DNA from: Terriglobales bacterium
GTDB taxonomy: Bacteria > Acidobacteriota > Terriglobia > Terriglobales > Acidobacteriaceae
Direction of reading: 5' to 3'
Length of the DNA: 64,000 nucleotides
Assembly: GCA_035624455.1 (NCBI GenBank)
Contig: DASPRM010000136.1
Coordinates: forward strand, 1 to 64,000
Shown here piece after piece: positions 1 to 64,000 of the stretch. Numbering within the stretch: position 1 is the stretch's first letter; every line of letters starts with the position of its first letter. The translations under genes were made by a program, and so were the position numbers. The notes under the pieces are model-generated. The model made no database searches and was not told the origin of the DNA. It saw only the letters and a program-made list of their open reading frames with translations.

Positions 1-489
1 ATATCTCTGTTGATTGGTAGAGTACAGCCAACCGCGCTGGAAGTAGCTGTAGGAAACTGCCAAGTTGTTGCCCATGGTCCCTGAAGTGATCTCGCCGAGA
101 GCATTGTAGTGCACACCGGAAAGCAGAGTGCCGGGATGCTGTGAGTCATTCAAAGTGCTGGTGATCGCACTGACTCTTCCCGCTGTGTTGCGAGAATAGC
201 CGAAGGTAACCGTATCCGTGCTTAAGCCAGTTGCGTTACCCAAGAGATCGTACGCGTACTGAACTGCGTAGCTGTTCCCCGAACAGTTATAAGGACCACA
301 GGATTCAAGCAGCGTGACCCTGCCCATCGTATCGTAGTTGAACAGATCGGCGGTGATGGTCGTCCCGGTGCTGGCGTTGCGAGTATATTGTGTGGTCTTT
401 CTTCCTTTGTAATTGGAGAGTCCCCAGCCCCACGGTGCAGATTCATCGTAATTGTAAGTGACGGTTGGTGTCCCATCGGAATAAGCGAG
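1..489 (-). pseudogene. RHS/YD-repeat protein fragment, 5' end disrupted
   Basis: Read on the minus strand from 489 down to the window edge, the sequence is open and translates to typical YD-repeat polypeptide, with motifs such as TYNYDESAPWGWG, FNYDTMGRVT, QYAYDLLGNATG and VHYNALGEITSG. RHS proteins are large cell-surface or secreted beta-cage proteins, often polymorphic toxins. An in-frame TGA at 490-492 ends the frame upstream, and the bases beyond it do not continue as YD repeats in any frame I could follow. The piece is therefore either a remnant or the downstream part of a frameshifted gene. The 3' end lies outside the window. I am sure of the RHS identity and less sure that the gene is dead. 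Confidence 0.65.
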
Positions 490-652
490 TCATCTGTTTG
501 ACCGTCCTCGCAACCGGTCCGTAAACTGGTCCGCCTGACGGAAGATCGGCCTGGCGGTACAGACATAATTGCCACCCACTCTTCGCTGCGCTCAGGATGG
601 GGCAGCCACAGTTTGGGTGGTGCCGCGTGCTGCCATATAATCCGTCACGCTC

Positions 653-1582
653 ATGCGGCTGCGGATGCTTCTTCTGCTTTGCTGTGCCCCGTCGCTCGTG
701 GTTTGCGCGCAGCAGCGCCCTCCGATTACAGGCGTGGCCTACGTGACCGTAATCACGTCTGATCTTGAGAGAGCCCGGCAGTTTTATGGAAAGCAACTCG
801 GGCTCACTGAGGTTTCAGCCGATGATGATCGGCTGCCGCGGGCCTTGCGCTTTCGGATTAATCCGCGGCAATACCTGAATGTGTGCTTTTTCGTGAAGCC
901 GCCGACGAATTCCGTCAGCCGCCTGTACGAAGTTGCGTTCGAGACCCCGGATGCCGAGGCTCTGCGTCGGTTTCTTGCCGCGAACCATATAGAGGTTCCT
1001 GCCAGCGTCGATGGCGAGGGCGATGGAAGCCACGCGTTCCGAGTCAAAGATCCGGAGGGTAACCGCATCAGCTTTGTGCAATACGCCGCAGGGGCTGACG
1101 CTTCGGCAACGCAAGGAATTCGATCCGACAAGAGCGGCACGCCGCCTCCTATCAGCTCTCGTATGATCCACGCCGGTTTTGTCGTGCATGATCGAGCGGC
1201 AGAGGACCGCTTCTATCACGATCTGCTCGGCTTTCGGCTTTATTGGCAGGGTGGCATGAAGGAGGACAAAACCGACTGGGTCGATATGCAGGTCCCGGAC
1301 GGCAGTGATTGGCTGGAATACATGCTGAATGTCAGGCCTGATGCTTCGCCGCGTGAACTGGGAGTGGTCAATCATTTTGCGCTGGGAGTTCCGAAGATCG
1401 AAGGGATTGTTGACCAACTACGGGCACGCGGATGGGATGGCGCGGACCGTCCACAGATCGGACGAGATGGAAAGTGGCAGCTCAATCTGTACGATCCCGA
1501 CCTGACGCGGGCGGAGGTTATGGAGTTCCGTCCGATTCGAGTACCATGCTGTGCGCCATACAGCGACGCGCACCCGCACTGA
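653..1582 (+). CDS. Exported two-domain VOC (glyoxalase/bleomycin-resistance fold) protein
   Basis: The 309-residue product starts with a basic, Leu-rich signal peptide (MRLRMLLLLCC, then AQ), so it probably acts outside the cytoplasm. Two vicinal-oxygen-chelate domains follow, at about residues 24-146 (GVAYVTVITSDLERARQFYG, typical beta-alpha-beta start) and 170-293 (HAGFVVHDRAAEDRFYHDLL). VOC enzymes bind a metal through His/Glu ligands and act as dioxygenases, lyases or isomerases. The substrate cannot be told from sequence. Export is unusual for this fold. The gene runs the same way as the DUF1080, Gfo/Idh/MocA and DoxX genes downstream, which suggests a shared envelope pathway. Confidence 0.8.
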   Translation: MRLRMLLLLCCAPSLVVCAQQRPPITGVAYVTVITSDLERARQFYGKQLGLTEVSADDDRLPRALRFRINPRQYLNVCFFVKPPTNSVSRLYEVAFETPDAEALRRFLAANHIEVPASVDGEGDGSHAFRVKDPEGNRISFVQYAAGADASATQGIRSDKSGTPPPISSRMIHAGFVVHDRAAEDRFYHDLLGFRLYWQGGMKEDKTDWVDMQVPDGSDWLEYMLNVRPDASPRELGVVNHFALGVPKIEGIVDQLRARGWDGADRPQIGRDGKWQLNLYDPDLTRAEVMEFRPIRVPCCAPYSDAHPH

Positions 1583-1607
1583 GGTAGCGCGCTTCCTGGA
1601 GCCGAAA

Positions 1608-2258
1608 ATGTACCTGCTTCGAATATTCCTACTGGTGGTTTTGATGGTCGACGTCTCAACGCTTGCCCAGACTGGATCCGGCGAATGGAAGGATTTGTTC
1701 AATGGCCGTGATCTCAGCGGATGGAAGCATGTTGGTCCGGGTGAGATGACGGTCAGCAACGGCCTCATCGAGACGCACGGTGGCATGGGCCTGCTGTACT
1801 GGACAGGAGGCAAGTTTGGAAATTGCGTGATCCGCGTGGTGTTTCAAATGGCGCATGAAAATGACAACTCGGGCGTGTTCATCCGCATTCCCATCGAACC
1901 GCGCGAGCCCTGGATGCCGGTGAACTACGGGTACGAGGCGCAAATCGACGGGCGCGAGGACGATTATCACGTGACGGGCGTGCTGTATTCGCTGACCAAG
2001 GCGATGGCGAGACCTGGGAAGCCGGGACCGGAGTGGAACACGATGGAGATCACTCTCGACGGGCCGCGCACAATCGTGATGGTGAACGGTGTCAAGGTAA
2101 CTGACTACAGCGAAGGCCAGCCGGTTCCCGAGCGCCAGAAGGAGTATGAACCGACACGCGGGCCACGGCCTAACGAGGGATATATTGGTCTGCAAAATCA
2201 CAGCGACAAGGATGTGGTGCTCTTCAAGCAGGTGCAGGTGAAGCCGCTGCGGCCATGA
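1608..2258 (+). CDS. Exported DUF1080 protein (3-keto-disaccharide hydrolase family)
   Basis: A 216-residue protein with a signal peptide (MYLLRIFLLVVLMVD, cleavage near TLAQ) followed by a single DUF1080 jelly-roll domain. The domain opens with the diagnostic LFNGRDLSGW at about residues 30-39 and ends with IGLQNHSDKDVVLFKQVQV. The family (Pfam 3-keto-disaccharide hydrolase) includes periplasmic enzymes acting on 3-ketoglycosides. I chose the ATG at 1608 over the upstream 1551 start because GGAG lies just ahead of it and the signal peptide begins there. The 1551 start would overlap the VOC gene and hide the signal. The next gene encodes a Tat-exported Gfo/Idh/MocA protein, the usual partner that makes or uses 3-keto sugars. 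Confidence 0.88.
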   Translation: MYLLRIFLLVVLMVDVSTLAQTGSGEWKDLFNGRDLSGWKHVGPGEMTVSNGLIETHGGMGLLYWTGGKFGNCVIRVVFQMAHENDNSGVFIRIPIEPREPWMPVNYGYEAQIDGREDDYHVTGVLYSLTKAMARPGKPGPEWNTMEITLDGPRTIVMVNGVKVTDYSEGQPVPERQKEYEPTRGPRPNEGYIGLQNHSDKDVVLFKQVQVKPLRP

Positions 2259-2427
2259 TGCGTGATTGAGGCGCCAGGGAATTTCGCTTCAGCAAAGAAC
2301 GGAAAAGGTTGCGGGAAAAATCTCTTTGCGATGGATGAATTTTCCCCAAGGCTGAAAGCCCGAATGATTTTTGTCATTTGCGGACGGCTTGAGGGCTATC
2401 CCCTTCAAAGCCAATCTGGAGTCTACT

Positions 2428-3744
2428 GTGCATAAATTCTCACGGCGCGATTTTCTACAGACCACGGCGGCGGCAGCCGGAGCGGCGGTTGCCGGCCACA
2501 CGATTCTTCTCGAACCTGAGCGCGCCTGGACGGCGCCATCCCCCGCGCCTAGCGATCGCGTCCGCTTCGGGATCATTGGCGTTGGAATGCAAGGCTCGCC
2601 GCTGCTGACGAATGCGATCAAATTAGAGGGAGTGGAGTGCGCAGCCGCGTGCGATGTGTATGACGGGCGCCACACGCTGGCGCGCGAGATTGCAGGGCCT
2701 AATGTGCCAACCACGCGCCGCTACCAGGAATTGCTCGAAAATCGCGAAATTGACTGTGTGATCGTGGCCGTCCCCGATCACTGGCACAAGCGCATCGTGG
2801 TGGACGCGGTGAGCGCGGGCAAAGACGTCTACTGCGAGAAGCCGATGTCGCATAGCCTCTCAGATGGAAATGAGATGGTCGCGGCGGCACAGAAGAGTAA
2901 TCGCATCGTACAGGTGGGATCGCAGCGCACCAGTTCGGCAATTCTGGGCAAGGCGCGCGAACTGTACAGCCAGGGCGCGATCGGCGATTTGCTGCAGGTG
3001 GAATTGTCGCTGGGGCGGAACGATCCAACGGGCGCCTGGGAGTATCCTCCGCCGCCGGATCTTTCTCCGGCCAACCTGGATTGGGAGACCTGGCTCGGAC
3101 CCGCGCCGCGCAAGCCATTCGATCCTTATACATTCGCGCGCTGGCGTTGCTGGAAGGAATATGGAACCGGAGTCGCCGGCGACCTGATGGTGCACTTGGT
3201 CAGCGGAGTGCAGTTCATTACCGGGATCAATCAGGCGCCGGACAACGCATTTGCCTATGGCGGGATCGTCCGCTGGAAGGATGGACGCAATATGCCGGAC
3301 CTGCACACTGTGCTCTTTGAATATGGCCGCATGCCGGTATATGTGCGGCTGACCCTGGGCACAGAGACACCTGAGATGACACGCATCATGGGATCGAAGG
3401 GCCTGCTGGAGATCACCGACCGCACTCTGACGTACACACCGCAACCCGGAGTCGATCTGGAGCCCAGCTATTACTCGCAGGGCTTCCCGCACCAAATGCG
3501 GGAAGAGTACATCCGGCAGTGGCACGAGGAGCACAAGTCGCAGCCAGGACACGAAAGGCTGGCGGAGGTTACTACTTATCGCGGTCCTTCCTACAACGAC
3601 CTGCAGCCGCACTTGTGGAACTTCTTTGAGGCGGTGCGCACGCGCAAGCCGGTGCTGCAGGACGCGGTCTTCGGACATCATGCCGCGGCGGCCTGCCATC
3701 TGGCGAACCAAGCCTATTTTCGAAGCATTGGTGAGAAGAGTTAG
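2428..3744 (+). CDS. Tat-exported Gfo/Idh/MocA family oxidoreductase
   Basis: NAD(P)-dependent sugar or polyol oxidoreductase of about 438 residues. The N terminus carries a twin-arginine signal (FSRRDFLQTTAAAAGAA), so the folded cofactor-loaded enzyme should be exported. A Rossmann fold begins at RFGIIGVGMQGSPLL, and the family-defining EKP motif occurs in DVYCEKPMSHS. The C-terminal half is the alpha/beta substrate domain. The start is set at a GTG at 2428, preceded by GGAG with good spacing. A TTG at 2371 would put 19 unrelated residues before the Tat motif. The gene lies between DUF1080 and DoxX genes on the same strand, fitting periplasmic oxidation of a glycoside at C3. Substrate unknown. 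Confidence 0.9.
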   Translation: MHKFSRRDFLQTTAAAAGAAVAGHTILLEPERAWTAPSPAPSDRVRFGIIGVGMQGSPLLTNAIKLEGVECAAACDVYDGRHTLAREIAGPNVPTTRRYQELLENREIDCVIVAVPDHWHKRIVVDAVSAGKDVYCEKPMSHSLSDGNEMVAAAQKSNRIVQVGSQRTSSAILGKARELYSQGAIGDLLQVELSLGRNDPTGAWEYPPPPDLSPANLDWETWLGPAPRKPFDPYTFARWRCWKEYGTGVAGDLMVHLVSGVQFITGINQAPDNAFAYGGIVRWKDGRNMPDLHTVLFEYGRMPVYVRLTLGTETPEMTRIMGSKGLLEITDRTLTYTPQPGVDLEPSYYSQGFPHQMREEYIRQWHEEHKSQPGHERLAEVTTYRGPSYNDLQPHLWNFFEAVRTRKPVLQDAVFGHHAAAACHLANQAYFRSIGEKS

Positions 3745-3753
3745 AGGGCGAGC

Positions 3754-4260
3754 ATGAATGCACGAGTAACTTCTGCGGCGATCATGATCATACGTTTGCT
3801 GGTGGGATGGGTCTTTCTGGCCGAAGGGATTCTCAAGTTTGTTCTGCCAGAGGAACTGGGAGTGGGAAGGTTTACGTCGATCGGTATTCCGGTGCCACAA
3901 CTGATGGGGCCGCTGGTGGCGATGGTGGAGATCGTATGCGGCACACTGGTACTGATTGGGCTATTTACGCGGCTGGCGGCGTTTCTCTTGTTGATCGACA
4001 TCAGCGTGGCGATCATTTCGACGAAGATTCCCATATGGCTCGGCCATGGATATTGGCGGTTTTCGCTCCCGCAGCTCAAGCACTATGGTGTGCTCAGCAT
4101 GTTGCACGAGGCACGCACCGACATCTCCATGTGGCTGGGTTTGATTTTCCTGCTGATCGTTGGCCCTGGAGTGTTGTCCATAGATGCCTGGCGATGGTCG
4201 CGGGAGGTCGACGAGGACGGGCGACACGAGGTTCAACCCATGCCGGACCTGCGGGGCTAG
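3754..4260 (+). CDS. DoxX family membrane protein
   Basis: A 168-residue inner-membrane protein with four predicted transmembrane segments. The DoxX signature is at the start (IIRLLVGWVFLAEGILKFV) with a Gly-rich second segment. DoxX proteins are quinone-linked membrane subunits or helpers of redox enzymes. It begins only 9 bases after the stop of the Gfo/Idh/MocA gene, so the two are probably co-transcribed. It might pass electrons from the exported oxidoreductase to the quinone pool, but this is inference from position only. The final 25 residues are hydrophilic and acidic. Confidence 0.85.
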   Translation: MNARVTSAAIMIIRLLVGWVFLAEGILKFVLPEELGVGRFTSIGIPVPQLMGPLVAMVEIVCGTLVLIGLFTRLAAFLLLIDISVAIISTKIPIWLGHGYWRFSLPQLKHYGVLSMLHEARTDISMWLGLIFLLIVGPGVLSIDAWRWSREVDEDGRHEVQPMPDLRG

Positions 4261-4411
4261 CAAATCACTGCGAGAATCAGGCTGTTATCAGGTTTTTGGC
4301 GTTCATCTTTCCTTAGATTCCCGAATGAGGAGTTTCCCCTTCTCCGATAGTTCAATTACTCCAGTAATCTGGCTTGTCCTGGATCGATCGCGCTAAAACC
4401 AATGCAATCAG

Positions 4412-4750
4412 ATGCGAATCAGGGTCTTATGCCGTCGGGTGACCGCTGCCTTTGTGCTCACCCTGGTACTTTTGCACGGCGTCGGGGCATTGGCACAAGA
4501 AGAGGGATCGCGAAAAGCCAAAGTGCGTGTGACGCCGGTCTATCCCGACCTGGCCCGGAAGATGAATGTCAGCGGAACGGTGAAGATCGAAGTGGGGGTA
4601 GCGCCCGACGGTACCGTGAAGCAGACTCACGTAATTGGCGGACACCCCGTGCTCGTGCAGGCGGCCGAGGACGCCATCAAGAAGTGGAAATTCGAAGCTG
4701 GCTCCGAAGCCACGACCGAGACCGTGGTGTTCAAGTTCAAAACCGAGTAA
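4412..4750 (+). CDS. Exported TonB C-terminal-domain protein
   Basis: A 112-residue protein with a signal peptide or membrane anchor (residues 5-28, ending GALAQ) followed directly by a TonB C-terminal domain: VYPDLARKMNVSGTVKIEV, then VAPDGTVKQTHVIGGHPVL and a final IKKWKFE block. The usual Pro-rich TonB spacer is missing, so it probably does not span the periplasm and may be a stand-alone partner for envelope proteins. Organisms of this kind often encode many such short TonB-like proteins alongside their many TonB-dependent receptors. No Shine-Dalgarno is clear; an ATG ten bases upstream is in another frame. Confidence 0.8.
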   Translation: MRIRVLCRRVTAAFVLTLVLLHGVGALAQEEGSRKAKVRVTPVYPDLARKMNVSGTVKIEVGVAPDGTVKQTHVIGGHPVLVQAAEDAIKKWKFEAGSEATTETVVFKFKTE

Positions 4751-4879
4751 GAGCTGGCCATTCTTGAGCTGGCTTTTTCCTTCTTCTTATCTCACTGAAC
4801 TCTCAGAGATAGTGTCAATCACAGCGAAGAGTGATCTCGGTCTCTGCAGCCAAGCCTTAACTTGGCTAGATTTGGCTTT

Positions 4880-5128
4880 ATGGATGTCAGCAAATCCTTT
4901 TATTTTTGGGGCGTCGAGTGCAGCTGCGGCAAATTTATCCCCCTGAAGATCACGACCGAGTGGGGGGAGAAACCAACATTGAAGCGGAGAAGGCCGGCTT
5001 TCACAGTCTTCTGCCCGCACTGCGGTGAGATATGGTGTCGCGCCGAGCAGGTGGACAAGCGTCAGGGTCCTCTGCCTGACGACTTCTGGCCTCGGAGCGA
5101 TCTGTTCGATTCGAACGCAGTAGCCTGA
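4880..5128 (+). CDS. Small hypothetical protein with two Cys pairs (possible zinc ribbon)
   Basis: An 82-residue product with two cysteine pairs, CSCG near residue 17 and CPHCG near residue 53, spaced as in a zinc ribbon. I do not recognise the family. The start is taken at the ATG at 4880; a TTG at 4862 is possible. It stands alone between the TonB-like gene and the convergent DCC-LMF gene, with no operon partner. The two metal-binding knuckles are the main reason to believe it is a real gene. It could be a small regulatory or RNA-binding zinc protein. Confidence 0.5.
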   Translation: MDVSKSFYFWGVECSCGKFIPLKITTEWGEKPTLKRRRPAFTVFCPHCGEIWCRAEQVDKRQGPLPDDFWPRSDLFDSNAVA

Positions 5129-5164
5129 GTTGCCATTTGCCTCGCATGGGACTGGCAGCACCTC

Positions 5165-7054
5165 TCAGTGCACGCCAGCGCGCATCAATGTTCCCAGATC
5201 GAGTGGTGGGAGGTAGTAGCCTTTGACTTCCCTTCGCCACAAGGCGCCAGTCTTCTTCCGTTCCGCCCAGTTGGTGAAGTGGTATTCGTACACCATTGCA
5301 CGGAGGTAGAGAGGCGGCGCGGAGGGAAAGGGATTTGTGTCCATCAAATCGAGGACTGCAGGCGAGGCTTGCAGCAGGCGATAAGAGAAGCGCAGGATCC
5401 ACGGATCGCTGCGGTAATTGCCCAAAGCGGCGAACCACATCTGCCAGTCGAGGCGAGGCTGATGAGGCTCGGCCCAAGGCAGCCGCCGCTTGAGGTCGCC
5501 GGCCTTGTATTTGAACGAATATTCCAGCCAATGTTCAGCGTCATTTGAGCCCTCGATGGTGATTTCCGGACGCGATGTGGTCATCACCGCAAACAGGCCG
5601 TAGCTATTCACGATATTGAAGGGCCCCACCAGACGGAGAGCTTCCGGAGCTAAAGGCAGTTCGAAGCGCAGGAAGCGCGCGGTCATTTCGGAGACGCTGA
5701 CCAGAAGGATCAGCGCAGCCAGACAAGCTGCAATTGCCCGGCGGAGTGTCGAGAAATTTTGGGAGGGCGCAGGAGTTTCGGCCGGTCGGATACGAAGCGC
5801 AAGAGCGAGTCGACGAGGCATGAAGCGAGAGAGAAAGGCATCATCGAACAGGAGCAGGCAAAGTGAGATGGTGAGCAGGTTGAAGAACGTGTAGTTTCCG
5901 GTAATGAAAATCAGTATCTGCAAGGCGATGATGACAACGGCGCCGAGAAAGCGAACGCGGCGCGGGAAGAAAATCAGGAAGGGGATGGCAAGCTCGATCG
6001 CAAGGGTGCTGGCGGTGGCGGCGCGCTGAAACCACTCCGGGAGTTGGAAGACGTACCAGGCGGGTGGTGTGGGCAAAGGCTGTGTCTCCCAGTGATACCC
6101 GAGCGCGGTAGAGTTGCGCCAGGTAGGATCGCCGCTGAACAGCTTGACCGCGCCGGACATAAACATCAGGCGAAACAGCAGCCAGTGGAACAGAAAGAGG
6201 ATGAGCGGCGACCACCCGAGAAAGATCGCCAGGAAGCCAGCCTCAAGCAGCAGGCCGTCCCACTGATAGCCCATGAAGACCTGGCCGGCGGTGACCAGCG
6301 ACAAATAGAGCAGGAACAGCCCGACACATGCGACACGTTTTTGTCTTCCCAGCAGCAAGAAAACGGAGAAGACAATGCCGAGAATCCAGGAAATTGCGAG
6401 GGCGCGATCGCCGCATCCGAACCAGAGAACGGTGGGGAAAACCCGGTAGCTGGCGGCGCCAAAGTTTTCCTGCACGGCCTGCATCACTTCGCAGACGGGA
6501 GAGATACCGTTGGAGCCGATAAGCCCCGCCGCTTGAACTCCGAAGGAGAGAAAAGCGATGAAGTAAATTAGGCCGAGAGCGCGCAGGAAAGTCTCGACGG
6601 CAATGGAATAGCTCTTGGGTGGAATCGGCATGCCCCACAAGAGGCGAGTGATTTTCATTGCGAAATTGCGGTGTGCCGCGATCACTCGATATGCGCCCTC
6701 GGCAACCGCAGCGAAAAGCGGCAGCCGCTCGTAAGCCCAGAGCCATCCCCCGTGGTTGGGCGCGAAGGAGAGCGCGGTAAGCGCTGCTTGGGCCGAGCTG
6801 CGGACCTCGCGATCGGGCAGGAGGAGGCGGACGGCGTCGAGTTCTTTGGTGTTCAGGTCCTTTGGCAGTCGGTCTGGGAATTCGGCCTTGGCTTGCTCAA
6901 AAGGGACATAACGAACGCGGTCACCGGTCAACTGCTTCCAGTAATCCACCCAGGCACGGCAGAAATCGCAGCGGCCGTCGAAGATCAGAAGTGGAATGGA
7001 GGATGGCCTTCCGCTCGGCTGAGTATCTTCGGCCTCAGGGGATCGATCGGCCAT
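5165..7054 (-). CDS. Fusion of a DCC (DUF393) thiol-disulfide domain to a lipase-maturation-factor-like membrane domain
   Basis: A 629-residue two-part protein. Residues 20-135 form a DCC domain with the redox motif FDGRCDFC (Cys29 and Cys32), as in DUF393 thiol-disulfide oxidoreductases. From about residue 150 to 470 there are many hydrophobic helices with lipase maturation factor 1-type sequence (YQWDGLLLEAGFLAIFL and LMFMSGAVKLFSGDPTWRN). A soluble tail of about 150 residues ends in a conserved LMF C-terminal region (LYLRAMVYEYHFT). In animals LMF1 helps fold disulfide-rich lipases in the ER. A bacterial version joined to a redox domain suggests help with envelope disulfides. The start is the ATG at 7054, with no strong Shine-Dalgarno. 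Confidence 0.88.
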   Translation of the reverse strand: MADRSPEAEDTQPSGRPSSIPLLIFDGRCDFCRAWVDYWKQLTGDRVRYVPFEQAKAEFPDRLPKDLNTKELDAVRLLLPDREVRSSAQAALTALSFAPNHGGWLWAYERLPLFAAVAEGAYRVIAAHRNFAMKITRLLWGMPIPPKSYSIAVETFLRALGLIYFIAFLSFGVQAAGLIGSNGISPVCEVMQAVQENFGAASYRVFPTVLWFGCGDRALAISWILGIVFSVFLLLGRQKRVACVGLFLLYLSLVTAGQVFMGYQWDGLLLEAGFLAIFLGWSPLILFLFHWLLFRLMFMSGAVKLFSGDPTWRNSTALGYHWETQPLPTPPAWYVFQLPEWFQRAATASTLAIELAIPFLIFFPRRVRFLGAVVIIALQILIFITGNYTFFNLLTISLCLLLFDDAFLSRFMPRRLALALRIRPAETPAPSQNFSTLRRAIAACLAALILLVSVSEMTARFLRFELPLAPEALRLVGPFNIVNSYGLFAVMTTSRPEITIEGSNDAEHWLEYSFKYKAGDLKRRLPWAEPHQPRLDWQMWFAALGNYRSDPWILRFSYRLLQASPAVLDLMDTNPFPSAPPLYLRAMVYEYHFTNWAERKKTGALWRREVKGYYLPPLDLGTLMRAGVH

Positions 7055-7170
7055 GTGGGACGCGTGAAACAGAAGTCGCTGCGCAACATTCTAGTGTGCG
7101 GTCGGCGTGGCTGAAAAGACGAGGAGGCGGGGGAATGTAGCCTTACGATCGAGATGTCAGGAGCAAGCGG

Positions 7171-7533
7171 TCAACAGAGGGCCTGGTTGAACTTCACCCC
7201 AAGCAGCCGGCGTCGTTCACGGTGCTCGGTGCGAACGATGACGGAATCAAGCTCCTGGATATCGCTGGTGACTTTTTCCCTGGAAATGTTGCCCAGAGGC
7301 ATTTTGACGAGGATGGGAGAGATAGGACGAATGCGATGGTCGATGGCCAAACACAAACCACCGGCACTGACGTTCAATGCTATGGCGAGAATGTTGAAGT
7401 GCTTGCCGTACTCATCGGTGCCGCTGACGAACAGCGGGAACGAAATGGGCAGGCGCTTCCACTTTCTTTGCTCTGCCGGGACTCGCATTCTCACTGTCTT
7501 CTGATTATCGCCCGAAAGAGAAGTGCCGGACAT
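7171..7533 (-). CDS. PilZ domain protein
   Basis: A 120-residue cytoplasmic protein made of one PilZ domain. It has an arginine motif near residue 23 (RKWKRLPISF) and the second c-di-GMP motif NVSAGG, in which Asn replaces the usual Asp. PilZ domains bind c-di-GMP and change motility, adhesion or polysaccharide secretion through partner proteins. There is no output domain. The gene has its own ATG start at 7533 and no close operon partner: the LMF fusion starts 117 bases downstream on the same strand. Confidence 0.8.
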   Translation of the reverse strand: MSGTSLSGDNQKTVRMRVPAEQRKWKRLPISFPLFVSGTDEYGKHFNILAIALNVSAGGLCLAIDHRIRPISPILVKMPLGNISREKVTSDIQELDSVIVRTEHRERRRLLGVKFNQALC

Positions 7534-7721
7534 ATGAGATTTGGTTCCTCCGCGGGTGAGAGGTGCGGCTGGCCCGCAATAGAGTGAACTCTGCCGATGT
7601 GATTAGCAATTCTCCAAGCAGCTTAGTCGTAAAGCGTAAAGGGATTTCCACCAGGAGAGCGATTCATCCCTCAAACAAGCACTCAGGAACAGAGACTGAG
7701 TGGTCGCAATACTGATTGATA

Positions 7722-7900
7722 ACTGCAGATCCCGCGCTTGCTGCACGCGCTCATGGTGACAAGGAGAGAAAGAGCTGGCTCGGGCTGTGTTCGTCGAAGC
7801 GACAAAAATAAACGCAAGGTCCTTCGGCAGCTCACTCGTCGCTGCGTTCCTCGGGATTTCGCCGGCGGGCTCACGCTTCGCTCACGCCTGATCTTGAAAT
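7722..7900. repeat. Intergenic interspersed repeat block (families E and F)
   Basis: The 380-base gap between the PilZ gene and hemD holds no convincing gene. It contains two fixed-sequence elements found again elsewhere in the window. Around 7722-7764 is AACTGCAGATCC followed by GATGACAAG-like sequence, repeated at 37011-37055. Around 7813-7890 is a GCAAGGTCCTTCG block followed by TCGGGATTTCGC, repeated in form at 37162-37222 and more loosely at 33952-34050. These behave like short non-autonomous intergenic repeats. Confidence 0.6.
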
Positions 7901-7914
7901 GAATGCTGGCTGTT

Positions 7915-8787
7915 TCAGCGGCGTTTGGGGCGAAGGATCTCCTGGCAGCGTTCGGAAGCTTCTTTGACCAGAAAGCCCATTTTGGGATGAGTGGGCTCGA
8001 GGTCGACGGCGAATCCCTCACTGCGCAATTCATCGGAGGTAATCGGCCCGATCGAGCCCACGAACATGCGTTTTGCAGCCTGTTGCACGGAGGAGGCAAG
8101 GCCCATCTGCCCGGCGATCTGCATAAGGTGGCGCACTTGCGTCGAAGTGGTGAACAGGATGACGTCCACCTCGCCTGCGGCTACGGCCTTGATGGCGGCG
8201 CGCAGCGGCTCGAGGTCTTCCGGCAGCTCCCATTCGTAGACGGGGACGGGGATCACATTGGCTCTGCGGCGGCGAAGGGCGGTCAACAGCTCGGTGTTGG
8301 ATTCTCCATATTCCTGAACGGCCACGGTCTTGTTGGCCAGCGTGATGGAATCGGCATTTTGATCGAGGGCTTCCACCAATTCTCGCCAGGTGTTGGGTTC
8401 GGGAACGGCGAGTGTGACTGGGATCCCCAGTTCCCGCAAGGCAGCCGCAGGCTTGGGGCCGCGCACGATGACCGGGATCTGACTGAGCGCAGCCATGAAG
8501 CGCTCGCGCGGGTAGCGACTCTCGACGACCTTCGCGAGCGCACGCGTGCCCACGCCGGTAAGGAAGATTATGACGTCGATTCCCCCGGCAAACAGCAGTT
8601 CAGCAAAGCGCAAGGCTTCCTGGTTGGACTCGATGGGAACCTCGCGCATGGAGGGCGCAACCAGCGGCTGACCTCCGGCCGCGGAGATGAGCTTTGCCAT
8701 CTCGGGAGCGCGGCGACTCTCGAGGGAGAGAACCTTGAGGCCGCCGAATCCTGTGGCGGTTTGCGAGGCCGTGCCGTGATTTTCCAT
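7915..8787 (-). CDS. hemD: Uroporphyrinogen-III synthase
   Basis: A 290-residue protein of the two-lobed HemD fold, which closes hydroxymethylbilane with D-ring inversion to give uroporphyrinogen III, the precursor of heme and siroheme. The recognisable blocks are VLSLESRRAPEMAKLI at the N terminus, FLTGVGTRAL in lobe one, and VYEWELPEDLEPLRAAI followed by DVILFTTSTQVRHLM in lobe two. The family has no strict catalytic motif. Length is normal with a short extension. The gene is last in a minus-strand run after a siroheme-type nitrite reductase and a nitrite channel, so its local role is probably to feed siroheme synthesis for NirA. Confidence 0.88.
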   Translation of the reverse strand: MENHGTASQTATGFGGLKVLSLESRRAPEMAKLISAAGGQPLVAPSMREVPIESNQEALRFAELLFAGGIDVIIFLTGVGTRALAKVVESRYPRERFMAALSQIPVIVRGPKPAAALRELGIPVTLAVPEPNTWRELVEALDQNADSITLANKTVAVQEYGESNTELLTALRRRRANVIPVPVYEWELPEDLEPLRAAIKAVAAGEVDVILFTTSTQVRHLMQIAGQMGLASSVQQAAKRMFVGSIGPITSDELRSEGFAVDLEPTHPKMGFLVKEASERCQEILRPKRR

Positions 8788-8831
8788 GAGTGAAGCGAGA
8801 ACTATGATACTCGCCAGGAGCTCGGAAACTA

Positions 8832-8862
8832 CCCACTCAAGCCAAAGGAGGGCTTGAGTGGG
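8832..8862. repeat. Family C hairpin repeat between the FNT gene and hemD
   Basis: A near-perfect palindrome: CCCACTCAAGCC, loop AAAGGA, then GGCTTGAGTGGG, followed by CCACCC. The same design with different stem bases occurs twice at 18619-18714. It could act as a transcript attenuator or stabiliser between the two co-directional genes. It lacks a T-tract, so it is not a standard terminator. Confidence 0.75.
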
Positions 8863-8928
8863 CCACCCGAGGTTTCTAGTTCTATCCTCCCCCGCAAGAG
8901 GGCGGAAGGGGAGGCCACCCCAACCCGC

Positions 8929-9807
8929 CTAGGAAGCCATCTCGGCGCTGCGGCTGAGAGCGGGTTCCAGCTCCAGTTGGTTCTTCTCGGCCGCCGTCGG
9001 AACGGGCGCCGATGCTGATGCGGCCTTGGCGCCATGAGTGACGTACAAAGCGACACCCGTGAACAGGAAGCCAGCCAAGGCATTTCCGAGGGTGACAGGA
9101 ATCTGATTCCAGAACCACCACTGCCGCATAGTGATAGGGGCGCCCATCATCATGCCTGCGGGAATCACGAACATGTTGACGATGGAGTGTTCGAAGCCAA
9201 GGGCAAAGAACAAGAAGATGGGAAGCCACATGGCGACGATCTTGCCGATGGTGGAGCGGGAAACCAATGCCAGCACGGTGCCGATGGTGACCATCCAGTT
9301 GCAGAGGATGGCTTTGACTATTGCGGTCGCCCAGCCGCTGCCGCCAATCGACATGTAGCCGATGGTTTTCTTCAGCGCCACCTGTTTTACCAGAGCAGCG
9401 ACTGCGCCGCCATCATTGGTGCGGAAGCTGGTGATGGCGAGGAAGAACAGCGCCGCGTAGAGCACGCTGCCGATCAAGTTTCCGATGTAAACCCAAGTCC
9501 AGTTGCGAAGCAGGTCACGCCAGCGGACTTCTCCGGCCAGGGCTCCCATGGGAAGCAGGGCGAAATTCCCGGTGGCTAGTTCCAGTCCCAACAGGACCAG
9601 CATGACGAAGCCTACGGGGAAAAGGATTGCGCCGACGACCGGCGGCGTGCCCTGGGTGTTCACGACAAATACGAGAGAGGTCGCGTAGCCGAGAAAGGAA
9701 CCCGCGAGCATTCCGCGCAGCAGCATGTCGCGAACTGACAGGGAGGCTTTCTTGCGTGCGGCCTGAAGGGAATCATTGATGATCTCAGTTGGGGTGACGT
9801 AATCCAC
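8929..9807 (-). CDS. Formate/nitrite transporter (FNT) family channel
   Basis: A 292-residue inner-membrane protein with the six-helix FNT fold. Recognisable stretches are YVTPTEIINDSLQAARKK at the N terminus, the helix-2 region FPVGFVMLVLLGLELATGNF, and WTWVYIGNLIGSVL. FNT pentamers move formate, nitrite or hydrosulfide. Its place 36 bases downstream of a siroheme nitrite/sulfite reductase points to nitrite (NirC-like). The GTG start at 9807 follows a good AAGGAG. The hydrophilic C terminus ends in Ala/Glu-rich sequence. Confidence 0.9.
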   Translation of the reverse strand: MDYVTPTEIINDSLQAARKKASLSVRDMLLRGMLAGSFLGYATSLVFVVNTQGTPPVVGAILFPVGFVMLVLLGLELATGNFALLPMGALAGEVRWRDLLRNWTWVYIGNLIGSVLYAALFFLAITSFRTNDGGAVAALVKQVALKKTIGYMSIGGSGWATAIVKAILCNWMVTIGTVLALVSRSTIGKIVAMWLPIFLFFALGFEHSIVNMFVIPAGMMMGAPITMRQWWFWNQIPVTLGNALAGFLFTGVALYVTHGAKAASASAPVPTAAEKNQLELEPALSRSAEMAS

Positions 9808-9843
9808 TTTGCACTCCTTCGGACATCAGATTGGGGGCAGCCG

Positions 9844-11445
9844 TCAGGCCGGATCGGGGTACGGTCGCGGCTTGCTCAACTCGGAAAGGCGAACGAAATT
9901 CCGGGGAACATCGAATTCAGAGTTAGTGGGATCTTTGGGTTCGCGGGCAAGATGATGTTTGCGAATCAGGTCGACGACCACGTCGGCGAGCTGGTCGCAG
10001 GGGACACAGTCGAGCACGAGCTCGCCTGGCCTGGTATGGGGCCCGGTTTGTCCGCCCATGTAAACCGCCACGGCTTCGGTGAGTTCGCCGTTGATATTGG
10101 CTTTGAAACCTCGCAAACCGATTTGTGCAGCCTGGTGATTGCCACATCCTGCGGGGCAACCTGACCAGTGAATGCTGAGAGGTTCGAGATTTTTGCCAAG
10201 GCGCTGTTCCAAAGCCTGAGAAAGCTCGACAGCGCGTGACTTGGTTTCGATCTGCGCCAGATTGCAAAAATCCGTTCCCGTGCACGCCACCATGCGGCGG
10301 AAAAATGGGGAAGGCTGGGGAGAGAACTCGCGCAGCAGAGGCTCGCGCAGCAGCCAATCCAACGAGGCCTCGGGCACGTTGGGAATGATGGCATTCTGGC
10401 TGGTCGTAAGCCGTACCTGCCCGTCACCGTATTCTTCGGCCAGATGGGCGAGTTCGTCCATCTGGTCGGGATGCAGGCGTCCGGAAGAGACTGAAAGTCC
10501 TACGGCTACCAAACCCTCCTGCTTCTGCTGCACCACTCCCAGGTGGTCGGCGTGATAGAGGCGTCGCATGTCGCGGCCACAGGACTCCAGCCGCCACGGG
10601 GTGCGAGCCTGCAACTCATGGCGTAGCCACTCGAGGCCCCGCTCTTCGATGAGGAAGGAGAGGCGGCACTTAGAGCGTGCCTCACGCGGCCCATGATCGC
10701 GATAGATGCGAACCAGCTCGGCCACGACTTCGGCCGCCTGATGCAATTGCACAAACAAGTCGAGAGGCGCGGCAGGGGTGAAACCGCCCGAGCCCATTTT
10801 GCCGCCCACCAGCACATTGAAACCTGGGCGTCCCTGCTTTGCCGCGGGCACCAGGGCAATATCCTGCGATTCGTTATGGGTGCAGTTTTCCAGGCAACCG
10901 GTGATGGTGACATTGAATTTGCGGGGAAGATTGGTGAACTCGGGATTGCCCTCGGCGCCAACGATGAGTTGGTCGAGCGCAAATATGGCTGGCGAAGCGT
11001 CGAACAACTCGCTGGCCGTCAGTCCGGCAAGGGCGCAGCCATTGAGGTTGCGGACGTTGTCCTGACCGGTCTGCAGCGTGCGCAGGTCTAGGCCGCGCAG
11101 GCGCTCCCAGATTTCCGGGATACTGTCGAGGATGAAGCCGCGCAATTGCAGTTGCTGACGGGTAGTGATGTCGACGATGAGATTTCCCAGCCGGCGGGAG
11201 AGATCGGCGATGGCGTGAAGCTGGCGGCTGTTTGCGAATCCGTTGGGCATGCGGATGCGCATCATGAAACGTCCAGGCGTGGGCTTGCGGAAAAACACGC
11301 CCACCCATTTCAGCAATTCCTTATCAGCGGGACTGAGGGCTTCGTGGCCTTCGCGAATGATGCGCGGCAAATCTTCGCGGATACAGAGCCCGTCGCCCTG
11401 CTTGGACGCTTTGTAGCTTTCGATTGCGTTCTGGCCTGGGCGCAC
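9844..11445 (-). CDS. nirA: Ferredoxin-type nitrite (or sulfite) reductase, siroheme/4Fe-4S protein
   Basis: A 533-residue protein with the duplicated ferredoxin-like/siroheme fold. The first half contains TTRQQLQLRGFILD and LQTGQDNVRNLNGCALAGL, typical of plant-type NirA. The 4Fe-4S/siroheme ligands are visible as CTGTDFC and CPAGC in the second half. A further CLENCTHNES segment lies in the first. It would reduce nitrite to ammonium with six electrons from ferredoxin. A sulfite reductase role cannot be excluded from sequence, but the FNT channel next door supports nitrite. The GTG start at 11445 follows GGGAGG. Confidence 0.88.
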   Translation of the reverse strand: MRPGQNAIESYKASKQGDGLCIREDLPRIIREGHEALSPADKELLKWVGVFFRKPTPGRFMMRIRMPNGFANSRQLHAIADLSRRLGNLIVDITTRQQLQLRGFILDSIPEIWERLRGLDLRTLQTGQDNVRNLNGCALAGLTASELFDASPAIFALDQLIVGAEGNPEFTNLPRKFNVTITGCLENCTHNESQDIALVPAAKQGRPGFNVLVGGKMGSGGFTPAAPLDLFVQLHQAAEVVAELVRIYRDHGPREARSKCRLSFLIEERGLEWLRHELQARTPWRLESCGRDMRRLYHADHLGVVQQKQEGLVAVGLSVSSGRLHPDQMDELAHLAEEYGDGQVRLTTSQNAIIPNVPEASLDWLLREPLLREFSPQPSPFFRRMVACTGTDFCNLAQIETKSRAVELSQALEQRLGKNLEPLSIHWSGCPAGCGNHQAAQIGLRGFKANINGELTEAVAVYMGGQTGPHTRPGELVLDCVPCDQLADVVVDLIRKHHLAREPKDPTNSEFDVPRNFVRLSELSKPRPYPDPA

Positions 11446-11625
11446 CTGTGCCTCCCATCAGCAAATTCCCGGCACAGCATGTACCCGGCACACCCCGCAA
11501 GAGCGGGCGAACAGCGATGTCTTTACGGATAACCCAATCCCAAAGCAAACGGAAATTCAAAGAATCTATCAGGCGGATAACGGAAACCAGGGGCCATGGC
11601 CCGGAATTTGGCCCGGAACATCTGC

Positions 11626-11817
11626 TCAGGCCCCTGAGGGTAGGTCGCTGGAAATGCGCTTGGCGGCGGCCATGCGGACCCCGGCCTTGCGCAATTGATC
11701 CAGGAAGCTCTTGTGAGTGTAAGGAAAGAAGAGGATCCGGCCACGGTTCCGCTTGCTGGAGCTTCTGGGGGTTGGACGAAAGTTTTTGGGGATATAGAAC
11801 CGTATCAGCCGAGCCAT
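11626..11817 (-). CDS. Small basic hypothetical protein
   Basis: A 63-residue, strongly basic product starting MARLIRFYIPKNFRP and ending SSDLPSGA. The start at 11817 is chosen because GGAGAGG precedes it at normal spacing; a longer frame upstream has no such site. It lies upstream of nirA on the same strand but 180 bases away. I do not recognise a domain. The charge (many Arg/Lys) would suit nucleic-acid contact, but that is a guess. Confidence 0.55.
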   Translation of the reverse strand: MARLIRFYIPKNFRPTPRSSSKRNRGRILFFPYTHKSFLDQLRKAGVRMAAAKRISSDLPSGA

Positions 11818-11992
11818 GGACCTCTCCTGGGAATGAACTGGTCTTGATCTCAAGATAGAGGATAGGGCGGGATGCGCACAGCTATCTGTGATGTGAAGGA
11901 GAGGCGATGGTGACATTCGTCACTCGGGGAAGGTGGGGGAAAATGCGGTGGAGCGGGAGGACATCCCGGTCCACCGCAACCGACGCAGCAAC

Positions 11993-14900
11993 TCAGCAAT
12001 CGGGAACGTTGCTGTAGTCAAAGCATTGGGAGGATTGGCTGCCCACGGTCCAAATGGCAGAGGTGTTGGGCTCGTCGAAGAAGTGGATGAACCAGAAGGT
12101 GTAACCGAACCCGCTAAACGAGATGGGATTACCGAAACCGATCTGATCCGCCCATTGCTTGGGATCGCAGGTAGCGCCGTAATAGAGGGTTGCGTTGAAG
12201 GGATAGGAACCGGCAGTAATAACCGAGAACTGTACCGCCTGGTAGCGATGGCCGTCCTGATTGAGCATGCAGCCACGGAAAGACTTGACCACGTTAGCCG
12301 AGGCGCTGGTTACGGTGACGTTGAGTGTGGCCGTATGGGTGATGCCGCCTCCGGAAGCGGTGATGGTGATGGGGTAGGTGGCGGGTGCGACCGAGCTTCC
12401 CACCGAAACGCTCACTTGCGAAGTTCCGGAACCAGGGGCGGAGACCGAGGTCGGGTTGAGGGTTACACTCATCCCCGAAGGCTGACCGGACGCGCTCAGG
12501 GTTATGGCGTTGGTGAAGCTGCCACTGATCGCGGTAACGACGGTTGACGAGCCCGACGCACCTTGAGCGATGCTCAGGGAAGTGGGGCTGGCATTTACCG
12601 TGAAGTCGGGCGCAGCCTGCGGATTGTTGGTGACCGTAAGCGTGATGGCAGCGGTGTGGACAGCGCCTCCGCCCACCGCGTTGATGGTGATGGGATAAGT
12701 ACCCGTGGCGACCGAATTCGCGACGCTGATGCTTACCTGCGATGTGCCGGACCCCGGCGCTCCGAGGGAAGTGGGATTCATGGTGACGGTCACACCGGCG
12801 GGTTGTCCGGAAGCGCTCAGGGAGATGGCATTGTTGAAGCCGCCAGACAGGCTAGTGGTCACGGTTGAAGATCCAGAGCTACCCTGCTCGACGCTCAGTG
12901 TGTTTGGGTTAGCAGCGACGGAGAAGTCGGCAGCAGCCGTTATGGTCAGGGTGAGAATGGCGGTGTGGGTAATGCCCCCACCGGTGGCGGTGATGGTGAT
13001 GGGGTAGCTCCCCGTGACTACCGAGCTGCCGACATTGATGCCGATCTGCGCCGTACCCGACCCGGGCGTGCCAATTGAGTTTGGACTAATGAGGACGGAC
13101 GCGCCCGATGGCAATCCTGACGCGCTGAGAGCAATGGCGTTGTTAAATCCTCCGCTGACCGCAGTGGTTATGGTGGAAACGCCAGATGCGCCCTGAGTCA
13201 CGCTGAGCGAGCCGGGATTTGTGCTTACCGTGAAATCGGGGTTGGGCTGGGGATTTGAAGTCACTGTCACAACGAGTGTCGCCGTGTGAATAACGTTGCC
13301 ACCCACCGCGCTCAAGGTGATCTGGTAACTGCCAGGCGTGACCGAGGCAGCCACGTTGATACCAATCTGCGAGCTGCCGGAACCAGGAGCCGCGATCGAG
13401 CTCGGGTTCAGGCTTACCGTCATACCTGCGGGCTGGCCGGAGGCGCTCACTGCGACGGTATTGTTGAATCCACCGCTCACTGCAGCGTTCAGCGTTGACG
13501 AACCCGACGCACCCTGAGCGACGCTCAGCGAAGAAGGATTGGCGCTAACGGTGAAGTCGGGTGCAGGCTGTTGGGAAGTGACGTTCAGAGTCAAGGACGC
13601 GGTGTGAGTGTCTCCGCCACCGATAGCGCTGAGAGTAATCGTGTAAGAGCCGGCGGCTACAGAATTGTCCACGCTGATTCCAATTTGCGCCGTGCCTGAC
13701 CCCGGAGCAGCGATGGAATTCGGATTCAGGTTCACGGTCACACCAGCAGGCTGACCAGAGGCGCTGAGGGAGAGCGTGCTGTTGAATCCGCCGCTAACGG
13801 TGGTACTCAGCGAGGAACTCCCCGAACTGCTTTGGGCGACTGTAACAACGTTGGGGCTGGTGGCGATCGTAAAGTCGGCCTGAGCACTCGCCGTGACGGT
13901 GAGAGTCAGGAAGGAAGTGCGTGTGAGGCCGCCGCCGACCGCGGTGAGAGTGATCGGATAGGAGCCGGCGGCAACCGAGTTGGCTACCGTGAAGGTGACC
14001 TGTGCAGATCCGGTTCCTGGGGCCGCAACTGAAGCGGGATTCACCGCCACGGAGACTCCGGCTGGCTGTCCAGAAGCACCCAGTGAAATCGCGTGATTGA
14101 AACCGCCGCTTACCGCGGTAGTGACGGAGAGCGCGCCGGAACCGCCCTGGCCGATAGTCAACGACGCTGGATTAGCGGTGATGGCAAAGTCAGGTGTGGC
14201 TGGGGCAGCCGCAGCAACGGTCAACATGAAAGCAGTGGTGTGAGTCACGCCGCCGCCTGAAGCGGAGACGGTGAGCGGATAATTGCCGGCAGGAACGGAG
14301 CTGGCCACACTGATTCCCACCTGCGAAGTTCCCGAGCCCGGAGCGGCAATCGATGTGGGACTCATCAGAAGCGACACCCCCGCAGGCTGCCCGGAGGCGC
14401 TGAGGGAGATGGAGTTGTTGAAGCTGCCAGCAGCAGCAGTGGTCACGCTGAATGCGGCTCCGGCCCCCTGGGTGATGCTGAGAGCCGCTGGAGTCGCACT
14501 GAGGGTGAAGTCGCTGGAGCCGACTGGAGAACTAGACGTGACGATCAAAGTCAGGGTCGCGGAGTGCGTGGCTCCGTTTCCACTGGCAGTCAGGCTAAGT
14601 GGATAGCTGCCGGCAGCAACTGATCCGGCAACAGTGATCCTGATCTGTGATGTGCCGGAGCCCGGGGAGGCAATCGAAGCTGGACTGAAAGCAAGGCTCA
14701 CCCCTGCCGGCGCGCCTGAAGCGCTCAGGGAAATCGTCCCGCTGAAACCGCCAGTCACAGCCGCAGTCACCGATGACGTACCGCTCGTGCCAGGTTGAAC
14801 ACTTACCGACGCCGGAGTGGCGGCAATGGAGAAATCGGGCGTGGTGCTGGAGTTGGTATCGGACGGCGGCTGAGTTGCGCCGGCGCAACCGAACAGAAAA

Positions 14901-15016
14901 CCAAAGGCAAGAATTAATAGTGCCGATAAGACGTAGACGGAAGTGCGGGTGCGTGGGTTGAAGGTTGACAAATCGACGCCGCGTCCGAGGGGGAGTACCG
15001 CCACATTTTTTTTCAT
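11993..15016 (-). CDS. Large lipoprotein with eight tandem Ig-like repeats
   Basis: About 1007 residues. The N terminus has a lipoprotein signal with FLFGC as lipobox. Eight tandem repeats of about 100-107 residues follow. Each opens with DF[ST]x and P-x-x-LS[IV]xQG, then SGGFNxxISLSASGQPAG, a central xPxSIAAPGSGTSQ and a final YPITIxAxGGGxTHTAxLTLTV. A different, Cys-containing region of about 100 residues (from KSFRGCMLNQDGHRYQA) closes the protein. The repeats look like bacterial immunoglobulin-type folds of surface proteins, probably for adhesion or carbohydrate contact. The start at 15016 (MKKNVAVLP) gives the best signal; a longer frame reaches 15130. No enzyme domain is visible. Confidence 0.85.
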   Translation of the reverse strand: MKKNVAVLPLGRGVDLSTFNPRTRTSVYVLSALLILAFGFLFGCAGATQPPSDTNSSTTPDFSIAATPASVSVQPGTSGTSSVTAAVTGGFSGTISLSASGAPAGVSLAFSPASIASPGSGTSQIRITVAGSVAAGSYPLSLTASGNGATHSATLTLIVTSSSPVGSSDFTLSATPAALSITQGAGAAFSVTTAAAGSFNNSISLSASGQPAGVSLLMSPTSIAAPGSGTSQVGISVASSVPAGNYPLTVSASGGGVTHTTAFMLTVAAAAPATPDFAITANPASLTIGQGGSGALSVTTAVSGGFNHAISLGASGQPAGVSVAVNPASVAAPGTGSAQVTFTVANSVAAGSYPITLTAVGGGLTRTSFLTLTVTASAQADFTIATSPNVVTVAQSSSGSSSLSTTVSGGFNSTLSLSASGQPAGVTVNLNPNSIAAPGSGTAQIGISVDNSVAAGSYTITLSAIGGGDTHTASLTLNVTSQQPAPDFTVSANPSSLSVAQGASGSSTLNAAVSGGFNNTVAVSASGQPAGMTVSLNPSSIAAPGSGSSQIGINVAASVTPGSYQITLSAVGGNVIHTATLVVTVTSNPQPNPDFTVSTNPGSLSVTQGASGVSTITTAVSGGFNNAIALSASGLPSGASVLISPNSIGTPGSGTAQIGINVGSSVVTGSYPITITATGGGITHTAILTLTITAAADFSVAANPNTLSVEQGSSGSSTVTTSLSGGFNNAISLSASGQPAGVTVTMNPTSLGAPGSGTSQVSISVANSVATGTYPITINAVGGGAVHTAAITLTVTNNPQAAPDFTVNASPTSLSIAQGASGSSTVVTAISGSFTNAITLSASGQPSGMSVTLNPTSVSAPGSGTSQVSVSVGSSVAPATYPITITASGGGITHTATLNVTVTSASANVVKSFRGCMLNQDGHRYQAVQFSVITAGSYPFNATLYYGATCDPKQWADQIGFGNPISFSGFGYTFWFIHFFDEPNTSAIWTVGSQSSQCFDYSNVPDC

Positions 15017-15275
15017 GAATAGCTGGTCAGGTGGACTCGACGAGGCGACGCGAAGCAGATCTATTCTATCCACCGCGCCGAAGTTATCGCAATGCATTGC
15101 AACTGTGGAAAAAAGCTTTTGCTTTCCCAATTACGGCAGGCGGTGCACGAGTGGCCAAGGATCACTGGCCGAAAGGACAATCATTGCGGATGAAATCCCC
15201 GTGAATTCGGGTGTTCTCGGATCGAACGCGGCGAAAAGTCCATGTAACAACGATCTGCAGCGGCGTTGTGAAGCA

Positions 15276-15719
15276 TTACTTGACTGATACGAGGAGCTTT
15301 TGCATGGCACTGTGGCCTGCACCATCCTCCGCGGTGAGGGTGTAGCTGGTGTCGCGCGTGGGTGCGACTTCGATGCAGTGGCTGATAGATGGCCAGACAT
15401 CCGCGGCGACGGGAGGATCGATGCGAACCGTTTTCGCGTTAGATACGCCGTAACAGAGTTGTGCTTTTTCGCCGCGATGGACGGTTGCAGGCGTCGCATA
15501 GAAATTCAGGATGGTGAGCCGGCCGCCTCCGAACTGTTCGATAGTACGGCGAGCGTCGGCTGCTTTCGCGGCTGCGGCCTTCTGTTCGGCGCGACGGTTT
15601 TCTTGCCAGCGCGAATAGAAAATCCAGCCGACATAGAGCAGCGCGATTATCAGCGCTGCAGTTGAGAACGGCAGCAGCTTGCGGATCAAGGAATACTGAT
15701 TGTCAGGTTCGGCGGGCAT
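15276..15719 (-). CDS. Single-pass membrane protein with coiled coil and Ig-like C-terminal domain
   Basis: A 147-residue protein with an N-terminal transmembrane helix (about residues 17-36, LPFSTAALIIALLYVGWIFY), a charged Ala/Lys/Glu stretch likely to be a short coiled coil, and an Ig-like domain from about residue 67 (FYATPATVHRGEKAQLCYGV, then a TSYTLTAEDGAG end). The C-terminal fold should sit in the periplasm. I take the ATG at 15719; much longer frames upstream only read through the antisense of the next gene. Function unknown. Confidence 0.7.
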   Translation of the reverse strand: MPAEPDNQYSLIRKLLPFSTAALIIALLYVGWIFYSRWQENRRAEQKAAAAKAADARRTIEQFGGGRLTILNFYATPATVHRGEKAQLCYGVSNAKTVRIDPPVAADVWPSISHCIEVAPTRDTSYTLTAEDGAGHSAMQKLLVSVK

Positions 15720-15967
15720 GATGGATCTGATGCCTGGAGGCAGTGCGTCGGCGCGCCATGTTAGACCAGCGCAGAGCAGATTTGCTGGGAACCCCGCGCT
15801 TCGTAGCCCATCCGACGCTTCAGACGTCACTAAATGCGCCAATCCGAGGCTGCGCAACAATTGCGGCGGCGGCGGGTTGGTACGACTAGCCACTTTGTGA
15901 CATGTCGCTCTCCCGGGGCCACTTGCAGAAGAAGGAACCGAAGCTCCGGCGGAGACTGAGGTGAAAC

Positions 15968-16552
15968 ATGTTATCGAGGACGATGAAGTTAGCCCTGGCG
16001 GCAATCGTGCTGCTGGGCCTTTCCGGAGCAAGCTTCGCGGACGACTGGCACGGGCAACGCGATGACGGCTACTACGATTCGCGTGGACATAACCAGTGGT
16101 ACGACCGGGGTATGCATGATGGAACCTACGATCGTCAACACAACCATGGATACAGCACGCATAATCATGGTTGGAACAATGATCGGGACCGGGATGCGTA
16201 CATGGCGGGCTATCGCGCCGGTTATCAAGCCGGTGGGGGCGGTTACTACCCGAACGGAGGGTATTATCCGAACGGAGGCTATTACCCAAATGGCGGCTCT
16301 TATCCCAATGGCAGCTACGGGCGCGGCCCCTATGGGGGAAACCAGGCCTATAACGTTGGCTATCAGGACGGATTGCGGCACGGGTCGCAAGATCGCGGTA
16401 CCGGCCACAGTTACCGGCCCCAACATGATGATGACTGGCGCAATGCCGATCGCGGGTACAGTTCGTCGTTCGGCAGCAAGCAAGCTTACAAGGATCAGTA
16501 CCGCTCGGGATACCAGTCGGGCTACGATCGCGGTTATCGTTCGGGATATTGA
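15968..16552 (+). CDS. Exported Gly/Tyr/Asn-rich low-complexity protein
   Basis: A 194-residue product with a clear signal peptide (MKLALAAIVLLGLSG, cleavage near SFA). The mature part is rich in Tyr, Gly, Asp, His and Asn and carries four tandem hexapeptides of the form YYPNGG near residues 93-116, plus repeated GYxxGYQxG and YRSGY units at the end. There is no globular domain. Such proteins are often cell-surface or stress-induced envelope components. GAGGTGAAAC precedes the ATG at 15968. A strong hairpin terminator follows. Confidence 0.8.
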   Translation: MLSRTMKLALAAIVLLGLSGASFADDWHGQRDDGYYDSRGHNQWYDRGMHDGTYDRQHNHGYSTHNHGWNNDRDRDAYMAGYRAGYQAGGGGYYPNGGYYPNGGYYPNGGSYPNGSYGRGPYGGNQAYNVGYQDGLRHGSQDRGTGHSYRPQHDDDWRNADRGYSSSFGSKQAYKDQYRSGYQSGYDRGYRSGY

Positions 16553-16594
16553 AGCGAAGCTTTAGATCTGAAAACGCGGCAGAGGAGATCAACG

Positions 16595-16622
16595 AGGCGC
16601 CCTGGCGGGCGCCTTGATTTTT
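16595..16622 (+). terminator. Rho-independent terminator of the Gly/Tyr-rich gene
   Basis: Stem AGGCGCCC, loop TGG, then CGGGCGCCT, followed by TGATTTTTG. It lies 43 bases after the stop at 16552. Confidence 0.85.
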
Positions 16623-16870
16623 GCGGCTGCGTCCGGGCTATGGTCCGTCGGAGCGTCGCTGCTTGGGTTCGCAAAAGATTGACACCGGCAAAATGCACCG
16701 CAGCAATGAGTTAGAGGTTGTGGAACGTAGATCGGCGGCAGCAATGGGCCAAAGAAGATGGCAGACGCCAGGCCCCAGCGTCATGTGTCCCAGCGTCTGC
16801 CTCGCTTCGCGTCGGTTTGATCTAATGATTAAAGGGAATATGTGCAGATGGCAATCAAGGAAACACTCTA

Positions 16871-16900
16871 GGTCAATCGGGGAAAACCTGTAGATTGACC
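16871..16900. repeat. Hairpin in the 16553-16912 gap
   Basis: The 360-base gap holds no convincing gene. Besides the terminator at 16595 it has an inverted repeat, GGTCAATC, 14-base loop, GATTGACC. This lies just beyond the stop of the minus-strand gene at 16913 and may serve as its transcript end, although the T-rich stretch that follows on the minus strand (AGTGTTT) is weak. Confidence 0.5.
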
Positions 16901-16912
16901 CTCATAGCCTTC

Positions 16913-17107
16913 TCAGGAAGCGAAACCGATCGAGAATTCCCCGAATGAATCCAATTCGGAGTCATTTGCAGGAGTCTTGCGGCGCAGCTCGCGCTCCCGT
17001 GTTTCCAGTTCGCGATTGAGCTGATCCACCAAGTTCATGAGTCGGGCGGGGTCTTTCTCGATCATGATCGCCCGGCACAAGTCCTTCCAGTCGTCACTTT
17101 CCGCCAT
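16913..17107 (-). CDS. Small conserved-type hypothetical protein
   Basis: A 64-residue soluble product, MAESDDWKDLCRAIMIEKD, followed by an amphipathic helix (LMNLVDQLNRELETRERELR). It is helical and likely a coiled coil. Short proteins of this type (WKDLCR near the start, then an EKDP turn and a long helix) are familiar to me from Acidobacteriota genomes, with no assigned function. The start at 17107 follows GGGAG; the 18 residues that an upstream start would add look unrelated. Confidence 0.65.
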   Translation of the reverse strand: MAESDDWKDLCRAIMIEKDPARLMNLVDQLNRELETRERELRRKTPANDSELDSFGEFSIGFAS

Positions 17108-17348
17108 AATCGAAACTCCCAAAATCAGTGGCTCTGCAGACGAGTGCATCCGTCTTGCCAAAACAGAGCCTGAAGGAGTTAGGGCAACGCGTTGGAGCTG
17201 ACCTGTGAGTTTTCTGCCTGCCAGGGTTGAAGTTCTTTCCTAGTAGATTGTGGGTAAGGAGTGCGGGACACAACCGTACTCAGATTGACTAATGAGTTTC
17301 TCAATATGTGATACGAAGTGGGGGCTTGAGTCGCTCCCCCGCAAGCCT

Positions 17349-18383
17349 CTACTGAGCCGAAGCGTAGTAGCCGGTTCTCGAGTGGATCTGCAGGAGCGAG
17401 AAGCCTTTTGGCATCTTCATCTTGACCTTAACTTTGTGCCACTTGCCATCATGGGAGGAGGCGGCAGGGCGGTATCCCAGCACGTACTGGTTGCGCAGTT
17501 CGGTAGCGATGAGAGCGGCAACTGTGGGCAGGGTATTGGGATCATCGACAGTGAACGTGCGGCCTCCGGTGACCTCCGAAATATCCCTGAGGACAATCGG
17601 ACCCAGGCGCTCTTCCGGAGTTTGGAAAGTGTGATCGTAAAGGCCGATAGCGTAGATAAGGACGTCAGCCTCCTCAACTTGTGATCTGACTTCGCGTTCG
17701 GTGTAGCGGCTATGATTGTCGCCGCCATCGGAAACGATCAGCAGCGCTTTGCGCGAATACCTGGCCTTCTTCAGTTGATTCAGGCCCAGGTAGATGGCGT
17801 CGAATAGCGCGGTTCGGCCTTTAGGTTGGGTGAATACCAGCCGATTCTGAATGTCTTCCACTCGGCTGGTGAAGCCTGCGACCTCTTGCGGGCTGTCGTT
17901 GAAAGTAATCAAGAAAAACTCGTCCTGGGGATTAGACACACGGCAGAACTCGACCACGGCTTCGCGCGCACGTTCCGCTTTCTCCTTCATACTTCCGCTG
18001 CTATCGAGAATGATGCCCACTGACATAGGGGCGTCCTCGCTGGAGAAATGACGAATCTCCTGTTCCTCTTTGCCTTCGAAGACTTCAAAACGGCTTTTGT
18101 CTAAACCAACAACCGGCCGGCCGTAGACATCAGTAATGCTGACCGGCAACAGCACCAGATCCACATCAACTTTCAAGGACTTCTCCGGCAGTTTCAGAGA
18201 GGGATCGGTTAGCGAGGATGCCGAGGGGGCTGAGCCTGTCACTAAGGGTTGAATGTGAACTTCATCGGTGACAGATTGCGCCAGGCTCGTGGCGGCAAAA
18301 GCAAGAATTGCAAAGGAAAAATAAAAGGAACAGAGGATATTGGAAACTGCGCGCGTGCCTATTCCCATGACTGACTCGAACAT
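17349..18383 (-). CDS. Exported VWFA-related protein
   Basis: A 344-residue protein with an N-terminal hydrophobic signal (LCSFYFSFAILAFAATSLAQ) and a von Willebrand type A domain. The MIDAS motif is DSSGSM near residue 125, with the second and third metal-binding segments around GRTALFDAIYLGL and IVSDGGDNHSRYT. It matches the VWFA-related family common in Acidobacteria, with its preceding strand LPVSITDVYGRPVVGLDK. Such proteins bind ligands through Mg2+ and may act in adhesion or envelope assembly. The start at 18383 follows GGAG with 6 bases of spacing. Repeats occupy the 600-base gap upstream. Confidence 0.87.
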   Translation of the reverse strand: MFESVMGIGTRAVSNILCSFYFSFAILAFAATSLAQSVTDEVHIQPLVTGSAPSASSLTDPSLKLPEKSLKVDVDLVLLPVSITDVYGRPVVGLDKSRFEVFEGKEEQEIRHFSSEDAPMSVGIILDSSGSMKEKAERAREAVVEFCRVSNPQDEFFLITFNDSPQEVAGFTSRVEDIQNRLVFTQPKGRTALFDAIYLGLNQLKKARYSRKALLIVSDGGDNHSRYTEREVRSQVEEADVLIYAIGLYDHTFQTPEERLGPIVLRDISEVTGGRTFTVDDPNTLPTVAALIATELRNQYVLGYRPAASSHDGKWHKVKVKMKMPKGFSLLQIHSRTGYYASAQ

Positions 18384-18531
18384 GCCAAACTCCAGCCAAA
18401 GGCGCTGCTCTTCTTTAAGCTGAAATGGCGGCAACGACAATCGGCATCAGACCGTATTAACTGCGTGAGGTTTGCTGAAATCTCCGAGCGAAAAACCTGA
18501 GAGGACAAAGAGCCGAAAGTAAGGACAAGGC

Positions 18532-18581
18532 GTCGAGGTTGCGCCGCGACCTGAACGGACGGGACGTTTGTTCCCACGTGC
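18532..18581. repeat. Family A two-hairpin interspersed repeat, copy 1
   Basis: GTCGAGGTTGCGCCGCGAC (imperfect hairpin 1) joined to GAACGGACGGGACGTTTGTTC (hairpin 2) and CCCACGTG. The same unit occurs at 29568-29618, 34071-34121 and 37093-37142. Confidence 0.75.
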
Positions 18582-18597
18582 TCAGTGAGAAGGAGCC

Positions 18598-18727
18598 GTC
18601 GAGGCTGCGGCCCGAACTCCCACGTTAGCCAAAGGAAGGCGAACGTGGGCCACCACGGTCTGGTCGAGGCTGTGCCCCGAGCTCCCACGTTAGCCAAAGG
18701 AAGGCGAACGTGGGCCACCACGGTCCG
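18598..18727. repeat. Two tandem 65-base repeat units with family C hairpins
   Basis: Two almost identical 65-base units start at 18598 and 18663, each with GTCGAGGCTG, a short spacer, then the palindrome CCCACGTTAGCC-AAAGGA-AGGCGAACGTGGG and CCACCACGGTC. Only a few bases differ between units. The unit joins the first arm of family A to a family C hairpin. Upstream of the VWFA gene and of glgX, the gap from 18384 to 18981 holds only these repeats and the hairpin at 18895. Confidence 0.85.
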
Positions 18728-18894
18728 ACAGACCTCTTGTTTGCAAGTGTTCCCCAAAAAAATGATGGAGGTAACGAATTCCCTGCATCTAAGGTGCGAC
18801 ATGCAGGGCGTGGGTGCGGGAGTGTAACTGCCGCTCAGCGGCAAACACTCTGAGTGACGATTGCGACTGCGAATTGTCGGCAGTGAGCGCGGGG

Positions 18895-18925
18895 GTAGTG
18901 GTCGGCTGTGGAAGCCGACTGCTAC
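18895..18925. repeat. Long intergenic palindrome upstream of glgX
   Basis: GTAGTGGTCGGCT, loop GTGG, AAGCCGACTGCTAC: a 13-base imperfect stem lying 57 bases before the glgX start. No T-tract follows. It may be another mobile hairpin element or a leader structure. Confidence 0.6.
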
Positions 18926-18981
18926 GCTAAGCGTGAAATATCTCCTGTTTTCCTAATGCCTCTGCTTGCAAGGACCGACGC

Positions 18982-21147
18982 TTGACCTTTCAAAGTACGC
19001 CGATTGTCTGGCCGGGCAGTCCATATCCATTAGGCGCCACATGGGATGGCGAGGGAGTCAATTTCTCACTTTTCTCAGAACACGCGGAACATGTGGATCT
19101 GTGCCTGTTCGACAGCGGAGGGCGGCGCGAACTGTACCGCATTCGCATGGAGGAGCAAACGGATCAGGTTTGGCACTGCTATCTGCCGGAGGCCCGTCCG
19201 GGACTACTCTATGGGTACAGAGTGCACGGGCCATACGATCCCGCGCATGGACAGCGTTTCAACCCGAACAAGTTATTGCTGGATCCGTACGCGAAGGACA
19301 TTCAGGGGACGCTGCGCTGGAGCGACGGACATTTCGGATACAGGATTGGCCACAAGTTGGAAGACATGTCGTTTGACCGGCGGGACAATGCCGCAGGAAT
19401 GCCAAAGAGCAAAGTGATCGATCCGGCATTCACCTGGGGAGCCGACCGGCCACCGCGCATTCCGTGGCACGAGAGCATCATCTATGAGCTGCACGTGCGG
19501 GGGTTTACCCAGCGGCATCCGGATATTCCCGAAGCTCTGCGTGGTACCTATGCCGGGCTGGCGACCGCGCCGGCGATCGAGCATCTGAGGCACCTGGGAA
19601 TTACTGCCGTGGAACTGATGCCGGTGCATTACTTCATCGATGACCGTCGATTGGTAGATCGTGGCCTGCGCAACTATTGGGGCTACAACTCGATTGGATA
19701 TTTTGCTCCCGAGGCGCGGTATTCGGCCACAGGATCGGTGAGCGAATTCAAGACGATGGTGAAGACGCTGCACTCGGCGGGAATAGAAGTAATTCTCGAC
19801 GTGGTGTACAACCACACAGCGGAAGGAAATCAACTGGGACCGACATTGTTGTTTCGCGGCATCGACAATCTCGCGTATTACCGGCTGGTGCCCGACAATC
19901 CCCGCTACTACATCGATTACACGGGGACGGGGAACAGCCTGAACATGAGGCATCCACGAGTGCTGCAGCTGATCATGGACAGCCTGCGTTACTGGGTGCA
20001 GGAGATGCACGTGGATGGATTTCGTTTCGACCTGGCAGCCGCGCTGGCCCGGGAACTGCATGAGGTGGACCGGTTGGGAGCGTTTCTGGACATCATCCAC
20101 CAGGATCCGTTGATCTCGCAGGTCAAGCTGATCGCCGAGCCATGGGACTTAGGCGAGGGGGGATACCAGGTAGGCAAGTTTCCGGTGGGATGGGCAGAGT
20201 GGAATGACCGCTATCGAGACACGGTGCGTTCTTATTGGAAGGGCGATGGCGGACGGATAGGGGAATTGGCTTATCGGCTGACGGGATCGAGCGATCTTTA
20301 CGAACATAGCGGAAGGCGCCCCTATGCCAGCATCAATTTCGTGACCGCCCACGACGGCTTTACGCTGGAAGATCTGGTCAGCTACAACCAAAAACATAAC
20401 GAGGCCAACGGAGAAGAAAACCGCGACGGCACCGACAACAACCTGAGCTGGAACTGCGGAGTGGAAGGCCCGACGGAGGATCCGGCGGTGAACGCGCTGC
20501 GCCGCCAGCAGAAGCGGAATTTTCTGGCCACGCTGCTGCTGTCGCAGGGTGTTCCTATGCTGCTGGCCGGGGACGAGATCGGGCATACGCAGGGTGGTAA
20601 CAACAATGCCTACTGTCAGGATAATGAGATCAGCTGGCTGGACTGGGGCACGCACAATTGGGAAGTGCTGTCGTTCGTGCAGCGGATGATCCGGTTGCGC
20701 CGCCGGCACCCGGTTTTTCGCCGGCGCAATTTTTTTCAAGGCAGACCGATCAAAGGCGCCGGCATCAAGGACATTCTGTGGCTCGGTCCTGACGGACACG
20801 AGATGAGCGACGAGGAGTGGAACCAATCGCACACGAATTGTGTGGGGGTTTACTTTGCGGGCGAAGGCCTGCAGGAGCAGGGCTACCGTGGAGAAGCCAT
20901 TCGTGATGAAAATTTTCTTTTGATGCTGAATGCGCATCACGAAGAAGTCCCATTTCACCTGCCCCTCTTGCGACCGGGCGCGAGCTGGCAATGCATGCTG
21001 GATACCACCGGGCCGCTGGGATCGTATGAAGCCGGAAGCGGCTATCCGCTGCACGCGCGATCGCTGGCATTGCTGATGGAGCGCCGCCAGGCTCAACCAG
21101 CGGCAACCATTGGTGCGGATAATAATCATGATCGCGGCCAGGAATGA
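18982..21147 (+). CDS. glgX: Glycogen debranching enzyme GlgX
   Basis: A 721-residue GH13 enzyme that hydrolyses alpha-1,6 branches left on phosphorylase-limited glycogen. It has the N-terminal CBM48 domain (residues about 10-110, [17 protein letters not shown]), then the catalytic barrel. Its residues are seen as [10 protein letters not shown], the nucleophile in [10 protein letters not shown], the acid in LIAEPWD and the third Asp in TAHDGFTL. Isoamylase-type motifs and length match GlgX. The start is a TTG at 18982 with AAGGA upstream. treY begins 9 bases after the stop, so both are one operon. Confidence 0.95.
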
Positions 21148-21156
21148 GCGAGAGCG

Positions 21157-24063
21157 ATGAAAGCGCGGACGATTCCCGTCGCGACCTATCGCCTGCAGTT
21201 CAACCGCGAATTTACGTTCCGGCAAGCAGCGGAGCTGGTGCCCTACCTTAAGGAGTTAGGGATCAGCCACTGCTATGCATCACCTTATCTCAGGGCGCGT
21301 CCCGGCAGTACCCACGGCTACGACATTATCGATCACAACACGTTAAATCCGGAGATCGGCAGCCGGGAAGACTTCGAGCACTTCGTCAGCACGCTCCATG
21401 AACATGGCATGAGCCACATCCTGGATGTGGTGCCCAACCACATGGGAGTGATGGGGAGCGATAACGCGTGGTGGCTGGATGTGCTGGAGGACGGAGAAGC
21501 GTCCGTTTATGCGGAGTACTTTGATATCGACTGGGAACCGATCAAGGAAGAACTACACGGCAAGGTGCTGGTGCCGATCCTGGCCGATCAGTACGGGAAC
21601 GTGCTCGAGGCAGGAGACCTGAAGCTGACTTTCAACCAGGAGGCAGGGGAATTCAGCATCTTCTATCACCAGCACCGGTTTCCCATCGATCCCAAAGAAT
21701 ATCCACGAATTCTGAACATGGGAGGGGAGCGCTTGCCAGAGCGGCTGGAAGCGACGAATCCTGACCTTCTCGAGCTGCAAAGTGTCGCCACAGCGTTCTC
21801 TCACCTGCCAGGACATCGAGAAAAGGCGGCAGAGAAGGCGGCAGAGCGAACCCGCGAAAAGGAGGTTCAGAAGCGGCGATTGGCGGCACTGTGCGCCCGG
21901 TCGCCGGAAATTCGGGAGTTTATCAACGACAACGTTCGCGTACTGAATGGTACTGTAGGCGATCCCAGAAGCTTCGATGATTTACACGAGCTGATCAAGG
22001 CGCAGGCTTATCGTCTGGCACAGTGGCGAGCGGCTGCCGACGACATCAACTATCGACGATTCTTCGATATCAACGATCTTGCCGCGCTGCGGATGGAGAA
22101 CGAAGCGGTTTTCAAAGCCACGCACGGTCTGGTCCTGAAGCTGGTGGGCGAAGGAAAACTGGAGGGGCTGCGAATCGATCATCCGGACGGCCTGTACGAT
22201 CCGGCGCAATACCTGGAGCGCCTGCAGGCGGAGGCGGCCGCGGCTTCGGCGGGCGGCGATTCGCAAGCCAAACGGGATGGGCTATATGTGGTGGTGGAAA
22301 AGATCCTCACAGGCGAGGAACGCCTGCGGGAGGATTGGCCGGTTTCCGGAACCACAGGATATGAATTCACCAATCAGGTGAACGGGTTGTTTGTGGACCA
22401 TACGGCCGTTACCAAGATAGAGCGCTTGTATCACGCTTTCATTGGAAAGGGCGTTGATTTCGATGACCTGGCGTATCGCTGCAAAAAGCTGACATTGGAA
22501 AATGCGCTGGCAAGCGAACTGAATGTACTCGCGAACCTGCTGATGAGGATTGCGCTGATCAACCGGCACACCTGTGACTTCACGCTGAACAGCATCCGCA
22601 ATGCCCTGAGCAAGATTATTGCCTGTTTCCCGGTATATCGGACGTACATCACGGGCAGCAAAGTAGCTCCGGAGGACCAACGCTACATTGAAAAAGCCGT
22701 GACTCTGGCGCGCAGGAGGAGCACGACGGCGGACGTCAGCATCTTCGATTTTCTGCGGCGGGTACTGTTGACCCTCGAGCTCGATCAGCAGAACGGTCTC
22801 TACCGGCGCAGAGTGATCCGGCTGGCGATGAAATTCCAGCAGGTGACGAGCGCGGTGATGGCCAAAGGTTTGGAGGATACGGCGCTTTATCGCTACAACC
22901 GTCTGATCTCGCTGAATGAAGTTGGAGGTGACCCACGGAAATTCGGCGTGACACCGGAGGAGTTCCATTCCTACAACCAGCAACGAGCACTGAATTGGCC
23001 GCACACGATGCTGTCCAGCTCGACCCACGACAGCAAACGATCGGAGGATGTGCGGGCGCGGATCAACGTGCTGTCTGAAATTCCGGCGCAGTGGCGCCTG
23101 CGGCTGCGGCGCTGGCGGGACTGGAACCGCAGCAAGAGAGTGGTGGTCGAAGAGAGCCAGGCGCCTGGTCGCAATGATGAGTATCTCTTCTACCAGACGC
23201 TGGTTGGTACTTGGCCCTTGGAGCGATTGGATGATGCCGGGTGGGAAGAGTTCCAGCAGCGCATCCAGCAATTCTTGACCAAGGCGATGCGCGAGGCTAA
23301 AGAACAGACCAGCTGGGTCAATCCCAGTAAGGATTATGAAGGGGCGATGGCGGCATTTATCGAGGCGGTCCTGCAGAAGGGAGGACGAAACAAGTTTGTC
23401 GCCGATTTTTCCGAGTTTCAGAATTACGTGACCCGAATAGGAATGTTGAATGGGTTGTCGCAGACTGTTCTGAAGCTGACCTCGCCGGGAGTGCCGGATA
23501 TCTACCAGGGGAACGAGGTGTGGGATTTCAGTCTGGTGGATCCGGATAACCGGCGCCCCGTGGATTATGGAAAACGCATGCGGCTCCTGGGGCAATTGCG
23601 GGAATGCGAGGCCAGTTCAGGCAGCACGCCGGAGGGATGTCTGCGCGATCTGATGGAGCACATGGACGACGGGCGCATCAAGCTTTACGTGACGTGGAAG
23701 GCATTGCGCACGCGGCGAGAGTGCCGTCTGCTGTTTGAGGAGGGCGGATATCGACCGCTTACGGTGCAGGGAAGCCGGGCGCGGCACATAGTCGCATTTG
23801 CGCGTCAGCATGAAAAGCGGGTGGCGATCACTGTGGCGCCGCGGCTATGCGCAATTCTGCTTGGCGAGCAAGAGCGCTATCCGATTGGTGAAATCTGGGG
23901 TGACACAACCATCCAGCTACCTGCGGAGTTGGCACCCCAGCAGTATGAGAACGTATTCGGCGGTCGCAGTATTCAGGTAGAGCATGCAGGAGAGACGCGC
24001 GTTATCCCGGTGCGCGCGCTGTTGGCGGGTTTTCCGGTGGCGCTGATGGTGGGGAATGGGTGA
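21157..24063 (+). CDS. treY: Malto-oligosyltrehalose synthase
   Basis: A 968-residue GH13 enzyme that turns the reducing end of maltodextrin into an alpha,alpha-1,1 trehalosyl unit. The TreY start TIPVATYRLQFNREFTF is clear. The catalytic residues appear as GLRIDHPDGLYDP (nucleophile), VVVEKIL (acid) and SSTHDSKRSED. Length is a little above the family average. Together with glgX it would convert glycogen to maltooligosyl-trehalose. The hydrolase TreZ that frees trehalose is not in this window. Confidence 0.95.
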   Translation: MKARTIPVATYRLQFNREFTFRQAAELVPYLKELGISHCYASPYLRARPGSTHGYDIIDHNTLNPEIGSREDFEHFVSTLHEHGMSHILDVVPNHMGVMGSDNAWWLDVLEDGEASVYAEYFDIDWEPIKEELHGKVLVPILADQYGNVLEAGDLKLTFNQEAGEFSIFYHQHRFPIDPKEYPRILNMGGERLPERLEATNPDLLELQSVATAFSHLPGHREKAAEKAAERTREKEVQKRRLAALCARSPEIREFINDNVRVLNGTVGDPRSFDDLHELIKAQAYRLAQWRAAADDINYRRFFDINDLAALRMENEAVFKATHGLVLKLVGEGKLEGLRIDHPDGLYDPAQYLERLQAEAAAASAGGDSQAKRDGLYVVVEKILTGEERLREDWPVSGTTGYEFTNQVNGLFVDHTAVTKIERLYHAFIGKGVDFDDLAYRCKKLTLENALASELNVLANLLMRIALINRHTCDFTLNSIRNALSKIIACFPVYRTYITGSKVAPEDQRYIEKAVTLARRRSTTADVSIFDFLRRVLLTLELDQQNGLYRRRVIRLAMKFQQVTSAVMAKGLEDTALYRYNRLISLNEVGGDPRKFGVTPEEFHSYNQQRALNWPHTMLSSSTHDSKRSEDVRARINVLSEIPAQWRLRLRRWRDWNRSKRVVVEESQAPGRNDEYLFYQTLVGTWPLERLDDAGWEEFQQRIQQFLTKAMREAKEQTSWVNPSKDYEGAMAAFIEAVLQKGGRNKFVADFSEFQNYVTRIGMLNGLSQTVLKLTSPGVPDIYQGNEVWDFSLVDPDNRRPVDYGKRMRLLGQLRECEASSGSTPEGCLRDLMEHMDDGRIKLYVTWKALRTRRECRLLFEEGGYRPLTVQGSRARHIVAFARQHEKRVAITVAPRLCAILLGEQERYPIGEIWGDTTIQLPAELAPQQYENVFGGRSIQVEHAGETRVIPVRALLAGFPVALMVGNG

Positions 24064-24186
24064 GGACCGGGTGCAGAATGATCTCCCGGGCGAAGGCCCC
24101 CAACCACACTCAACCGCCCTCAACCGAGTCCGAGCGGGACTATGGCGGGCAGAGCGGGGTTGAACGGGCACCCTCAGGATCGTGGT

Positions 24187-26337
24187 TTATGCAAGAGCTT
24201 GGCGTATGTTGGCGGCCAAATCATCGGGATCGAAGATCGGCGGGCGGCAGGAGAAGTTAGAGCAGATGAGCGCCAATGATTTTCCTTCTCTCGCCGCAGG
24301 AGAAGCGGGTATGGTTTCTGCCAGAGCCGGGGGCAGATTTTGTGCTGTAACTTGACCGCTGCGCAGGCGGATGACCGCTTTATTGAGAGCGAACGGAGCG
24401 ATGGCGGCAGCGTAGAGTTGGCTGGCACGTGCATCGTCGCCGATCACCACGACCTGGGTGTGTGGCTGGAAACACCAGACGGCGGCGATGCCGTAAGTTC
24501 CCGCAAAGATTCCCACCTGCTCCGCCAAACCGGCAAAGACCCCCAGAGTACGTTCGGCTTTTTCGCGATACGAGGCGTCGCCAGTGTAGGCGTGCAAGCG
24601 CAGCAATGCGATTGCGGCGGAGCTGTTGCCAGCCGGCGTGGGAGAATCCTGAAACGGCTTACGGCGGACAGCGAGCGCGCCCAGAACGCTGTCATCGGAT
24701 GATTGATCGGCGAAGGCATCAAAGAAGCCGCCGCCGTTTGAATCGTGGAAGCGCTCGATCATCTGGTCGGCGATCTGACGAGCAGCGTTGAAGTAGCGGA
24801 GATCGGCAGTCGACTCCCAGGCATCCAGGCAGGCCAGGGCGAGGAAAGCATAGTCATCCAGAAGGCCGGCAGTTTCGGTTGGGGCGGCGTCGGGATCTGA
24901 ATACGCGATCACATGCTTGAGGCCGCGAGCTGGATCCCAGGCTTCATTGAGCACGCGATCCAGCGACCGCATTGCGAAATCACGCGAGTGATCCATCGCA
25001 AGAATGGCGGCGGCTTGCAGGTAGGCAGAAATACACAGCCCATTCCAACTCACGTAAACCGTCTTGTCCACATAGGGAGTGGGCCGCTTCAAGCGCGCAG
25101 CGTAGAGCTTTTGCCTGGCGGATTCGAGCAGCGAATTGATGCGGTCGTGCTGCATTCCGGTGCGAATTGCGATTTCATCGATGGAGGCACGGACGTAGAG
25201 AACATTCTTTGCCGGATTATGGTGCATCTCGCCGACTTCGTTGATGTCGTAGTAGAGCGAGGCGACGGTGAACTCGTCTTCAGATAAGACCTGGCGGGCT
25301 TCGTCTGTTGTCCAGGTAAAGTAGTCACCATCGTCGTCCATGGAGTAGTCGGCGTCCTGGGAAGCGTAGAAGCCGCCATGGTTGCGGTCGCTGAGCCACT
25401 CGTCCATCCAGCGGATGATGTTTTTTGCAACCGCGGCAAAGAAGGTAATGCCGGTTGCCTGGTAGGCGTGGACGTAGTTCTTCAGCAGCTCAGAGTTGTC
25501 GTAGGACATTTTTTCGAAGTGGGGGACCACCCAGCGGTCGTCCACGGAGTAGCGGTGAAAGCCGCCAGCAAGCTGGTCGTAGATGCCGCCACGAGCCATG
25601 TGTTCCAGTGTGGTGACGACTATATTGCGGGCATCGGGATCGCCGGTGCGGGCGAGACGATGCAGAAGCAAATCGATTGCCGATGAGTGCGGAAATTTGG
25701 GCTGGCTTCCGAAGCCGCCGTTGCGCGGATCGAACATGCTATGAGCGGAACCGAGGACGCTGTCGATCACCTGGGGTGAGACGCGCTCGGCGCGGCCGGC
25801 AAAGGATTCCGACTGGCCGATCATCGACATGACGGTGTTGGCCTGCTCGGCAACTTCTGCGGATTTTTCGCGAAAGGCCTGGGCGATGGAAAGCAGTACA
25901 CGCTTGAAGCTGGGACGTCCCCAGTTTTCCGATGGTGGAAAATAGGTTCCACCGAAAAACGGCTTGCCATCAGGAGTCAGGAAGGCCGTAAGGGGCCAGC
26001 CGCCCTGGCCGGTCATGGCGGCAATGGCGGCCTGGTAGCGGCTGTCGATGTCGGGGCGCTCATCGCGGTCCACTTTGATAGCGAGGAAGTGCTGGTTGAC
26101 GATGGCGGCGACTTCCGGATCATCGTAGGATTCGCGGTCCATCACGTGACACCAGTGACACCATACCGCGCCTATGTCGAGAAGAATGGGACGGTTTTGA
26201 CGCTGGGCCTCAGCAAAGGCGTCTTCCCCCCACTGATACCAGCGAATCGGTTGATGCATGGCGGAGCGCAGATAGGAAGAAGAAGCGCTGGCCAGAGAAT
26301 TGGTGTGCGCGTGTTCGGGTTTGGGTTCGGTCGCCAT
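24187..26337 (-). CDS. DUF255 thioredoxin-domain protein (YyaL/SSP411 type)
   Basis: A 716-residue protein. The N terminus holds a thioredoxin-like DUF255 domain with IGAVWCHWCHVMDRESY (CxxC type) and the conserved FLAIKVDRDERPDID. A long six-hairpin (alpha/alpha)6 glycosidase-like domain follows (DQLAGGFHRYSVDDRWVVPH, then QDADYSMDDDGD). The function of YyaL-type proteins is unclear; they have been called N-acylglucosamine 2-epimerase-like. The start at 26337 gives MATEPKPEHAHT, close to where family members begin; upstream sequence to 26529 is an unrelated frame extension. The M20 peptidase gene ends 41 bases upstream on the same strand. Confidence 0.92.
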   Translation of the reverse strand: MATEPKPEHAHTNSLASASSSYLRSAMHQPIRWYQWGEDAFAEAQRQNRPILLDIGAVWCHWCHVMDRESYDDPEVAAIVNQHFLAIKVDRDERPDIDSRYQAAIAAMTGQGGWPLTAFLTPDGKPFFGGTYFPPSENWGRPSFKRVLLSIAQAFREKSAEVAEQANTVMSMIGQSESFAGRAERVSPQVIDSVLGSAHSMFDPRNGGFGSQPKFPHSSAIDLLLHRLARTGDPDARNIVVTTLEHMARGGIYDQLAGGFHRYSVDDRWVVPHFEKMSYDNSELLKNYVHAYQATGITFFAAVAKNIIRWMDEWLSDRNHGGFYASQDADYSMDDDGDYFTWTTDEARQVLSEDEFTVASLYYDINEVGEMHHNPAKNVLYVRASIDEIAIRTGMQHDRINSLLESARQKLYAARLKRPTPYVDKTVYVSWNGLCISAYLQAAAILAMDHSRDFAMRSLDRVLNEAWDPARGLKHVIAYSDPDAAPTETAGLLDDYAFLALACLDAWESTADLRYFNAARQIADQMIERFHDSNGGGFFDAFADQSSDDSVLGALAVRRKPFQDSPTPAGNSSAAIALLRLHAYTGDASYREKAERTLGVFAGLAEQVGIFAGTYGIAAVWCFQPHTQVVVIGDDARASQLYAAAIAPFALNKAVIRLRSGQVTAQNLPPALAETIPASPAAREGKSLALICSNFSCRPPIFDPDDLAANIRQALA

Positions 26338-26378
26338 GAGCGTTTCTGGGATAAGAAAAAAGCTCGCCCCGATCCATC

Positions 26379-27392
26379 TTACTGGGGATGAGAAAGCGAA
26401 GCCATCAGTTGTTTGGCCATCGCATAGTAGATGAGCACGGAGGCGTGCAACTGCGTTTTTTCGATGCACTCGTGCTGGGTGTGGGCTACGTGGATAGAGC
26501 CCGGGCCCAGGAGAAGTGGTTCGCCCCACTGGTCGAGGGCAGGGATGTCGGTGGTGAAGGAAACCGCCACCGTGGGCAGCGAGCCGACGGTACGCAGCTT
26601 CACGTAGGGAATTTCGAGAGTAAACTCGACATCCGCCAGTGCGCCGACGACTTCGATGATGCGCTGGCGAAGTCCCTCAGAGGGGCCAACCAGGCGGTAG
26701 AGCAGGTGAGCCTTGGCGTGATCGGGAATTACGTTGGGAGCGCGGCCGCCTTCAATCATTCCGATGTTCAAGGTGGTGGGACCGACTTCAGGATTGGAGG
26801 GCAAAGGCATGGCGCGCAGACGGTGGAGGGCGTCAATGAGCTTGTCGATCGCCGATTCGCCGAGTTCAGGGTAGGCAGAGTGAGCCATGCGTCCGTGCGC
26901 CGTGACCTCGACTCGAAGCGCGCCTTTGGAAGCTGTGGCGAGACGGTTGTCAGTAGGCTCGCCGTTGATCAGAAATCGGCTGCCGATGGGCTGAGTGTTG
27001 GCCACCTTGGCTCCGAGGCTGTCGCGCTCCTCGCCAACCAGGAAGAGCAATCCAACGGGTTGACCTTCGGCGTCCAGGCGCTCGGCCGCGCTGATTTGCG
27101 CGGCGATGATTCCTTTGGCATCGCAGGAGCCGCGTCCGTAAATCTTGTGGTCGTCCTCGGATGAGGGAATGAAGGGGGGCACGGTATCCATGTGGGTGGA
27201 GAACACTACTGATGGGGCTGTCAGGCCTGGCGCAAGCGCGAGAAGATTGAAGCGATGCCGCTCCACGGGCATACGGGAAACGTTATAGCCCAGCTGTACC
27301 AGACGCTGTTCCAGAAATTCTCCGATCTGAGCTTCATTACCAGTGATGGACTCGATGTCCACCAGTTCTCGCGTCAAGAACACAGGATCCAT
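26379..27392 (-). CDS. M20 family metallopeptidase (ArgE/DapE/CPG2 type)
   Basis: A 337-residue cytoplasmic dizinc hydrolase. Zinc-binding segments are visible as FSTHMDTVPPF, GRGSCDAKGI, GEERDSLGAK and, at the end, THTQHECIEKTQ-like sequence (HVAHTQHECIEKTQ). The dimerisation lid lies in between (VEVTAHGRMAHSAYPELGES). Such enzymes release amino or acyl groups (acetylornithine, succinyl-diaminopimelate or carboxypeptidase substrates); the exact one cannot be told. The start at 27392 (MDPVFLTRELVDIESITG) matches the family. A longer upstream frame would be antisense to the next gene. Confidence 0.9.
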   Translation of the reverse strand: MDPVFLTRELVDIESITGNEAQIGEFLEQRLVQLGYNVSRMPVERHRFNLLALAPGLTAPSVVFSTHMDTVPPFIPSSEDDHKIYGRGSCDAKGIIAAQISAAERLDAEGQPVGLLFLVGEERDSLGAKVANTQPIGSRFLINGEPTDNRLATASKGALRVEVTAHGRMAHSAYPELGESAIDKLIDALHRLRAMPLPSNPEVGPTTLNIGMIEGGRAPNVIPDHAKAHLLYRLVGPSEGLRQRIIEVVGALADVEFTLEIPYVKLRTVGSLPTVAVSFTTDIPALDQWGEPLLLGPGSIHVAHTQHECIEKTQLHASVLIYYAMAKQLMASLSHPQ

Positions 27393-27483
27393 GCGGAACA
27401 GGATAGCGCATGGGGTGCAAGAACTTGTGTTGTGGCTGTGATTGATATGCTGAGGACAGACTCGAGGCGCATGCTCGAGGCGC

Positions 27484-28155
27484 ATGGAAAGCAGAATGGC
27501 GGAGATACAAAGCAGTATTCGGTCGCTCTTCCTTGAGGGTCCGGCGGGAAGGTTGGAGGCGTTGCTGAACGAAGGCTCGCCTGAGGCGGCGCACAGCGCG
27601 CTGGTGTGCCATCCGCATCCGCTGTTTGGCGGAACCATGCACAACAAAGTGGTGTTTCATGCCATGAAGGCGCTGAATGGTTTGGGATTGCCGGTGCTGC
27701 GATTCAATTTCCGCGGGGCAGGGTTAAGTGAAGGCGAGCACGACAACGGGCATGGCGAGGTCGAGGATGTCAGAGAAGCGGTGGACTGGCTGGATCAGGA
27801 GTACCGGCGGCCGGTGATCTTTGCCGGATTTTCCTTTGGCGCGGCGACGGGCTTGCACGCCTGCTGCAACGACGAGCGAGTGCCGGCGCTGATCTCGCTG
27901 GGAACGCCGATCAATGCCGAGGGACGGTCGTATGGCTATGCCTTTCTGATGGAATGCAAGAAGCCGAAGCTGTTCGTCAGCGGAGAGGCGGATCCTTATG
28001 GGCCCAAGGAAAAGCTGATCGCGATGGTGAATTCGCTGCCGGAACCTAAGGAACTGGTGCTGATTCCGGGAGCGGGACATTTCTTCGAGGGCAAGCTGGG
28101 CGAGATGCGGCAGACGGTAGAAGAGTGGGTGAGGGACTTTTTGCAGAGTGCGTGA
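27484..28155 (+). CDS. Alpha/beta hydrolase
   Basis: A 223-residue soluble alpha/beta hydrolase. Visible are the oxyanion region VCHPHPLFGGTMHNKVV, the strand RFNFRGAGLSEGE, the nucleophile elbow GFSFGAA with Ser, the acid region LFVSGEADPYG and the catalytic His in GAGHFFEG. It belongs to the short esterase group with an HPHPxxGGxM motif. The substrate is unknown. It is divergent from the M20 gene; the two starts are 92 bases apart, so both promoters must lie between. Confidence 0.87.
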   Translation: MESRMAEIQSSIRSLFLEGPAGRLEALLNEGSPEAAHSALVCHPHPLFGGTMHNKVVFHAMKALNGLGLPVLRFNFRGAGLSEGEHDNGHGEVEDVREAVDWLDQEYRRPVIFAGFSFGAATGLHACCNDERVPALISLGTPINAEGRSYGYAFLMECKKPKLFVSGEADPYGPKEKLIAMVNSLPEPKELVLIPGAGHFFEGKLGEMRQTVEEWVRDFLQSA

Positions 28156-28167
28156 AAGCCAGGGATC

Positions 28168-28213
28168 CGACAGGCAAGATTTCCTGATCTACACAAGATT
28201 GCCTGTCCTACAT
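28168..28213. repeat. Family B interspersed repeat (GCCTGTCCTACA), copy 1
   Basis: ACAGGCAA and TTGCCTGT face each other across 21 bases, followed by CCTACATGAG. Related GCCTGTCCTACA cores occur near 34155-34176 and 37060-37091, where the arms are closer together. It separates the esterase and glycerate kinase genes. Confidence 0.6.
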
Positions 28214-28234
28214 GAGATAAGCAGGAACTCCGAG

Positions 28235-29527
28235 ATGCGAAATGCGGCGCGCGAGATTTTTCAGTATGCGCTTGAGCAGTGCAATATTGCATCGGCATTC
28301 GCACGCGACGTCAGTTATGAGCGTGGGGTGCTGAGAATTCGCGAAGATCTCTTCGCGTTGGATCGATATTTGCACGTTTTTGCAGTCTCGGTTGGAAAAG
28401 CTGCTCATGCAATGGCAGAAGCGCTGGTCCAGCAGGTGGGGACGCGAGTCTATGGCGTGGTGGTGAGTTCGGTAGAGCCGGCAAATCGGTTATCGAACTT
28501 CACCTATTTTCAGGGCGGGCATCCGCTGCCTAACGAGGATTCGCTGCGTGGGGCGAGACAGATTCTGAGCTCTCTGGCGAAGCTGGGTGATCACGACCTG
28601 GTGATCTTCATGATCAGCGGAGGGGGATCATCGATGCTGGAGAAGCCGCTTGATGAAGGCGTCTCACTCTCAGAGTTGGTAGAAACCTATCGTGTGCTGG
28701 TGCACTCAGGGGCGCCGATTGCGGAGATCAATGCGATCCGCAAGCACCTTTCGGCGGTGAAGGGCGGCAGGCTGGCAGCAGCTGCCGCTCTGGCGCAGCA
28801 GGTGTCGATACTGGTGTCGGATGTGCCGGAGAACGCGCTGGATTCGCTGGCTTCAGGGCCGACGATGCCGGACTCGAGCACGGTAGAGGATTGTTACGCG
28901 ATCGCGGCAAAGCACGGATTGAGGGACGAATTTCCCACGCCCGTTAAAGGGATTTTTCGGCAACGCGCGCTGGCGGAGACGCCTAAATCCGACGATGTGG
29001 TATTTGTGCGATCGCGGTGGTGGCCGATTCTCTCGAGTGGGACGGCGGCTGAGGCAGCGGCAAGGAAGGCCGTCAGCCTGGGATTCGCGGTTGAGATCGA
29101 CAGTCGTTGTGATGATTGGGACTACATGAGGGCGGCGGATTACTTGTTGCAACGCGTACGCGAGACGAGGAGCCGGCGCGGGCGAGCATGCGTCATTTCG
29201 GCAGGGGAGGTCACGGTGAGAGTCAGCGGCGAATCGGGCAGGGGTGGCCGAAATCAGCAATTTGCGCTGTATTGTGCGACCAGGATCGAAGGCGAGAACA
29301 TGGTGGTGCTAAGTGCGGGTACGGACGGCATTGACGGAAATAGCGAAGCCGCAGGGGCGGTGGTGGACGGGACGACTGTCACCAGGGTCAGAGAAGCGGG
29401 GCTGGACCCGAAAAAGGGGTTGGCGGGATTTGACGCGTTTCCGATCTTCCAGCAACTGGGAGATGCGATTGTGACTGGTCCGACAGGAACGAATGTGCGG
29501 GATGTGAGGGTGCTGCTGGCGTGGTAG
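28235..29527 (+). CDS. Glycerate 2-kinase family protein (MOFRL type)
   Basis: A 430-residue kinase. The N-terminal domain has VSVGKAAHAMAEALV and ISGGGSSMLEKP, and the C-terminal MOFRL domain has SAGEVTVRVSGESGRGGRNQ and VLSAGTDGIDGNSEAAGAVV. It would phosphorylate D-glycerate to 2-phosphoglycerate in glycolate, serine or tartronate pathways. The start at 28235 (MRNAAREIFQYALEQ) follows AGGA. The region between it and the esterase holds a repeat that a longer frame would wrongly translate. Confidence 0.92.
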   Translation: MRNAAREIFQYALEQCNIASAFARDVSYERGVLRIREDLFALDRYLHVFAVSVGKAAHAMAEALVQQVGTRVYGVVVSSVEPANRLSNFTYFQGGHPLPNEDSLRGARQILSSLAKLGDHDLVIFMISGGGSSMLEKPLDEGVSLSELVETYRVLVHSGAPIAEINAIRKHLSAVKGGRLAAAAALAQQVSILVSDVPENALDSLASGPTMPDSSTVEDCYAIAAKHGLRDEFPTPVKGIFRQRALAETPKSDDVVFVRSRWWPILSSGTAAEAAARKAVSLGFAVEIDSRCDDWDYMRAADYLLQRVRETRSRRGRACVISAGEVTVRVSGESGRGGRNQQFALYCATRIEGENMVVLSAGTDGIDGNSEAAGAVVDGTTVTRVREAGLDPKKGLAGFDAFPIFQQLGDAIVTGPTGTNVRDVRVLLAW

Positions 29528-29618
29528 GAAACCCAGCATTCAGCAATTCGCAATCAGCAGTCGGGTGGTCGAGGCCGAGCCTCAACCTGAACGGACGGGG
29601 CGTCCGTTCCCACGCGGT
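29528..29618. repeat. Family D string followed by family A repeat, copy 2
   Basis: Directly after the TAG stop at 29527 comes GAAACCCAGCATTCAGC and a CAATCAGCAG string (family D). A family A unit follows at 29568-29618: GTCGAGGCCGAGCCTCAAC, then GAACGGACGGGGCGTCCGTTC and CCCACGCGG. The second arm pair is a perfect 9-base stem. Confidence 0.8.
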
Positions 29619-29630
29619 CTCTGGCGGAAT

Positions 29631-30515
29631 TCAAGAGAAAATTCGTGTCATGCCTTCGGGGAGGACGATGACGCGGTCGCTGATCCCGACGCGATTGGCT
29701 TCGTGACGCAGCCGGCGAACCGGCTCATCCATGGGCTCATGCGACAGACGGAAGGTGCCGTAGTGCATGGGGATCATCCAGCGCGAGCCGAGGTCCTGGA
29801 AAGCCTGCACCGCATCTTCGGGGCTGGTGTGGACATTGCGGAAAGATGCGGGATGATAGGCCCCGATGGGCAGCAGAGCCACATCGGGGCGCAAACGCTC
29901 GCCGATCTCTCGAAAGCCCTTGAAGTAGGCGGTGTCGCCGGCGTGGTAAATCGAATGCCCATGCGACTGGATCACATATCCGCCGAAGCCGCGGTGAATG
30001 TCACGAATGATGCGAGCTCCCCAATGCTGGGAAGGAACCTGGGTAATTTTGAGGCCACGATGATGATGCTCTTTCCAGCCGCCTAGCTGAATGACGTCAC
30101 GGTAGCCCAGGTCAGACACCAGGTCGGCAACGTGCTCTGGGACGACCAGCACCGGGGATGTGCCGATGCGCCTGCGTGTGTGGCGAGCGATGGCTCGAAG
30201 CGATGGCCGATGCAGATGATCGAAGTGGGCGTGGGAGACCAGAACGACGTGGATGGGAGGCAAGTCCTTAATGCGAACACCGGGTCGGCGGAGACGCTTG
30301 AGCACGAACAGCCAATTGGCGTAGTTGGGATCAATGACCAGGTTCTGTCCAGCAAGCTGAAGGAAAAAGCCGGAATGGCCGATAAAGGTCACGCCCAATT
30401 GGCCGGGGCGCGCCGGGATTGGCTTGGAACTCCTGCCGCGGCGAGGGGTAACGGCGGAATGCCGAATCAGTTTGCTAAACTGGCCAGCTTTGCTGGTAAG
30501 GGAAATATCTAACAT
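29631..30515 (-). CDS. MBL-fold metallo-hydrolase (NAPE-PLD/UlaG-like)
   Basis: A 294-residue cytoplasmic beta-lactamase-fold protein. The metal motif is VLVSHAHFDHLH (HxHxDH), with later ligands in HAGDTAYFKGF and IPMHYGTF. The long strand VTFIGHSGFFLQLAGQNLVIDP and LGGWKEHHHRGLKITQVPSQHWG place it in the L-ascorbate-6-P lactonase/NAPE-PLD branch, which hydrolyses phosphodiesters or lactones. The substrate is unknown. ATG at 30515. A divergent dehydrogenase gene starts at 30662. Confidence 0.88.
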   Translation of the reverse strand: MLDISLTSKAGQFSKLIRHSAVTPRRGRSSKPIPARPGQLGVTFIGHSGFFLQLAGQNLVIDPNYANWLFVLKRLRRPGVRIKDLPPIHVVLVSHAHFDHLHRPSLRAIARHTRRRIGTSPVLVVPEHVADLVSDLGYRDVIQLGGWKEHHHRGLKITQVPSQHWGARIIRDIHRGFGGYVIQSHGHSIYHAGDTAYFKGFREIGERLRPDVALLPIGAYHPASFRNVHTSPEDAVQAFQDLGSRWMIPMHYGTFRLSHEPMDEPVRRLRHEANRVGISDRVIVLPEGMTRIFS

Positions 30516-30600
30516 CTTCTACCCAATTAGACGCTGCAAAGGTGGATGACGATTCCTCCCCCACATTTTCGCAAAGCTGGCTTAATTTTCCGAGCAATTG

Positions 30601-30629
30601 TTGACGTGGTCCAGAGGGTCGTTTCTAAT
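30601..30629 (+). promoter_or_regulatory. Sigma-70-type promoter of the beta-hydroxyacid dehydrogenase gene
   Basis: TTGACG at 30601-30606 and TCTAAT at 30624-30629 are separated by 17 bases. The start codon lies 33 bases further on. Confidence 0.65.
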
Positions 30630-30661
30630 CGGTTACGGGATACCTAGCAAGCGAGGCAAAC

Positions 30662-31543
30662 ATGCAGGTCGCATTCTTAGGATTGGGAATTATGGGCCAG
30701 GCTATGGCTGCCAACCTGGTGAAAGCAGGAAACGAAGTGTCGGTCTGGAACCGGACACCGGGGAAGCGGGTAGAAGGTGCCCGCGAGGCGGCTTCGCCGG
30801 CAGATGCAGCCCAGGGCGCGGAAGTCGTGTGGATGTGCCTGGCGGACACGGATGCTGTGGACCACGTGCTGTTTGGTCCTGACGGAGTTGAGTCGGCAAT
30901 TACGCCGGGAATGGTGGTGGTGGATTCGAGCACGATATCGCCGAGCGCCACACGAAACTTTGCTGAGCGCGTGCGAATAAAAGGGGGGCAGTATCTGGAC
31001 GCTCCTATCACTGGCTCGAAGATTGGAGCGCAGGGTGCACAGCTGGTTTTTATGGTGGGTGGCGATCCCGCCGTCATAGAAAAAGTAAGGCCGCTGTTTG
31101 ACGCCATGGGGAAGCTGGTGCTGCACATGGGGGAGAATGGGCAGGGGCAGGCCGCAAAGATCGGCATGAACCTGATGATTGCCTTGATCTATGAGGGTTT
31201 CGCCGAGGCCCTGACGCTGATCACCAAATTGGGAGTAGAGCCAGAAGCCTTCCTGAACCTGATCCAGAACTCCATGGTGCGCTCGGGCGTGGTGGATTAC
31301 AAAGCGCCATTTGTTCTGAAACGCGATTTCTCACCAAATTTTCCGCTGCGGCTGATGCACAAGGACATCCACCTGATGCTGGATGCAGCCCATGAAGCGC
31401 GCCTCAAACTTCCGGCCCTGGAGACTGTGGACGAGATTTACGAGGTGGCCAGCGAGGAAGGCTATAGCGACATGGACTACGCCGCAACGCTGGCACTGCT
31501 GGAGAAATGGGCTGGGGTCGAGGTGAAGAGCGCGGCGGGCTAG
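30662..31543 (+). CDS. 3-hydroxyisobutyrate dehydrogenase family (beta-hydroxyacid dehydrogenase / GLYR-like)
   Basis: A 293-residue NAD(P)-linked dehydrogenase. It begins with the dinucleotide fold FLGLGIMGQAMAANLVKAG. The substrate-site segment DAPITGSKIGAQ resembles the GLYR/succinic-semialdehyde reductase branch more than classical 3-hydroxyisobutyrate dehydrogenase. The catalytic Lys is in GQAAKIGMNLM. It probably reduces a small aldehyde such as glyoxylate or succinic semialdehyde, but this is inferred from the family. The promoter at 30601 precedes it. Its TAG stop is joined to a short CAGCAGTCAGCATTC string. Confidence 0.9.
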   Translation: MQVAFLGLGIMGQAMAANLVKAGNEVSVWNRTPGKRVEGAREAASPADAAQGAEVVWMCLADTDAVDHVLFGPDGVESAITPGMVVVDSSTISPSATRNFAERVRIKGGQYLDAPITGSKIGAQGAQLVFMVGGDPAVIEKVRPLFDAMGKLVLHMGENGQGQAAKIGMNLMIALIYEGFAEALTLITKLGVEPEAFLNLIQNSMVRSGVVDYKAPFVLKRDFSPNFPLRLMHKDIHLMLDAAHEARLKLPALETVDEIYEVASEEGYSDMDYAATLALLEKWAGVEVKSAAG

Positions 31544-31636
31544 GAACAGCAGCAGTCAGCATTCGGTTCCAAGTATCGTCTGGGACATGGTGGGTTGTCA
31601 GATTCGCCGCCAAGTTTCCACTTCTAAGTTCCTGCT

Positions 31637-32428
31637 TTACATGGTTCCTTTGTAGCTGCCGCCTTCGACCAGGATGGTCTGCCCGGTGATGTTGGAGGCG
31701 CGATCGGAAGCCAGCCAGACAATGGCATCGGCCAGTTCCTCCGGTGTTCCCACACGTTTCAGCGCGGTATCGGCGGCCCAGCGCTGAAAGATTTCCTCCT
31801 CGCTCACGCCGGCGGCAGAAGCGCGGACAGCAGCCAGTTCCTTGAGGCGGGCGGTGGCGGTGAAGCCGGGAGCGACATTGTTCACCAGGATTCCATCTTT
31901 TCCGAATTCCAGAGCGAGGCTTTTGACCAGCCCAACTACGGCGGTGCGGACAGCGTTGGAGTAGACCAGATCGGGGACCGGCTGCTTTACAGAGACCGAG
32001 GTGATGGTGATGAGGCGTCCCCAATGTTGACGTTGCATGTAGGGAATCACTTCCTTGGCGAAGCAGACCACGCTCAGGAAGTTCAAGTCCACGGCGCGGC
32101 GCCATTCTTCGATGGTAGTGGAGAGAAAGCCCTTGGCAGGCGGACCGCCGGCGTTAGTAATGCAGATGTGGATGGCGCCAAATTGTTCTGCGGTAGCGCG
32201 CACGAAATTTTGAACGGCCTGGTAATTGCCGACATCCACGGCCTGGGCCTGCACCTCAACCTGATAGTTTTGCCTGATCTGGTTGGCTGCGTCTTGAATT
32301 CTGCGGGGATCGCGGGAGCAGATGGCGAGGCGAACGCCTTCCGCGGCGAGTCCTTTGGCTGTGGCCAGGCCAAGGCCCCCGCTGGCGGCGGCGACGATGG
32401 CGACACGTCCTTTGAGGCCTGTTTCCAT
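31637..32428 (-). CDS. SDR family oxidoreductase with altered YxxxK
   Basis: A 263-residue Rossmann-fold short-chain dehydrogenase. The cofactor loop is AAASGGLGLATAKGL, and NAGG is present (CITNAGGPPAKG). The catalytic Ser is seen in ITSVSVKQPVPD, followed by YSNAVRTAVVGLVKSLA. The Tyr is present but the Lys four residues later is Val. The rest is regular, ending DRASNITGQTILVEGGSY. It lies 3 bases after mscS on the same strand, so they form a transcript. Other SDRs with a YSNAVR form exist, so the change may define a subgroup rather than a dead enzyme. Confidence 0.9.
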   Translation of the reverse strand: METGLKGRVAIVAAASGGLGLATAKGLAAEGVRLAICSRDPRRIQDAANQIRQNYQVEVQAQAVDVGNYQAVQNFVRATAEQFGAIHICITNAGGPPAKGFLSTTIEEWRRAVDLNFLSVVCFAKEVIPYMQRQHWGRLITITSVSVKQPVPDLVYSNAVRTAVVGLVKSLALEFGKDGILVNNVAPGFTATARLKELAAVRASAAGVSEEEIFQRWAADTALKRVGTPEELADAIVWLASDRASNITGQTILVEGGSYKGTM

Positions 32429-32431
32429 GAC

Positions 32432-33328
32432 TCACTGTGGCGCGCGAAAGCGCTGCGCTGAAACAGCGTCGAGCACAAGGGTTTGCGCCGGATCGCCGGG
32501 CTGAATGTTGTTTTTCGCAAATGCGTCTTTCACGCGGCGACGGAGCTCGCGAGCGACGTTATCCTGCATGCCCGGGCGGCACTTGAGCAAGACGAGATAC
32601 TCGATTTCGTGGCCAGACACCTTGTCGATCCCGGGGACCTCGGGATCGGCCACAAGAGAATTGGCGAACGCGGGATCTGTTCGCAGATCAGAAGCGACTT
32701 GCTTTAGCAGATTGATGACCTTGCCACTGTCTTCTCCGTAGGCGACGGAAAAACGCATGGCGAGCATGGTCCAGTCGCGTGTGAGATTGGTGACAACTTT
32801 GATTTCGCTGTTGGGGACATTGTGAACGGAACCGTCACCATCGCGCAGGACGGTGCGGCGCAGCGTCATCTTCTCTACCCCGCCCTGGACGCCGGCAATT
32901 TTCACGACGTCGCCGATATCGTAGTGATTCTCGATGAGGATGAAAAAGCCGTTGATGACATCCTTCACCAGGGTCTGCGCGCCGAAGCCGATGGCCAGGC
33001 CGGCGATGCCCGCACTGGCCAGCAGCGGGCCCATATTGACGCCAACCTGGGACAGGATCTGCAACAGAGCAAAGAAGGTGATGACAAAGACCCCGCCACC
33101 GTAGATGACGCCGGAGAGCGTGCTGAGTTGCTGAGCACGGAGTCCGGTGGGCACCATGTCGTTCTTGCTGATGTCGTGCAGCCGATTGGTAAGAATGCGT
33201 AACAGGCGGGTCAGAATGATGGCAACAACGAGGATGAGAAGGATTCGTGGGGCATCGCGGTGGAGGAATTCCAGGGCGTCGCTGCGCCATTGCCACAAGA
33301 TTTCTCGGAAGTTTTGCCAGTGGTGCAT
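32432..33328 (-). CDS. MscS-type mechanosensitive channel (paralogue 1)
   Basis: About 298 residues. Three transmembrane helices come first, the last being the pore-lining Gly/Ala-rich helix PLLASAGIAGLAIGFGAQTLVKDVINGFFILIEN. The MscS beta domain follows (DIGDVVKIAGVQGGVEKMTLRRTVLRD), then an alpha/beta tail. It opens under membrane tension to release solutes. ATG at 33328 is my choice; GTG codons further upstream (near 33374) could also be used. A second, shorter MscS gene lies at 45557. Confidence 0.88.
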   Translation of the reverse strand: MHHWQNFREILWQWRSDALEFLHRDAPRILLILVVAIILTRLLRILTNRLHDISKNDMVPTGLRAQQLSTLSGVIYGGGVFVITFFALLQILSQVGVNMGPLLASAGIAGLAIGFGAQTLVKDVINGFFILIENHYDIGDVVKIAGVQGGVEKMTLRRTVLRDGDGSVHNVPNSEIKVVTNLTRDWTMLAMRFSVAYGEDSGKVINLLKQVASDLRTDPAFANSLVADPEVPGIDKVSGHEIEYLVLLKCRPGMQDNVARELRRRVKDAFAKNNIQPGDPAQTLVLDAVSAQRFRAPQ

Positions 33329-33478
33329 GGGCGGTTGGATGGCGAAAATCTGAACTGCGCTCACGTCTAACTGCACGCCGGCGGGATTATAGCAAGATGG
33401 GAAACTAAGCACTCGTGTTGGGCGTGGCAGCACGAGACTTGCACGCGCGCATCTATAATTTGAAGAGAGGGACTGCAC

Positions 33479-33847
33479 GTGCGAGCCAAGAGTCTATTAA
33501 TCCCAGTTCTCATGTTCGTGCTTTGTGTGCCCAGCGCACTGATTGCGCCTGCATTTGCCTCGCCACAACAAGGAATGCCGCCCGGCGATGCCAGCCAGTT
33601 CCCGGGAGTGAGCCGCCGACCCAGCGAGCCAGAAATCGAGATGCAGCATGAGCGCGAAAAAGCCGTCAACAAGCAACGCCAGCAGAATCTGAAGCGCGAC
33701 ACTGATAAGTTGCTGGAACTGGCCACGGAGCTGAAGCAGTCGGTGGACAAGTCCAATGAGAATACTCTGTCGCTGGATGTGATCAAGAAGGCGGAGGAGA
33801 TCGAGAAGCTGGCAAAATCGGTGCGGGAGAAGATGAAAGGGAGCTAG
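33479..33847 (+). CDS. Small exported coiled-coil protein
   Basis: A 122-residue protein with a signal peptide (residues 1-28, ending APAFA), a short Pro-rich segment, and then a charged helix (EIEMQHEREKAVNKQRQ, then LKQSVDKSNENTLSLDVIKKA) ending SVREKMKGS. It is likely a periplasmic helical protein. I know similar short proteins only as uncharacterised ones in Acidobacteriota. The GTG start at 33479 follows GAGAGGGA, making it a solid choice. Confidence 0.75.
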   Translation: MRAKSLLIPVLMFVLCVPSALIAPAFASPQQGMPPGDASQFPGVSRRPSEPEIEMQHEREKAVNKQRQQNLKRDTDKLLELATELKQSVDKSNENTLSLDVIKKAEEIEKLAKSVREKMKGS

Positions 33848-34182
33848 GAACCAGTAATCATCATTCAGCAATCAGCAATTAGCAGTATGCATTTAGTTCT
33901 CACGTTAGGCAAAGGAGGGCATAATGCGTCGCACCTGCTCCCGGCTAGTACAAAGGCAAGATCTTGCACTCGGGCCGGGACTCTCACCGCAGCAAACCGA
34001 AAGCGCGTTTGCCGGGAACCCCGGGCCCGACTTTCGCTCAAGGTGACAGGTGGGAGAGCTTTTACCTGCTGTCGAGGCTAGGCCTCGGCCTGAACGGACG
34101 AGGACGTCCGTTCCTACGTGGTTGTCTGAGAAGCTGCAATTGTTTCGTTCTACCAGGGGCAGGCGAGCCTGTCCTACACCGG
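33848..34182. repeat. Repeat-rich intergenic region (families A, B, C-like, D, F-like)
   Basis: There is no credible gene in this gap. It holds in order a family D string directly after the TAG stop (CATTCAGCAATCAGCAATTA at 33862), a broken family C element (CACGTTAGGCAAAGGAGGGC at 33901), a looser F-like block near 33952-34050 (GCAAGATCTTGCACTCGGGC), family A copy 3 at 34071-34121, and a family B core (GGCAGGCGAGCCTGTCCTAC) at 34155-34175. It looks like a landing site for several repeat families. Confidence 0.7.
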
Positions 34183-36765
<2,583 letters not shown>

Positions 36766-36839
36766 GGTCATCCTCCGAAGAGTGCAAACCTCAGAAATAG
36801 AGATAAAGGAATCTGATAGCTGTCCTCGAGCCCGTAGGG

Positions 36840-36873
36840 ACAGGTGTTGCTCCGGGCTGCGGGAAGCACCTGC
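36840..36873 (-). promoter_or_regulatory. hppA leader hairpin
   Basis: In the untranslated leader a stem forms from AGGTGCT and AGCAACACCT-type arms around a GC-rich loop. It may affect transcript stability. Confidence is modest. Confidence 0.4.
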
Positions 36874-36894
36874 ATGAGGACCAGCGGACTGGAA

Positions 36895-36923
36895 TGTATA
36901 ACACGCACCTAAGCGAGGGTCAA
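36895..36923 (-). promoter_or_regulatory. hppA: Sigma-70-type promoter of hppA
   Basis: Read on the minus strand: TTGACC, 17-base spacer, TATACA. It gives a leader of about 120 bases before the hppA start. Confidence 0.75.
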
Positions 36924-37010
36924 ACGAGCAATGGATGCTGGAGTTGGGTTCGGGAAGGCGGCGGATTCCAGAATGGCACTGGGCGGGCGATGGTTCTTGT
37001 TGGAAGAGGT

Positions 37011-37222
37011 AACTGCAGATCCCTCGCGGCCTAACCGGCCGCTCGTGATGACAAGCCCGGGGGTAGGACTGGCGAGATCGCCTGTCCTACATCTCGAGGC
37101 TGCGCCTCGACCCGAACGGACGGGACGTCCGTTCCCACGCGGTTTGTGCGACCAGCACAACCGCAAGGTCTTTCGAGTCGGGCCGGGATTGGCTCGCGCG
37201 GCCCTCGCTCAAGATGACAGAA
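37011..37222. repeat. Cluster of families E, B, A and F
   Basis: Four repeat types in 212 bases upstream of hppA and downstream of lacD. E is at 37011-37055 (AACTGCAGATCCCTCGC). B is at 37060-37091 as a compact palindrome, TAGGACTGGCGA then TCGCCTGTCCTA. A copy 4 is at 37093-37142, the cleanest copy, with CTCGAGGC-TGC-GCCTCGA and GAACGGACGGGACGTCCGTTC. F is at 37162-37222 (CGCAAGGTCTTTCGAGTCGG, ending CTCAAGATGACA). No gene is seen from 36924 to 37250. Confidence 0.8.
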
Positions 37223-37250
37223 ATGGGGCTTTATATCTGCTTCAATCGCG

Positions 37251-38249
37251 CTAGCGCACGCCCACTGGTTCCGGCACTTCATAAATCGAGAACCATGGGG
37301 TAGCTTTTTCCAGGCGCTTATTTACGTTATTAATGTTCTTGACGCCTTCCGACTTGAGCCAATCGCGGAATGCCTGCAGGCCTTTTTCCGCGAAGATCGG
37401 GATACCGTCTTTCCAAGTCGCGCGACCGCAAAGCACTCCGTTGAATTTCACTCCGGCTTCGGCGGCAATCTCCAGGGCCTCGTTAAATTCGTCATTGCTG
37501 ACGCCGGCCGAGAGATAAATGAACGGCTTGCTGGCGACCGCCGCAGCGCTGCGGAAGTGTTGCATGGCTTCCTGCTTGCTGTAAGCTGCTTCCGGTCCTT
37601 TAAAGTTGCGAGCGCCTTGCACGAACTTGACGTTGACGGGGACTTCGACCTTCAGTACGTCCACACCGTAGCGTTCCTTAGTGAACTCCGCCATGCTGGC
37701 CTTGACGATCTCCGGCTTCTTCTTGGCGAATTCCAAACCCTTTTCGTCGGCACCTTCCTCGTAGCCAACGAATTCCAGGAAGAAGGGGATGTCGTTGGCG
37801 CGGCACTCGTCGCCGATGCGCTCCACCCAGGCGTGCTTCTGATCGTTAATATTCTTGGGATCGAAGGGCGTGTAGTAGAGCAAAATCTTGACGCAATCAG
37901 CGCCGGCTTCCTTGAGGCGGCGCGCGGACCAATGATCGAGCAGATCGGGCAGGCGTCCCGGGCCGGTCTTGTCGTAACCGGTTTTTTCATATGCCAGCAG
38001 CAGGCCGGCGTTCTTGGCACGCTTCTTGGCAGCAGGCAAACCCCACTCAGGATCAAGCAGGATGGCGCTGGCGTGGGGTGTGAGAATCTCGGATACCGCG
38101 GATTTGAAATCTTCCAGTTCTTTATCACCAGCGTTAGGGCCGAGAGCTTTCTTCAGCGAACCACGTTGGTCCATGGCAGCGGCGGCAATCACGCCGCGCT
38201 CGGTGGAGACATTTTTCAGTCCGGCCAGTTTTCCAGGCGTAAGCTTCAC
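37251..38249 (-). CDS. lacD: Tagatose-1,6-bisphosphate aldolase (LacD type)
   Basis: A 332-residue class I aldolase of the LacD family, splitting tagatose-1,6-bisphosphate or a related ketose into dihydroxyacetone phosphate and glyceraldehyde-3-phosphate. Visible family blocks are AAAAMDQRGSLKKAL, ILLDPEWGLPAAKKR, CVKILLYYTPFDP and YGVDVLKVEVPVN, with the Schiff-base Lys in a central strand. The start is a GTG at 38249 with a perfect AGGAGG in front. No lactose or tagatose genes are nearby, so its local role is probably general sugar breakdown. Confidence 0.92.
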   Translation of the reverse strand: MKLTPGKLAGLKNVSTERGVIAAAAMDQRGSLKKALGPNAGDKELEDFKSAVSEILTPHASAILLDPEWGLPAAKKRAKNAGLLLAYEKTGYDKTGPGRLPDLLDHWSARRLKEAGADCVKILLYYTPFDPKNINDQKHAWVERIGDECRANDIPFFLEFVGYEEGADEKGLEFAKKKPEIVKASMAEFTKERYGVDVLKVEVPVNVKFVQGARNFKGPEAAYSKQEAMQHFRSAAAVASKPFIYLSAGVSNDEFNEALEIAAEAGVKFNGVLCGRATWKDGIPIFAEKGLQAFRDWLKSEGVKNINNVNKRLEKATPWFSIYEVPEPVGVR

Positions 38250-38592
38250 AAGATCCTCCTAGTACTCGCGATAGGTCATGAGGTCTCTACGAACCGATCA
38301 GGCTAATCGAACCCCGTACTGGGGCGTGTGACGGCGATCACGGGACAAGTAATTTTACTCTCAGGCCGTAGGTGACGGCGCCTTTTCGACGGACCAGATT
38401 TGGGATCCGACGGCAGGGTGTGAATGAGATCTGTGTCGTGCCTAACGGCACTCGTGATCTTCTTCCATTCTTCCCCGAAGCTGACGCCCCGGGCTATGCC
38501 TATGGCGCCCCTCCGGGGGCTCGCTTGGGGCCACCTTGGACCACTCGCTGCGATGGAAGAGAGGTTTCATGCACACACAGCGGGCCGCGAGT
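38250..38592. other. Intergenic region without a gene
   Basis: The 343 bases between lacD and rph contain the lacD leader and a palindrome-rich stretch near 38488-38535 (GGCGCCCCTCCGGGGGC) that resembles the fixed intergenic repeats elsewhere. No reading frame here has coding character. Confidence 0.5.
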
Positions 38593-39330
38593 CTATTGCA
38601 GTAACATCAAAGTGCCCAGGATCGCTTGCTGCTTGGCGATGAGCTGTTCCACCCCGGCCCGAGCCATTTGCATCATGCGCTGCAAGCTGGCTTCGTCGAA
38701 AGGCACCTGCTCAGCAGTCGCCTGGATTTCGACGAGTCTCTTTCCACTGGTCATGACGAAGTTCATGTCCACTTCGGCGCGGGAGTCTTCCTCGTAGCAG
38801 AGGTCCAACAGGATTTCTCCATCCACGATGCCAACGCTGATGGCAGCCACGTAATCGCGGATTGGCGCTGCGGTTAGAGTGCCGGCTTCGACCAGCTTCT
38901 GCAGCGCCAGGGCGAGCGCGATAAAAGATCCGGTAATGGAGGCGGTTCGCGTGCCACCGTCGGCCTGGATGACGTCGCAATCAATCCATATTGTGCGCTC
39001 CCCCAGGCGCTTCAAATCGGTGACCGCCCGCAGGGAACGGCCAATCAGGCGCTGAATTTCCTGGGTGCGGCCGGAAAGTTTTCCGCGCGCAGATTCGCGC
39101 GGCGAGCGAGTCAGGGTGGAGCGCGGAATCATGCCGTACTCGCTGGTGATCCAGCCCTTGTTGCTGTTTCGCAGCCAGGCAGGCACTGCTTCCTCGACCG
39201 AAGCGGTGCAGATCACGCGGGTATTGCCGACCTCGATGAGCACAGAGCCCTCGGCCGTGGGGATGAAATCAGGCACGATGTTGACCGGGCGCATCTGCTC
39301 AGTGGTGCGGTTATCGGAGCGATAGTACAT
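38593..39330 (-). CDS. rph: RNase PH
   Basis: A 245-residue phosphorolytic exoribonuclease that trims tRNA 3' ends in a hexameric ring. Family blocks are [54 protein letters not shown], and [19 protein letters not shown] with the catalytic Asp residues. Length is standard. The ATG at 39330 ([15 protein letters not shown]) matches the family start; a longer upstream frame reaches 39690 but has no family sequence. Confidence 0.95.
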
Positions 39331-39552
39331 GGGAAATCGGGATTGCCGGTCCTTCTTTGCCGAATGACAAGAGACTGAGTGTATCAGTCGGACGACATCC
39401 GCAAGGAGTGCAGTGAAACCGTCAACCCTTTTGGCGGCTGCCGAAACATAGATGCTTCGCCCTCTGGAGGGCTCAGCATGACCCGACGCGTCTGGGCCAG
39501 TTGCCGCGGACGCGCCCGCCCCTCGCTCACTGACATCGGCAGGAATCGGAGC

Positions 39553-39580
39553 TTGACACTCGTAAAGGGGCGAATAGACT
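39553..39580 (+). promoter_or_regulatory. Sigma-70-type promoter of the zinc-ribbon membrane protein
   Basis: TTGACA at 39553-39558 with TAGACT 16 bases later, 25 bases before the start codon at 39606. The -35 is perfect and the -10 is weaker. Confidence 0.6.
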
Positions 39581-39605
39581 ACCGGGACATTTTCTGGAGG
39601 GTGAT

Positions 39606-40058
39606 ATGGCGTTCTGTCCATCCTGTGGGTCGCAGTTGGCGGAGGGGGCGACGGTCTGCCCGCGTTGTGGTCAGAACACAGCACAGGCACCGAATCCGGG
39701 GACCAGCACTACTGGAAGCGCGGGTGGCTTGACGGACAATGTGGCGGGCATGCTCGCATATATAACCATAATTCCAGCGATCATCTTCCTGGTATTGGAG
39801 CCCTATAACCGGAATCGTTTTATTCGCTTTCATTCCTGGCAGAACATCTTCTTTCACATTGCCTGGATTGTGATCTGCGTGGCGCTGGGCGTGATCTCTT
39901 CGATCCCGGTGCTGGGCTGGATCACGGTTCTGTTGTGGCCAGTGGTTGGGCTAGCCGGTCTGGCAATTTGGATTGTGCTTCTGCTGAAGGCCTACCAGGG
40001 ACAGATGTTCAAGCTGCCGGTAATTGGTGATCTAGCCGAGAAGCAGGCTGGGGCGTAG
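39606..40058 (+). CDS. Zinc-ribbon plus DUF4870-like membrane protein
   Basis: A 150-residue protein with an N-terminal zinc ribbon ([20 protein letters not shown], residues 3-22) followed by a flexible linker and three transmembrane helices, with the conserved cytoplasmic turn [11 protein letters not shown] between the first two. This layout is common in small bacterial membrane proteins of unknown role. It has GGAGGG in front of the ATG. The next gene is convergent, 16 bases away. Confidence 0.85.
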
Positions 40059-40074
40059 AGATTTCTTGAGCCGT

Positions 40075-40743
40075 TCAGCTTTGCCGTGGCGGATTGCTCT
40101 GCATCACCGATTCGGAGGCGGCTTCAGTGTGTTCTTGGGCTGACCGCCAGAAAAGCACCAGAGCCACGATCACCACGGCAATCACGACAGTCACCAGAAT
40201 AGATGGCATCAGATAGCGCTGCGGGTGACGCAGAAAGCGCAGAATGTGCCTGCCGTAGTGCGCGCCTACAAACGCCAAAGTGCCATAGCGCACGATCCTG
40301 CCGACGGCCACTGCGGAGAGATAGTTACGCAGAGGATAGTTGAAGGCGCCCGCAGCCGCAAAAAAGGGAGTTGTCGGGAATGGCGGGGGCGCGATGGTGG
40401 GCACTAGAATGCCACCGAGTCCCCAGCGGTCGATCAGCCGGCGGACCTGCTCCGACCGTTTATGTCCCAGCTTGCGATCCAGAAACGAAGCGCCCGCCTT
40501 ATGTCCAAGGCGGTAGGTGAGGTAGGCGCCGAGCAGAGAGCCGATGGTGCTCATCGCCGCGTAATAGAGCCAGAGATCGCGGTGCTTGGCGGACAACAGA
40601 ACGGTCAGCACATCCAGACTGCCAAATGTGGGAATCAGCGAGCTGTCGGCGATGCCCAGGGGGACCAGGCCCACTCCGCCCCAGCTGCGAAGGATGCGGG
40701 TCCATTGCACGGCTACGATCAGTGTCGGCAGAGGAATATGCAT
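40075..40743 (-). CDS. VTT-domain (DedA/YqaA-like) membrane protein
   Basis: A 222-residue membrane protein with the VTT (SNARE-associated Golgi) fold: LVPLGIADSSLIPTFGSLD, then GAYLTYRLGHKAGASFL and the re-entrant motif PPPFPTTPFFAAAGAFNYPL followed by VGRIVRY. DedA-type proteins are linked to lipid flipping and envelope stability. The final 30 residues are a tail after the last helix. ATG at 40743. Confidence 0.85.
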   Translation of the reverse strand: MHIPLPTLIVAVQWTRILRSWGGVGLVPLGIADSSLIPTFGSLDVLTVLLSAKHRDLWLYYAAMSTIGSLLGAYLTYRLGHKAGASFLDRKLGHKRSEQVRRLIDRWGLGGILVPTIAPPPFPTTPFFAAAGAFNYPLRNYLSAVAVGRIVRYGTLAFVGAHYGRHILRFLRHPQRYLMPSILVTVVIAVVIVALVLFWRSAQEHTEAASESVMQSNPPRQS

Positions 40744-40806
40744 GCGTTCTACGCGAGTCTTTGATGCCCCGATTTGAAACGATGACGCGAGAAGATTGAA
40801 AGCGCG

Positions 40807-42024
40807 CTAGCTTCCGTCGACATTAACTTCCGCGATTGATGTTGAGAGCGCCTGTACCGGAGCTTGTGCACGGCGCCGGAGTACGGAAGCCGCCAAGGGG
40901 AAGAGAAGTACGGAGAGCATGCCTGCTCCAACCAAGGCGGCGGCATTGTCTGGTTGCATCCTTCCGCTGCGGACTCCTAATTCCGTGATAGCTACGATGA
41001 GCGGCAGTTCGGTTGCGGAATACAGGGCCAGCGGCGCCAGTTGCTGTGAGGGCAAGTGGCGGCGATACAGCAAGGTTGGCAGCCCGCGCACCACAAGAAA
41101 CAGAACCAGGAACACAGGGACACGCATGTAGGTTTGTGGGCCACTAAGCAGAGCGTTAAGACCGAAACGCATGCCGCTGGTGACGAAGAACATGGGTATG
41201 AGAAAACCAAATCCAATCGCGTCCAGCTTGTGTCGCAACACGTAGCCCTTTTCACTGTTGGTTCCCAACCCAATCACCATGGCGGCGGAAAACGCACCCA
41301 GCACCATTCCCAGTCCGAATCTTTCCGCCAGCACGATTAATATGGCCAGCAGCAAGATAGCGAAGCGCACTGGAAGCTGGCTGGCGGTTTCCATCGTGCG
41401 AGTAAAGAACGCGACCATCCGAGGCGGGGTCGGAAGCAGCGTCAGATAGGCAGCAACGACCGCGACAACGATAAAGAGCACCAGCAAGGCAATCTGCACT
41501 ATCTGGTGATCTTCTCGCGTGAAGAGCAGGGAAATGGCGACGATCGGCCCAAACTCACCGACAGCGCCGGCCGCCGTTACGTATTTGCCAAAGCGCGTCT
41601 CGAGCTCACCACTGTCGCGCAGCATGGGAAACAGCACACTCAGAGCGGTAGTGGTTAGCGCTACCGCCACCAGGTGAGGCGTAAGAATGAACCCGGCCTT
41701 GTAGAGACCCCAGCTGATCAGAAAGGCCACGACTAGCGAGAAAAACCAGCCCTTAACGGCCAGAGAGAGTGGCCTGCCCTGGATACGGCGAAGATCAATT
41801 TCCATTCCTGCCAGGAAGAACAGAAATATCAGGCCAATATAACTCAGTACTGCCAGCATGCCGTCAGGTTGCGCCAGCTTCAACAGATGGGGGCCCACTA
41901 GGATACCGAAAGCGATTTCCAGCACAATCATCGGCATGCGCAGGGGCACGGGGATTTCACAGATCAGGGGCGCCAGCACGGCAATGAGAGCCGTTATCAG
42001 AAGCGGTGCATCGTGGATCTTCAC
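40807..42024 (-). CDS. Cation:proton antiporter, CPA2 type
   Basis: A 405-residue Na+/H+ exchanger-fold membrane protein with about 12 helices. Motifs typical of KefB-like antiporters are present (LLFLAGMEIDLRRI near residue 75, TTTALSVLFPMLRDSGELET, and MFFVTSGMRFGLNALL). It lacks a C-terminal RCK/TrkA-N nucleotide-binding domain, so it is not regulated like classical KefB/C. It probably exchanges Na+ or K+ for H+. GTG start at 42024. Confidence 0.88.
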   Translation of the reverse strand: MKIHDAPLLITALIAVLAPLICEIPVPLRMPMIVLEIAFGILVGPHLLKLAQPDGMLAVLSYIGLIFLFFLAGMEIDLRRIQGRPLSLAVKGWFFSLVVAFLISWGLYKAGFILTPHLVAVALTTTALSVLFPMLRDSGELETRFGKYVTAAGAVGEFGPIVAISLLFTREDHQIVQIALLVLFIVVAVVAAYLTLLPTPPRMVAFFTRTMETASQLPVRFAILLLAILIVLAERFGLGMVLGAFSAAMVIGLGTNSEKGYVLRHKLDAIGFGFLIPMFFVTSGMRFGLNALLSGPQTYMRVPVFLVLFLVVRGLPTLLYRRHLPSQQLAPLALYSATELPLIVAITELGVRSGRMQPDNAAALVGAGMLSVLLFPLAASVLRRRAQAPVQALSTSIAEVNVDGS

Positions 42025-42154
42025 ACTCCGATCCCTTCTTCAACGTGGGCGATTCGCGAAATAGTAATTCAGAGTCATTGCCGGGGATAGCCGAATCCCA
42101 GGTTTTTTGCCGCTAACGAGGCAGCGGGAAAGCCCGTTCCCTCATCGTAAGCAC

Positions 42155-42520
42155 ATGCAGCCAGTTATCGCCTGCTTCGCGCTTGCTTTGGGCCTGGGGT
42201 GCTTGTTTGCGAGCGGGTGCAACACACAGAAACCGAGCCCAGAGGAAGTGCGGGAAAAAACCGCACAAGCGACCGCGACCCTGAAGGGCGAGGCCAAAGC
42301 GGTAGCGCAGGGAGTTCGCGAGGGGTGGAATCGGGACCATCCCCTGGATCTGAACAACGCCAGCAAGGAACAGTTGATGGCACTGCCAATGACCGCAGAG
42401 CAGGCAGACCGCGTGATTGCCGGGAGGCCCTACAATTCGCCGCGTGACCTGGTGGAAAAGCACGTTCTAAGACAAACTGAATACGACAAGATCGCGGATC
42501 GCGTAACAGTCAAGAAGTAG
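42155..42520 (+). CDS. Lipoprotein with helix-hairpin-helix domain
   Basis: A 121-residue product with a lipoprotein signal (FALALGLGCLFASGC, lipobox ASGC), a charged helix (EEVREKTAQATATLKGEAKA) and a C-terminal ComEA-like helix-hairpin-helix: LDLNNASKEQLMALPMTAEQ, then RVIAGRPYNSPRDLVEK. In ComEA the motif binds DNA outside the membrane; whether this protein does so is open. The ATG at 42155 gives the best signal. A strand change follows directly. Confidence 0.82.
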   Translation: MQPVIACFALALGLGCLFASGCNTQKPSPEEVREKTAQATATLKGEAKAVAQGVREGWNRDHPLDLNNASKEQLMALPMTAEQADRVIAGRPYNSPRDLVEKHVLRQTEYDKIADRVTVKK

Positions 42521-42527
42521 GATTCAC

Positions 42528-43202
42528 TCAATCGTTTCGGTCGTTGGTTTTGTGCATTGATGACTTCTTTCGGAGCAAGTGCTCCTGCACATCAGGCCAG
42601 AATTCCTGAAATGCATTGCTTCCCATGCGGCCTAAAATACCCCAGGCGGTGCGCCGGGCCGCGGCGGCGTTGGTAGCTTCGCTGTCGGCACGCCAGGTAT
42701 TAGAAAGAAAGTTGTTTCCAGCGGTGGCGACAAATCTGGCGTAGGCAGGCACTAGCTGGCCGTTTCGATCATAAGCAGTGAAGGTAAGCCGGATGACATT
42801 TTCCACTCGGGAGCGAAAGGGAGCGTTGGGCTGCCGGAAATAACGCGGATCCTCTCCCCGCAAGGCACCGAGAGATGCTTCCATGACATTCCCGGTAGAG
42901 GTTCCGGTCAGTCGCATGCCAAAACGCTTGCCAAAGCCCTCCCAGCCCGGGCCGTATTCCTTGGGATGGTCAACTGCCGTTCCTAGCCCGGAGCTCAGCA
43001 CCCCTGCGACAATGCTTTGCGGTCCTACTGTGCTCTTCAGAAACCATGTGAGACGTTGGTGTCCGGTGATCGACTCGTAGGTAGCAGGAGATTCCGGCAG
43101 CGTGTGTTGGTGCTCCGGAGCTGGCGGAAGATCCGTCTGGGCATTGACGTTTGCCGCCACCAGACCGATGAGCAGGCACCGATAAAGGAGAGAAAGAACC
43201 AA
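42528..43202 (-). CDS. Exported hypothetical protein
   Basis: A 224-residue protein with a signal peptide (residues 1-22, ending VNAQ). The mature part carries WFLKSTVGPQSIVAGVLSSG, PKEYGPGWEGFGKRFGMRL and LRGEDPRYFRQPNAPFRSRV, a pattern I associate with an uncharacterised exported family in Acidobacteriota. Gly-rich turn and aromatic content suggest an outer-membrane or periplasmic protein. The only suitable start is a TTG at 43202. Function unknown. Confidence 0.72.
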   Translation of the reverse strand: MVLSLLYRCLLIGLVAANVNAQTDLPPAPEHQHTLPESPATYESITGHQRLTWFLKSTVGPQSIVAGVLSSGLGTAVDHPKEYGPGWEGFGKRFGMRLTGTSTGNVMEASLGALRGEDPRYFRQPNAPFRSRVENVIRLTFTAYDRNGQLVPAYARFVATAGNNFLSNTWRADSEATNAAAARRTAWGILGRMGSNAFQEFWPDVQEHLLRKKSSMHKTNDRND

Positions 43203-43415
43203 GAGCCGACCAGACGCCGCGACCGCAAATGAATTTAGGGAAGGTTCGCTGGCTTGAGTTGGATGCAGAACCAGAGGACAGGACGTGATCTTTTGAAACT
43301 GAGTTGAGGGTGTGAGGGAGGGAAGGCACTGCTGGTGAAGAGGAGACCTGAACCCTCCCCAAAGTCCAAGTCCCCTCCCACGTTTGCCCCACCAGCTACT
43401 TCTGGGACACTCGGG

Positions 43416-43706
43416 CTAGTAGGTAACCCTGGCCAGCACGGCAGCCTGCTCTTGAGCCGACTTATTGGTATCGGCCTTAGCGTTGTTCACAGTGCGATTG
43501 CTGCGCTTCTTTTGCGCGTCCTGCTGGTTGCTGGTCTTCTTCACATTGGCTACCTTTTTCGACTGTTGCTGTGCGGGAATGGGGGCGGGCGGAGTTTCAA
43601 AGAAGTCGGGCGAGACTTCCTGCTGGGCAAGAGCGGAAACACTCAGGATGGCGGTCATCGTGGCAGTCAGCAACATCGTCTTCGTCATCGTCGTCAGGGA
43701 TTTCAT
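43416..43706 (-). CDS. Small exported Gln/Lys/Asn-rich protein behind a sigma-54 promoter
   Basis: A 96-residue product: signal peptide (about residues 1-28, ending SALAQ), then a hydrophilic, disordered chain rich in Gln, Lys, Ser and Asn (AQQQSKKVANVKKTSNQQD). No fold is recognised. GAGGTGG precedes the ATG at 43706. A strong -24/-12 promoter begins about 50 bases upstream and a dyad lies about 130 bases further on, so expression probably depends on RpoN and an activator. This is rare for such a short protein and may point to a role in stress or motility. Confidence 0.7.
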   Translation of the reverse strand: MKSLTTMTKTMLLTATMTAILSVSALAQQEVSPDFFETPPAPIPAQQQSKKVANVKKTSNQQDAQKKRSNRTVNNAKADTNKSAQEQAAVLARVTY

Positions 43707-43755
43707 ATTCCACCTCATTTTTGAATATCCCCTGTTGGGGAGATGCCCTGACTAA

Positions 43756-43772
43756 TGCAAGCCCCGTGCCAA
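43756..43772 (-). promoter_or_regulatory. Sigma-54 (-24/-12) promoter
   Basis: On the minus strand: TTGGCACGGGGCTTGCA. The GG and GC dinucleotides are exactly 10 bases apart, and both half-sites match the consensus TGGCACG and TTGCA. It lies about 50 bases before the ATG at 43706. Confidence 0.85.
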
Positions 43773-43901
43773 GCGGAAATCAAATTCGACTCAAATCGTC
43801 GGCCGCGATGGAATTGTCGTGTTTACAGTAAGTTGGAACGAATCACTGAGGTACTTCTCGGGTAGGTTGGGAACTTGGTTTTCCAGTGGGTGTAGCCATC
43901 T

Positions 43902-43929
43902 GGATAGAAAGCGCTATCCGAATGGATAG
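43902..43929. promoter_or_regulatory. GGATAG dyad, possible activator site
   Basis: GGATAG, six bases, CTATCC, four bases, GGATAG. The first two form a dyad. It lies 130 bases upstream of the sigma-54 promoter and about 140 bases upstream of the plus-strand gene at 44071, so it could serve either as an enhancer-binding site or as an operator. No other feature is seen in the gap 43707-44070. Confidence 0.45.
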
Positions 43930-44070
43930 CTGCGGACAAGGGAATCAGACCACTCGAACGGAAAAGCCAAAGTTGGGGCGCAGCGGGCGAGGAGGTACAC
44001 TACCCCGCCGGATGCAGCGGCTCAAAATTTGCACCATCTGTAATTACTCCTTCCTTTGGGAGAAGCGACG

Positions 44071-44487
44071 ATGTTCCGAAGATATAAAGAGATTTTCTAC
44101 GGACTCGTTTTTGGATTTGGAGCGGCCATCATTGACACGCTGATGGATGCGCGCCAAGAGGGCCTCAGCTTTGCTGGCGAAATGGCCCAGCATCCAGTGA
44201 TGATGTTTTATCGCATCTGCTTTGTTCTGTTTGGTTTGCTTTTGGGCTGGCTGCTTTGGCGGGACAGCAAGCGGGTACGCGACTTTCGGGAACTATCGGA
44301 AACGATGGCGCAGCTTCGTCAGCAACTAGGAAAAAATGCTTTCCTGATGCAGACGAAGCTGCAGCTCCTATTGACGCGAGATGACTTACATATTCCGCAG
44401 GAAGCCCAGGAACTCATTCGGTTGGTCTATCAAAGCTCGCAGGAACTGCAGGGAGCGCTGAGAGATACTCCATTGTCCGAAAGCTGA
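44071..44487 (+). CDS. Small two-helix membrane protein with coiled coil
   Basis: A 138-residue protein with two transmembrane helices (IFYGLVFGFGAAIIDTLMD and MMFYRICFVLFGLLLGWLLW) and a charged helical tail (FRELSETMAQLRQQLGKNAF). I do not recognise the family. The start at 44071 follows GGGAGAAG. A strong terminator sits 86 bases after the stop. It might anchor a cytoplasmic partner by its coiled coil. Confidence 0.65.
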   Translation: MFRRYKEIFYGLVFGFGAAIIDTLMDARQEGLSFAGEMAQHPVMMFYRICFVLFGLLLGWLLWRDSKRVRDFRELSETMAQLRQQLGKNAFLMQTKLQLLLTRDDLHIPQEAQELIRLVYQSSQELQGALRDTPLSES

Positions 44488-44572
44488 AAAGTTGCGGCTC
44501 TACGGAGGCGCCTGGTTGCTGCTGCGAGCCGATCGTCCTTCCTCTGACCCCTGTACTCGATTTGCTTCAACA

Positions 44573-44598
44573 AGAAAGCCGCCCGATGGGCGGCTTTC
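44573..44598. terminator. Bidirectional rho-independent terminator
   Basis: GAAAGCCGCCC, loop GAT, GGGCGGCTTTC, followed by TCGTTTCTC. An 11-base perfect stem between the convergent genes at 44071 and 44621. Confidence 0.88.
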
Positions 44599-44620
44599 TC
44601 GTTTCTCAAATTAACCATGG

Positions 44621-45223
44621 TTAGCCGGTAGTTTTAGCGCCGCCGCAGGAGCAGACACCTTTACCGCTTCCCAGGAATTGAACGAAGGAGCACGCCTGAC
44701 CCAAGAACGAGAGTTCGTCCTGCTGCAGGGGCGCGACCAGGAACTCATCCTCGGTGGTAACCAGATTGGTCCCGCCGGGCCATTGCAAGTGGGTTGCCCA
44801 GGCGCGGATATCCGGCACGGGCACAGGGCTGGTGGCATCGCAGTTTGCCTGATTGTCAGAAACGATTTTGATTACGCCATCGGTTGGCGGCGGCCAGCCC
44901 TGTAGCGGGTTATGTGTCAGGTCATTATTGACTGACAGGATCAGCAGGGCATTCGCCGAAAACTTGCAGGCGCAGCACTCGGCCATTTCCTGGTTGGCAT
45001 CGAAAACGTAGATGTCGGCGCAAATATTTCCGTGGGTTCCGCTGAGGGGAGATCCTTGCTCACCGGGGTTGACGATGCGGACAGTTTGATCCAGCGGTGC
45101 TGTACCATGACCGCGGTTAGAGTAGTAGCTGACCCAGTACACGTCATTGAGCTGCGCCATGACCAACGACGAACAGGCAAGCAGCAACAGGATTAGTGCT
45201 GCTATGGAAATAGCTCTTCGCAT
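44621..45223 (-). CDS. Exported Cys-rich hypothetical protein
   Basis: A 200-residue product with signal peptide (MRRAISIAALILLLLACSS) and a mature part with repeated Cys: NICADIYVFDANQEMAECCACK near the middle, and ACSFVQFLG followed by VCSCGG at the end. Other blocks are QTVRIVNPGEQGSPLSG and ILSVNNDLTHNPL. This pattern is known to me as an uncharacterised exported family in Acidobacteriota. The Cys pairs suggest disulfides or metal. The ATG at 45223 follows a perfect AGGAGG; a longer frame to 45289 would hide the signal. Confidence 0.75.
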   Translation of the reverse strand: MRRAISIAALILLLLACSSLVMAQLNDVYWVSYYSNRGHGTAPLDQTVRIVNPGEQGSPLSGTHGNICADIYVFDANQEMAECCACKFSANALLILSVNNDLTHNPLQGWPPPTDGVIKIVSDNQANCDATSPVPVPDIRAWATHLQWPGGTNLVTTEDEFLVAPLQQDELSFLGQACSFVQFLGSGKGVCSCGGAKTTG

Positions 45224-45403
45224 TCCGCAACCTCCTTGCTTATCCGGCCATGCGAGCGTCGGAAAGCGCGCAAAAAAAACCTTGGGCAAAGGCTAGTCCT
45301 AACGTCTTACTTTGGTAATTCTGCAGAGGGACTAACCCGGCTGGCTAGTCAAGATGGTCAATCTCGGTTGAAAGAAATTCGGTCGGGGAGTGGGACATGG
45401 TTG

Positions 45404-45452
45404 TTCCGCTCGAGTATGCCGTACACGTTCCGCTCGAACACGGTCCGCTCGA
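45404..45452. repeat. Three TCCGCTCGA repeats in the 45224-45556 gap
   Basis: TTCCGCTCGA at 45404 and 45428, and GTCCGCTCGA at 45443. The spacings of 24 and 15 bases are not a full helical phase. No gene is seen in the gap. It may be a regulator site cluster upstream of the MscS gene, or a coincidence of a short repeat. Confidence 0.35.
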
Positions 45453-45556
45453 CATCGTTCTTAAGACCGGTCAATCTCCAATATCAGGATTGCCAATAGT
45501 TTTCGTGCAATCTTGCCGAGGCTGCGGCATAATTTCCGCCCTCGCAGGAGGCGGCT

Positions 45557-46402
45557 ATGAACTACAACATCACTCCGCAGGTTGTGATGGACACTCTCAC
45601 CCGGGTGGGACTGAAGATCCTGGGTGCTATAGCCCTCTTTATCATCGGCCGCTGGCTGATCAGGCTCGCGCTGGCACTGACTACAAAGGCTCTTAACCGG
45701 CAGCGCCTCGATGCGACCATCGTGCGTTATATCAGTTCTGCTCTCGGGATAATCCTGAATGTGGTTCTGATCGTAGCCCTGCTCGGGTTCTTCGGAGTGG
45801 AAACCACCACGTTTGCCGCGTTGCTGGCCGGGGTTGGAATTGCCATTGGCGCGGCCTGGAGCGGGCTGCTGGCGAATTTCGCGGCGGGTGTATTCCTGGT
45901 GGTGTTGCGTCCATTCAAGGTGGGAGACTTCGTTTCCGCCGGCGGCGTCACCGGGACCATCGAATCTGTTGGATTGTTCGGAACCACCATGAACACTCCC
46001 GACAACGTGCTGACGATTGTGGGCAACAACAAGATTCTGTCCGACAACATTCAAAACTTTTCGTCGAATGCATTTCGGCGAGTGGATCTGCTGGCGCAGA
46101 TTGGGCATGGTGTGGATCACGGGAAGGCCATCAGACTTTTGAAAACTGGTCTAGCCAAGATTCCCAACGTGCTGCAACAGCCCGCACCAGACGTGGACAT
46201 TCTGCAATTCACGCCTGCCGGCCCGGTTCTGGCGGTACGCCCATATTGCAACAATCAGCACTACTGGCAGGTTTATTTCGACGCAAACCGGCTGATCCGC
46301 GAATCGTTCACCGAAGCCGGATATCCGGTGCCGGAGCAACACTACGTGGTTCGTAGTGAAAGGGAACCGATCGCGTCCGCAATCAGCGCCCCGGCTGCTT
46401 GA
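45557..46402 (+). CDS. MscS-type mechanosensitive channel (paralogue 2)
   Basis: A 281-residue channel close in form to E. coli MscS. The pore helix AGVGIAIGAAWSGLLANFAAG and the beta domain start RPFKVGDFVSAGGVTGTIES are both typical. It has three transmembrane helices and an alpha/beta C-terminal cage. It is shorter than the paralogue at 32432 and differs in the pore helix. The ATG follows GGAGGCGGCT. The next gene on the same strand is 150 bases downstream. Confidence 0.92.
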   Translation: MNYNITPQVVMDTLTRVGLKILGAIALFIIGRWLIRLALALTTKALNRQRLDATIVRYISSALGIILNVVLIVALLGFFGVETTTFAALLAGVGIAIGAAWSGLLANFAAGVFLVVLRPFKVGDFVSAGGVTGTIESVGLFGTTMNTPDNVLTIVGNNKILSDNIQNFSSNAFRRVDLLAQIGHGVDHGKAIRLLKTGLAKIPNVLQQPAPDVDILQFTPAGPVLAVRPYCNNQHYWQVYFDANRLIRESFTEAGYPVPEQHYVVRSEREPIASAISAPAA

Positions 46403-46551
46403 TGCGGGCAAGTCAGACCTGCTTGAGAAATATTGTTGCTGCTTGGCAACAAGAACCGGAAAACAGTAATCCATCGAGGAGGATCAGGACTGCACCGTGA
46501 TGGAGTGACCCTATCCGTCGCTTGGCCGAATTCGCATACGCTCCCGGGCGA

Positions 46552-47217
46552 ATGCTTCTCGTCTTGGCGCTTTTGTCCAGTGTCGCGATAGCGGCCGTCA
46601 GCCACAAAAAGGTACTGAAGCGCATCGTCGCGCCCCTCCGTTCCAATCCTTTTCTGCAAAAGCGTGTGGTGCCGTGTCATCTCGGCGCGTCGAGTTGTAA
46701 AGCTTTTGACGGCGTGCGAGCGGAAACATTGATATTGGAACCTGAAAGGGTGCCCATAATCGAGGACCCCTCGCGAATCGTGACCATGCAGGTTCGAGCG
46801 TTACACAGGGCCCCCTTCGCGCATCATTGGATAGAGATCGAAACTTCAACGGGCAAAGTAACGCTTGGCTTCGGCCCCGCAACCTTGCCATTCATCGACG
46901 CGGGGCAGATCTCTCTGCAGGACAGCTATGGCAATATCGAGCGGATTTCGGGAATGCACCCTCTCCCCGTCCTGGGTATGCCACCGCTAAATTATCGCTA
47001 TGCGAAGGCGCCTGGTGAGGGGCACCCGTCAGGAAAACCGATCCGTCTTAGTCTGGCGAAGGCAGACACGCTGGTCGAGAGAGTGGGCCATGCACGCTTC
47101 GTAGGGCCATACATTCCGATTTTCCATGACTGTCGAACGTTCGTGTGTGCAGTGCAAGCGGCTGCACAGGGACGCTCTTCCGTGCCATGCTATTTGCTGC
47201 TCAAAGGGTACTGGTGA
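46552..47217 (+). CDS. Exported hypothetical protein with conserved HDCR-C segment
   Basis: A 221-residue product with a signal or anchor helix ([17 protein letters not shown]). The mature part has a hydrophobic strand ([18 protein letters not shown]) and, near the end, FHDCRTFVC with His-Asp-Cys and a further Cys, which looks like a possible Cys-hydrolase active site. I cannot assign the family. The start is taken at 46552, because the signal begins there; an in-frame TTG lies at 46522. It ends 51 bases before the tRNA gene. Confidence 0.55.
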
Positions 47218-47268
47218 GCATTCCGGAAATCTTCATGTTCGACCTCACCGTGGAGCAGGTGAACTGGA

Positions 47269-47353
47269 TGGTGCGAAAGGGGGGACTCGAACCCCCACGG
47301 GTTTCCCCGCCAGATCCTAAGTCTGGTGCGTCTGCCAATTCCGCCACTTTCGC
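47269..47353 (-). tRNA. tRNA-Leu (anticodon TAG)
   Basis: On the minus strand GCGAAAG pairs with CTTTCGC to make the acceptor stem. The anticodon loop is CTTAGGA between CCAGA and TCTGG, giving anticodon TAG for CUN leucine codons. A long variable arm (GGGGAAACCC), as in tRNA-Leu, and the T-arm GGGGGTTCGAGTCCCCC are present, and CCA is encoded. The length is 85 bases. Confidence 0.97.
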
Positions 47354-47404
47354 ATGGGCATGTCCTATAAGTTACCTCATCCATCTCGAACGCACTAGCG
47401 GTCG

Positions 47405-47971
47405 CTACATTGGCCGGCGCGCGTCAAATCGAAAAGCTCGCTCATTCGTCTCGATGACAACATCGCTGAAGCCAGCGGTTTCCAGCCTCGAGCCGAAGCT
47501 CTTGGGATCGACGGGAATCAGCGTGTCATGAATGTGGAATAACCGCATCCGCAGGCTTTGCCGGCTGTCAACTCCTGCAAAGACGCCACCGGGCTTGAGC
47601 ACTCGACAGACCTCGCGCAGCAGTCGATCCTGCAGTGCGGGTGAGGGAACGTGATGGAGCATGTTGAAGGACAGGGCAGCGGAGAACCCGGCGTCTACAA
47701 ACGGCATAGTAGTGGCATCGCCGCGAATCACCCGCACGTTGCCGCCCCCGAGGCGGGTGTGGAGTGAGGAAGCGAGAGCGGCATCGATCTCGATCGCAGT
47801 CAGCTGATGAGTGCGCGAGCGCAGCAGGTCTGTCGTGAGGCCTGGTCCGGGTCCAACTTCCAGGACTTCCCGACCGAGTTCGAGATTCTTCAGAACCCAG
47901 GGAAGGAGCTCGTCCGCAAGCCTTCTGCGCCAATAACCGGAGCGGCACATCCAGCGATGAATTCCATTCAT
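47405..47971 (-). CDS. Class I SAM-dependent methyltransferase
   Basis: A 188-residue protein of the Rossmann-like methyltransferase fold. SAM motif I is [15 protein letters not shown], the acidic end of strand 2 is AIEIDAAL, and later motifs include [17 protein letters not shown] and [13 protein letters not shown]. The substrate is unknown. The start at 47971 ([17 protein letters not shown]) fits the family better than the TTG at 47989. It lies 14 bases after the radical SAM gene on the same strand, so the two probably act together. Confidence 0.88.
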
Positions 47972-47985
47972 ACTAACTAATGTCT

Positions 47986-49068
47986 TCAAATGCGAATTTG
48001 CACCAGGCGAGGTCCTGCCGGCTGCGGAGGAGTCCAGCGGCTAGCACGCAGACGGCGAATGCCCAGGCGATTGCAGAGCATTCCCACGCGCATGGACGCG
48101 GTCACCAGGTGTTCGATTTTGAGTGGTCCCAGCACATGAATGTCTTTCAGCCAATGCAAGCCGATACTGACGGCGCAGCCACATTGATCGCAGTCCGGAG
48201 AGCCGCCAAAAATGCAGGGCTCAACCTGCGTCTTGAGATCAGCGGAGTAATTGGTGGACATCTGGGCGAATAGGCAGTCGCGCGGCGAGGCCGGAGGCTG
48301 CATCAGCGCGCGCCCGATTCCATCGTGCATAAGCAGCTTAGGATAACGGGGGCGCAGGCCGTCGAGGTCTTCTACCAGCTTGCGCCGCTGATGGGGGCTC
48401 AAGATCTCGGGAGTGCATTCACCAACCTGCGGCGTGTATACGCTCACCCAGATGCGGCCTACTTCGGGGCGGGCGTTCCAGAAGGCTACATACTCCTCGA
48501 TGTACCCTTGCCGGGCCACCATAGGCGCCGTGACGGTCCAGTGAATATTCACTCTGCGCCCGTCGATGTTGCGCAGGATGCGATCGTAGGTTGCCGGCTT
48601 GCGGCGGAGATCATGATCCTCGCGGAGACCGTTGACCGAAACTGCTATGAGCAGCCGCGGGATATCCATCCATTCCATCGGGATCGGGGCGACGCCGCTT
48701 GTGACCACCATGGTCACCACCCCCATGCGGCTGAGCGCGGGAAGGATGGAGTTGAGCTCCTGCTTGCGCATCAGCGGCTCCCCGCCGACCAGGGAAACGT
48801 GAAGCGGGCGATGCTTGCGTACTAGTCCGATCACCCCTGCTACTAATTCGTCGCCACGCAGCTCGCTCAGTTCGCGGAGCGTGATCTCGCCTCCGAGATG
48901 CATATCGCCGTAGGCGTAGCAGCCAGGGCATTCCAGCGGACACTCGCGGGTGATCTCGATCGAGAGCATGGGGGCATGTCCCATGAGGATAGAGCCCCAG
49001 GCGGAAATCAGTTCAGCCTTGCGAATACCAGCCGAAGACTTCAGTTTTCGATTTTGCATTTTCAGCAC
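47986..49068 (-). CDS. Radical SAM protein
   Basis: A 360-residue protein. The radical SAM 4Fe-4S motif is ITRECPLECPGCYAY near residue 42, followed by the GGEP motif (LVGGEPLMRK). The C terminus has further cysteines (ADLKTQVEPCIFGGSPDCDQCGC), similar to the auxiliary cluster regions of SPASM or twitch type. It probably binds a second cluster. The substrate is unknown. No precursor peptide is recognised close by. The start may be GTG at 49068 or ATG at 49059. Confidence 0.9.
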   Translation of the reverse strand: MLKMQNRKLKSSAGIRKAELISAWGSILMGHAPMLSIEITRECPLECPGCYAYGDMHLGGEITLRELSELRGDELVAGVIGLVRKHRPLHVSLVGGEPLMRKQELNSILPALSRMGVVTMVVTSGVAPIPMEWMDIPRLLIAVSVNGLREDHDLRRKPATYDRILRNIDGRRVNIHWTVTAPMVARQGYIEEYVAFWNARPEVGRIWVSVYTPQVGECTPEILSPHQRRKLVEDLDGLRPRYPKLLMHDGIGRALMQPPASPRDCLFAQMSTNYSADLKTQVEPCIFGGSPDCDQCGCAVSIGLHWLKDIHVLGPLKIEHLVTASMRVGMLCNRLGIRRLRASRWTPPQPAGPRLVQIRI

Positions 49069-49202
49069 TCAGCCAAAAGGTTGTTTGCTCAGCACAAGGG
49101 GTCGAAAGCTCGTACCATCCGAATCCGCGATTGGACAGATCAAATGACTGGACATCGCCACCGGAAAACTGGTGAGCCAGTCAGAGGCTGCGAATAAGAG
49201 AA

Positions 49203-49463
49203 TCAGCGACGAAGAGGCAGCCGGTTTGCGAGCTCACGAAGGTTACGAGAGCTGCCCCAGCGTAAAGCGTCACAGCGCGACCTTTGAATTGCTGCGAATG
49301 GTTGTGTGCCAATAGCTACGAGTAAAACGAAAGCAAATAGGACAAGAAGCGACAGAAGAATGTCAGTCGCCGGAGGACTGGGTGTGGCAGGAGAAACCAG
49401 GATTGCCGCGAGCGCAAACAGGACGAGCAGAAAGAGCAACGACTTAACGTGGGTCCCCCACAT
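49203..49463 (-). CDS. Small two-helix membrane protein
   Basis: An 86-residue protein with two hydrophobic helices (LLFLLVLFALAAILVS and ILLSLLVLFAFVLLVAIG) and a basic C terminus (NLRELANRLPLRR). GGAAAG lies before the ATG at 49463. It precedes the radical SAM gene by 134 bases on the same strand and might be a partner or unrelated. Family unknown. Confidence 0.5.
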   Translation of the reverse strand: MWGTHVKSLLFLLVLFALAAILVSPATPSPPATDILLSLLVLFAFVLLVAIGTQPFAAIQRSRCDALRWGSSRNLRELANRLPLRR

Positions 49464-49609
49464 CTTTCCGAAAATAGCTCAGGGACAGAGGACTGTCAAA
49501 TCGCGCGATGGAACTTGCAAATCCATCGTGAGTGGATTTTGTGACAGCGAGTCATCGGAGCAGTCAGCCTGCCCGTGCGGAGGGTTAATCCGCACGGGCA
49601 GAATCTGAG

Positions 49610-52600
49610 TTATGGGCTCACCGTGGCAGTGAGAGAGTTTCCACTGGCGGGCGCGATCAAGCCATTACCAGCAGCCGGCACCGTAATCGTCGTCGAGCCC
49701 GTAGCCTGTGGAGTGAAGGTCAGAGCAGTGGACCCCGCGCCATTTGCAATGCTGGGACTGGCCGGTGTTATGGTGGCCACGCCGCCTGTCCCGAGTTGCA
49801 CCTGGAAGGGAACCGTCAACCCACCGCGAATCGCCTCGGCAGTTACGAAGGCATGACTGGTGGGATCCAGTTGGTAAGACTGGGCTGTCAGTGTCCTCGT
49901 GTTCGGTATCTGGGACTTGGACACGGCAAAGTCTTGACCGATTCCATTGGGACTGGCGAGCACCAATCCGGATGGAGCGAAGCTCACCGCAAGCGTGCCG
50001 CTGGTCCAGCCCGTTGCCGTGGCCGTGATGGTTGCGTTTCCGGAATCGGTCAGCGACTGCACATAGACCGCCGGGAAGCCGCTGCCACCCTGGCCGCCGT
50101 TAGGCGGGATGTTAATCGCCAGGCTGGTTGTTCCTTGTTTGGTGGGATCTGTCGAGAACAAAACGTTCGCATTCGCGGGATTGGTGGTGATGGTTATGTT
50201 GAGTCCATTCGGCGTGGGCGCATTGGCGTTCAATGATCCCGAGGCTTGTACTTGCAGGTTCTTGCCGACAGTGGTTGTGGCCGCTGCTAACGTGATGGCG
50301 GGCAAGGTCACGGTAGCGTTGGTTGTCCCGCCGGTGGCGGCGCTGAAGTTGTTTGCCGCGCCCGGTCCGGAGACGGTTATGTTTGCAACGTCCACGCTCA
50401 GCACGGTGCTATCCGTGCCCGAGAGATTGGATTTCGGCACAAACGTGGCAGTGTTCTTGCTGGTATCCGGCCCCTGGAAAACGACAGGGCTGCCAGAGAT
50501 CGTGCCCACGGACGTCTTGCTGCTCAGCAGCGGGACGTTTACGGTCAAGCCACCTCGAATCTGAGCTGGATTCCCCTGCGGATTGTTGGAGCCATCGAGG
50601 CGGAACGCCGCGACAGTTAGCGTGGTGGCGCTGGAGATGGTGGTGGTAGTCAAAGTGCTTCCATTCGGACCTGTCACAACAAATCCGGCAGGAGTGACCG
50701 CCACCTGATTGCATGTTGCGCACTGCGCCGGTGTTATTTGCGAATAGCCTGTCGCCGAGGAGCTCAGAGTGACCGCGCTGGAGGTGACGGCCACGCCTTG
50801 CACCACGATTTTAGAATTTGTACTGGTTGCGGTGTAGGTGATGGAGGAACTGCCGGCAGTTGCACCAGTGAGATCCGTGGAGAGCAGGACCTTACTAGGA
50901 TCAGAGCTGGTGATCGTAACCTGTGTACCACCCGAAGGCGGCGGAACCTGCAATTGCACCGTGCCCTGAACCTGCAGGTTAGCTCCCACAGTCACCGGCA
51001 ATACTGAGATCGTGGGAGCGGAGACGGTGGCGGTCAGAGAAGCGCCGGAGACAGGCGTCGAGTAACCGGCAGGCTGCGTGATGCTGAGCAGGCTGGTTCC
51101 GGACGCAACGGGGTTAAAGGTAACCGAGTTGATGCTGGTATTCGTGCCTCCAGCCACGGTTGGAGTTCCGGAGATGGTGCCAGTGGCAGTTGTCCCGCTC
51201 ACGATCGGGACTGAGACATCGCCACCGCCGCGGACGGTACCCTTCGACACAAAGTTCAATTTGCTATCGAGCTGGGCTGCAGAAACTGTCAAGGGTGAAG
51301 GAGCAGCACCTTTGGCTGTAGTGAAATCCTGACCTTGGCCATTGGGGCTGTTCAGCACGAAGCCAGATGGGGTCAGGGTTACGTTGGCTGTGCCTGGATT
51401 GTAGCCGGAAGCGCTGATGGTGACCGGGACGATGCCGGAGGAGGCCAACGCCTGGATGTAGAAGCCCCCAATACCCTGGGTGCCTTGCCCGGCATTCACG
51501 GAGAGCTGAATGCTCGCCGAGCCGGCCGTTGTGGCACTGGTCGAGACCAGGAGCTTAGTCGGATCACCGCTTGTGACCGTGACTATGAGATTGCTCGGCG
51601 CTGGAACCTGGAGCGAAGCCGTCGCCAGGATTTCCAGATTCCCTCCCAGACTCAGATTCTGGAGGGCGGGCGGAATAATTATGTTGGCATTACTCCGGCC
51701 ATTGCCGGAGAGCTGGACAGTAAGAGGATTGGCACCGGTCACGCTGTTGGTGATGTTTAAGGTGCCCTTTCGCGGACCGGTATCGCCGGGTTTAAAGGTT
51801 ACGGTGAGGGTAGCGCTGGAACCCGCGTTCACGTTAATAGGCGCGGCAGGGCTCACTGAGAAATCAGAAGCCTGACCGCCGCTGATTGAGAGAGCAGAGA
51901 TCGTGAGCGCGCTGGCGCCGGTGTTGCTGACTGTGACCGTAGCGGTGCTGCTATTGCCCAGCAGCGTGTCAGGGAAATTGACAGTGAGCGGGCTGGCGGA
52001 GATTGTCGTTGCCTGTCCAGTGCCGGTGAGTGCCACCTGATGTGGACTGCCGGGTGCGGTATCGTTGATCACGAATGACCCGGATTCGCTGGCGGCCGAG
52101 CTCGGGGAGAAGGTGAAATTGATGGTTGCCGACGCACCCGCTGCCAGCTTGCCAGGGAGAGCGTCCGGTTTGGTAAAGCCAAAGTCAGAGGCATTGTTAC
52201 CCGTGAGCTGAAAGTCCTTCACAAACAGATCACCTGTGCCGGTGTTGGTGAGGGTCAGGCTCTGAGAGCAATTTGCAGTTGTGCCTACGAACGGGCTTCC
52301 GCAGTCGATGCTGGTGGGACTCAGGGTGAGGACGCCTGTGGTCGCGACAATCAGCACCGTGTTGGGCACACTGGTGAGGATGCTGTGGGAAACGATGAGC
52401 TGGGCTACATAGTTGCCGGCGACATCGGCGACGAATGTTGGCTTGGGATCAGTGGCGCTGCTCAGGCTGGCGTTGCTGCCGCTAGGCTTGGCTAGCAGCA
52501 CCCAGGAGTAAGTCAGGCTTTGTCCCCCGGCGTCGGCGGAGTTGCTGCCATCGAGCTGTACGGTGGCACCCGGAGCCACAAACTGCCGGGGGCCGGCGTT

Positions 52601-53929
52601 GGCCACCGGCAGGACATCATCGGTGCTGATTTCAACCGTGGCCGGCGCGCTGTTCAGAGTCGTGGTGGTATCGGTGACGATCAGCTGCACGACGTACACT
52701 CCGGCCACGTCGGGCGTGAAGCTGGGATTCGCACTGAATCTTCCTGTCAGAGTGCCTGAGCTGACCGCGCTAGCGGCGGGCGCTGAGATCACGCTCCACG
52801 AAAAATTCAACTGATCAGAATTCGGCGCGGATGATCCGCTGCCATCCAGCTGCACTTTGTTGCCGACCGTGGCTACCTGGTTTAGGCCAGCATTGGCCGT
52901 GGGCGCAATCTGATTGGTGCTGATCGTGACCATGGCTGTCGAGTTGTTGCCTTTTCCGTCGTTCACCGTCACCTGGGCGAGATAAGGACCAGCAACATCG
53001 GCGGTAAACGTTGGGGTCACGCTGCCGGGATCAGAGAGTGCTGCTGCGCTGCCGGGGGCCGAGAGCGTCCAGGAATAGGTCAGCGGGTTCAGCGAAGTGT
53101 CGGTCGAGGGGCTGGCGTCGAGCTGCACTATGCTGCCCACTGAAACCAGTTGATTCGGATCGGCAGCAAGCGGAGGAACCAGCACCGTCGAGACCAACAC
53201 CGCGGCGGAAGTCGTCGCACTGCCGTCGCTGACCGTCAGCTTGACGATGTAATCGCCGGCTTTGTCAGCCGTGAAAGTAGGATTGACGCATGAATCTGCA
53301 GAGCACGAGGCGGGATTCACCAGAGCAGCAGCGCTGCCCGAAGGGGTGCTCAGAAATGCCCATGTGTACGTAAGTGGCGAACCAGTCGGACTGGTGGAGG
53401 CGCTGCCATCCAAATGTACGGTGCTGCCGACCGTGACCAACTGATTGGGTCCGGCATTGGCGGTGGCAACCGGCGTTGGTGACGTCACGAAGAACGTGGC
53501 GGTGGAATTGTGGCCAGCGGTCGTGACCACGATATAGCGTGGTCCGGGTGCGGCAGATGAGCCGATGTTGACCGAGATAGTGGAACTGGTGGCGCTGCTA
53601 ACGGTAACGGGAGCGAACGCAGCGTCGGCCGCGCCCGCGACGGTGATGCCGGGGCCAAAGCTGGCGGTGGTCTGGCCCTGCACGAAGTTGGTCTTGTTTC
53701 CCGTTATGGTCACGGTGAAAGCTTGTCCGTCCGCGGCATGCGTGTTCGGACTGATCGACACGCTCGCCGTCGGATCCTGAGTCGGAGTTGGCGTGGGTGT
53801 TGGCGTTGGTGTCGGCGTGGGGGTCGGCGAAGGCGACGAGGAACTGGAACTCGAGCCGCAGGAGATCAGTCCGCAAATAAGCACAAGAATCGCGAAGGCA
53901 GAAACCGAGCGCAGCAATGTGGTCTTCAT
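49610..53929 (-). CDS. Giant surface lipoprotein with PKD, HYDIN-like and three ~230-residue repeat modules
   Basis: A 1439-residue protein. A lipoprotein signal ends at Cys24 (lipobox LISC), followed by poly-Ser and a Pro-Thr repeat linker. Then come an IPT-like domain (about residues 55-155) and four PKD-like domains (each opening ANAGPNQ or similar and containing HLDGSAST-type sequence). Two choice-of-anchor D/HYDIN-like domains follow (SLTLTNTGTGDLFVKDF, TVTVSNTGASALTISAL). Three tandem modules of about 230 residues come last (IRGGLTVxVP, VLxSPNGxGxDF, TSSDPSKVLLSTD). No enzyme domain is seen. Probably an adhesin or a wall-stalk protein. The start at 53929 (MKTTLLRSVSAFAI) gives the correct signal. 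Confidence 0.88.
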   Translation of the reverse strand: MKTTLLRSVSAFAILVLICGLISCGSSSSSSSPSPTPTPTPTPTPTPTPTQDPTASVSISPNTHAADGQAFTVTITGNKTNFVQGQTTASFGPGITVAGAADAAFAPVTVSSATSSTISVNIGSSAAPGPRYIVVTTAGHNSTATFFVTSPTPVATANAGPNQLVTVGSTVHLDGSASTSPTGSPLTYTWAFLSTPSGSAAALVNPASCSADSCVNPTFTADKAGDYIVKLTVSDGSATTSAAVLVSTVLVPPLAADPNQLVSVGSIVQLDASPSTDTSLNPLTYSWTLSAPGSAAALSDPGSVTPTFTADVAGPYLAQVTVNDGKGNNSTAMVTISTNQIAPTANAGLNQVATVGNKVQLDGSGSSAPNSDQLNFSWSVISAPAASAVSSGTLTGRFSANPSFTPDVAGVYVVQLIVTDTTTTLNSAPATVEISTDDVLPVANAGPRQFVAPGATVQLDGSNSADAGGQSLTYSWVLLAKPSGSNASLSSATDPKPTFVADVAGNYVAQLIVSHSILTSVPNTVLIVATTGVLTLSPTSIDCGSPFVGTTANCSQSLTLTNTGTGDLFVKDFQLTGNNASDFGFTKPDALPGKLAAGASATINFTFSPSSAASESGSFVINDTAPGSPHQVALTGTGQATTISASPLTVNFPDTLLGNSSTATVTVSNTGASALTISALSISGGQASDFSVSPAAPINVNAGSSATLTVTFKPGDTGPRKGTLNITNSVTGANPLTVQLSGNGRSNANIIIPPALQNLSLGGNLEILATASLQVPAPSNLIVTVTSGDPTKLLVSTSATTAGSASIQLSVNAGQGTQGIGGFYIQALASSGIVPVTISASGYNPGTANVTLTPSGFVLNSPNGQGQDFTTAKGAAPSPLTVSAAQLDSKLNFVSKGTVRGGGDVSVPIVSGTTATGTISGTPTVAGGTNTSINSVTFNPVASGTSLLSITQPAGYSTPVSGASLTATVSAPTISVLPVTVGANLQVQGTVQLQVPPPSGGTQVTITSSDPSKVLLSTDLTGATAGSSSITYTATSTNSKIVVQGVAVTSSAVTLSSSATGYSQITPAQCATCNQVAVTPAGFVVTGPNGSTLTTTTISSATTLTVAAFRLDGSNNPQGNPAQIRGGLTVNVPLLSSKTSVGTISGSPVVFQGPDTSKNTATFVPKSNLSGTDSTVLSVDVANITVSGPGAANNFSAATGGTTNATVTLPAITLAAATTTVGKNLQVQASGSLNANAPTPNGLNITITTNPANANVLFSTDPTKQGTTSLAINIPPNGGQGGSGFPAVYVQSLTDSGNATITATATGWTSGTLAVSFAPSGLVLASPNGIGQDFAVSKSQIPNTRTLTAQSYQLDPTSHAFVTAEAIRGGLTVPFQVQLGTGGVATITPASPSIANGAGSTALTFTPQATGSTTITVPAAGNGLIAPASGNSLTATVSP

Positions 53930-54514
53930 AGACAGGGACCTCAGCGCCAGAGGCGTAGGAATTTGGACAGCTAATTTCACTTGCGATGCGGGGCCCTGAG
54001 AGAGAAAGAAGCTTCAGCCGTCTACGAAGTAGGCGCGAGGTTTACGGCTTGAGCCTGGAAAACGACCAACCGTAACGCTTGTGGTGCAATTTCCCGACCA
54101 AAATCAAAGTCTGAAAACACAGGGATTAGTTCATTCGGAGTAGTGGGAAACTGCAAGTGCCTGCACATGCAATGGAAGACTTGGTGAACTGTATTCATTG
54201 CTGTTCCCAATAGGGAAGGAGCAAGGGCGCCTAGCCCGCCGCCCGATCAGCCAATTCAGGGGAATTGCTGCATCGGTACAGGGAAATGACCGATCGGTAA
54301 CCCTGGAGGGCCCCTGACACGACTGACGACGGCCAGTGTCCGGGTTTCTGCCGATTTGGCGTGACGAATAGCACTCGGCTTGTGACCAGCAGTGAGCAAA
54401 GCGCGGATGTCTCCGCTAACCGCATGGGCGATCCGGCGTCTAACCAGTCCGCACATGGGGGCAGTGTATTTGGTCACTCGTCAGGCCCCGATTTCACCTG
54501 CGAAGGAGCATTCG
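53930..54514. other. Intergenic region between divergent genes
   Basis: 585 bases with no gene that I can support. It must hold promoters for both the giant lipoprotein and the DUF2911 gene. A short palindrome, ACCGATCGGT, is at 54287-54296 and a GGGCCC at 54309. I see no known riboswitch. Confidence 0.5.
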
Positions 54515-55576
54515 ATGATTCAACGTCCAATTTCTGTCTTGCTGTTCGGGGTCCTGATGGCTGCCATGCTTTGCCAAGCACAGTCGGTGACTCTGGATAT
54601 TCCGCGGCAAAGCCAACATGCGGTGGTTACGCAGCGCATCGGCATCACCGATATCACGATCAACTATCACCGGCCGCTAGCTGGAAGTCGCAAGATCTGG
54701 GGAGCGGTCGTGCCGTATGGCCAGGTATGGCGAGCCGGGGCCAATGAGAACACGACGATCTCGTTCAGCGATCCGGTCACGATTGAAGGCAAACCGCTCG
54801 ACAAGGGGACCTACGGCTTGTTCATGATTCCTGCAGAGGACCAGTGGACGGTCATTTTGTCCAAGAACTCCACTTCGTGGGGAGCATTCACTTATAAGGA
54901 GGCGGAGGATGCGCTACGCGTCACCGTGAAGCCACAGAGCAGCGATCCGCAGAATGCTCTGGCCTACGACTTCGATCAAGTGAAGCCGGATTCGACGGTG
55001 ATCACCATGCGCTGGGAGAAGGTGGCGGTGCCGTTCACCGTGGGCGTCAACGTCAACCAGATTGTCGCCGACAGCTTGCACAAGCAATTGCGCGGACTAG
55101 CGCAATATACGTGGGACGGCTGGAATGACGCCGGCACGTACCTGGTCATGAACAAGGGCGATCTCCAGGAAGCACTGAAGTATGAGGATCAGTCAATTCA
55201 GGTGGAAGAGCGCTTCGAGAATCTGTCGACCAAGGCGCGCGTACTCGATGCCTTGGGCCGAAAAGACGAAGCCAGAGCTACACTCGCCAAGGCGTTCGAA
55301 AAGGGGAGCCCGCTGCAGATCCACGGCTACGCGCGCCAGTTGCAGGGAGAAAATAAGCAGGATGAGGCATTCGCCATCTTCCGGTCGAACGCCCAGAAAC
55401 ATCCCGACCAATGGTTCACGCATGTCGGCTTAGCTCGCGTGTATAGCGGACAGGGGGATTTCAACAGTGCGGTGAAAGAGGTTGGGCTGGCGCTGAACAC
55501 CGCTCCTGATCAACAGAAGGACTATCTAAAGAGCCTGATGAAACGCCTGGAAGCCAAGGACGATATTAATCGCTAA
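54515..55576 (+). CDS. Exported DUF2911 protein with TPR-like C terminus
   Basis: A 353-residue protein with a signal peptide (ISVLLFGVLMAAMLCQAQS). The DUF2911 beta domain follows (residues about 30-180): ITDITINYHRPLAGSRKIWG, then VPYGQVWRAGANENTTISFS and GTYGLFMIPAEDQWTVILSK. The C-terminal third has two or three TPR-like helical pairs (KARVLDALGRKDEARATLAKA, then GDFNSAVKEVGLALNT). Function unknown. GAAGGAG precedes the ATG at 54515. Followed by a clear terminator. DUF2911 proteins are frequent in Bacteroidetes and Acidobacteria. Confidence 0.9.
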   Translation: MIQRPISVLLFGVLMAAMLCQAQSVTLDIPRQSQHAVVTQRIGITDITINYHRPLAGSRKIWGAVVPYGQVWRAGANENTTISFSDPVTIEGKPLDKGTYGLFMIPAEDQWTVILSKNSTSWGAFTYKEAEDALRVTVKPQSSDPQNALAYDFDQVKPDSTVITMRWEKVAVPFTVGVNVNQIVADSLHKQLRGLAQYTWDGWNDAGTYLVMNKGDLQEALKYEDQSIQVEERFENLSTKARVLDALGRKDEARATLAKAFEKGSPLQIHGYARQLQGENKQDEAFAIFRSNAQKHPDQWFTHVGLARVYSGQGDFNSAVKEVGLALNTAPDQQKDYLKSLMKRLEAKDDINR

Positions 55577-55599
55577 TTGCAACCGATTGGCCACCTGGA

Positions 55600-55631
55600 T
55601 TCGGCCGCCGGTCTCGGCGGCCGATCTTTTT
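55600..55631 (+). terminator. Rho-independent terminator after the DUF2911 gene
   Basis: TCGGCCGCCG, loop GTCT, CGGCGGCCGA, then TCTTTTTG. The stem is perfect and GC-rich. Confidence 0.9.
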
Positions 55632-56110
55632 GCATTGTAACTTCGAAGCAAACTCAGACTTTGGTCCCCACTGACTGGGGCGAATCCCGAAAAACTGTAC
55701 ATTGGGACCATCGCCATATGCGATTTTGTACCCCAGGCATACCCGGGCAATCCCCTTAATTGCACCACTTCGTCCCCACCGGATTACGTTCGTCCCGCTG
55801 ATCACGATCGAGCCACTGGTCAGCATTCTCCGAAATCCTGGAACCAGAAATCCTTCCCCGGAGCAAGGGATTGCGGTTCTTGCAGTTCCAAGGCGCCGCG
55901 CTTGGTGCTGCAACTGCTGACATCCAGTGCAAACCTGCAACGCGTCCGGATCTGAGCAATTCCCGATTTAGCTGTTGCGTTGTGCGCAAGTTTTTGTGTG
56001 CGCGAGGTAGCAGTTTTGCCTTGATCCGGCGCTCGCAGAGCCAAATTCCGTATCGAGCGAGCAACGCCTCACTCGAGTGGGATCGGCGTGGAGATTTTCA
56101 GGAGGAAATA
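55632..56110. other. Leader region of the TonB-dependent receptor gene
   Basis: 479 bases with no supported gene. A weak open frame continues into the receptor from 55871 but lacks coding character, and AGGAGG at 56100-56105 fixes the true start at 56111. No riboswitch is recognised. Confidence 0.5.
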
Positions 56111-59100
56111 ATGATGAAAGACCCTGTCAACGGCAGGCGATCTCGAAGTGGACTGAGATTCGTGGCCGCAACCATATCAATGTTGCTGCTGCTGTGCGCA
56201 GCGGCTCTGGCGCAATTTGAGAAGGGCACCATCTCCGGCACGGTCACGGACACATCCGGAGCAGTTGTCGTCGGCGCCAGCGTAACCGTTACCGCTCCAG
56301 GTACCAATGCGGTTCGGACGACTACTACCGACAGCCAGGGCAGCTATTCCGTCACCAATCTCTCCCCTGGCACTTATGACGTAAAGGTATCGCAAAAAGG
56401 ATTTGGAGATGTTGTCGAGAAGTTCACCGTATCACCCGGTCTGCGCGGGAGCCTGGACATACAACTGCGAACTGCAGGCACGGAGACAACCGTAGAAGTG
56501 GTCGGCCAGACCGAAACCCAGGTCGACACCGAGAGCTCATCGCTCACTCAAGTCGTGGATAGCAAGCGAGTAGCGTCGCTGCCTTCGCTGACTCGCGATC
56601 CCTACGATTTCGTGCAGACGCTAGGCAATGTGAACCAGGACAGTGCCTCCGGGCTTGGAGGCAGAGATGAAATCGCGCGCGGGGCGGGAGTTTCGATCAA
56701 TGGGCAGCGCTCCGCCGGGACTGACATTCTGCTGGACGGTGGGGAGAACGTAGATCTATTTACGACTAAAGTCGGCCAATCAGTTCCGCTTGATTCGGTG
56801 GAGCAGTTCAGCGTAACCAGCAGCAATTTTTCCGCCGAATATGGCCGCGCTTCTGGGGGCGTTATTAATGTTGCTACCAAATCGGGCACCAACGCCCTGC
56901 ACGGCTCGCTTTACGAATTCAACCGGCTCTCCGCCCTGACCTCCAACGATTACGATGACAACGCGCGCGGAAACCCCCGGCAGCGTTACACGCGCAATCA
57001 ATTCGGCTATTCGGTCGGCGGCCCGATCATCAAGAACAAGCTGTTCTTCTTCAGCAGCACGGAATGGCAGCGGGTAAGGAGCAGCGCGAATGTGACCGCG
57101 GTCATACCCGATCCGTCATTTCTGGCGGCATCTGCGCCCAACACGCAAGCCTTCTTTTCCAATCAGACGCTGCGTCCGGGACTGCGGGTCAATCAAGTAC
57201 TGAGTGCGGCCGATGCCGGCGCTCCGGCAACTCCTGCCACGCCTCTTCTGGCGGCATATGGAAATGCGCCGGTGTTTGACGTGGTCAGCTACGCCGTCCC
57301 TTCGGACTCCGGCGGAGGCGCACCCCAGAACAATTACAGCACCGTCAACCGCGTGGATTTTCAGCTCTCCGACAAGACCACGATGTTCGGTCGTTATGCG
57401 CTGTTCAATCAGAACGAGTTCGCTGGGTTCGTCAACAATAGTCCCTATGCCGGCTTTGACACCGGTCAGACGAACTTCAACAACAATTTTTTATACTCGC
57501 TGACCCACGTCTGGAGTCCGCGCCTGGTGAGCGACACGAAAGTGCTGTTTAACCGCCTCAACGTCCAACTGCCCTTAGGGCAGCAGCCGGTTCAACCGAC
57601 GTTGTATTTCAGTTCCGTTTCGGGGGTCCGGGTACAGGGCAACTTTATCAGCCTGCCCGGCTACGCCGCGACAACACCTGGACTCGCCATCCCATTTGGC
57701 GGGCCGCAGAACGTATTTGAAATCTCCCACGCTTTCACCTGGACCAAGGCCAAGCACGAATTCCACTTTGGTGGCGAGTATCTGTATACGCGCGATAACC
57801 GCGCGTTCGGTGCCTTCGAGAACGCCGTCGAAGGACTGAATGGATCCGGGGTCGCTGCCGACCTGGAGCAATTTCTCGCAGGCCAGGCAGGGATTTTCCA
57901 AGTGGTCATTGATCCGCAGGGTAAGTTCCCATGCGCTCGCGACGTGACCGGCAGTGTTATAGCGACTCCAGCTTGCACGGTTAATCTGCCGGTGACGCAG
58001 CCATCGTTTTCGCGCAGCAACCGCTATAACGACATGGCGTTTTACGCGCAGGACAACTGGAAAGTCGCTCCGCGGTTGACGTTGAACCTGGGTCTGCGCT
58101 GGGAATACTACGGAGTGCAGCACAACAAAGATCCGCGCCTCGACTCCAACTTTGTTCTTGGCAGCGGGTCGACTCTGTTCGATCAGCTGCGCAACGGCCA
58201 GGTCTTTACGGTGGCAGCTACGCCGAACAGTCCAGCCAGTCCGGTCGGTGGCCTATGGAATCCGCAGTACCATAACTTTGCTCCTCGGCTCGGCTTCGCT
58301 TGGGACGTCTTCGGAGACGGCAAGACCTCTCTTCGTGGGGGCTACGGCATCGCCTATGAACGCAATTTTGGCAATGTCACGTTCAACGTGATCCAGAACC
58401 CTCCGGCGCAGTTCAACTCCACCTTCACGCCCGCTGGACCGATCACTGCGAGCAATCTAGGGCCCTTCAGCGGAACTGGGACGGCTGTGTTGCCGCCTCC
58501 AAGCCTGCGCTACGTCCGCGAGGACGTGCCGACCGCTTACACGGAAATGTGGAACCTGTCGTTGCAGCGGCAAGTTCTTGGTCACTCGCTCGTTGCCCTG
58601 GAATACAGCGGTGCGCGTGGCATTCACCTCTACTCGATCGAGAACCTCAATCAAGCCGGGTTTGGGGTGGTCTACGAGGGCACCGATCCCACAGTCAATC
58701 CTAACGACCGCCTCAATCGCCAGTACGGAAACCTGAATACGCGCGGTGCCAACGGCTTCTCTTATTACAACGCGTTGAACACGCGCTTTGTGTCCAGCAA
58801 CCTGTTCCACCAGGGACTGGATATCACCGTCAACTACACCTATTCGCATGCTATCGACAATTTGAGCTCAACCTTCAGCGAGACGCCACAAACGGTGAAC
58901 CTCGGCTTGCTGGATCCGTTCAACCCCGCCCTGGACAAGGGTAGTGCGGACTTCGACACACGTCACCGCATCGCCTTGAGCGCGGTCTGGACGCTTCCGT
59001 ATGCCAAGGGAATGCATGGCATCGCGAAGCAGGCTCTGGACGGCTGGGAGTTGGCGCCGATCATCACCGCACACACGGGCCAGCCCTTCACGGTGTTCGA

Positions 59101-59635
59101 TAGCAATGCCTTCAATCCCCGGGATACGGTGGTTGGACGCTACCTTCCGGATGGGGCATTCGGATTGTCAGGCAGTACCAGCACGGCAAGTCCTGTCGGT
59201 CCAAACACGTTCAATTACCTGAACCTGCCGGGATCGCTTACCTATGCCGATCCGTTAACCGGATCGGGTGAGCTGCCGACCTGCGACATGACGACCAATT
59301 CGGCGGGCAACCTGATTTCCACCGGGCAGAACTGCCACTTCCCGGCAAACCTGACCAGGCGGAACACATTCCGTGGCCCAGGCTGGTACAACATCAATCT
59401 TTCGGCGGCGAAGTATTTCCCGATTACGGAGCGCTTCAAGCTGCAGTTCCGTGGCGAGTTTTACAACCTGCTGAATCACTCCAATTACTACGTGCAATCT
59501 GGCGGGCAGGCCGATGCCGGCAACTTCGGCATCGATACTCCTTTCTCCATTGTCGGCAAGAAGGGAGTCAACCCGGCGATCGGTGTGGCGAACGAAAGAC
59601 GCTTCATCCAGTTCGCATTGAAGTTGAATTTCTAA
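56111..59635 (+). CDS. Oar-like TonB-dependent receptor with carboxypeptidase-regulatory domain
   Basis: A 1174-residue outer-membrane protein. Signal peptide (ATISMLLLLCAAALAQ), then a CarboxypepD_reg-like fold (GTISGTVTDTSGAVVVGAS, PGTYDVKVSQKGF), then the plug (SVNGQRSAGTD-type sequence ILLDGGENVD, EYGRASGGVINVATKSGTN) and a long beta-barrel ending in Phe (FIQFALKLNF). Such Oar-type transporters bring in oligosaccharides or peptides with TonB energy. The substrate cannot be told. Start ATG at 56111 after AGGAGG. Followed by two terminators in a row. No sugar genes are adjacent. Confidence 0.94.
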   Translation: MMKDPVNGRRSRSGLRFVAATISMLLLLCAAALAQFEKGTISGTVTDTSGAVVVGASVTVTAPGTNAVRTTTTDSQGSYSVTNLSPGTYDVKVSQKGFGDVVEKFTVSPGLRGSLDIQLRTAGTETTVEVVGQTETQVDTESSSLTQVVDSKRVASLPSLTRDPYDFVQTLGNVNQDSASGLGGRDEIARGAGVSINGQRSAGTDILLDGGENVDLFTTKVGQSVPLDSVEQFSVTSSNFSAEYGRASGGVINVATKSGTNALHGSLYEFNRLSALTSNDYDDNARGNPRQRYTRNQFGYSVGGPIIKNKLFFFSSTEWQRVRSSANVTAVIPDPSFLAASAPNTQAFFSNQTLRPGLRVNQVLSAADAGAPATPATPLLAAYGNAPVFDVVSYAVPSDSGGGAPQNNYSTVNRVDFQLSDKTTMFGRYALFNQNEFAGFVNNSPYAGFDTGQTNFNNNFLYSLTHVWSPRLVSDTKVLFNRLNVQLPLGQQPVQPTLYFSSVSGVRVQGNFISLPGYAATTPGLAIPFGGPQNVFEISHAFTWTKAKHEFHFGGEYLYTRDNRAFGAFENAVEGLNGSGVAADLEQFLAGQAGIFQVVIDPQGKFPCARDVTGSVIATPACTVNLPVTQPSFSRSNRYNDMAFYAQDNWKVAPRLTLNLGLRWEYYGVQHNKDPRLDSNFVLGSGSTLFDQLRNGQVFTVAATPNSPASPVGGLWNPQYHNFAPRLGFAWDVFGDGKTSLRGGYGIAYERNFGNVTFNVIQNPPAQFNSTFTPAGPITASNLGPFSGTGTAVLPPPSLRYVREDVPTAYTEMWNLSLQRQVLGHSLVALEYSGARGIHLYSIENLNQAGFGVVYEGTDPTVNPNDRLNRQYGNLNTRGANGFSYYNALNTRFVSSNLFHQGLDITVNYTYSHAIDNLSSTFSETPQTVNLGLLDPFNPALDKGSADFDTRHRIALSAVWTLPYAKGMHGIAKQALDGWELAPIITAHTGQPFTVFDSNAFNPRDTVVGRYLPDGAFGLSGSTSTASPVGPNTFNYLNLPGSLTYADPLTGSGELPTCDMTTNSAGNLISTGQNCHFPANLTRRNTFRGPGWYNINLSAAKYFPITERFKLQFRGEFYNLLNHSNYYVQSGGQADAGNFGIDTPFSIVGKKGVNPAIGVANERRFIQFALKLNF

Positions 59636-59648
59636 GGCAGTTCGGTTT

Positions 59649-59706
59649 GCGCAGCCTTGGCTGCGCTTTTTAGGGATGGGCTTCGGCCCATCCCGCTTTT
59701 TTTTTG
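59649..59706 (+). terminator. Two successive terminators after the TonB receptor
   Basis: Hairpin 1: GCGCAGCC-TT-GGCTGCGC and TTTTT. Hairpin 2: GGGATGGGC, loop TTCG, GCCCATCCC, then C, G and nine T (59697-59705). Both stems are perfect. Confidence 0.93.
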
Positions 59707-59838
59707 CGAGTAGCAGTTTCTCGATGTGTGTGGATGCGAGGCGCTCGAAAAGACAAGCGTGCTGCGAGATTTGAGATGTTACCTTCGTGCCTGGCGGGGG
59801 CTAGGACTGAGGTGTAGGCTGGCCGCAGAGTCAAGCTT

Positions 59839-60225
59839 ATGCAGAAATCGGATCCTACCGTCGAAAGCGGCGGGGAGGACGTGACACGCGTGGAACGACG
59901 GCGCTGGCCACGGCGGACAATCGATGTCCGTGCCCGGGTGAGCATAAAGAGCAGCGGCGGCCTGACCACGGTCTGTCATGGCAGGGGCAGCGATCTCAGT
60001 GAGTGTGGAATGGCGGTCACCATTCCACTGGAGCTCTCAATCGGTCAACACGTACGACTGGTGATGCTCCTGCCTCGGAGTGACCGGGAAATCCGTATCG
60101 AGGCCACGGTGCGCAACCGCAAAGGGCATCGATACGGCATGGAATTCACATCGTTGTGCCCGCTGGATCGCGAGCTGATCATTGAGCAATCATCCCATTG
60201 CAACACGCCCACCCCGGTGATGTGA
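59839..60225 (+). CDS. PilZ domain protein
   Basis: A 128-residue cytoplasmic protein. The c-di-GMP motifs are complete: RRWPRR near residue 21-26 and DLSECG near residue 52. The rest of the beta-barrel is LELSIGQHVRLVMLLPRSDR. It can bind c-di-GMP by the known motif rule, unlike the altered motif of the protein at 7171. No partner gene in the operon. It is convergent with the OsmC gene, 33 bases away. Confidence 0.82.
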   Translation: MQKSDPTVESGGEDVTRVERRRWPRRTIDVRARVSIKSSGGLTTVCHGRGSDLSECGMAVTIPLELSIGQHVRLVMLLPRSDREIRIEATVRNRKGHRYGMEFTSLCPLDRELIIEQSSHCNTPTPVM

Positions 60226-60258
60226 GCCAGACGGCGTCACAGCAGCAGCTTGCTGCGC

Positions 60259-60726
60259 TCACGCGAACTCATAGCTCGACTGGATCTCCATAGCAGGACG
60301 CAGTATGCGGTACACCGGGCATTTGTCCGCGTAGATGCTGTGGACGCGCTCTACCGTGTCGCGCGCTTCCGGCGGAGCCTGCAGGCGGAATTTGACGTAG
60401 ACGCGGCGGATGACCAGGACTCCGCCGTCGGATTCCACCTCGCCGCGTACGTGGGCGATCAGCTTTCCGTGACTGGCGTCGATTTTGCGCGCTTCCAGCG
60501 CGCCACCAAAGGTGCCCAGCATTCAGCCACCCAGGGCGGCAACGATGTAATCGAGTGTCGCCGCATGGGATTCCTTCAGTTGATCAGGCGCCACTCCATA
60601 ATGCTTCGCGATGGCGCCATGCACACTGAACACGACCGGGTGCGGCTCTCCCGGAAGATGGGCTATGCGCAGAGGCCCGGCTTCCCGTTCGATCTTCACT
60701 TCCGAAATATAGACGACGTCCGACAT
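60259..60726 (-). CDS. OsmC-family protein with in-frame UGA at the peroxidatic Cys (candidate selenoprotein)
   Basis: Read through one UGA, the frame gives a complete 155-residue OsmC-type protein. Residues 1-67 are the first strand set and helix (SHAATLDYIVAALGG), then UGA as codon 68 at 60523-60525, then MLGTFGGALEARKIDASHGK and the rest. The second conserved Cys is intact as DKCPVYR (Cys136). OsmC enzymes reduce organic hydroperoxides with these two cysteines, and codon 68 is where the first Cys is expected (usual AAxGGC context). The frame is identical on both sides and no frameshift is needed. GGAGA precedes the ATG at 60726. A point mutation (TGC to TGA) is the alternative. Confidence 0.82.
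60487..60503 (-). promoter_or_regulatory. Candidate bacterial SECIS hairpin
   Basis: On the minus strand, downstream of the UGA: GCGCGC, loop UGGAA, GCGCGC. The stem starts 20 bases after the UGA and the loop at base 26. A G is in the second loop position. These match the general rules for bacterial SECIS elements (apical loop 16-37 bases from UGA, a G in the first two loop bases). U-U-U and A-A-A could extend the stem through a bulge. Confidence 0.7.
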
Positions 60727-60878
60727 GAGATGTCTCCTGATCGGGATTCGGTGGACACTATGATACTTGCGCGGTTGCGAGGCCGACCTCGTGCTAGTCG
60801 GTTTACGGGTCGCCGTCGCCCCGGCTCAGAGTCGGTTAAAATCGCCGCCGCTCGCTATTTCACTTCCGAGTTAGAACA

Positions 60879-61664
60879 ATGTCGCCTAGGCTGATTGCCG
60901 TTTGGGTCTTTGCGGTCGTAGTCTCGATTACTTCGTCCGCTTCCGCGCTCTCACAGGAAACTGGATTCTTAAATCGCAGCCTCACCATAGGGGACGTGGT
61001 TTATCGCTACCAGGTTTATCTCCCTCAGGATTGGACGGGTGACAAGGCGTGGCCCGTGATCCTGTTTCTCCACGGCGCGGGAGAGCGGGGAAGTGACGGC
61101 CTGAGGCAGACGCAAGTAGGGTTAGGAGCAGCCATTCGCCTGGAGGAGGAAAGATTCCCGTTTGTCGTGGTTATGCCGCAATGCCCCAAAGAGAAGTGGT
61201 GGACTGACCCCGAGATGCAACGAGAAGCGTTGAGCGCTCTGGACGCCGCCATGAAAGAGTTTCACGGCGACCCGAGTCGATTGTATTTGACCGGTCTCTC
61301 AATGGGTGGCTACGGGACCTGGTACATTGCAGCCAGCAACCCGGGAAAATTTGCGGCGCTGGTTACGATCTGTGGCGGTGTAGTTCCGCCTAGCGGGCAT
61401 CCTCAACCCATTGCGCTCGGCCCTGATCCCTACGCAGATCTGGCCAAAAAAATCGGTTCCACACCGGTGTGGATCTTTCACGGTTCGAGCGATCCTGTAG
61501 TGCTGCCGAGTGAGTCGCGCAACATGGCATACGCTCTCCGCAAAACAGGCGGAAATGTGAGGTTGACCGAGTATTGGGGCGTGGGGCACGACTCATGGGA
61601 TAAAGCCTATGCCGAGTCTGAATTGCCGCAATGGCTACTCAGTCACACACTGACTAAGGAGTAA
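60879..61664 (+). CDS. Exported esterase/PHB-depolymerase-like alpha/beta hydrolase
   Basis: A 261-residue protein with signal peptide (VWVFAVVVSITSSASA). The alpha/beta hydrolase fold shows VILFLHGAGERGSDG (oxyanion region), TGLSMGGYGTWY with the Ser nucleophile, FHGSSDPVVLPSE (acid) and VGHDSWDKAY (His). It belongs to the group of prolyl-oligopeptidase/phospholipase-like esterases. It may hydrolyse ester-linked polymers or lipids in the periplasm. ATG at 60879. Divergent from the OsmC gene, with 152 bases between. Confidence 0.87.
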   Translation: MSPRLIAVWVFAVVVSITSSASALSQETGFLNRSLTIGDVVYRYQVYLPQDWTGDKAWPVILFLHGAGERGSDGLRQTQVGLGAAIRLEEERFPFVVVMPQCPKEKWWTDPEMQREALSALDAAMKEFHGDPSRLYLTGLSMGGYGTWYIAASNPGKFAALVTICGGVVPPSGHPQPIALGPDPYADLAKKIGSTPVWIFHGSSDPVVLPSESRNMAYALRKTGGNVRLTEYWGVGHDSWDKAYAESELPQWLLSHTLTKE

Positions 61665-61759
61665 GGACCCAGGGCAACAGATTCGAATAGTAGTGCGGTG
61701 GGGACGACACACAGACGCAAGAGTGTGGGAAACACTGCTCGCTGCGCGCGCACGGGGTG

Positions 61760-62035
61760 TTACTGCGAGCGGCTGAGGCCCTCCCAGACCCACATTCCGG
61801 CAATCACGAGGATCAGGACCCCGGAGGCAGCGCCCAGCAGACGCACGGCCGGATTCACCTTATTCACCTTGCGAAGGATCTCCGTCTGTTCCGCCTGCAT
61901 GTGAGATTCAGCTTCATCCAGGAAAAGCTGATCGTCTTCTTGCATGGTCAGCGTGCTGCGATAAATGAGGAGGACAACCAGCACAGCCGTGAGGAGGCCC
62001 CACACGATTAGCAGCAGGGTGAGAGTTGACGTCAT
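61760..62035 (-). CDS. Small two-helix membrane protein
   Basis: A 91-residue product with two transmembrane helices (LLLIVWGLLTAVLVVLLIYR and LLGAASGVLILVIAGMWVW) linked by an acidic segment (QEDDQLFLDEAESHMQAEQ). No family is recognised. GAGGTGG precedes the ATG at 62035. It is convergent with the esterase gene. Confidence 0.65.
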   Translation of the reverse strand: MTSTLTLLLIVWGLLTAVLVVLLIYRSTLTMQEDDQLFLDEAESHMQAEQTEILRKVNKVNPAVRLLGAASGVLILVIAGMWVWEGLSRSQ

Positions 62036-62358
62036 GCGCCACCTCGCAATGTACGGTTCGAAACCCGGTCCCACAGAAACGAGGGCCCAATTTTATAGAC
62101 GAGGACCGCCGGTGTGGATAGCGAGCCTTACAGTGCCGATTATAGACCCGCTTGGCAAGTTCTGCCGCCGGATGTGGCTCCTTTTCACACTTTCGCTAGT
62201 GCGAGCCGGGCTGTGCCCGAGGAGAATCGTGATTTTCAGATCCACCATGAGCATGCGTTCGCCTGGGCCTGCGACCACGGACATTAGCAAGTCATCTAAA
62301 TGCTTGATGCTGAGAGTTATACCCGTCCGTGGAATCAAACTAGGACGGGAAGCAATTT

Positions 62359-62367
62359 TGCTATAAT
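62359..62367 (+). promoter_or_regulatory. Extended -10 promoter of the A-type Fe-S carrier gene
   Basis: TGCTATAAT with a perfect TATAAT at 62362-62367 and extended TG. No good -35 is visible. It lies 24 bases before the ATG. The rest of the gap 62036-62390 shows no gene. Confidence 0.65.
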
Positions 62368-62390
62368 CGGAACAGTTCCAAGGAGATCAG

Positions 62391-62756
62391 ATGGCAACGA
62401 CGACAGCCAATCCGGCTACTACTAAAACCTATCCCGTGAACCTTACGCCCAGTGCGGTGGCCAAGGTAAAAGAAATTATGGCGCAACAGAACCCTGTACC
62501 AACAGGCCTGCGGGTAGGTGTGGTCGGCGGGGGATGCTCAGGTTTTTCCTATTCCATGTCGTTTGACAATGGCGCCGGCATGATGGATAAGGTCTTCGAA
62601 ATCGATGGCCTGAAAGTTTTTGTCGATGCGACCTCAATGATGTACCTGCAGGGCGCCACCGTGGATTACGTCGAGACGCTGGAAGGAGCCGGGTTTAAAT
62701 TCGAGAACCCCAACGTTAAGAGCACCTGCGGTTGCGGTTCGTCGTTCAACGTGTAA
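62391..62756 (+). CDS. A-type Fe-S cluster carrier (HesB/IscA/ErpA family)
   Basis: A 121-residue protein that carries Fe-S clusters to target enzymes. The three conserved cysteines are Cys49 (VVGGGCSGFSYSMSF), Cys113 and Cys115 (STCGCGSSF). The central ExDGLKVFVDATSMMYLQG block is typical of the family. AAGGAGATCAG precedes the ATG. It may serve the siroheme/4Fe-4S nitrite reductase and radical SAM protein in the window, among others, but it stands alone. Confidence 0.95.
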   Translation: MATTTANPATTKTYPVNLTPSAVAKVKEIMAQQNPVPTGLRVGVVGGGCSGFSYSMSFDNGAGMMDKVFEIDGLKVFVDATSMMYLQGATVDYVETLEGAGFKFENPNVKSTCGCGSSFNV

Positions 62757-62798
62757 TCGGCTGAAGGTCCCCCAAAGAGCAGAGAAGAGATCAATGAC

Positions 62799-62828
62799 AG
62801 CCTCGCTTACGAGCGGGGCTTTTCTTTT
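62799..62828 (+). terminator. Rho-independent terminator after the Fe-S carrier gene
   Basis: AGCCTCGCT, loop TACG, AGCGGGGCT, followed by TTTTCTTTTG. The stem is nine pairs with one G-U. Confidence 0.88.
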
Positions 62829-62834
62829 GCTCTG

Positions 62835-64000
62835 CTACTGCTGAGTTGGCGGCATATTGGGGGTGAGTGGATTTCCCAAGCCCGTCTGCCCGGAGCTTCC
62901 GCTCTGGCCGAAACTTCCCGGGGTTGATCCAGTGCTTTGACCAGCAGGCGTGCCGATGCCGCCAGGCCCGATGGGCTGTCCGATGCCCTGAGACGCAAAG
63001 ATGGGCGGAATCTTCGTGCTATAAGGACCCGTGATCAGAATGCTGACTTGTCCACGATCAAAGGTGGGATCGTAAACAAACTTCCAGTCTTTGTAATGAT
63101 TCTTCTCGTCGTAGACCTTCAACGATTCTTTCTCGCTGAGACTGGCGACTCCGATGATCGCTCCTCCGCCAAACACGGCAGGGGAGTTGCCGAAAGATGA
63201 TCCTGAAGTAGTTGAGTCGCTGGCTGTCGTGGTCACACCTAGCTGGCCCGGCGCAGGAGCGGGCGTCTGAGCTGTGGCCGCCAACGCTGTCAACTGTGCG
63301 AGTGCGGATTGACCGGCCGACCCAAAAGAGGATTGCCCAAATGAGCTTTGGCCAAAAGAGGATTGCCCGAAGGAGGATTGCCCGAAGGAAGATTGCCCAA
63401 AGGAAGATTGCCCGAAAGTTGATGGACCGAACATTGATTGCCCGAAGGAAGATTGGCCCATGGGAGAGCCGCCAAAGGTGGATGCTCCAAAGCCCGAAGT
63501 GCTGCTCTGACCGAAGGCGGATTGACCGAACGAGGATTGGCCGAACGGGGATTGTCCGAAAGCCGACTGAGCTGGATTTTGGCCTGCGCCCGCTTGTCCT
63601 GCGAGCGCCAGTTGTGAAGCCGCTATTCCTGCCAGAGCGGCGGCTTGATTGAATTGCACTTCCCCGTACCGAACCAGCCGCCAGTTGCCGTCCTCAGTCG
63701 TGGGGTCCTTATAGCGTTTGCGGAGGAAGCGCAGATGATTGCTATCCTCCAGCGCCTGCAGATTAGGCGGGTAACGCCCGAACTTTTTGTAGTAGCGCTT
63801 GATAGCGCGCGCATACTGCACCCCGCGATGGACCATTTCTTCTTCACGATCCCGCTGACCCTGTTGGACGAAGCGCGGAAGCACGGCTAACGCCCCGATT
63901 ACCAGGGCTGCCATCATGAACATGAGCACCATCAGTATGTAACCGCGCTCGTCACTTCTGGCGTGGCCGGCAGGACGACGATGGAAGTTGCCTCGAAGCA
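62835..64000 (-). CDS. Type II secretion pseudopilin-like protein with FGQSS repeats (5' end outside the window)
   Basis: At least 387 residues. Near the window edge the frame reads SDERGYILMVLMFMMAALVI, a prepilin-type cleavage site and hydrophobic helix, but without the usual Glu at position 5. A GspG-like segment follows (QYARAIKRYYKKFGRYPPNL, then FLRKRYKDP). The middle consists of repeated FGQSS-type units (about 16 copies), then a second conserved part (KDWKFVYDPTFDRGQVSILI) and a Gly/Pro/Gln-rich tail. An ATG exists at 63932, but the prepilin leader shows the true start lies upstream, probably outside the window. Confidence 0.8.
   Translation of the reverse strand, partial: LRGNFHRRPAGHARSDERGYILMVLMFMMAALVIGALAVLPRFVQQGQRDREEEMVHRGVQYARAIKRYYKKFGRYPPNLQALEDSNHLRFLRKRYKDPTTEDGNWRLVRYGEVQFNQAAALAGIAASQLALAGQAGAGQNPAQSAFGQSPFGQSSFGQSAFGQSSTSGFGASTFGGSPMGQSSFGQSMFGPSTFGQSSFGQSSFGQSSFGQSSFGQSSFGQSSFGSAGQSALAQLTALAATAQTPAPAPGQLGVTTTASDSTTSGSSFGNSPAVFGGGAIIGVASLSEKESLKVYDEKNHYKDWKFVYDPTFDRGQVSILITGPYSTKIPPIFASQGIGQPIGPGGIGTPAGQSTGSTPGSFGQSGSSGQTGLGNPLTPNMPPTQQ

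Follow-up and report, generated by a model that had tools for sequence, protein, structure and literature searches.

A predicted selenoprotein of the OsmC superfamily in a Terriglobales bacterium, with selenocysteine at the first redox position and a conserved hairpin past its UGA codon

Introduction

OsmC-like selenoproteins have been described in metagenomic surveys, the accounts of which list 3 sequences from the Sargasso Sea in 2005 (PMC1088965) and 5 sequences in GOS (PMC2398784), both sets showing the motif UxxT. The selenoprotein reviews of 2022 and 2026 (PMC9312934, PMC13188914) carry, in their relevant parts, one OsmC entry each, again with UxxT. For the Acidobacteria, a survey of 2006 records 4 selenoproteins of 3 families (PMC1794560), and deep-Sep reports 3 known and 0 new selenoproteins in one Acidobacteriota genome (PMC12013277); OsmC is not mentioned in the relevant passages of either paper. 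According to recent work, the discovery of selenoproteins depends on Cys homologues (PMC12013277, PMC13188914). Selenoprotein genes are also readily annotated as truncated genes.

The gene considered here lies in the window, by which is meant the whole stretch of DNA that was analysed, viz. 64,000 nucleotides from a Terriglobales bacterium. The initial annotation of this gene read a UGA codon within an OsmC frame as selenocysteine and noted that OsmC-like selenoproteins had been reported in metagenomic surveys, a statement which the survey accounts cited above bear out.

Results

An OsmC frame with a single in-frame UGA

The sequence of the minus strand (a strand left unstated in the initial annotation) from position 60726 to 60259 reads as an OsmC frame of 155 residues in which codon 68 is an in-frame UGA. 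There is no other internal stop, the parts before and after the UGA share one frame, and Cys136 is kept, all as first described. A mechanical ORF caller lists the downstream part as an 87-aa ORF (60259..60522) and the upstream part comprises 67 codons, which is the split that had been foreseen. The features of the locus are as follows:

60259..60726, minus strand: predicted Sec-OsmC gene of 155 residues (start ATG 60726-60724, terminal UGA 60261-60259)
60523..60525, minus strand: UGA codon 68, read as selenocysteine (UGA in the 69 loci read, TGC in 7)
60319..60321, minus strand: codon of Cys136, the second conserved OsmC cysteine, in a CP motif (from alignment)
60487..60503, minus strand: SECIS-like hairpin GCGCGCU-GGA-AGCGCGC, nt 20-36 past the UGA (from conservation of pairing)
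60734..60738, minus strand: AGGAG, 7 nt 5' of the ATG, resembling a ribosome-binding site (read from the sequence, function presumed)
55871-59635, plus strand: neighbouring large outer membrane beta-barrel protein with a carboxypeptidase-like domain (Pfam)
59839-60225, plus strand: neighbouring PilZ domain protein (Pfam)
60879-61664, plus strand: neighbouring esterase/hydrolase (Pfam)
62391-62756, plus strand: neighbouring Fe-S cluster biosynthesis protein (Pfam)

The read-through protein matches the Pfam OsmC family PF02566 (E 9e-12; score 45.7 bits, cut-off 27.5), as do all 30 aligned members of its family at E <= 0.001. Among the 14 largest clusters of flanking genes (most flanks 1.5 kb) no widely conserved neighbour was seen, clusters other than the gene itself reaching 4 loci at most, and a search of plasmids gave no match.

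Conservation of the UGA codon among relatives

A UGA at the aligned codon 68 was read directly in 69 loci (56 distinct genes and 13 further ones). In all, about 159 full-length relatives carry exactly one TGA and 7 carry no stop, where the two tallies were counted by eye and the position of the TGA was read in the 69 loci alone; the total of about 166 comes from three profile draws, with overlaps removed, and three relatives from a set of 150 related genomes. The relatives carrying one TGA at the same codon are full-length and 35-73% identical to the window protein. In the draws, full-length matches to the family profile numbered 32 in 396 genomes of the phylum, 85 in 399 of the class and, for another class, 59 in 193. 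The 150 related genomes gave a match in 25 (the UGA form in 22, a remote ordinary OsmC alone in 3), with 23 full-length matches, each having one TGA, and a scan of genome contigs gave 8 relatives, 3 of them from Gemmatimonadota, with TGA at the aligned codon in 8/8.

Partial or interrupted matches were excluded from these counts, viz. G176 and G222 among the phylum genomes; G797, G664, G562, G717:C38, G568, G588, G610:C8 and two remote ordinary OsmC genes among the class genomes; G858, G955, G222 and G908 among the genomes of the other class; and G056, G085:C278, G058:C102 and three remote OsmC genes among the 150 related genomes. The 57-row set that was aligned (56 TGA and 1 TCA) omits 2 duplicates and the loci L067, L074, L079 and L119, which the search pattern missed; the first three of these were read afterwards among 16 further loci, L119 stands outside the 69, and L122 and L124, also among the 16, repeat earlier genes and are uncounted.

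The alignment of codon 68 with its homologues, which had been suggested as a check, thus gives UGA (69 loci read) or Cys (7 genes), and the sole other residue at the site is Ser (TCA) in L061 (G085:C278), a decayed extra copy. Further decayed extra copies of the subfamily are L062/L064 (G058:C102), and one genome, G140, holds three UGA-containing copies (L048, L060, L063). Such decayed copies, together with the separate ORFs listed by the mechanical caller, are what could be cited for the view that the gene is a pseudogene, or that its UGA either terminates translation or is a TGC/TGT misread in sequencing. However, we regard this view as extremely improbable, as the same codon is UGA in the 69 loci and about 159 relatives have one TGA, the protein is conserved on both sides of it, the hairpin described below is under constraint, and the form of the gene is linked to SelA. 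Recurrence of the UGA across many genomes excludes a sequencing error, the case for which the initial annotation had named TGC/TGT reads as speaking against selenocysteine.

Fold and redox positions

An AlphaFold model built on 30 family members (mean pLDDT 94.8) predicts an OsmC/Ohr fold, for which the top structure matches are solved OsmC and Ohr proteins (Foldseek, VIA-align 2). The entry 2onf superposes on the predicted model with a Z of 15.0 and an rmsd of 2.2 over 139 residues, and the PDB entries 2onf, 1ml8, 1ukk, 1nye and 1n2f share its fold from end to end, with Z from 15.0 to 12.7 and an rmsd of 1.9-3.1 for 127-140 residues. However, these entries share only 12-16% identity with the window protein, which has Sec in place of Cys, and a sequence search of the PDB gave no match at E<=0.001. 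Residues such as Arg20, His36, Asp59, Gly71 and Thr72, among others, are the subfamily's own in comparison with solved OsmC/Ohr proteins and are invariant in 30 rows. HHalign comparison with six Cys OsmC proteins (probability 97.5) places Sec68 at the first invariant cysteine, as initially claimed, and Cys136 at the second.

While the fold and both redox positions are those of OsmC/Ohr proteins and 28/30 members weakly match the OsmC peroxiredoxin model TIGR03562 (best 1.7e-7), the window protein itself scores 12.8 bits against the model's cut-off of 85.8 and does not match the Ohr model at E<=1. In addition, Asp59, nine places before Sec68, is placed like the Asp of SPTDL-type OsmC rows; it is an acidic residue near Sec68 in the window protein, but lies one place off the position of the catalytic Glu of Ohr. 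Due to the subfamily's own invariant residues and its score below the peroxiredoxin cut-off, the substrate may differ, and a selenoprotein which acts not as a peroxidase, but as a reductase or transferase on other electrophiles, persulfides or disulfides, is a possibility of some weight, although not the one we prefer.

Two genes of another OsmC type, viz. L114 (G212; LLAALGTUTSIT) and L115 (G272; LLAALGAUTSMT), also have UGA at the first redox position and are candidate selenoproteins outside the window's subfamily. From these sequences, Sec was probably gained more than once in the OsmC fold.

Selenocysteine machinery of the host genome

The host assembly (166 contigs, 97.7% complete) contains selA, selB, selC and selD, the four genes which serve as the criterion for bacterial selenoprotein synthesis and whose presence it had been proposed to check. 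SelA (558 bits), SelB (351 bits), SelD (360 bits) and a tRNA-Sec (66.4 bits) all score above their curated cut-offs; as a tRNA-Ser in the same assembly likewise exceeded the threshold of the tRNA-Sec model, the ARAGORN call of tRNA-SeC (tca) is relied upon for selC. The SelD gene (L017, G000:C95:34543-35478) has one in-frame TGA itself, read as UGA in AAGUAS, and due to this the host selenophosphate synthetase is probably a selenoprotein as well. The 5 other OsmC-domain genes found in the host genome contain no internal stop.

A conserved SECIS-like hairpin after codon 68

In the window, nt 20-36 past the UGA read GCGCGCUGGAAGCGCGC and can fold into a stem of 7 bp closed by a GGA loop. The complete stem of 7 pairs is present in 46/56 UGA genes, against a mean of 2.6 and a maximum of 9 in 1000 synonymous resamplings in which each protein and the codon usage of the family were kept, and standard pairs occupy 364/392 pair cells in the 56 genes (resampled 264 +- 8, maximum 294). 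When the stem partner is slid by 1-3 bases, the number of paired cells falls to 77-270. With a sliding window of 36 nt the dip in folding is deepest at +12 (mean z -1.10; next lowest -0.48), and the apical loop is GGN in 56/56 UGA genes. Outside the 56-gene set, all 7 pairs are formed in 12/13 further loci. Changes within the stem retain its pairing: the fifth pair is A-U in twelve genes and G-C in 40, where GCA..GTG for GCG..GCG pairs an Ala to Val change with a silent one, and two genes have ACC..CGG for GGC..CGC, a change from G-C to C-G.

In the 7 Cys genes, the complete hairpin occurs in 0/7, although the GALEAR peptide is the same in 6/7 of them; in single pairs the difference is milder (40/49 in the Cys genes versus 364/392 in the UGA genes, p 0.013). 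The stem is incomplete in 10/56 UGA genes (L021, L037, L038, L052-L055, L075, L088, L089), and the SECIS of these genes is therefore likely to differ or to be weaker. The fold of the window stretch on its own is unexceptional for its composition (z -1.10; 28/200 shuffles fold as well), and no Rfam SECIS family was matched in the whole window at gathering scores or in 60440-60560 at E<=5. Based upon its conservation, the hairpin appears to be of the bacterial SECIS type, with a G in the apical loop, and binding by SelB is predicted.

Cys forms and their link to SelA

The 7 close relatives without a stop were fetched and read, and each has TGC (Cys) at the site; the idea of a subfamily without any Cys form was accordingly dropped, as these genes are found among the 399 class genomes. 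By a tally made by eye, a close Cys homologue is present in 7 of these genomes versus the full-length UGA form in 72, and due to this imbalance it is possible that earlier discovery work overlooked the family.

A search for SelA in 80 genomes, comprising all 7 Cys-form genomes and a hand-picked part of the remainder (136 were first listed), gave a match in 70/74 genomes with the UGA form versus 0/6 with the Cys form only; G564 carries both forms together, along with SelA. The UGA-form genomes without a SelA match are G752, G806, G539 and G452 (81-94% complete). In the 150 related genomes, SelA was over the cut-off in 21/22 with the UGA form (the remaining one, G133, has a SelA fragment below the cut-off) versus 91/128 without the gene. 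Since SelA is thus common in this group, its presence alone is weak evidence, and the contrast with the Cys-only genomes is the stronger evidence: pooled, SelA is present in 91/96 UGA-form versus 0/6 Cys-only genomes (Fisher 3e-7, a value which ignores relatedness). Of the six Cys-only genomes, which are 71, 72, 89, 94, 97 and 94% complete, five belong to a single genus and the sixth does not. Genus g328 supplied one genome with both forms and SelA, and five Cys-only genomes with no SelA match. All 7 Cys genes fall to the same side of one branch in a quick tree, with a support of 52 and long-branch warnings.

These results also bear upon the reading that the UGA stands for a residue other than selenocysteine (Trp, Cys or that of a near-cognate read-through). 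The residue inserted is not fixed by sequence alone, but the Cys genes occur in genomes without a SelA match, except in G564, where a UGA copy accompanies the Cys gene; the gene's own terminal stop is UGA; and a SECIS-like hairpin lies downstream of codon 68. We therefore consider such decoding very improbable and, based on the conservation, the Cys exchange and the SelA link, have rejected it together with the pseudogene and sequencing-error readings. The three findings which the initial annotation named as counting against selenocysteine, viz. a genome without the machinery, unrelated residues in relatives and a misread TGA, were all looked for and none was found. Its reading of the UGA is instead supported by the machinery, the UGA and Cys relatives, the hairpin and the SelA link.

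Discussion

The frame, the conserved UGA, the Sec/Cys exchange which tracks SelA, the conserved hairpin, the Sec machinery and the predicted fold are all established at the level of sequence. Insertion of selenocysteine at codon 68 is very likely, and the apparently broken gene almost certainly encodes a whole OsmC-type redox protein with an active-site selenocysteine. We are highly confident in an OsmC-superfamily selenoprotein whose SelB- and hairpin-directed Sec68 would be the nucleophile and Cys136 the resolving residue, and which most likely reduces peroxides or similar molecules. In the mechanism proposed, SelB with Sec-tRNA would bind the hairpin that starts 20 nt past codon 68, and the ribosome would insert selenocysteine at the UGA, giving the protein of 155 residues. 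Sec68, within a helix of residues 57-79, would then attack peroxides or comparable small molecules, oxidised or electrophilic, which would be reduced via a selenenic acid and then a selenenyl-sulfide with Cys136 as resolving partner. That the selenol would attack peroxide and be resolved by Cys136 is suggested by the pair of conserved positions within an OsmC/Ohr fold. The peroxidase activity, including the faster peroxidase proposed in the initial annotation, we infer only by analogy with OsmC/Ohr proteins, as we do the substrate, the reductant and the insertion of Sec in the cell.

With more modest confidence, we favour the interpretation that the gene represents an uncatalogued OsmC selenoprotein subfamily across Acidobacteriota and Gemmatimonadota in which Sec is the rule and a Cys form replaces it where the machinery has been lost. 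If this is true, the takeover by Cys would be a natural experiment in losing selenium, and the occurrence of Sec and Cys orthologues of a redox-type selenoprotein side by side in one genus would make what selenium buys measurable.

In comparison with known systems, the OsmC-like selenoproteins of the surveys (PMC1088965, PMC2398784), as far as these accounts describe them, are similar to the window protein in belonging to the OsmC superfamily, in having Sec at a redox position and in having a bacterial SECIS past the UGA. However, the survey motif from marine metagenomes, UxxT, has Thr three places past Sec, whereas the window's subfamily has an invariant Gly71 at +3 and Thr72 at +4 in 30 rows, a comparison made by motif only. 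Among the matches listed in full-text literature on OsmC, organic hydroperoxide resistance and Acidobacteriota selenoproteins, no passage describes this subfamily. The NCBIfam model NF041052 (OsmC_like_Se) likewise covers OsmC-superfamily proteins with Cys or Sec, but its cut-off is 95 bits and the window protein, at 18 bits, is not recognised by it; in 199 genomes of the phylum it had one match over the cut-off, L093, with an ALSCLMN stretch. We therefore file the gene as a member of a new, widespread subfamily within the already known OsmC-like selenoproteins, set apart from the survey sequences by its motif.
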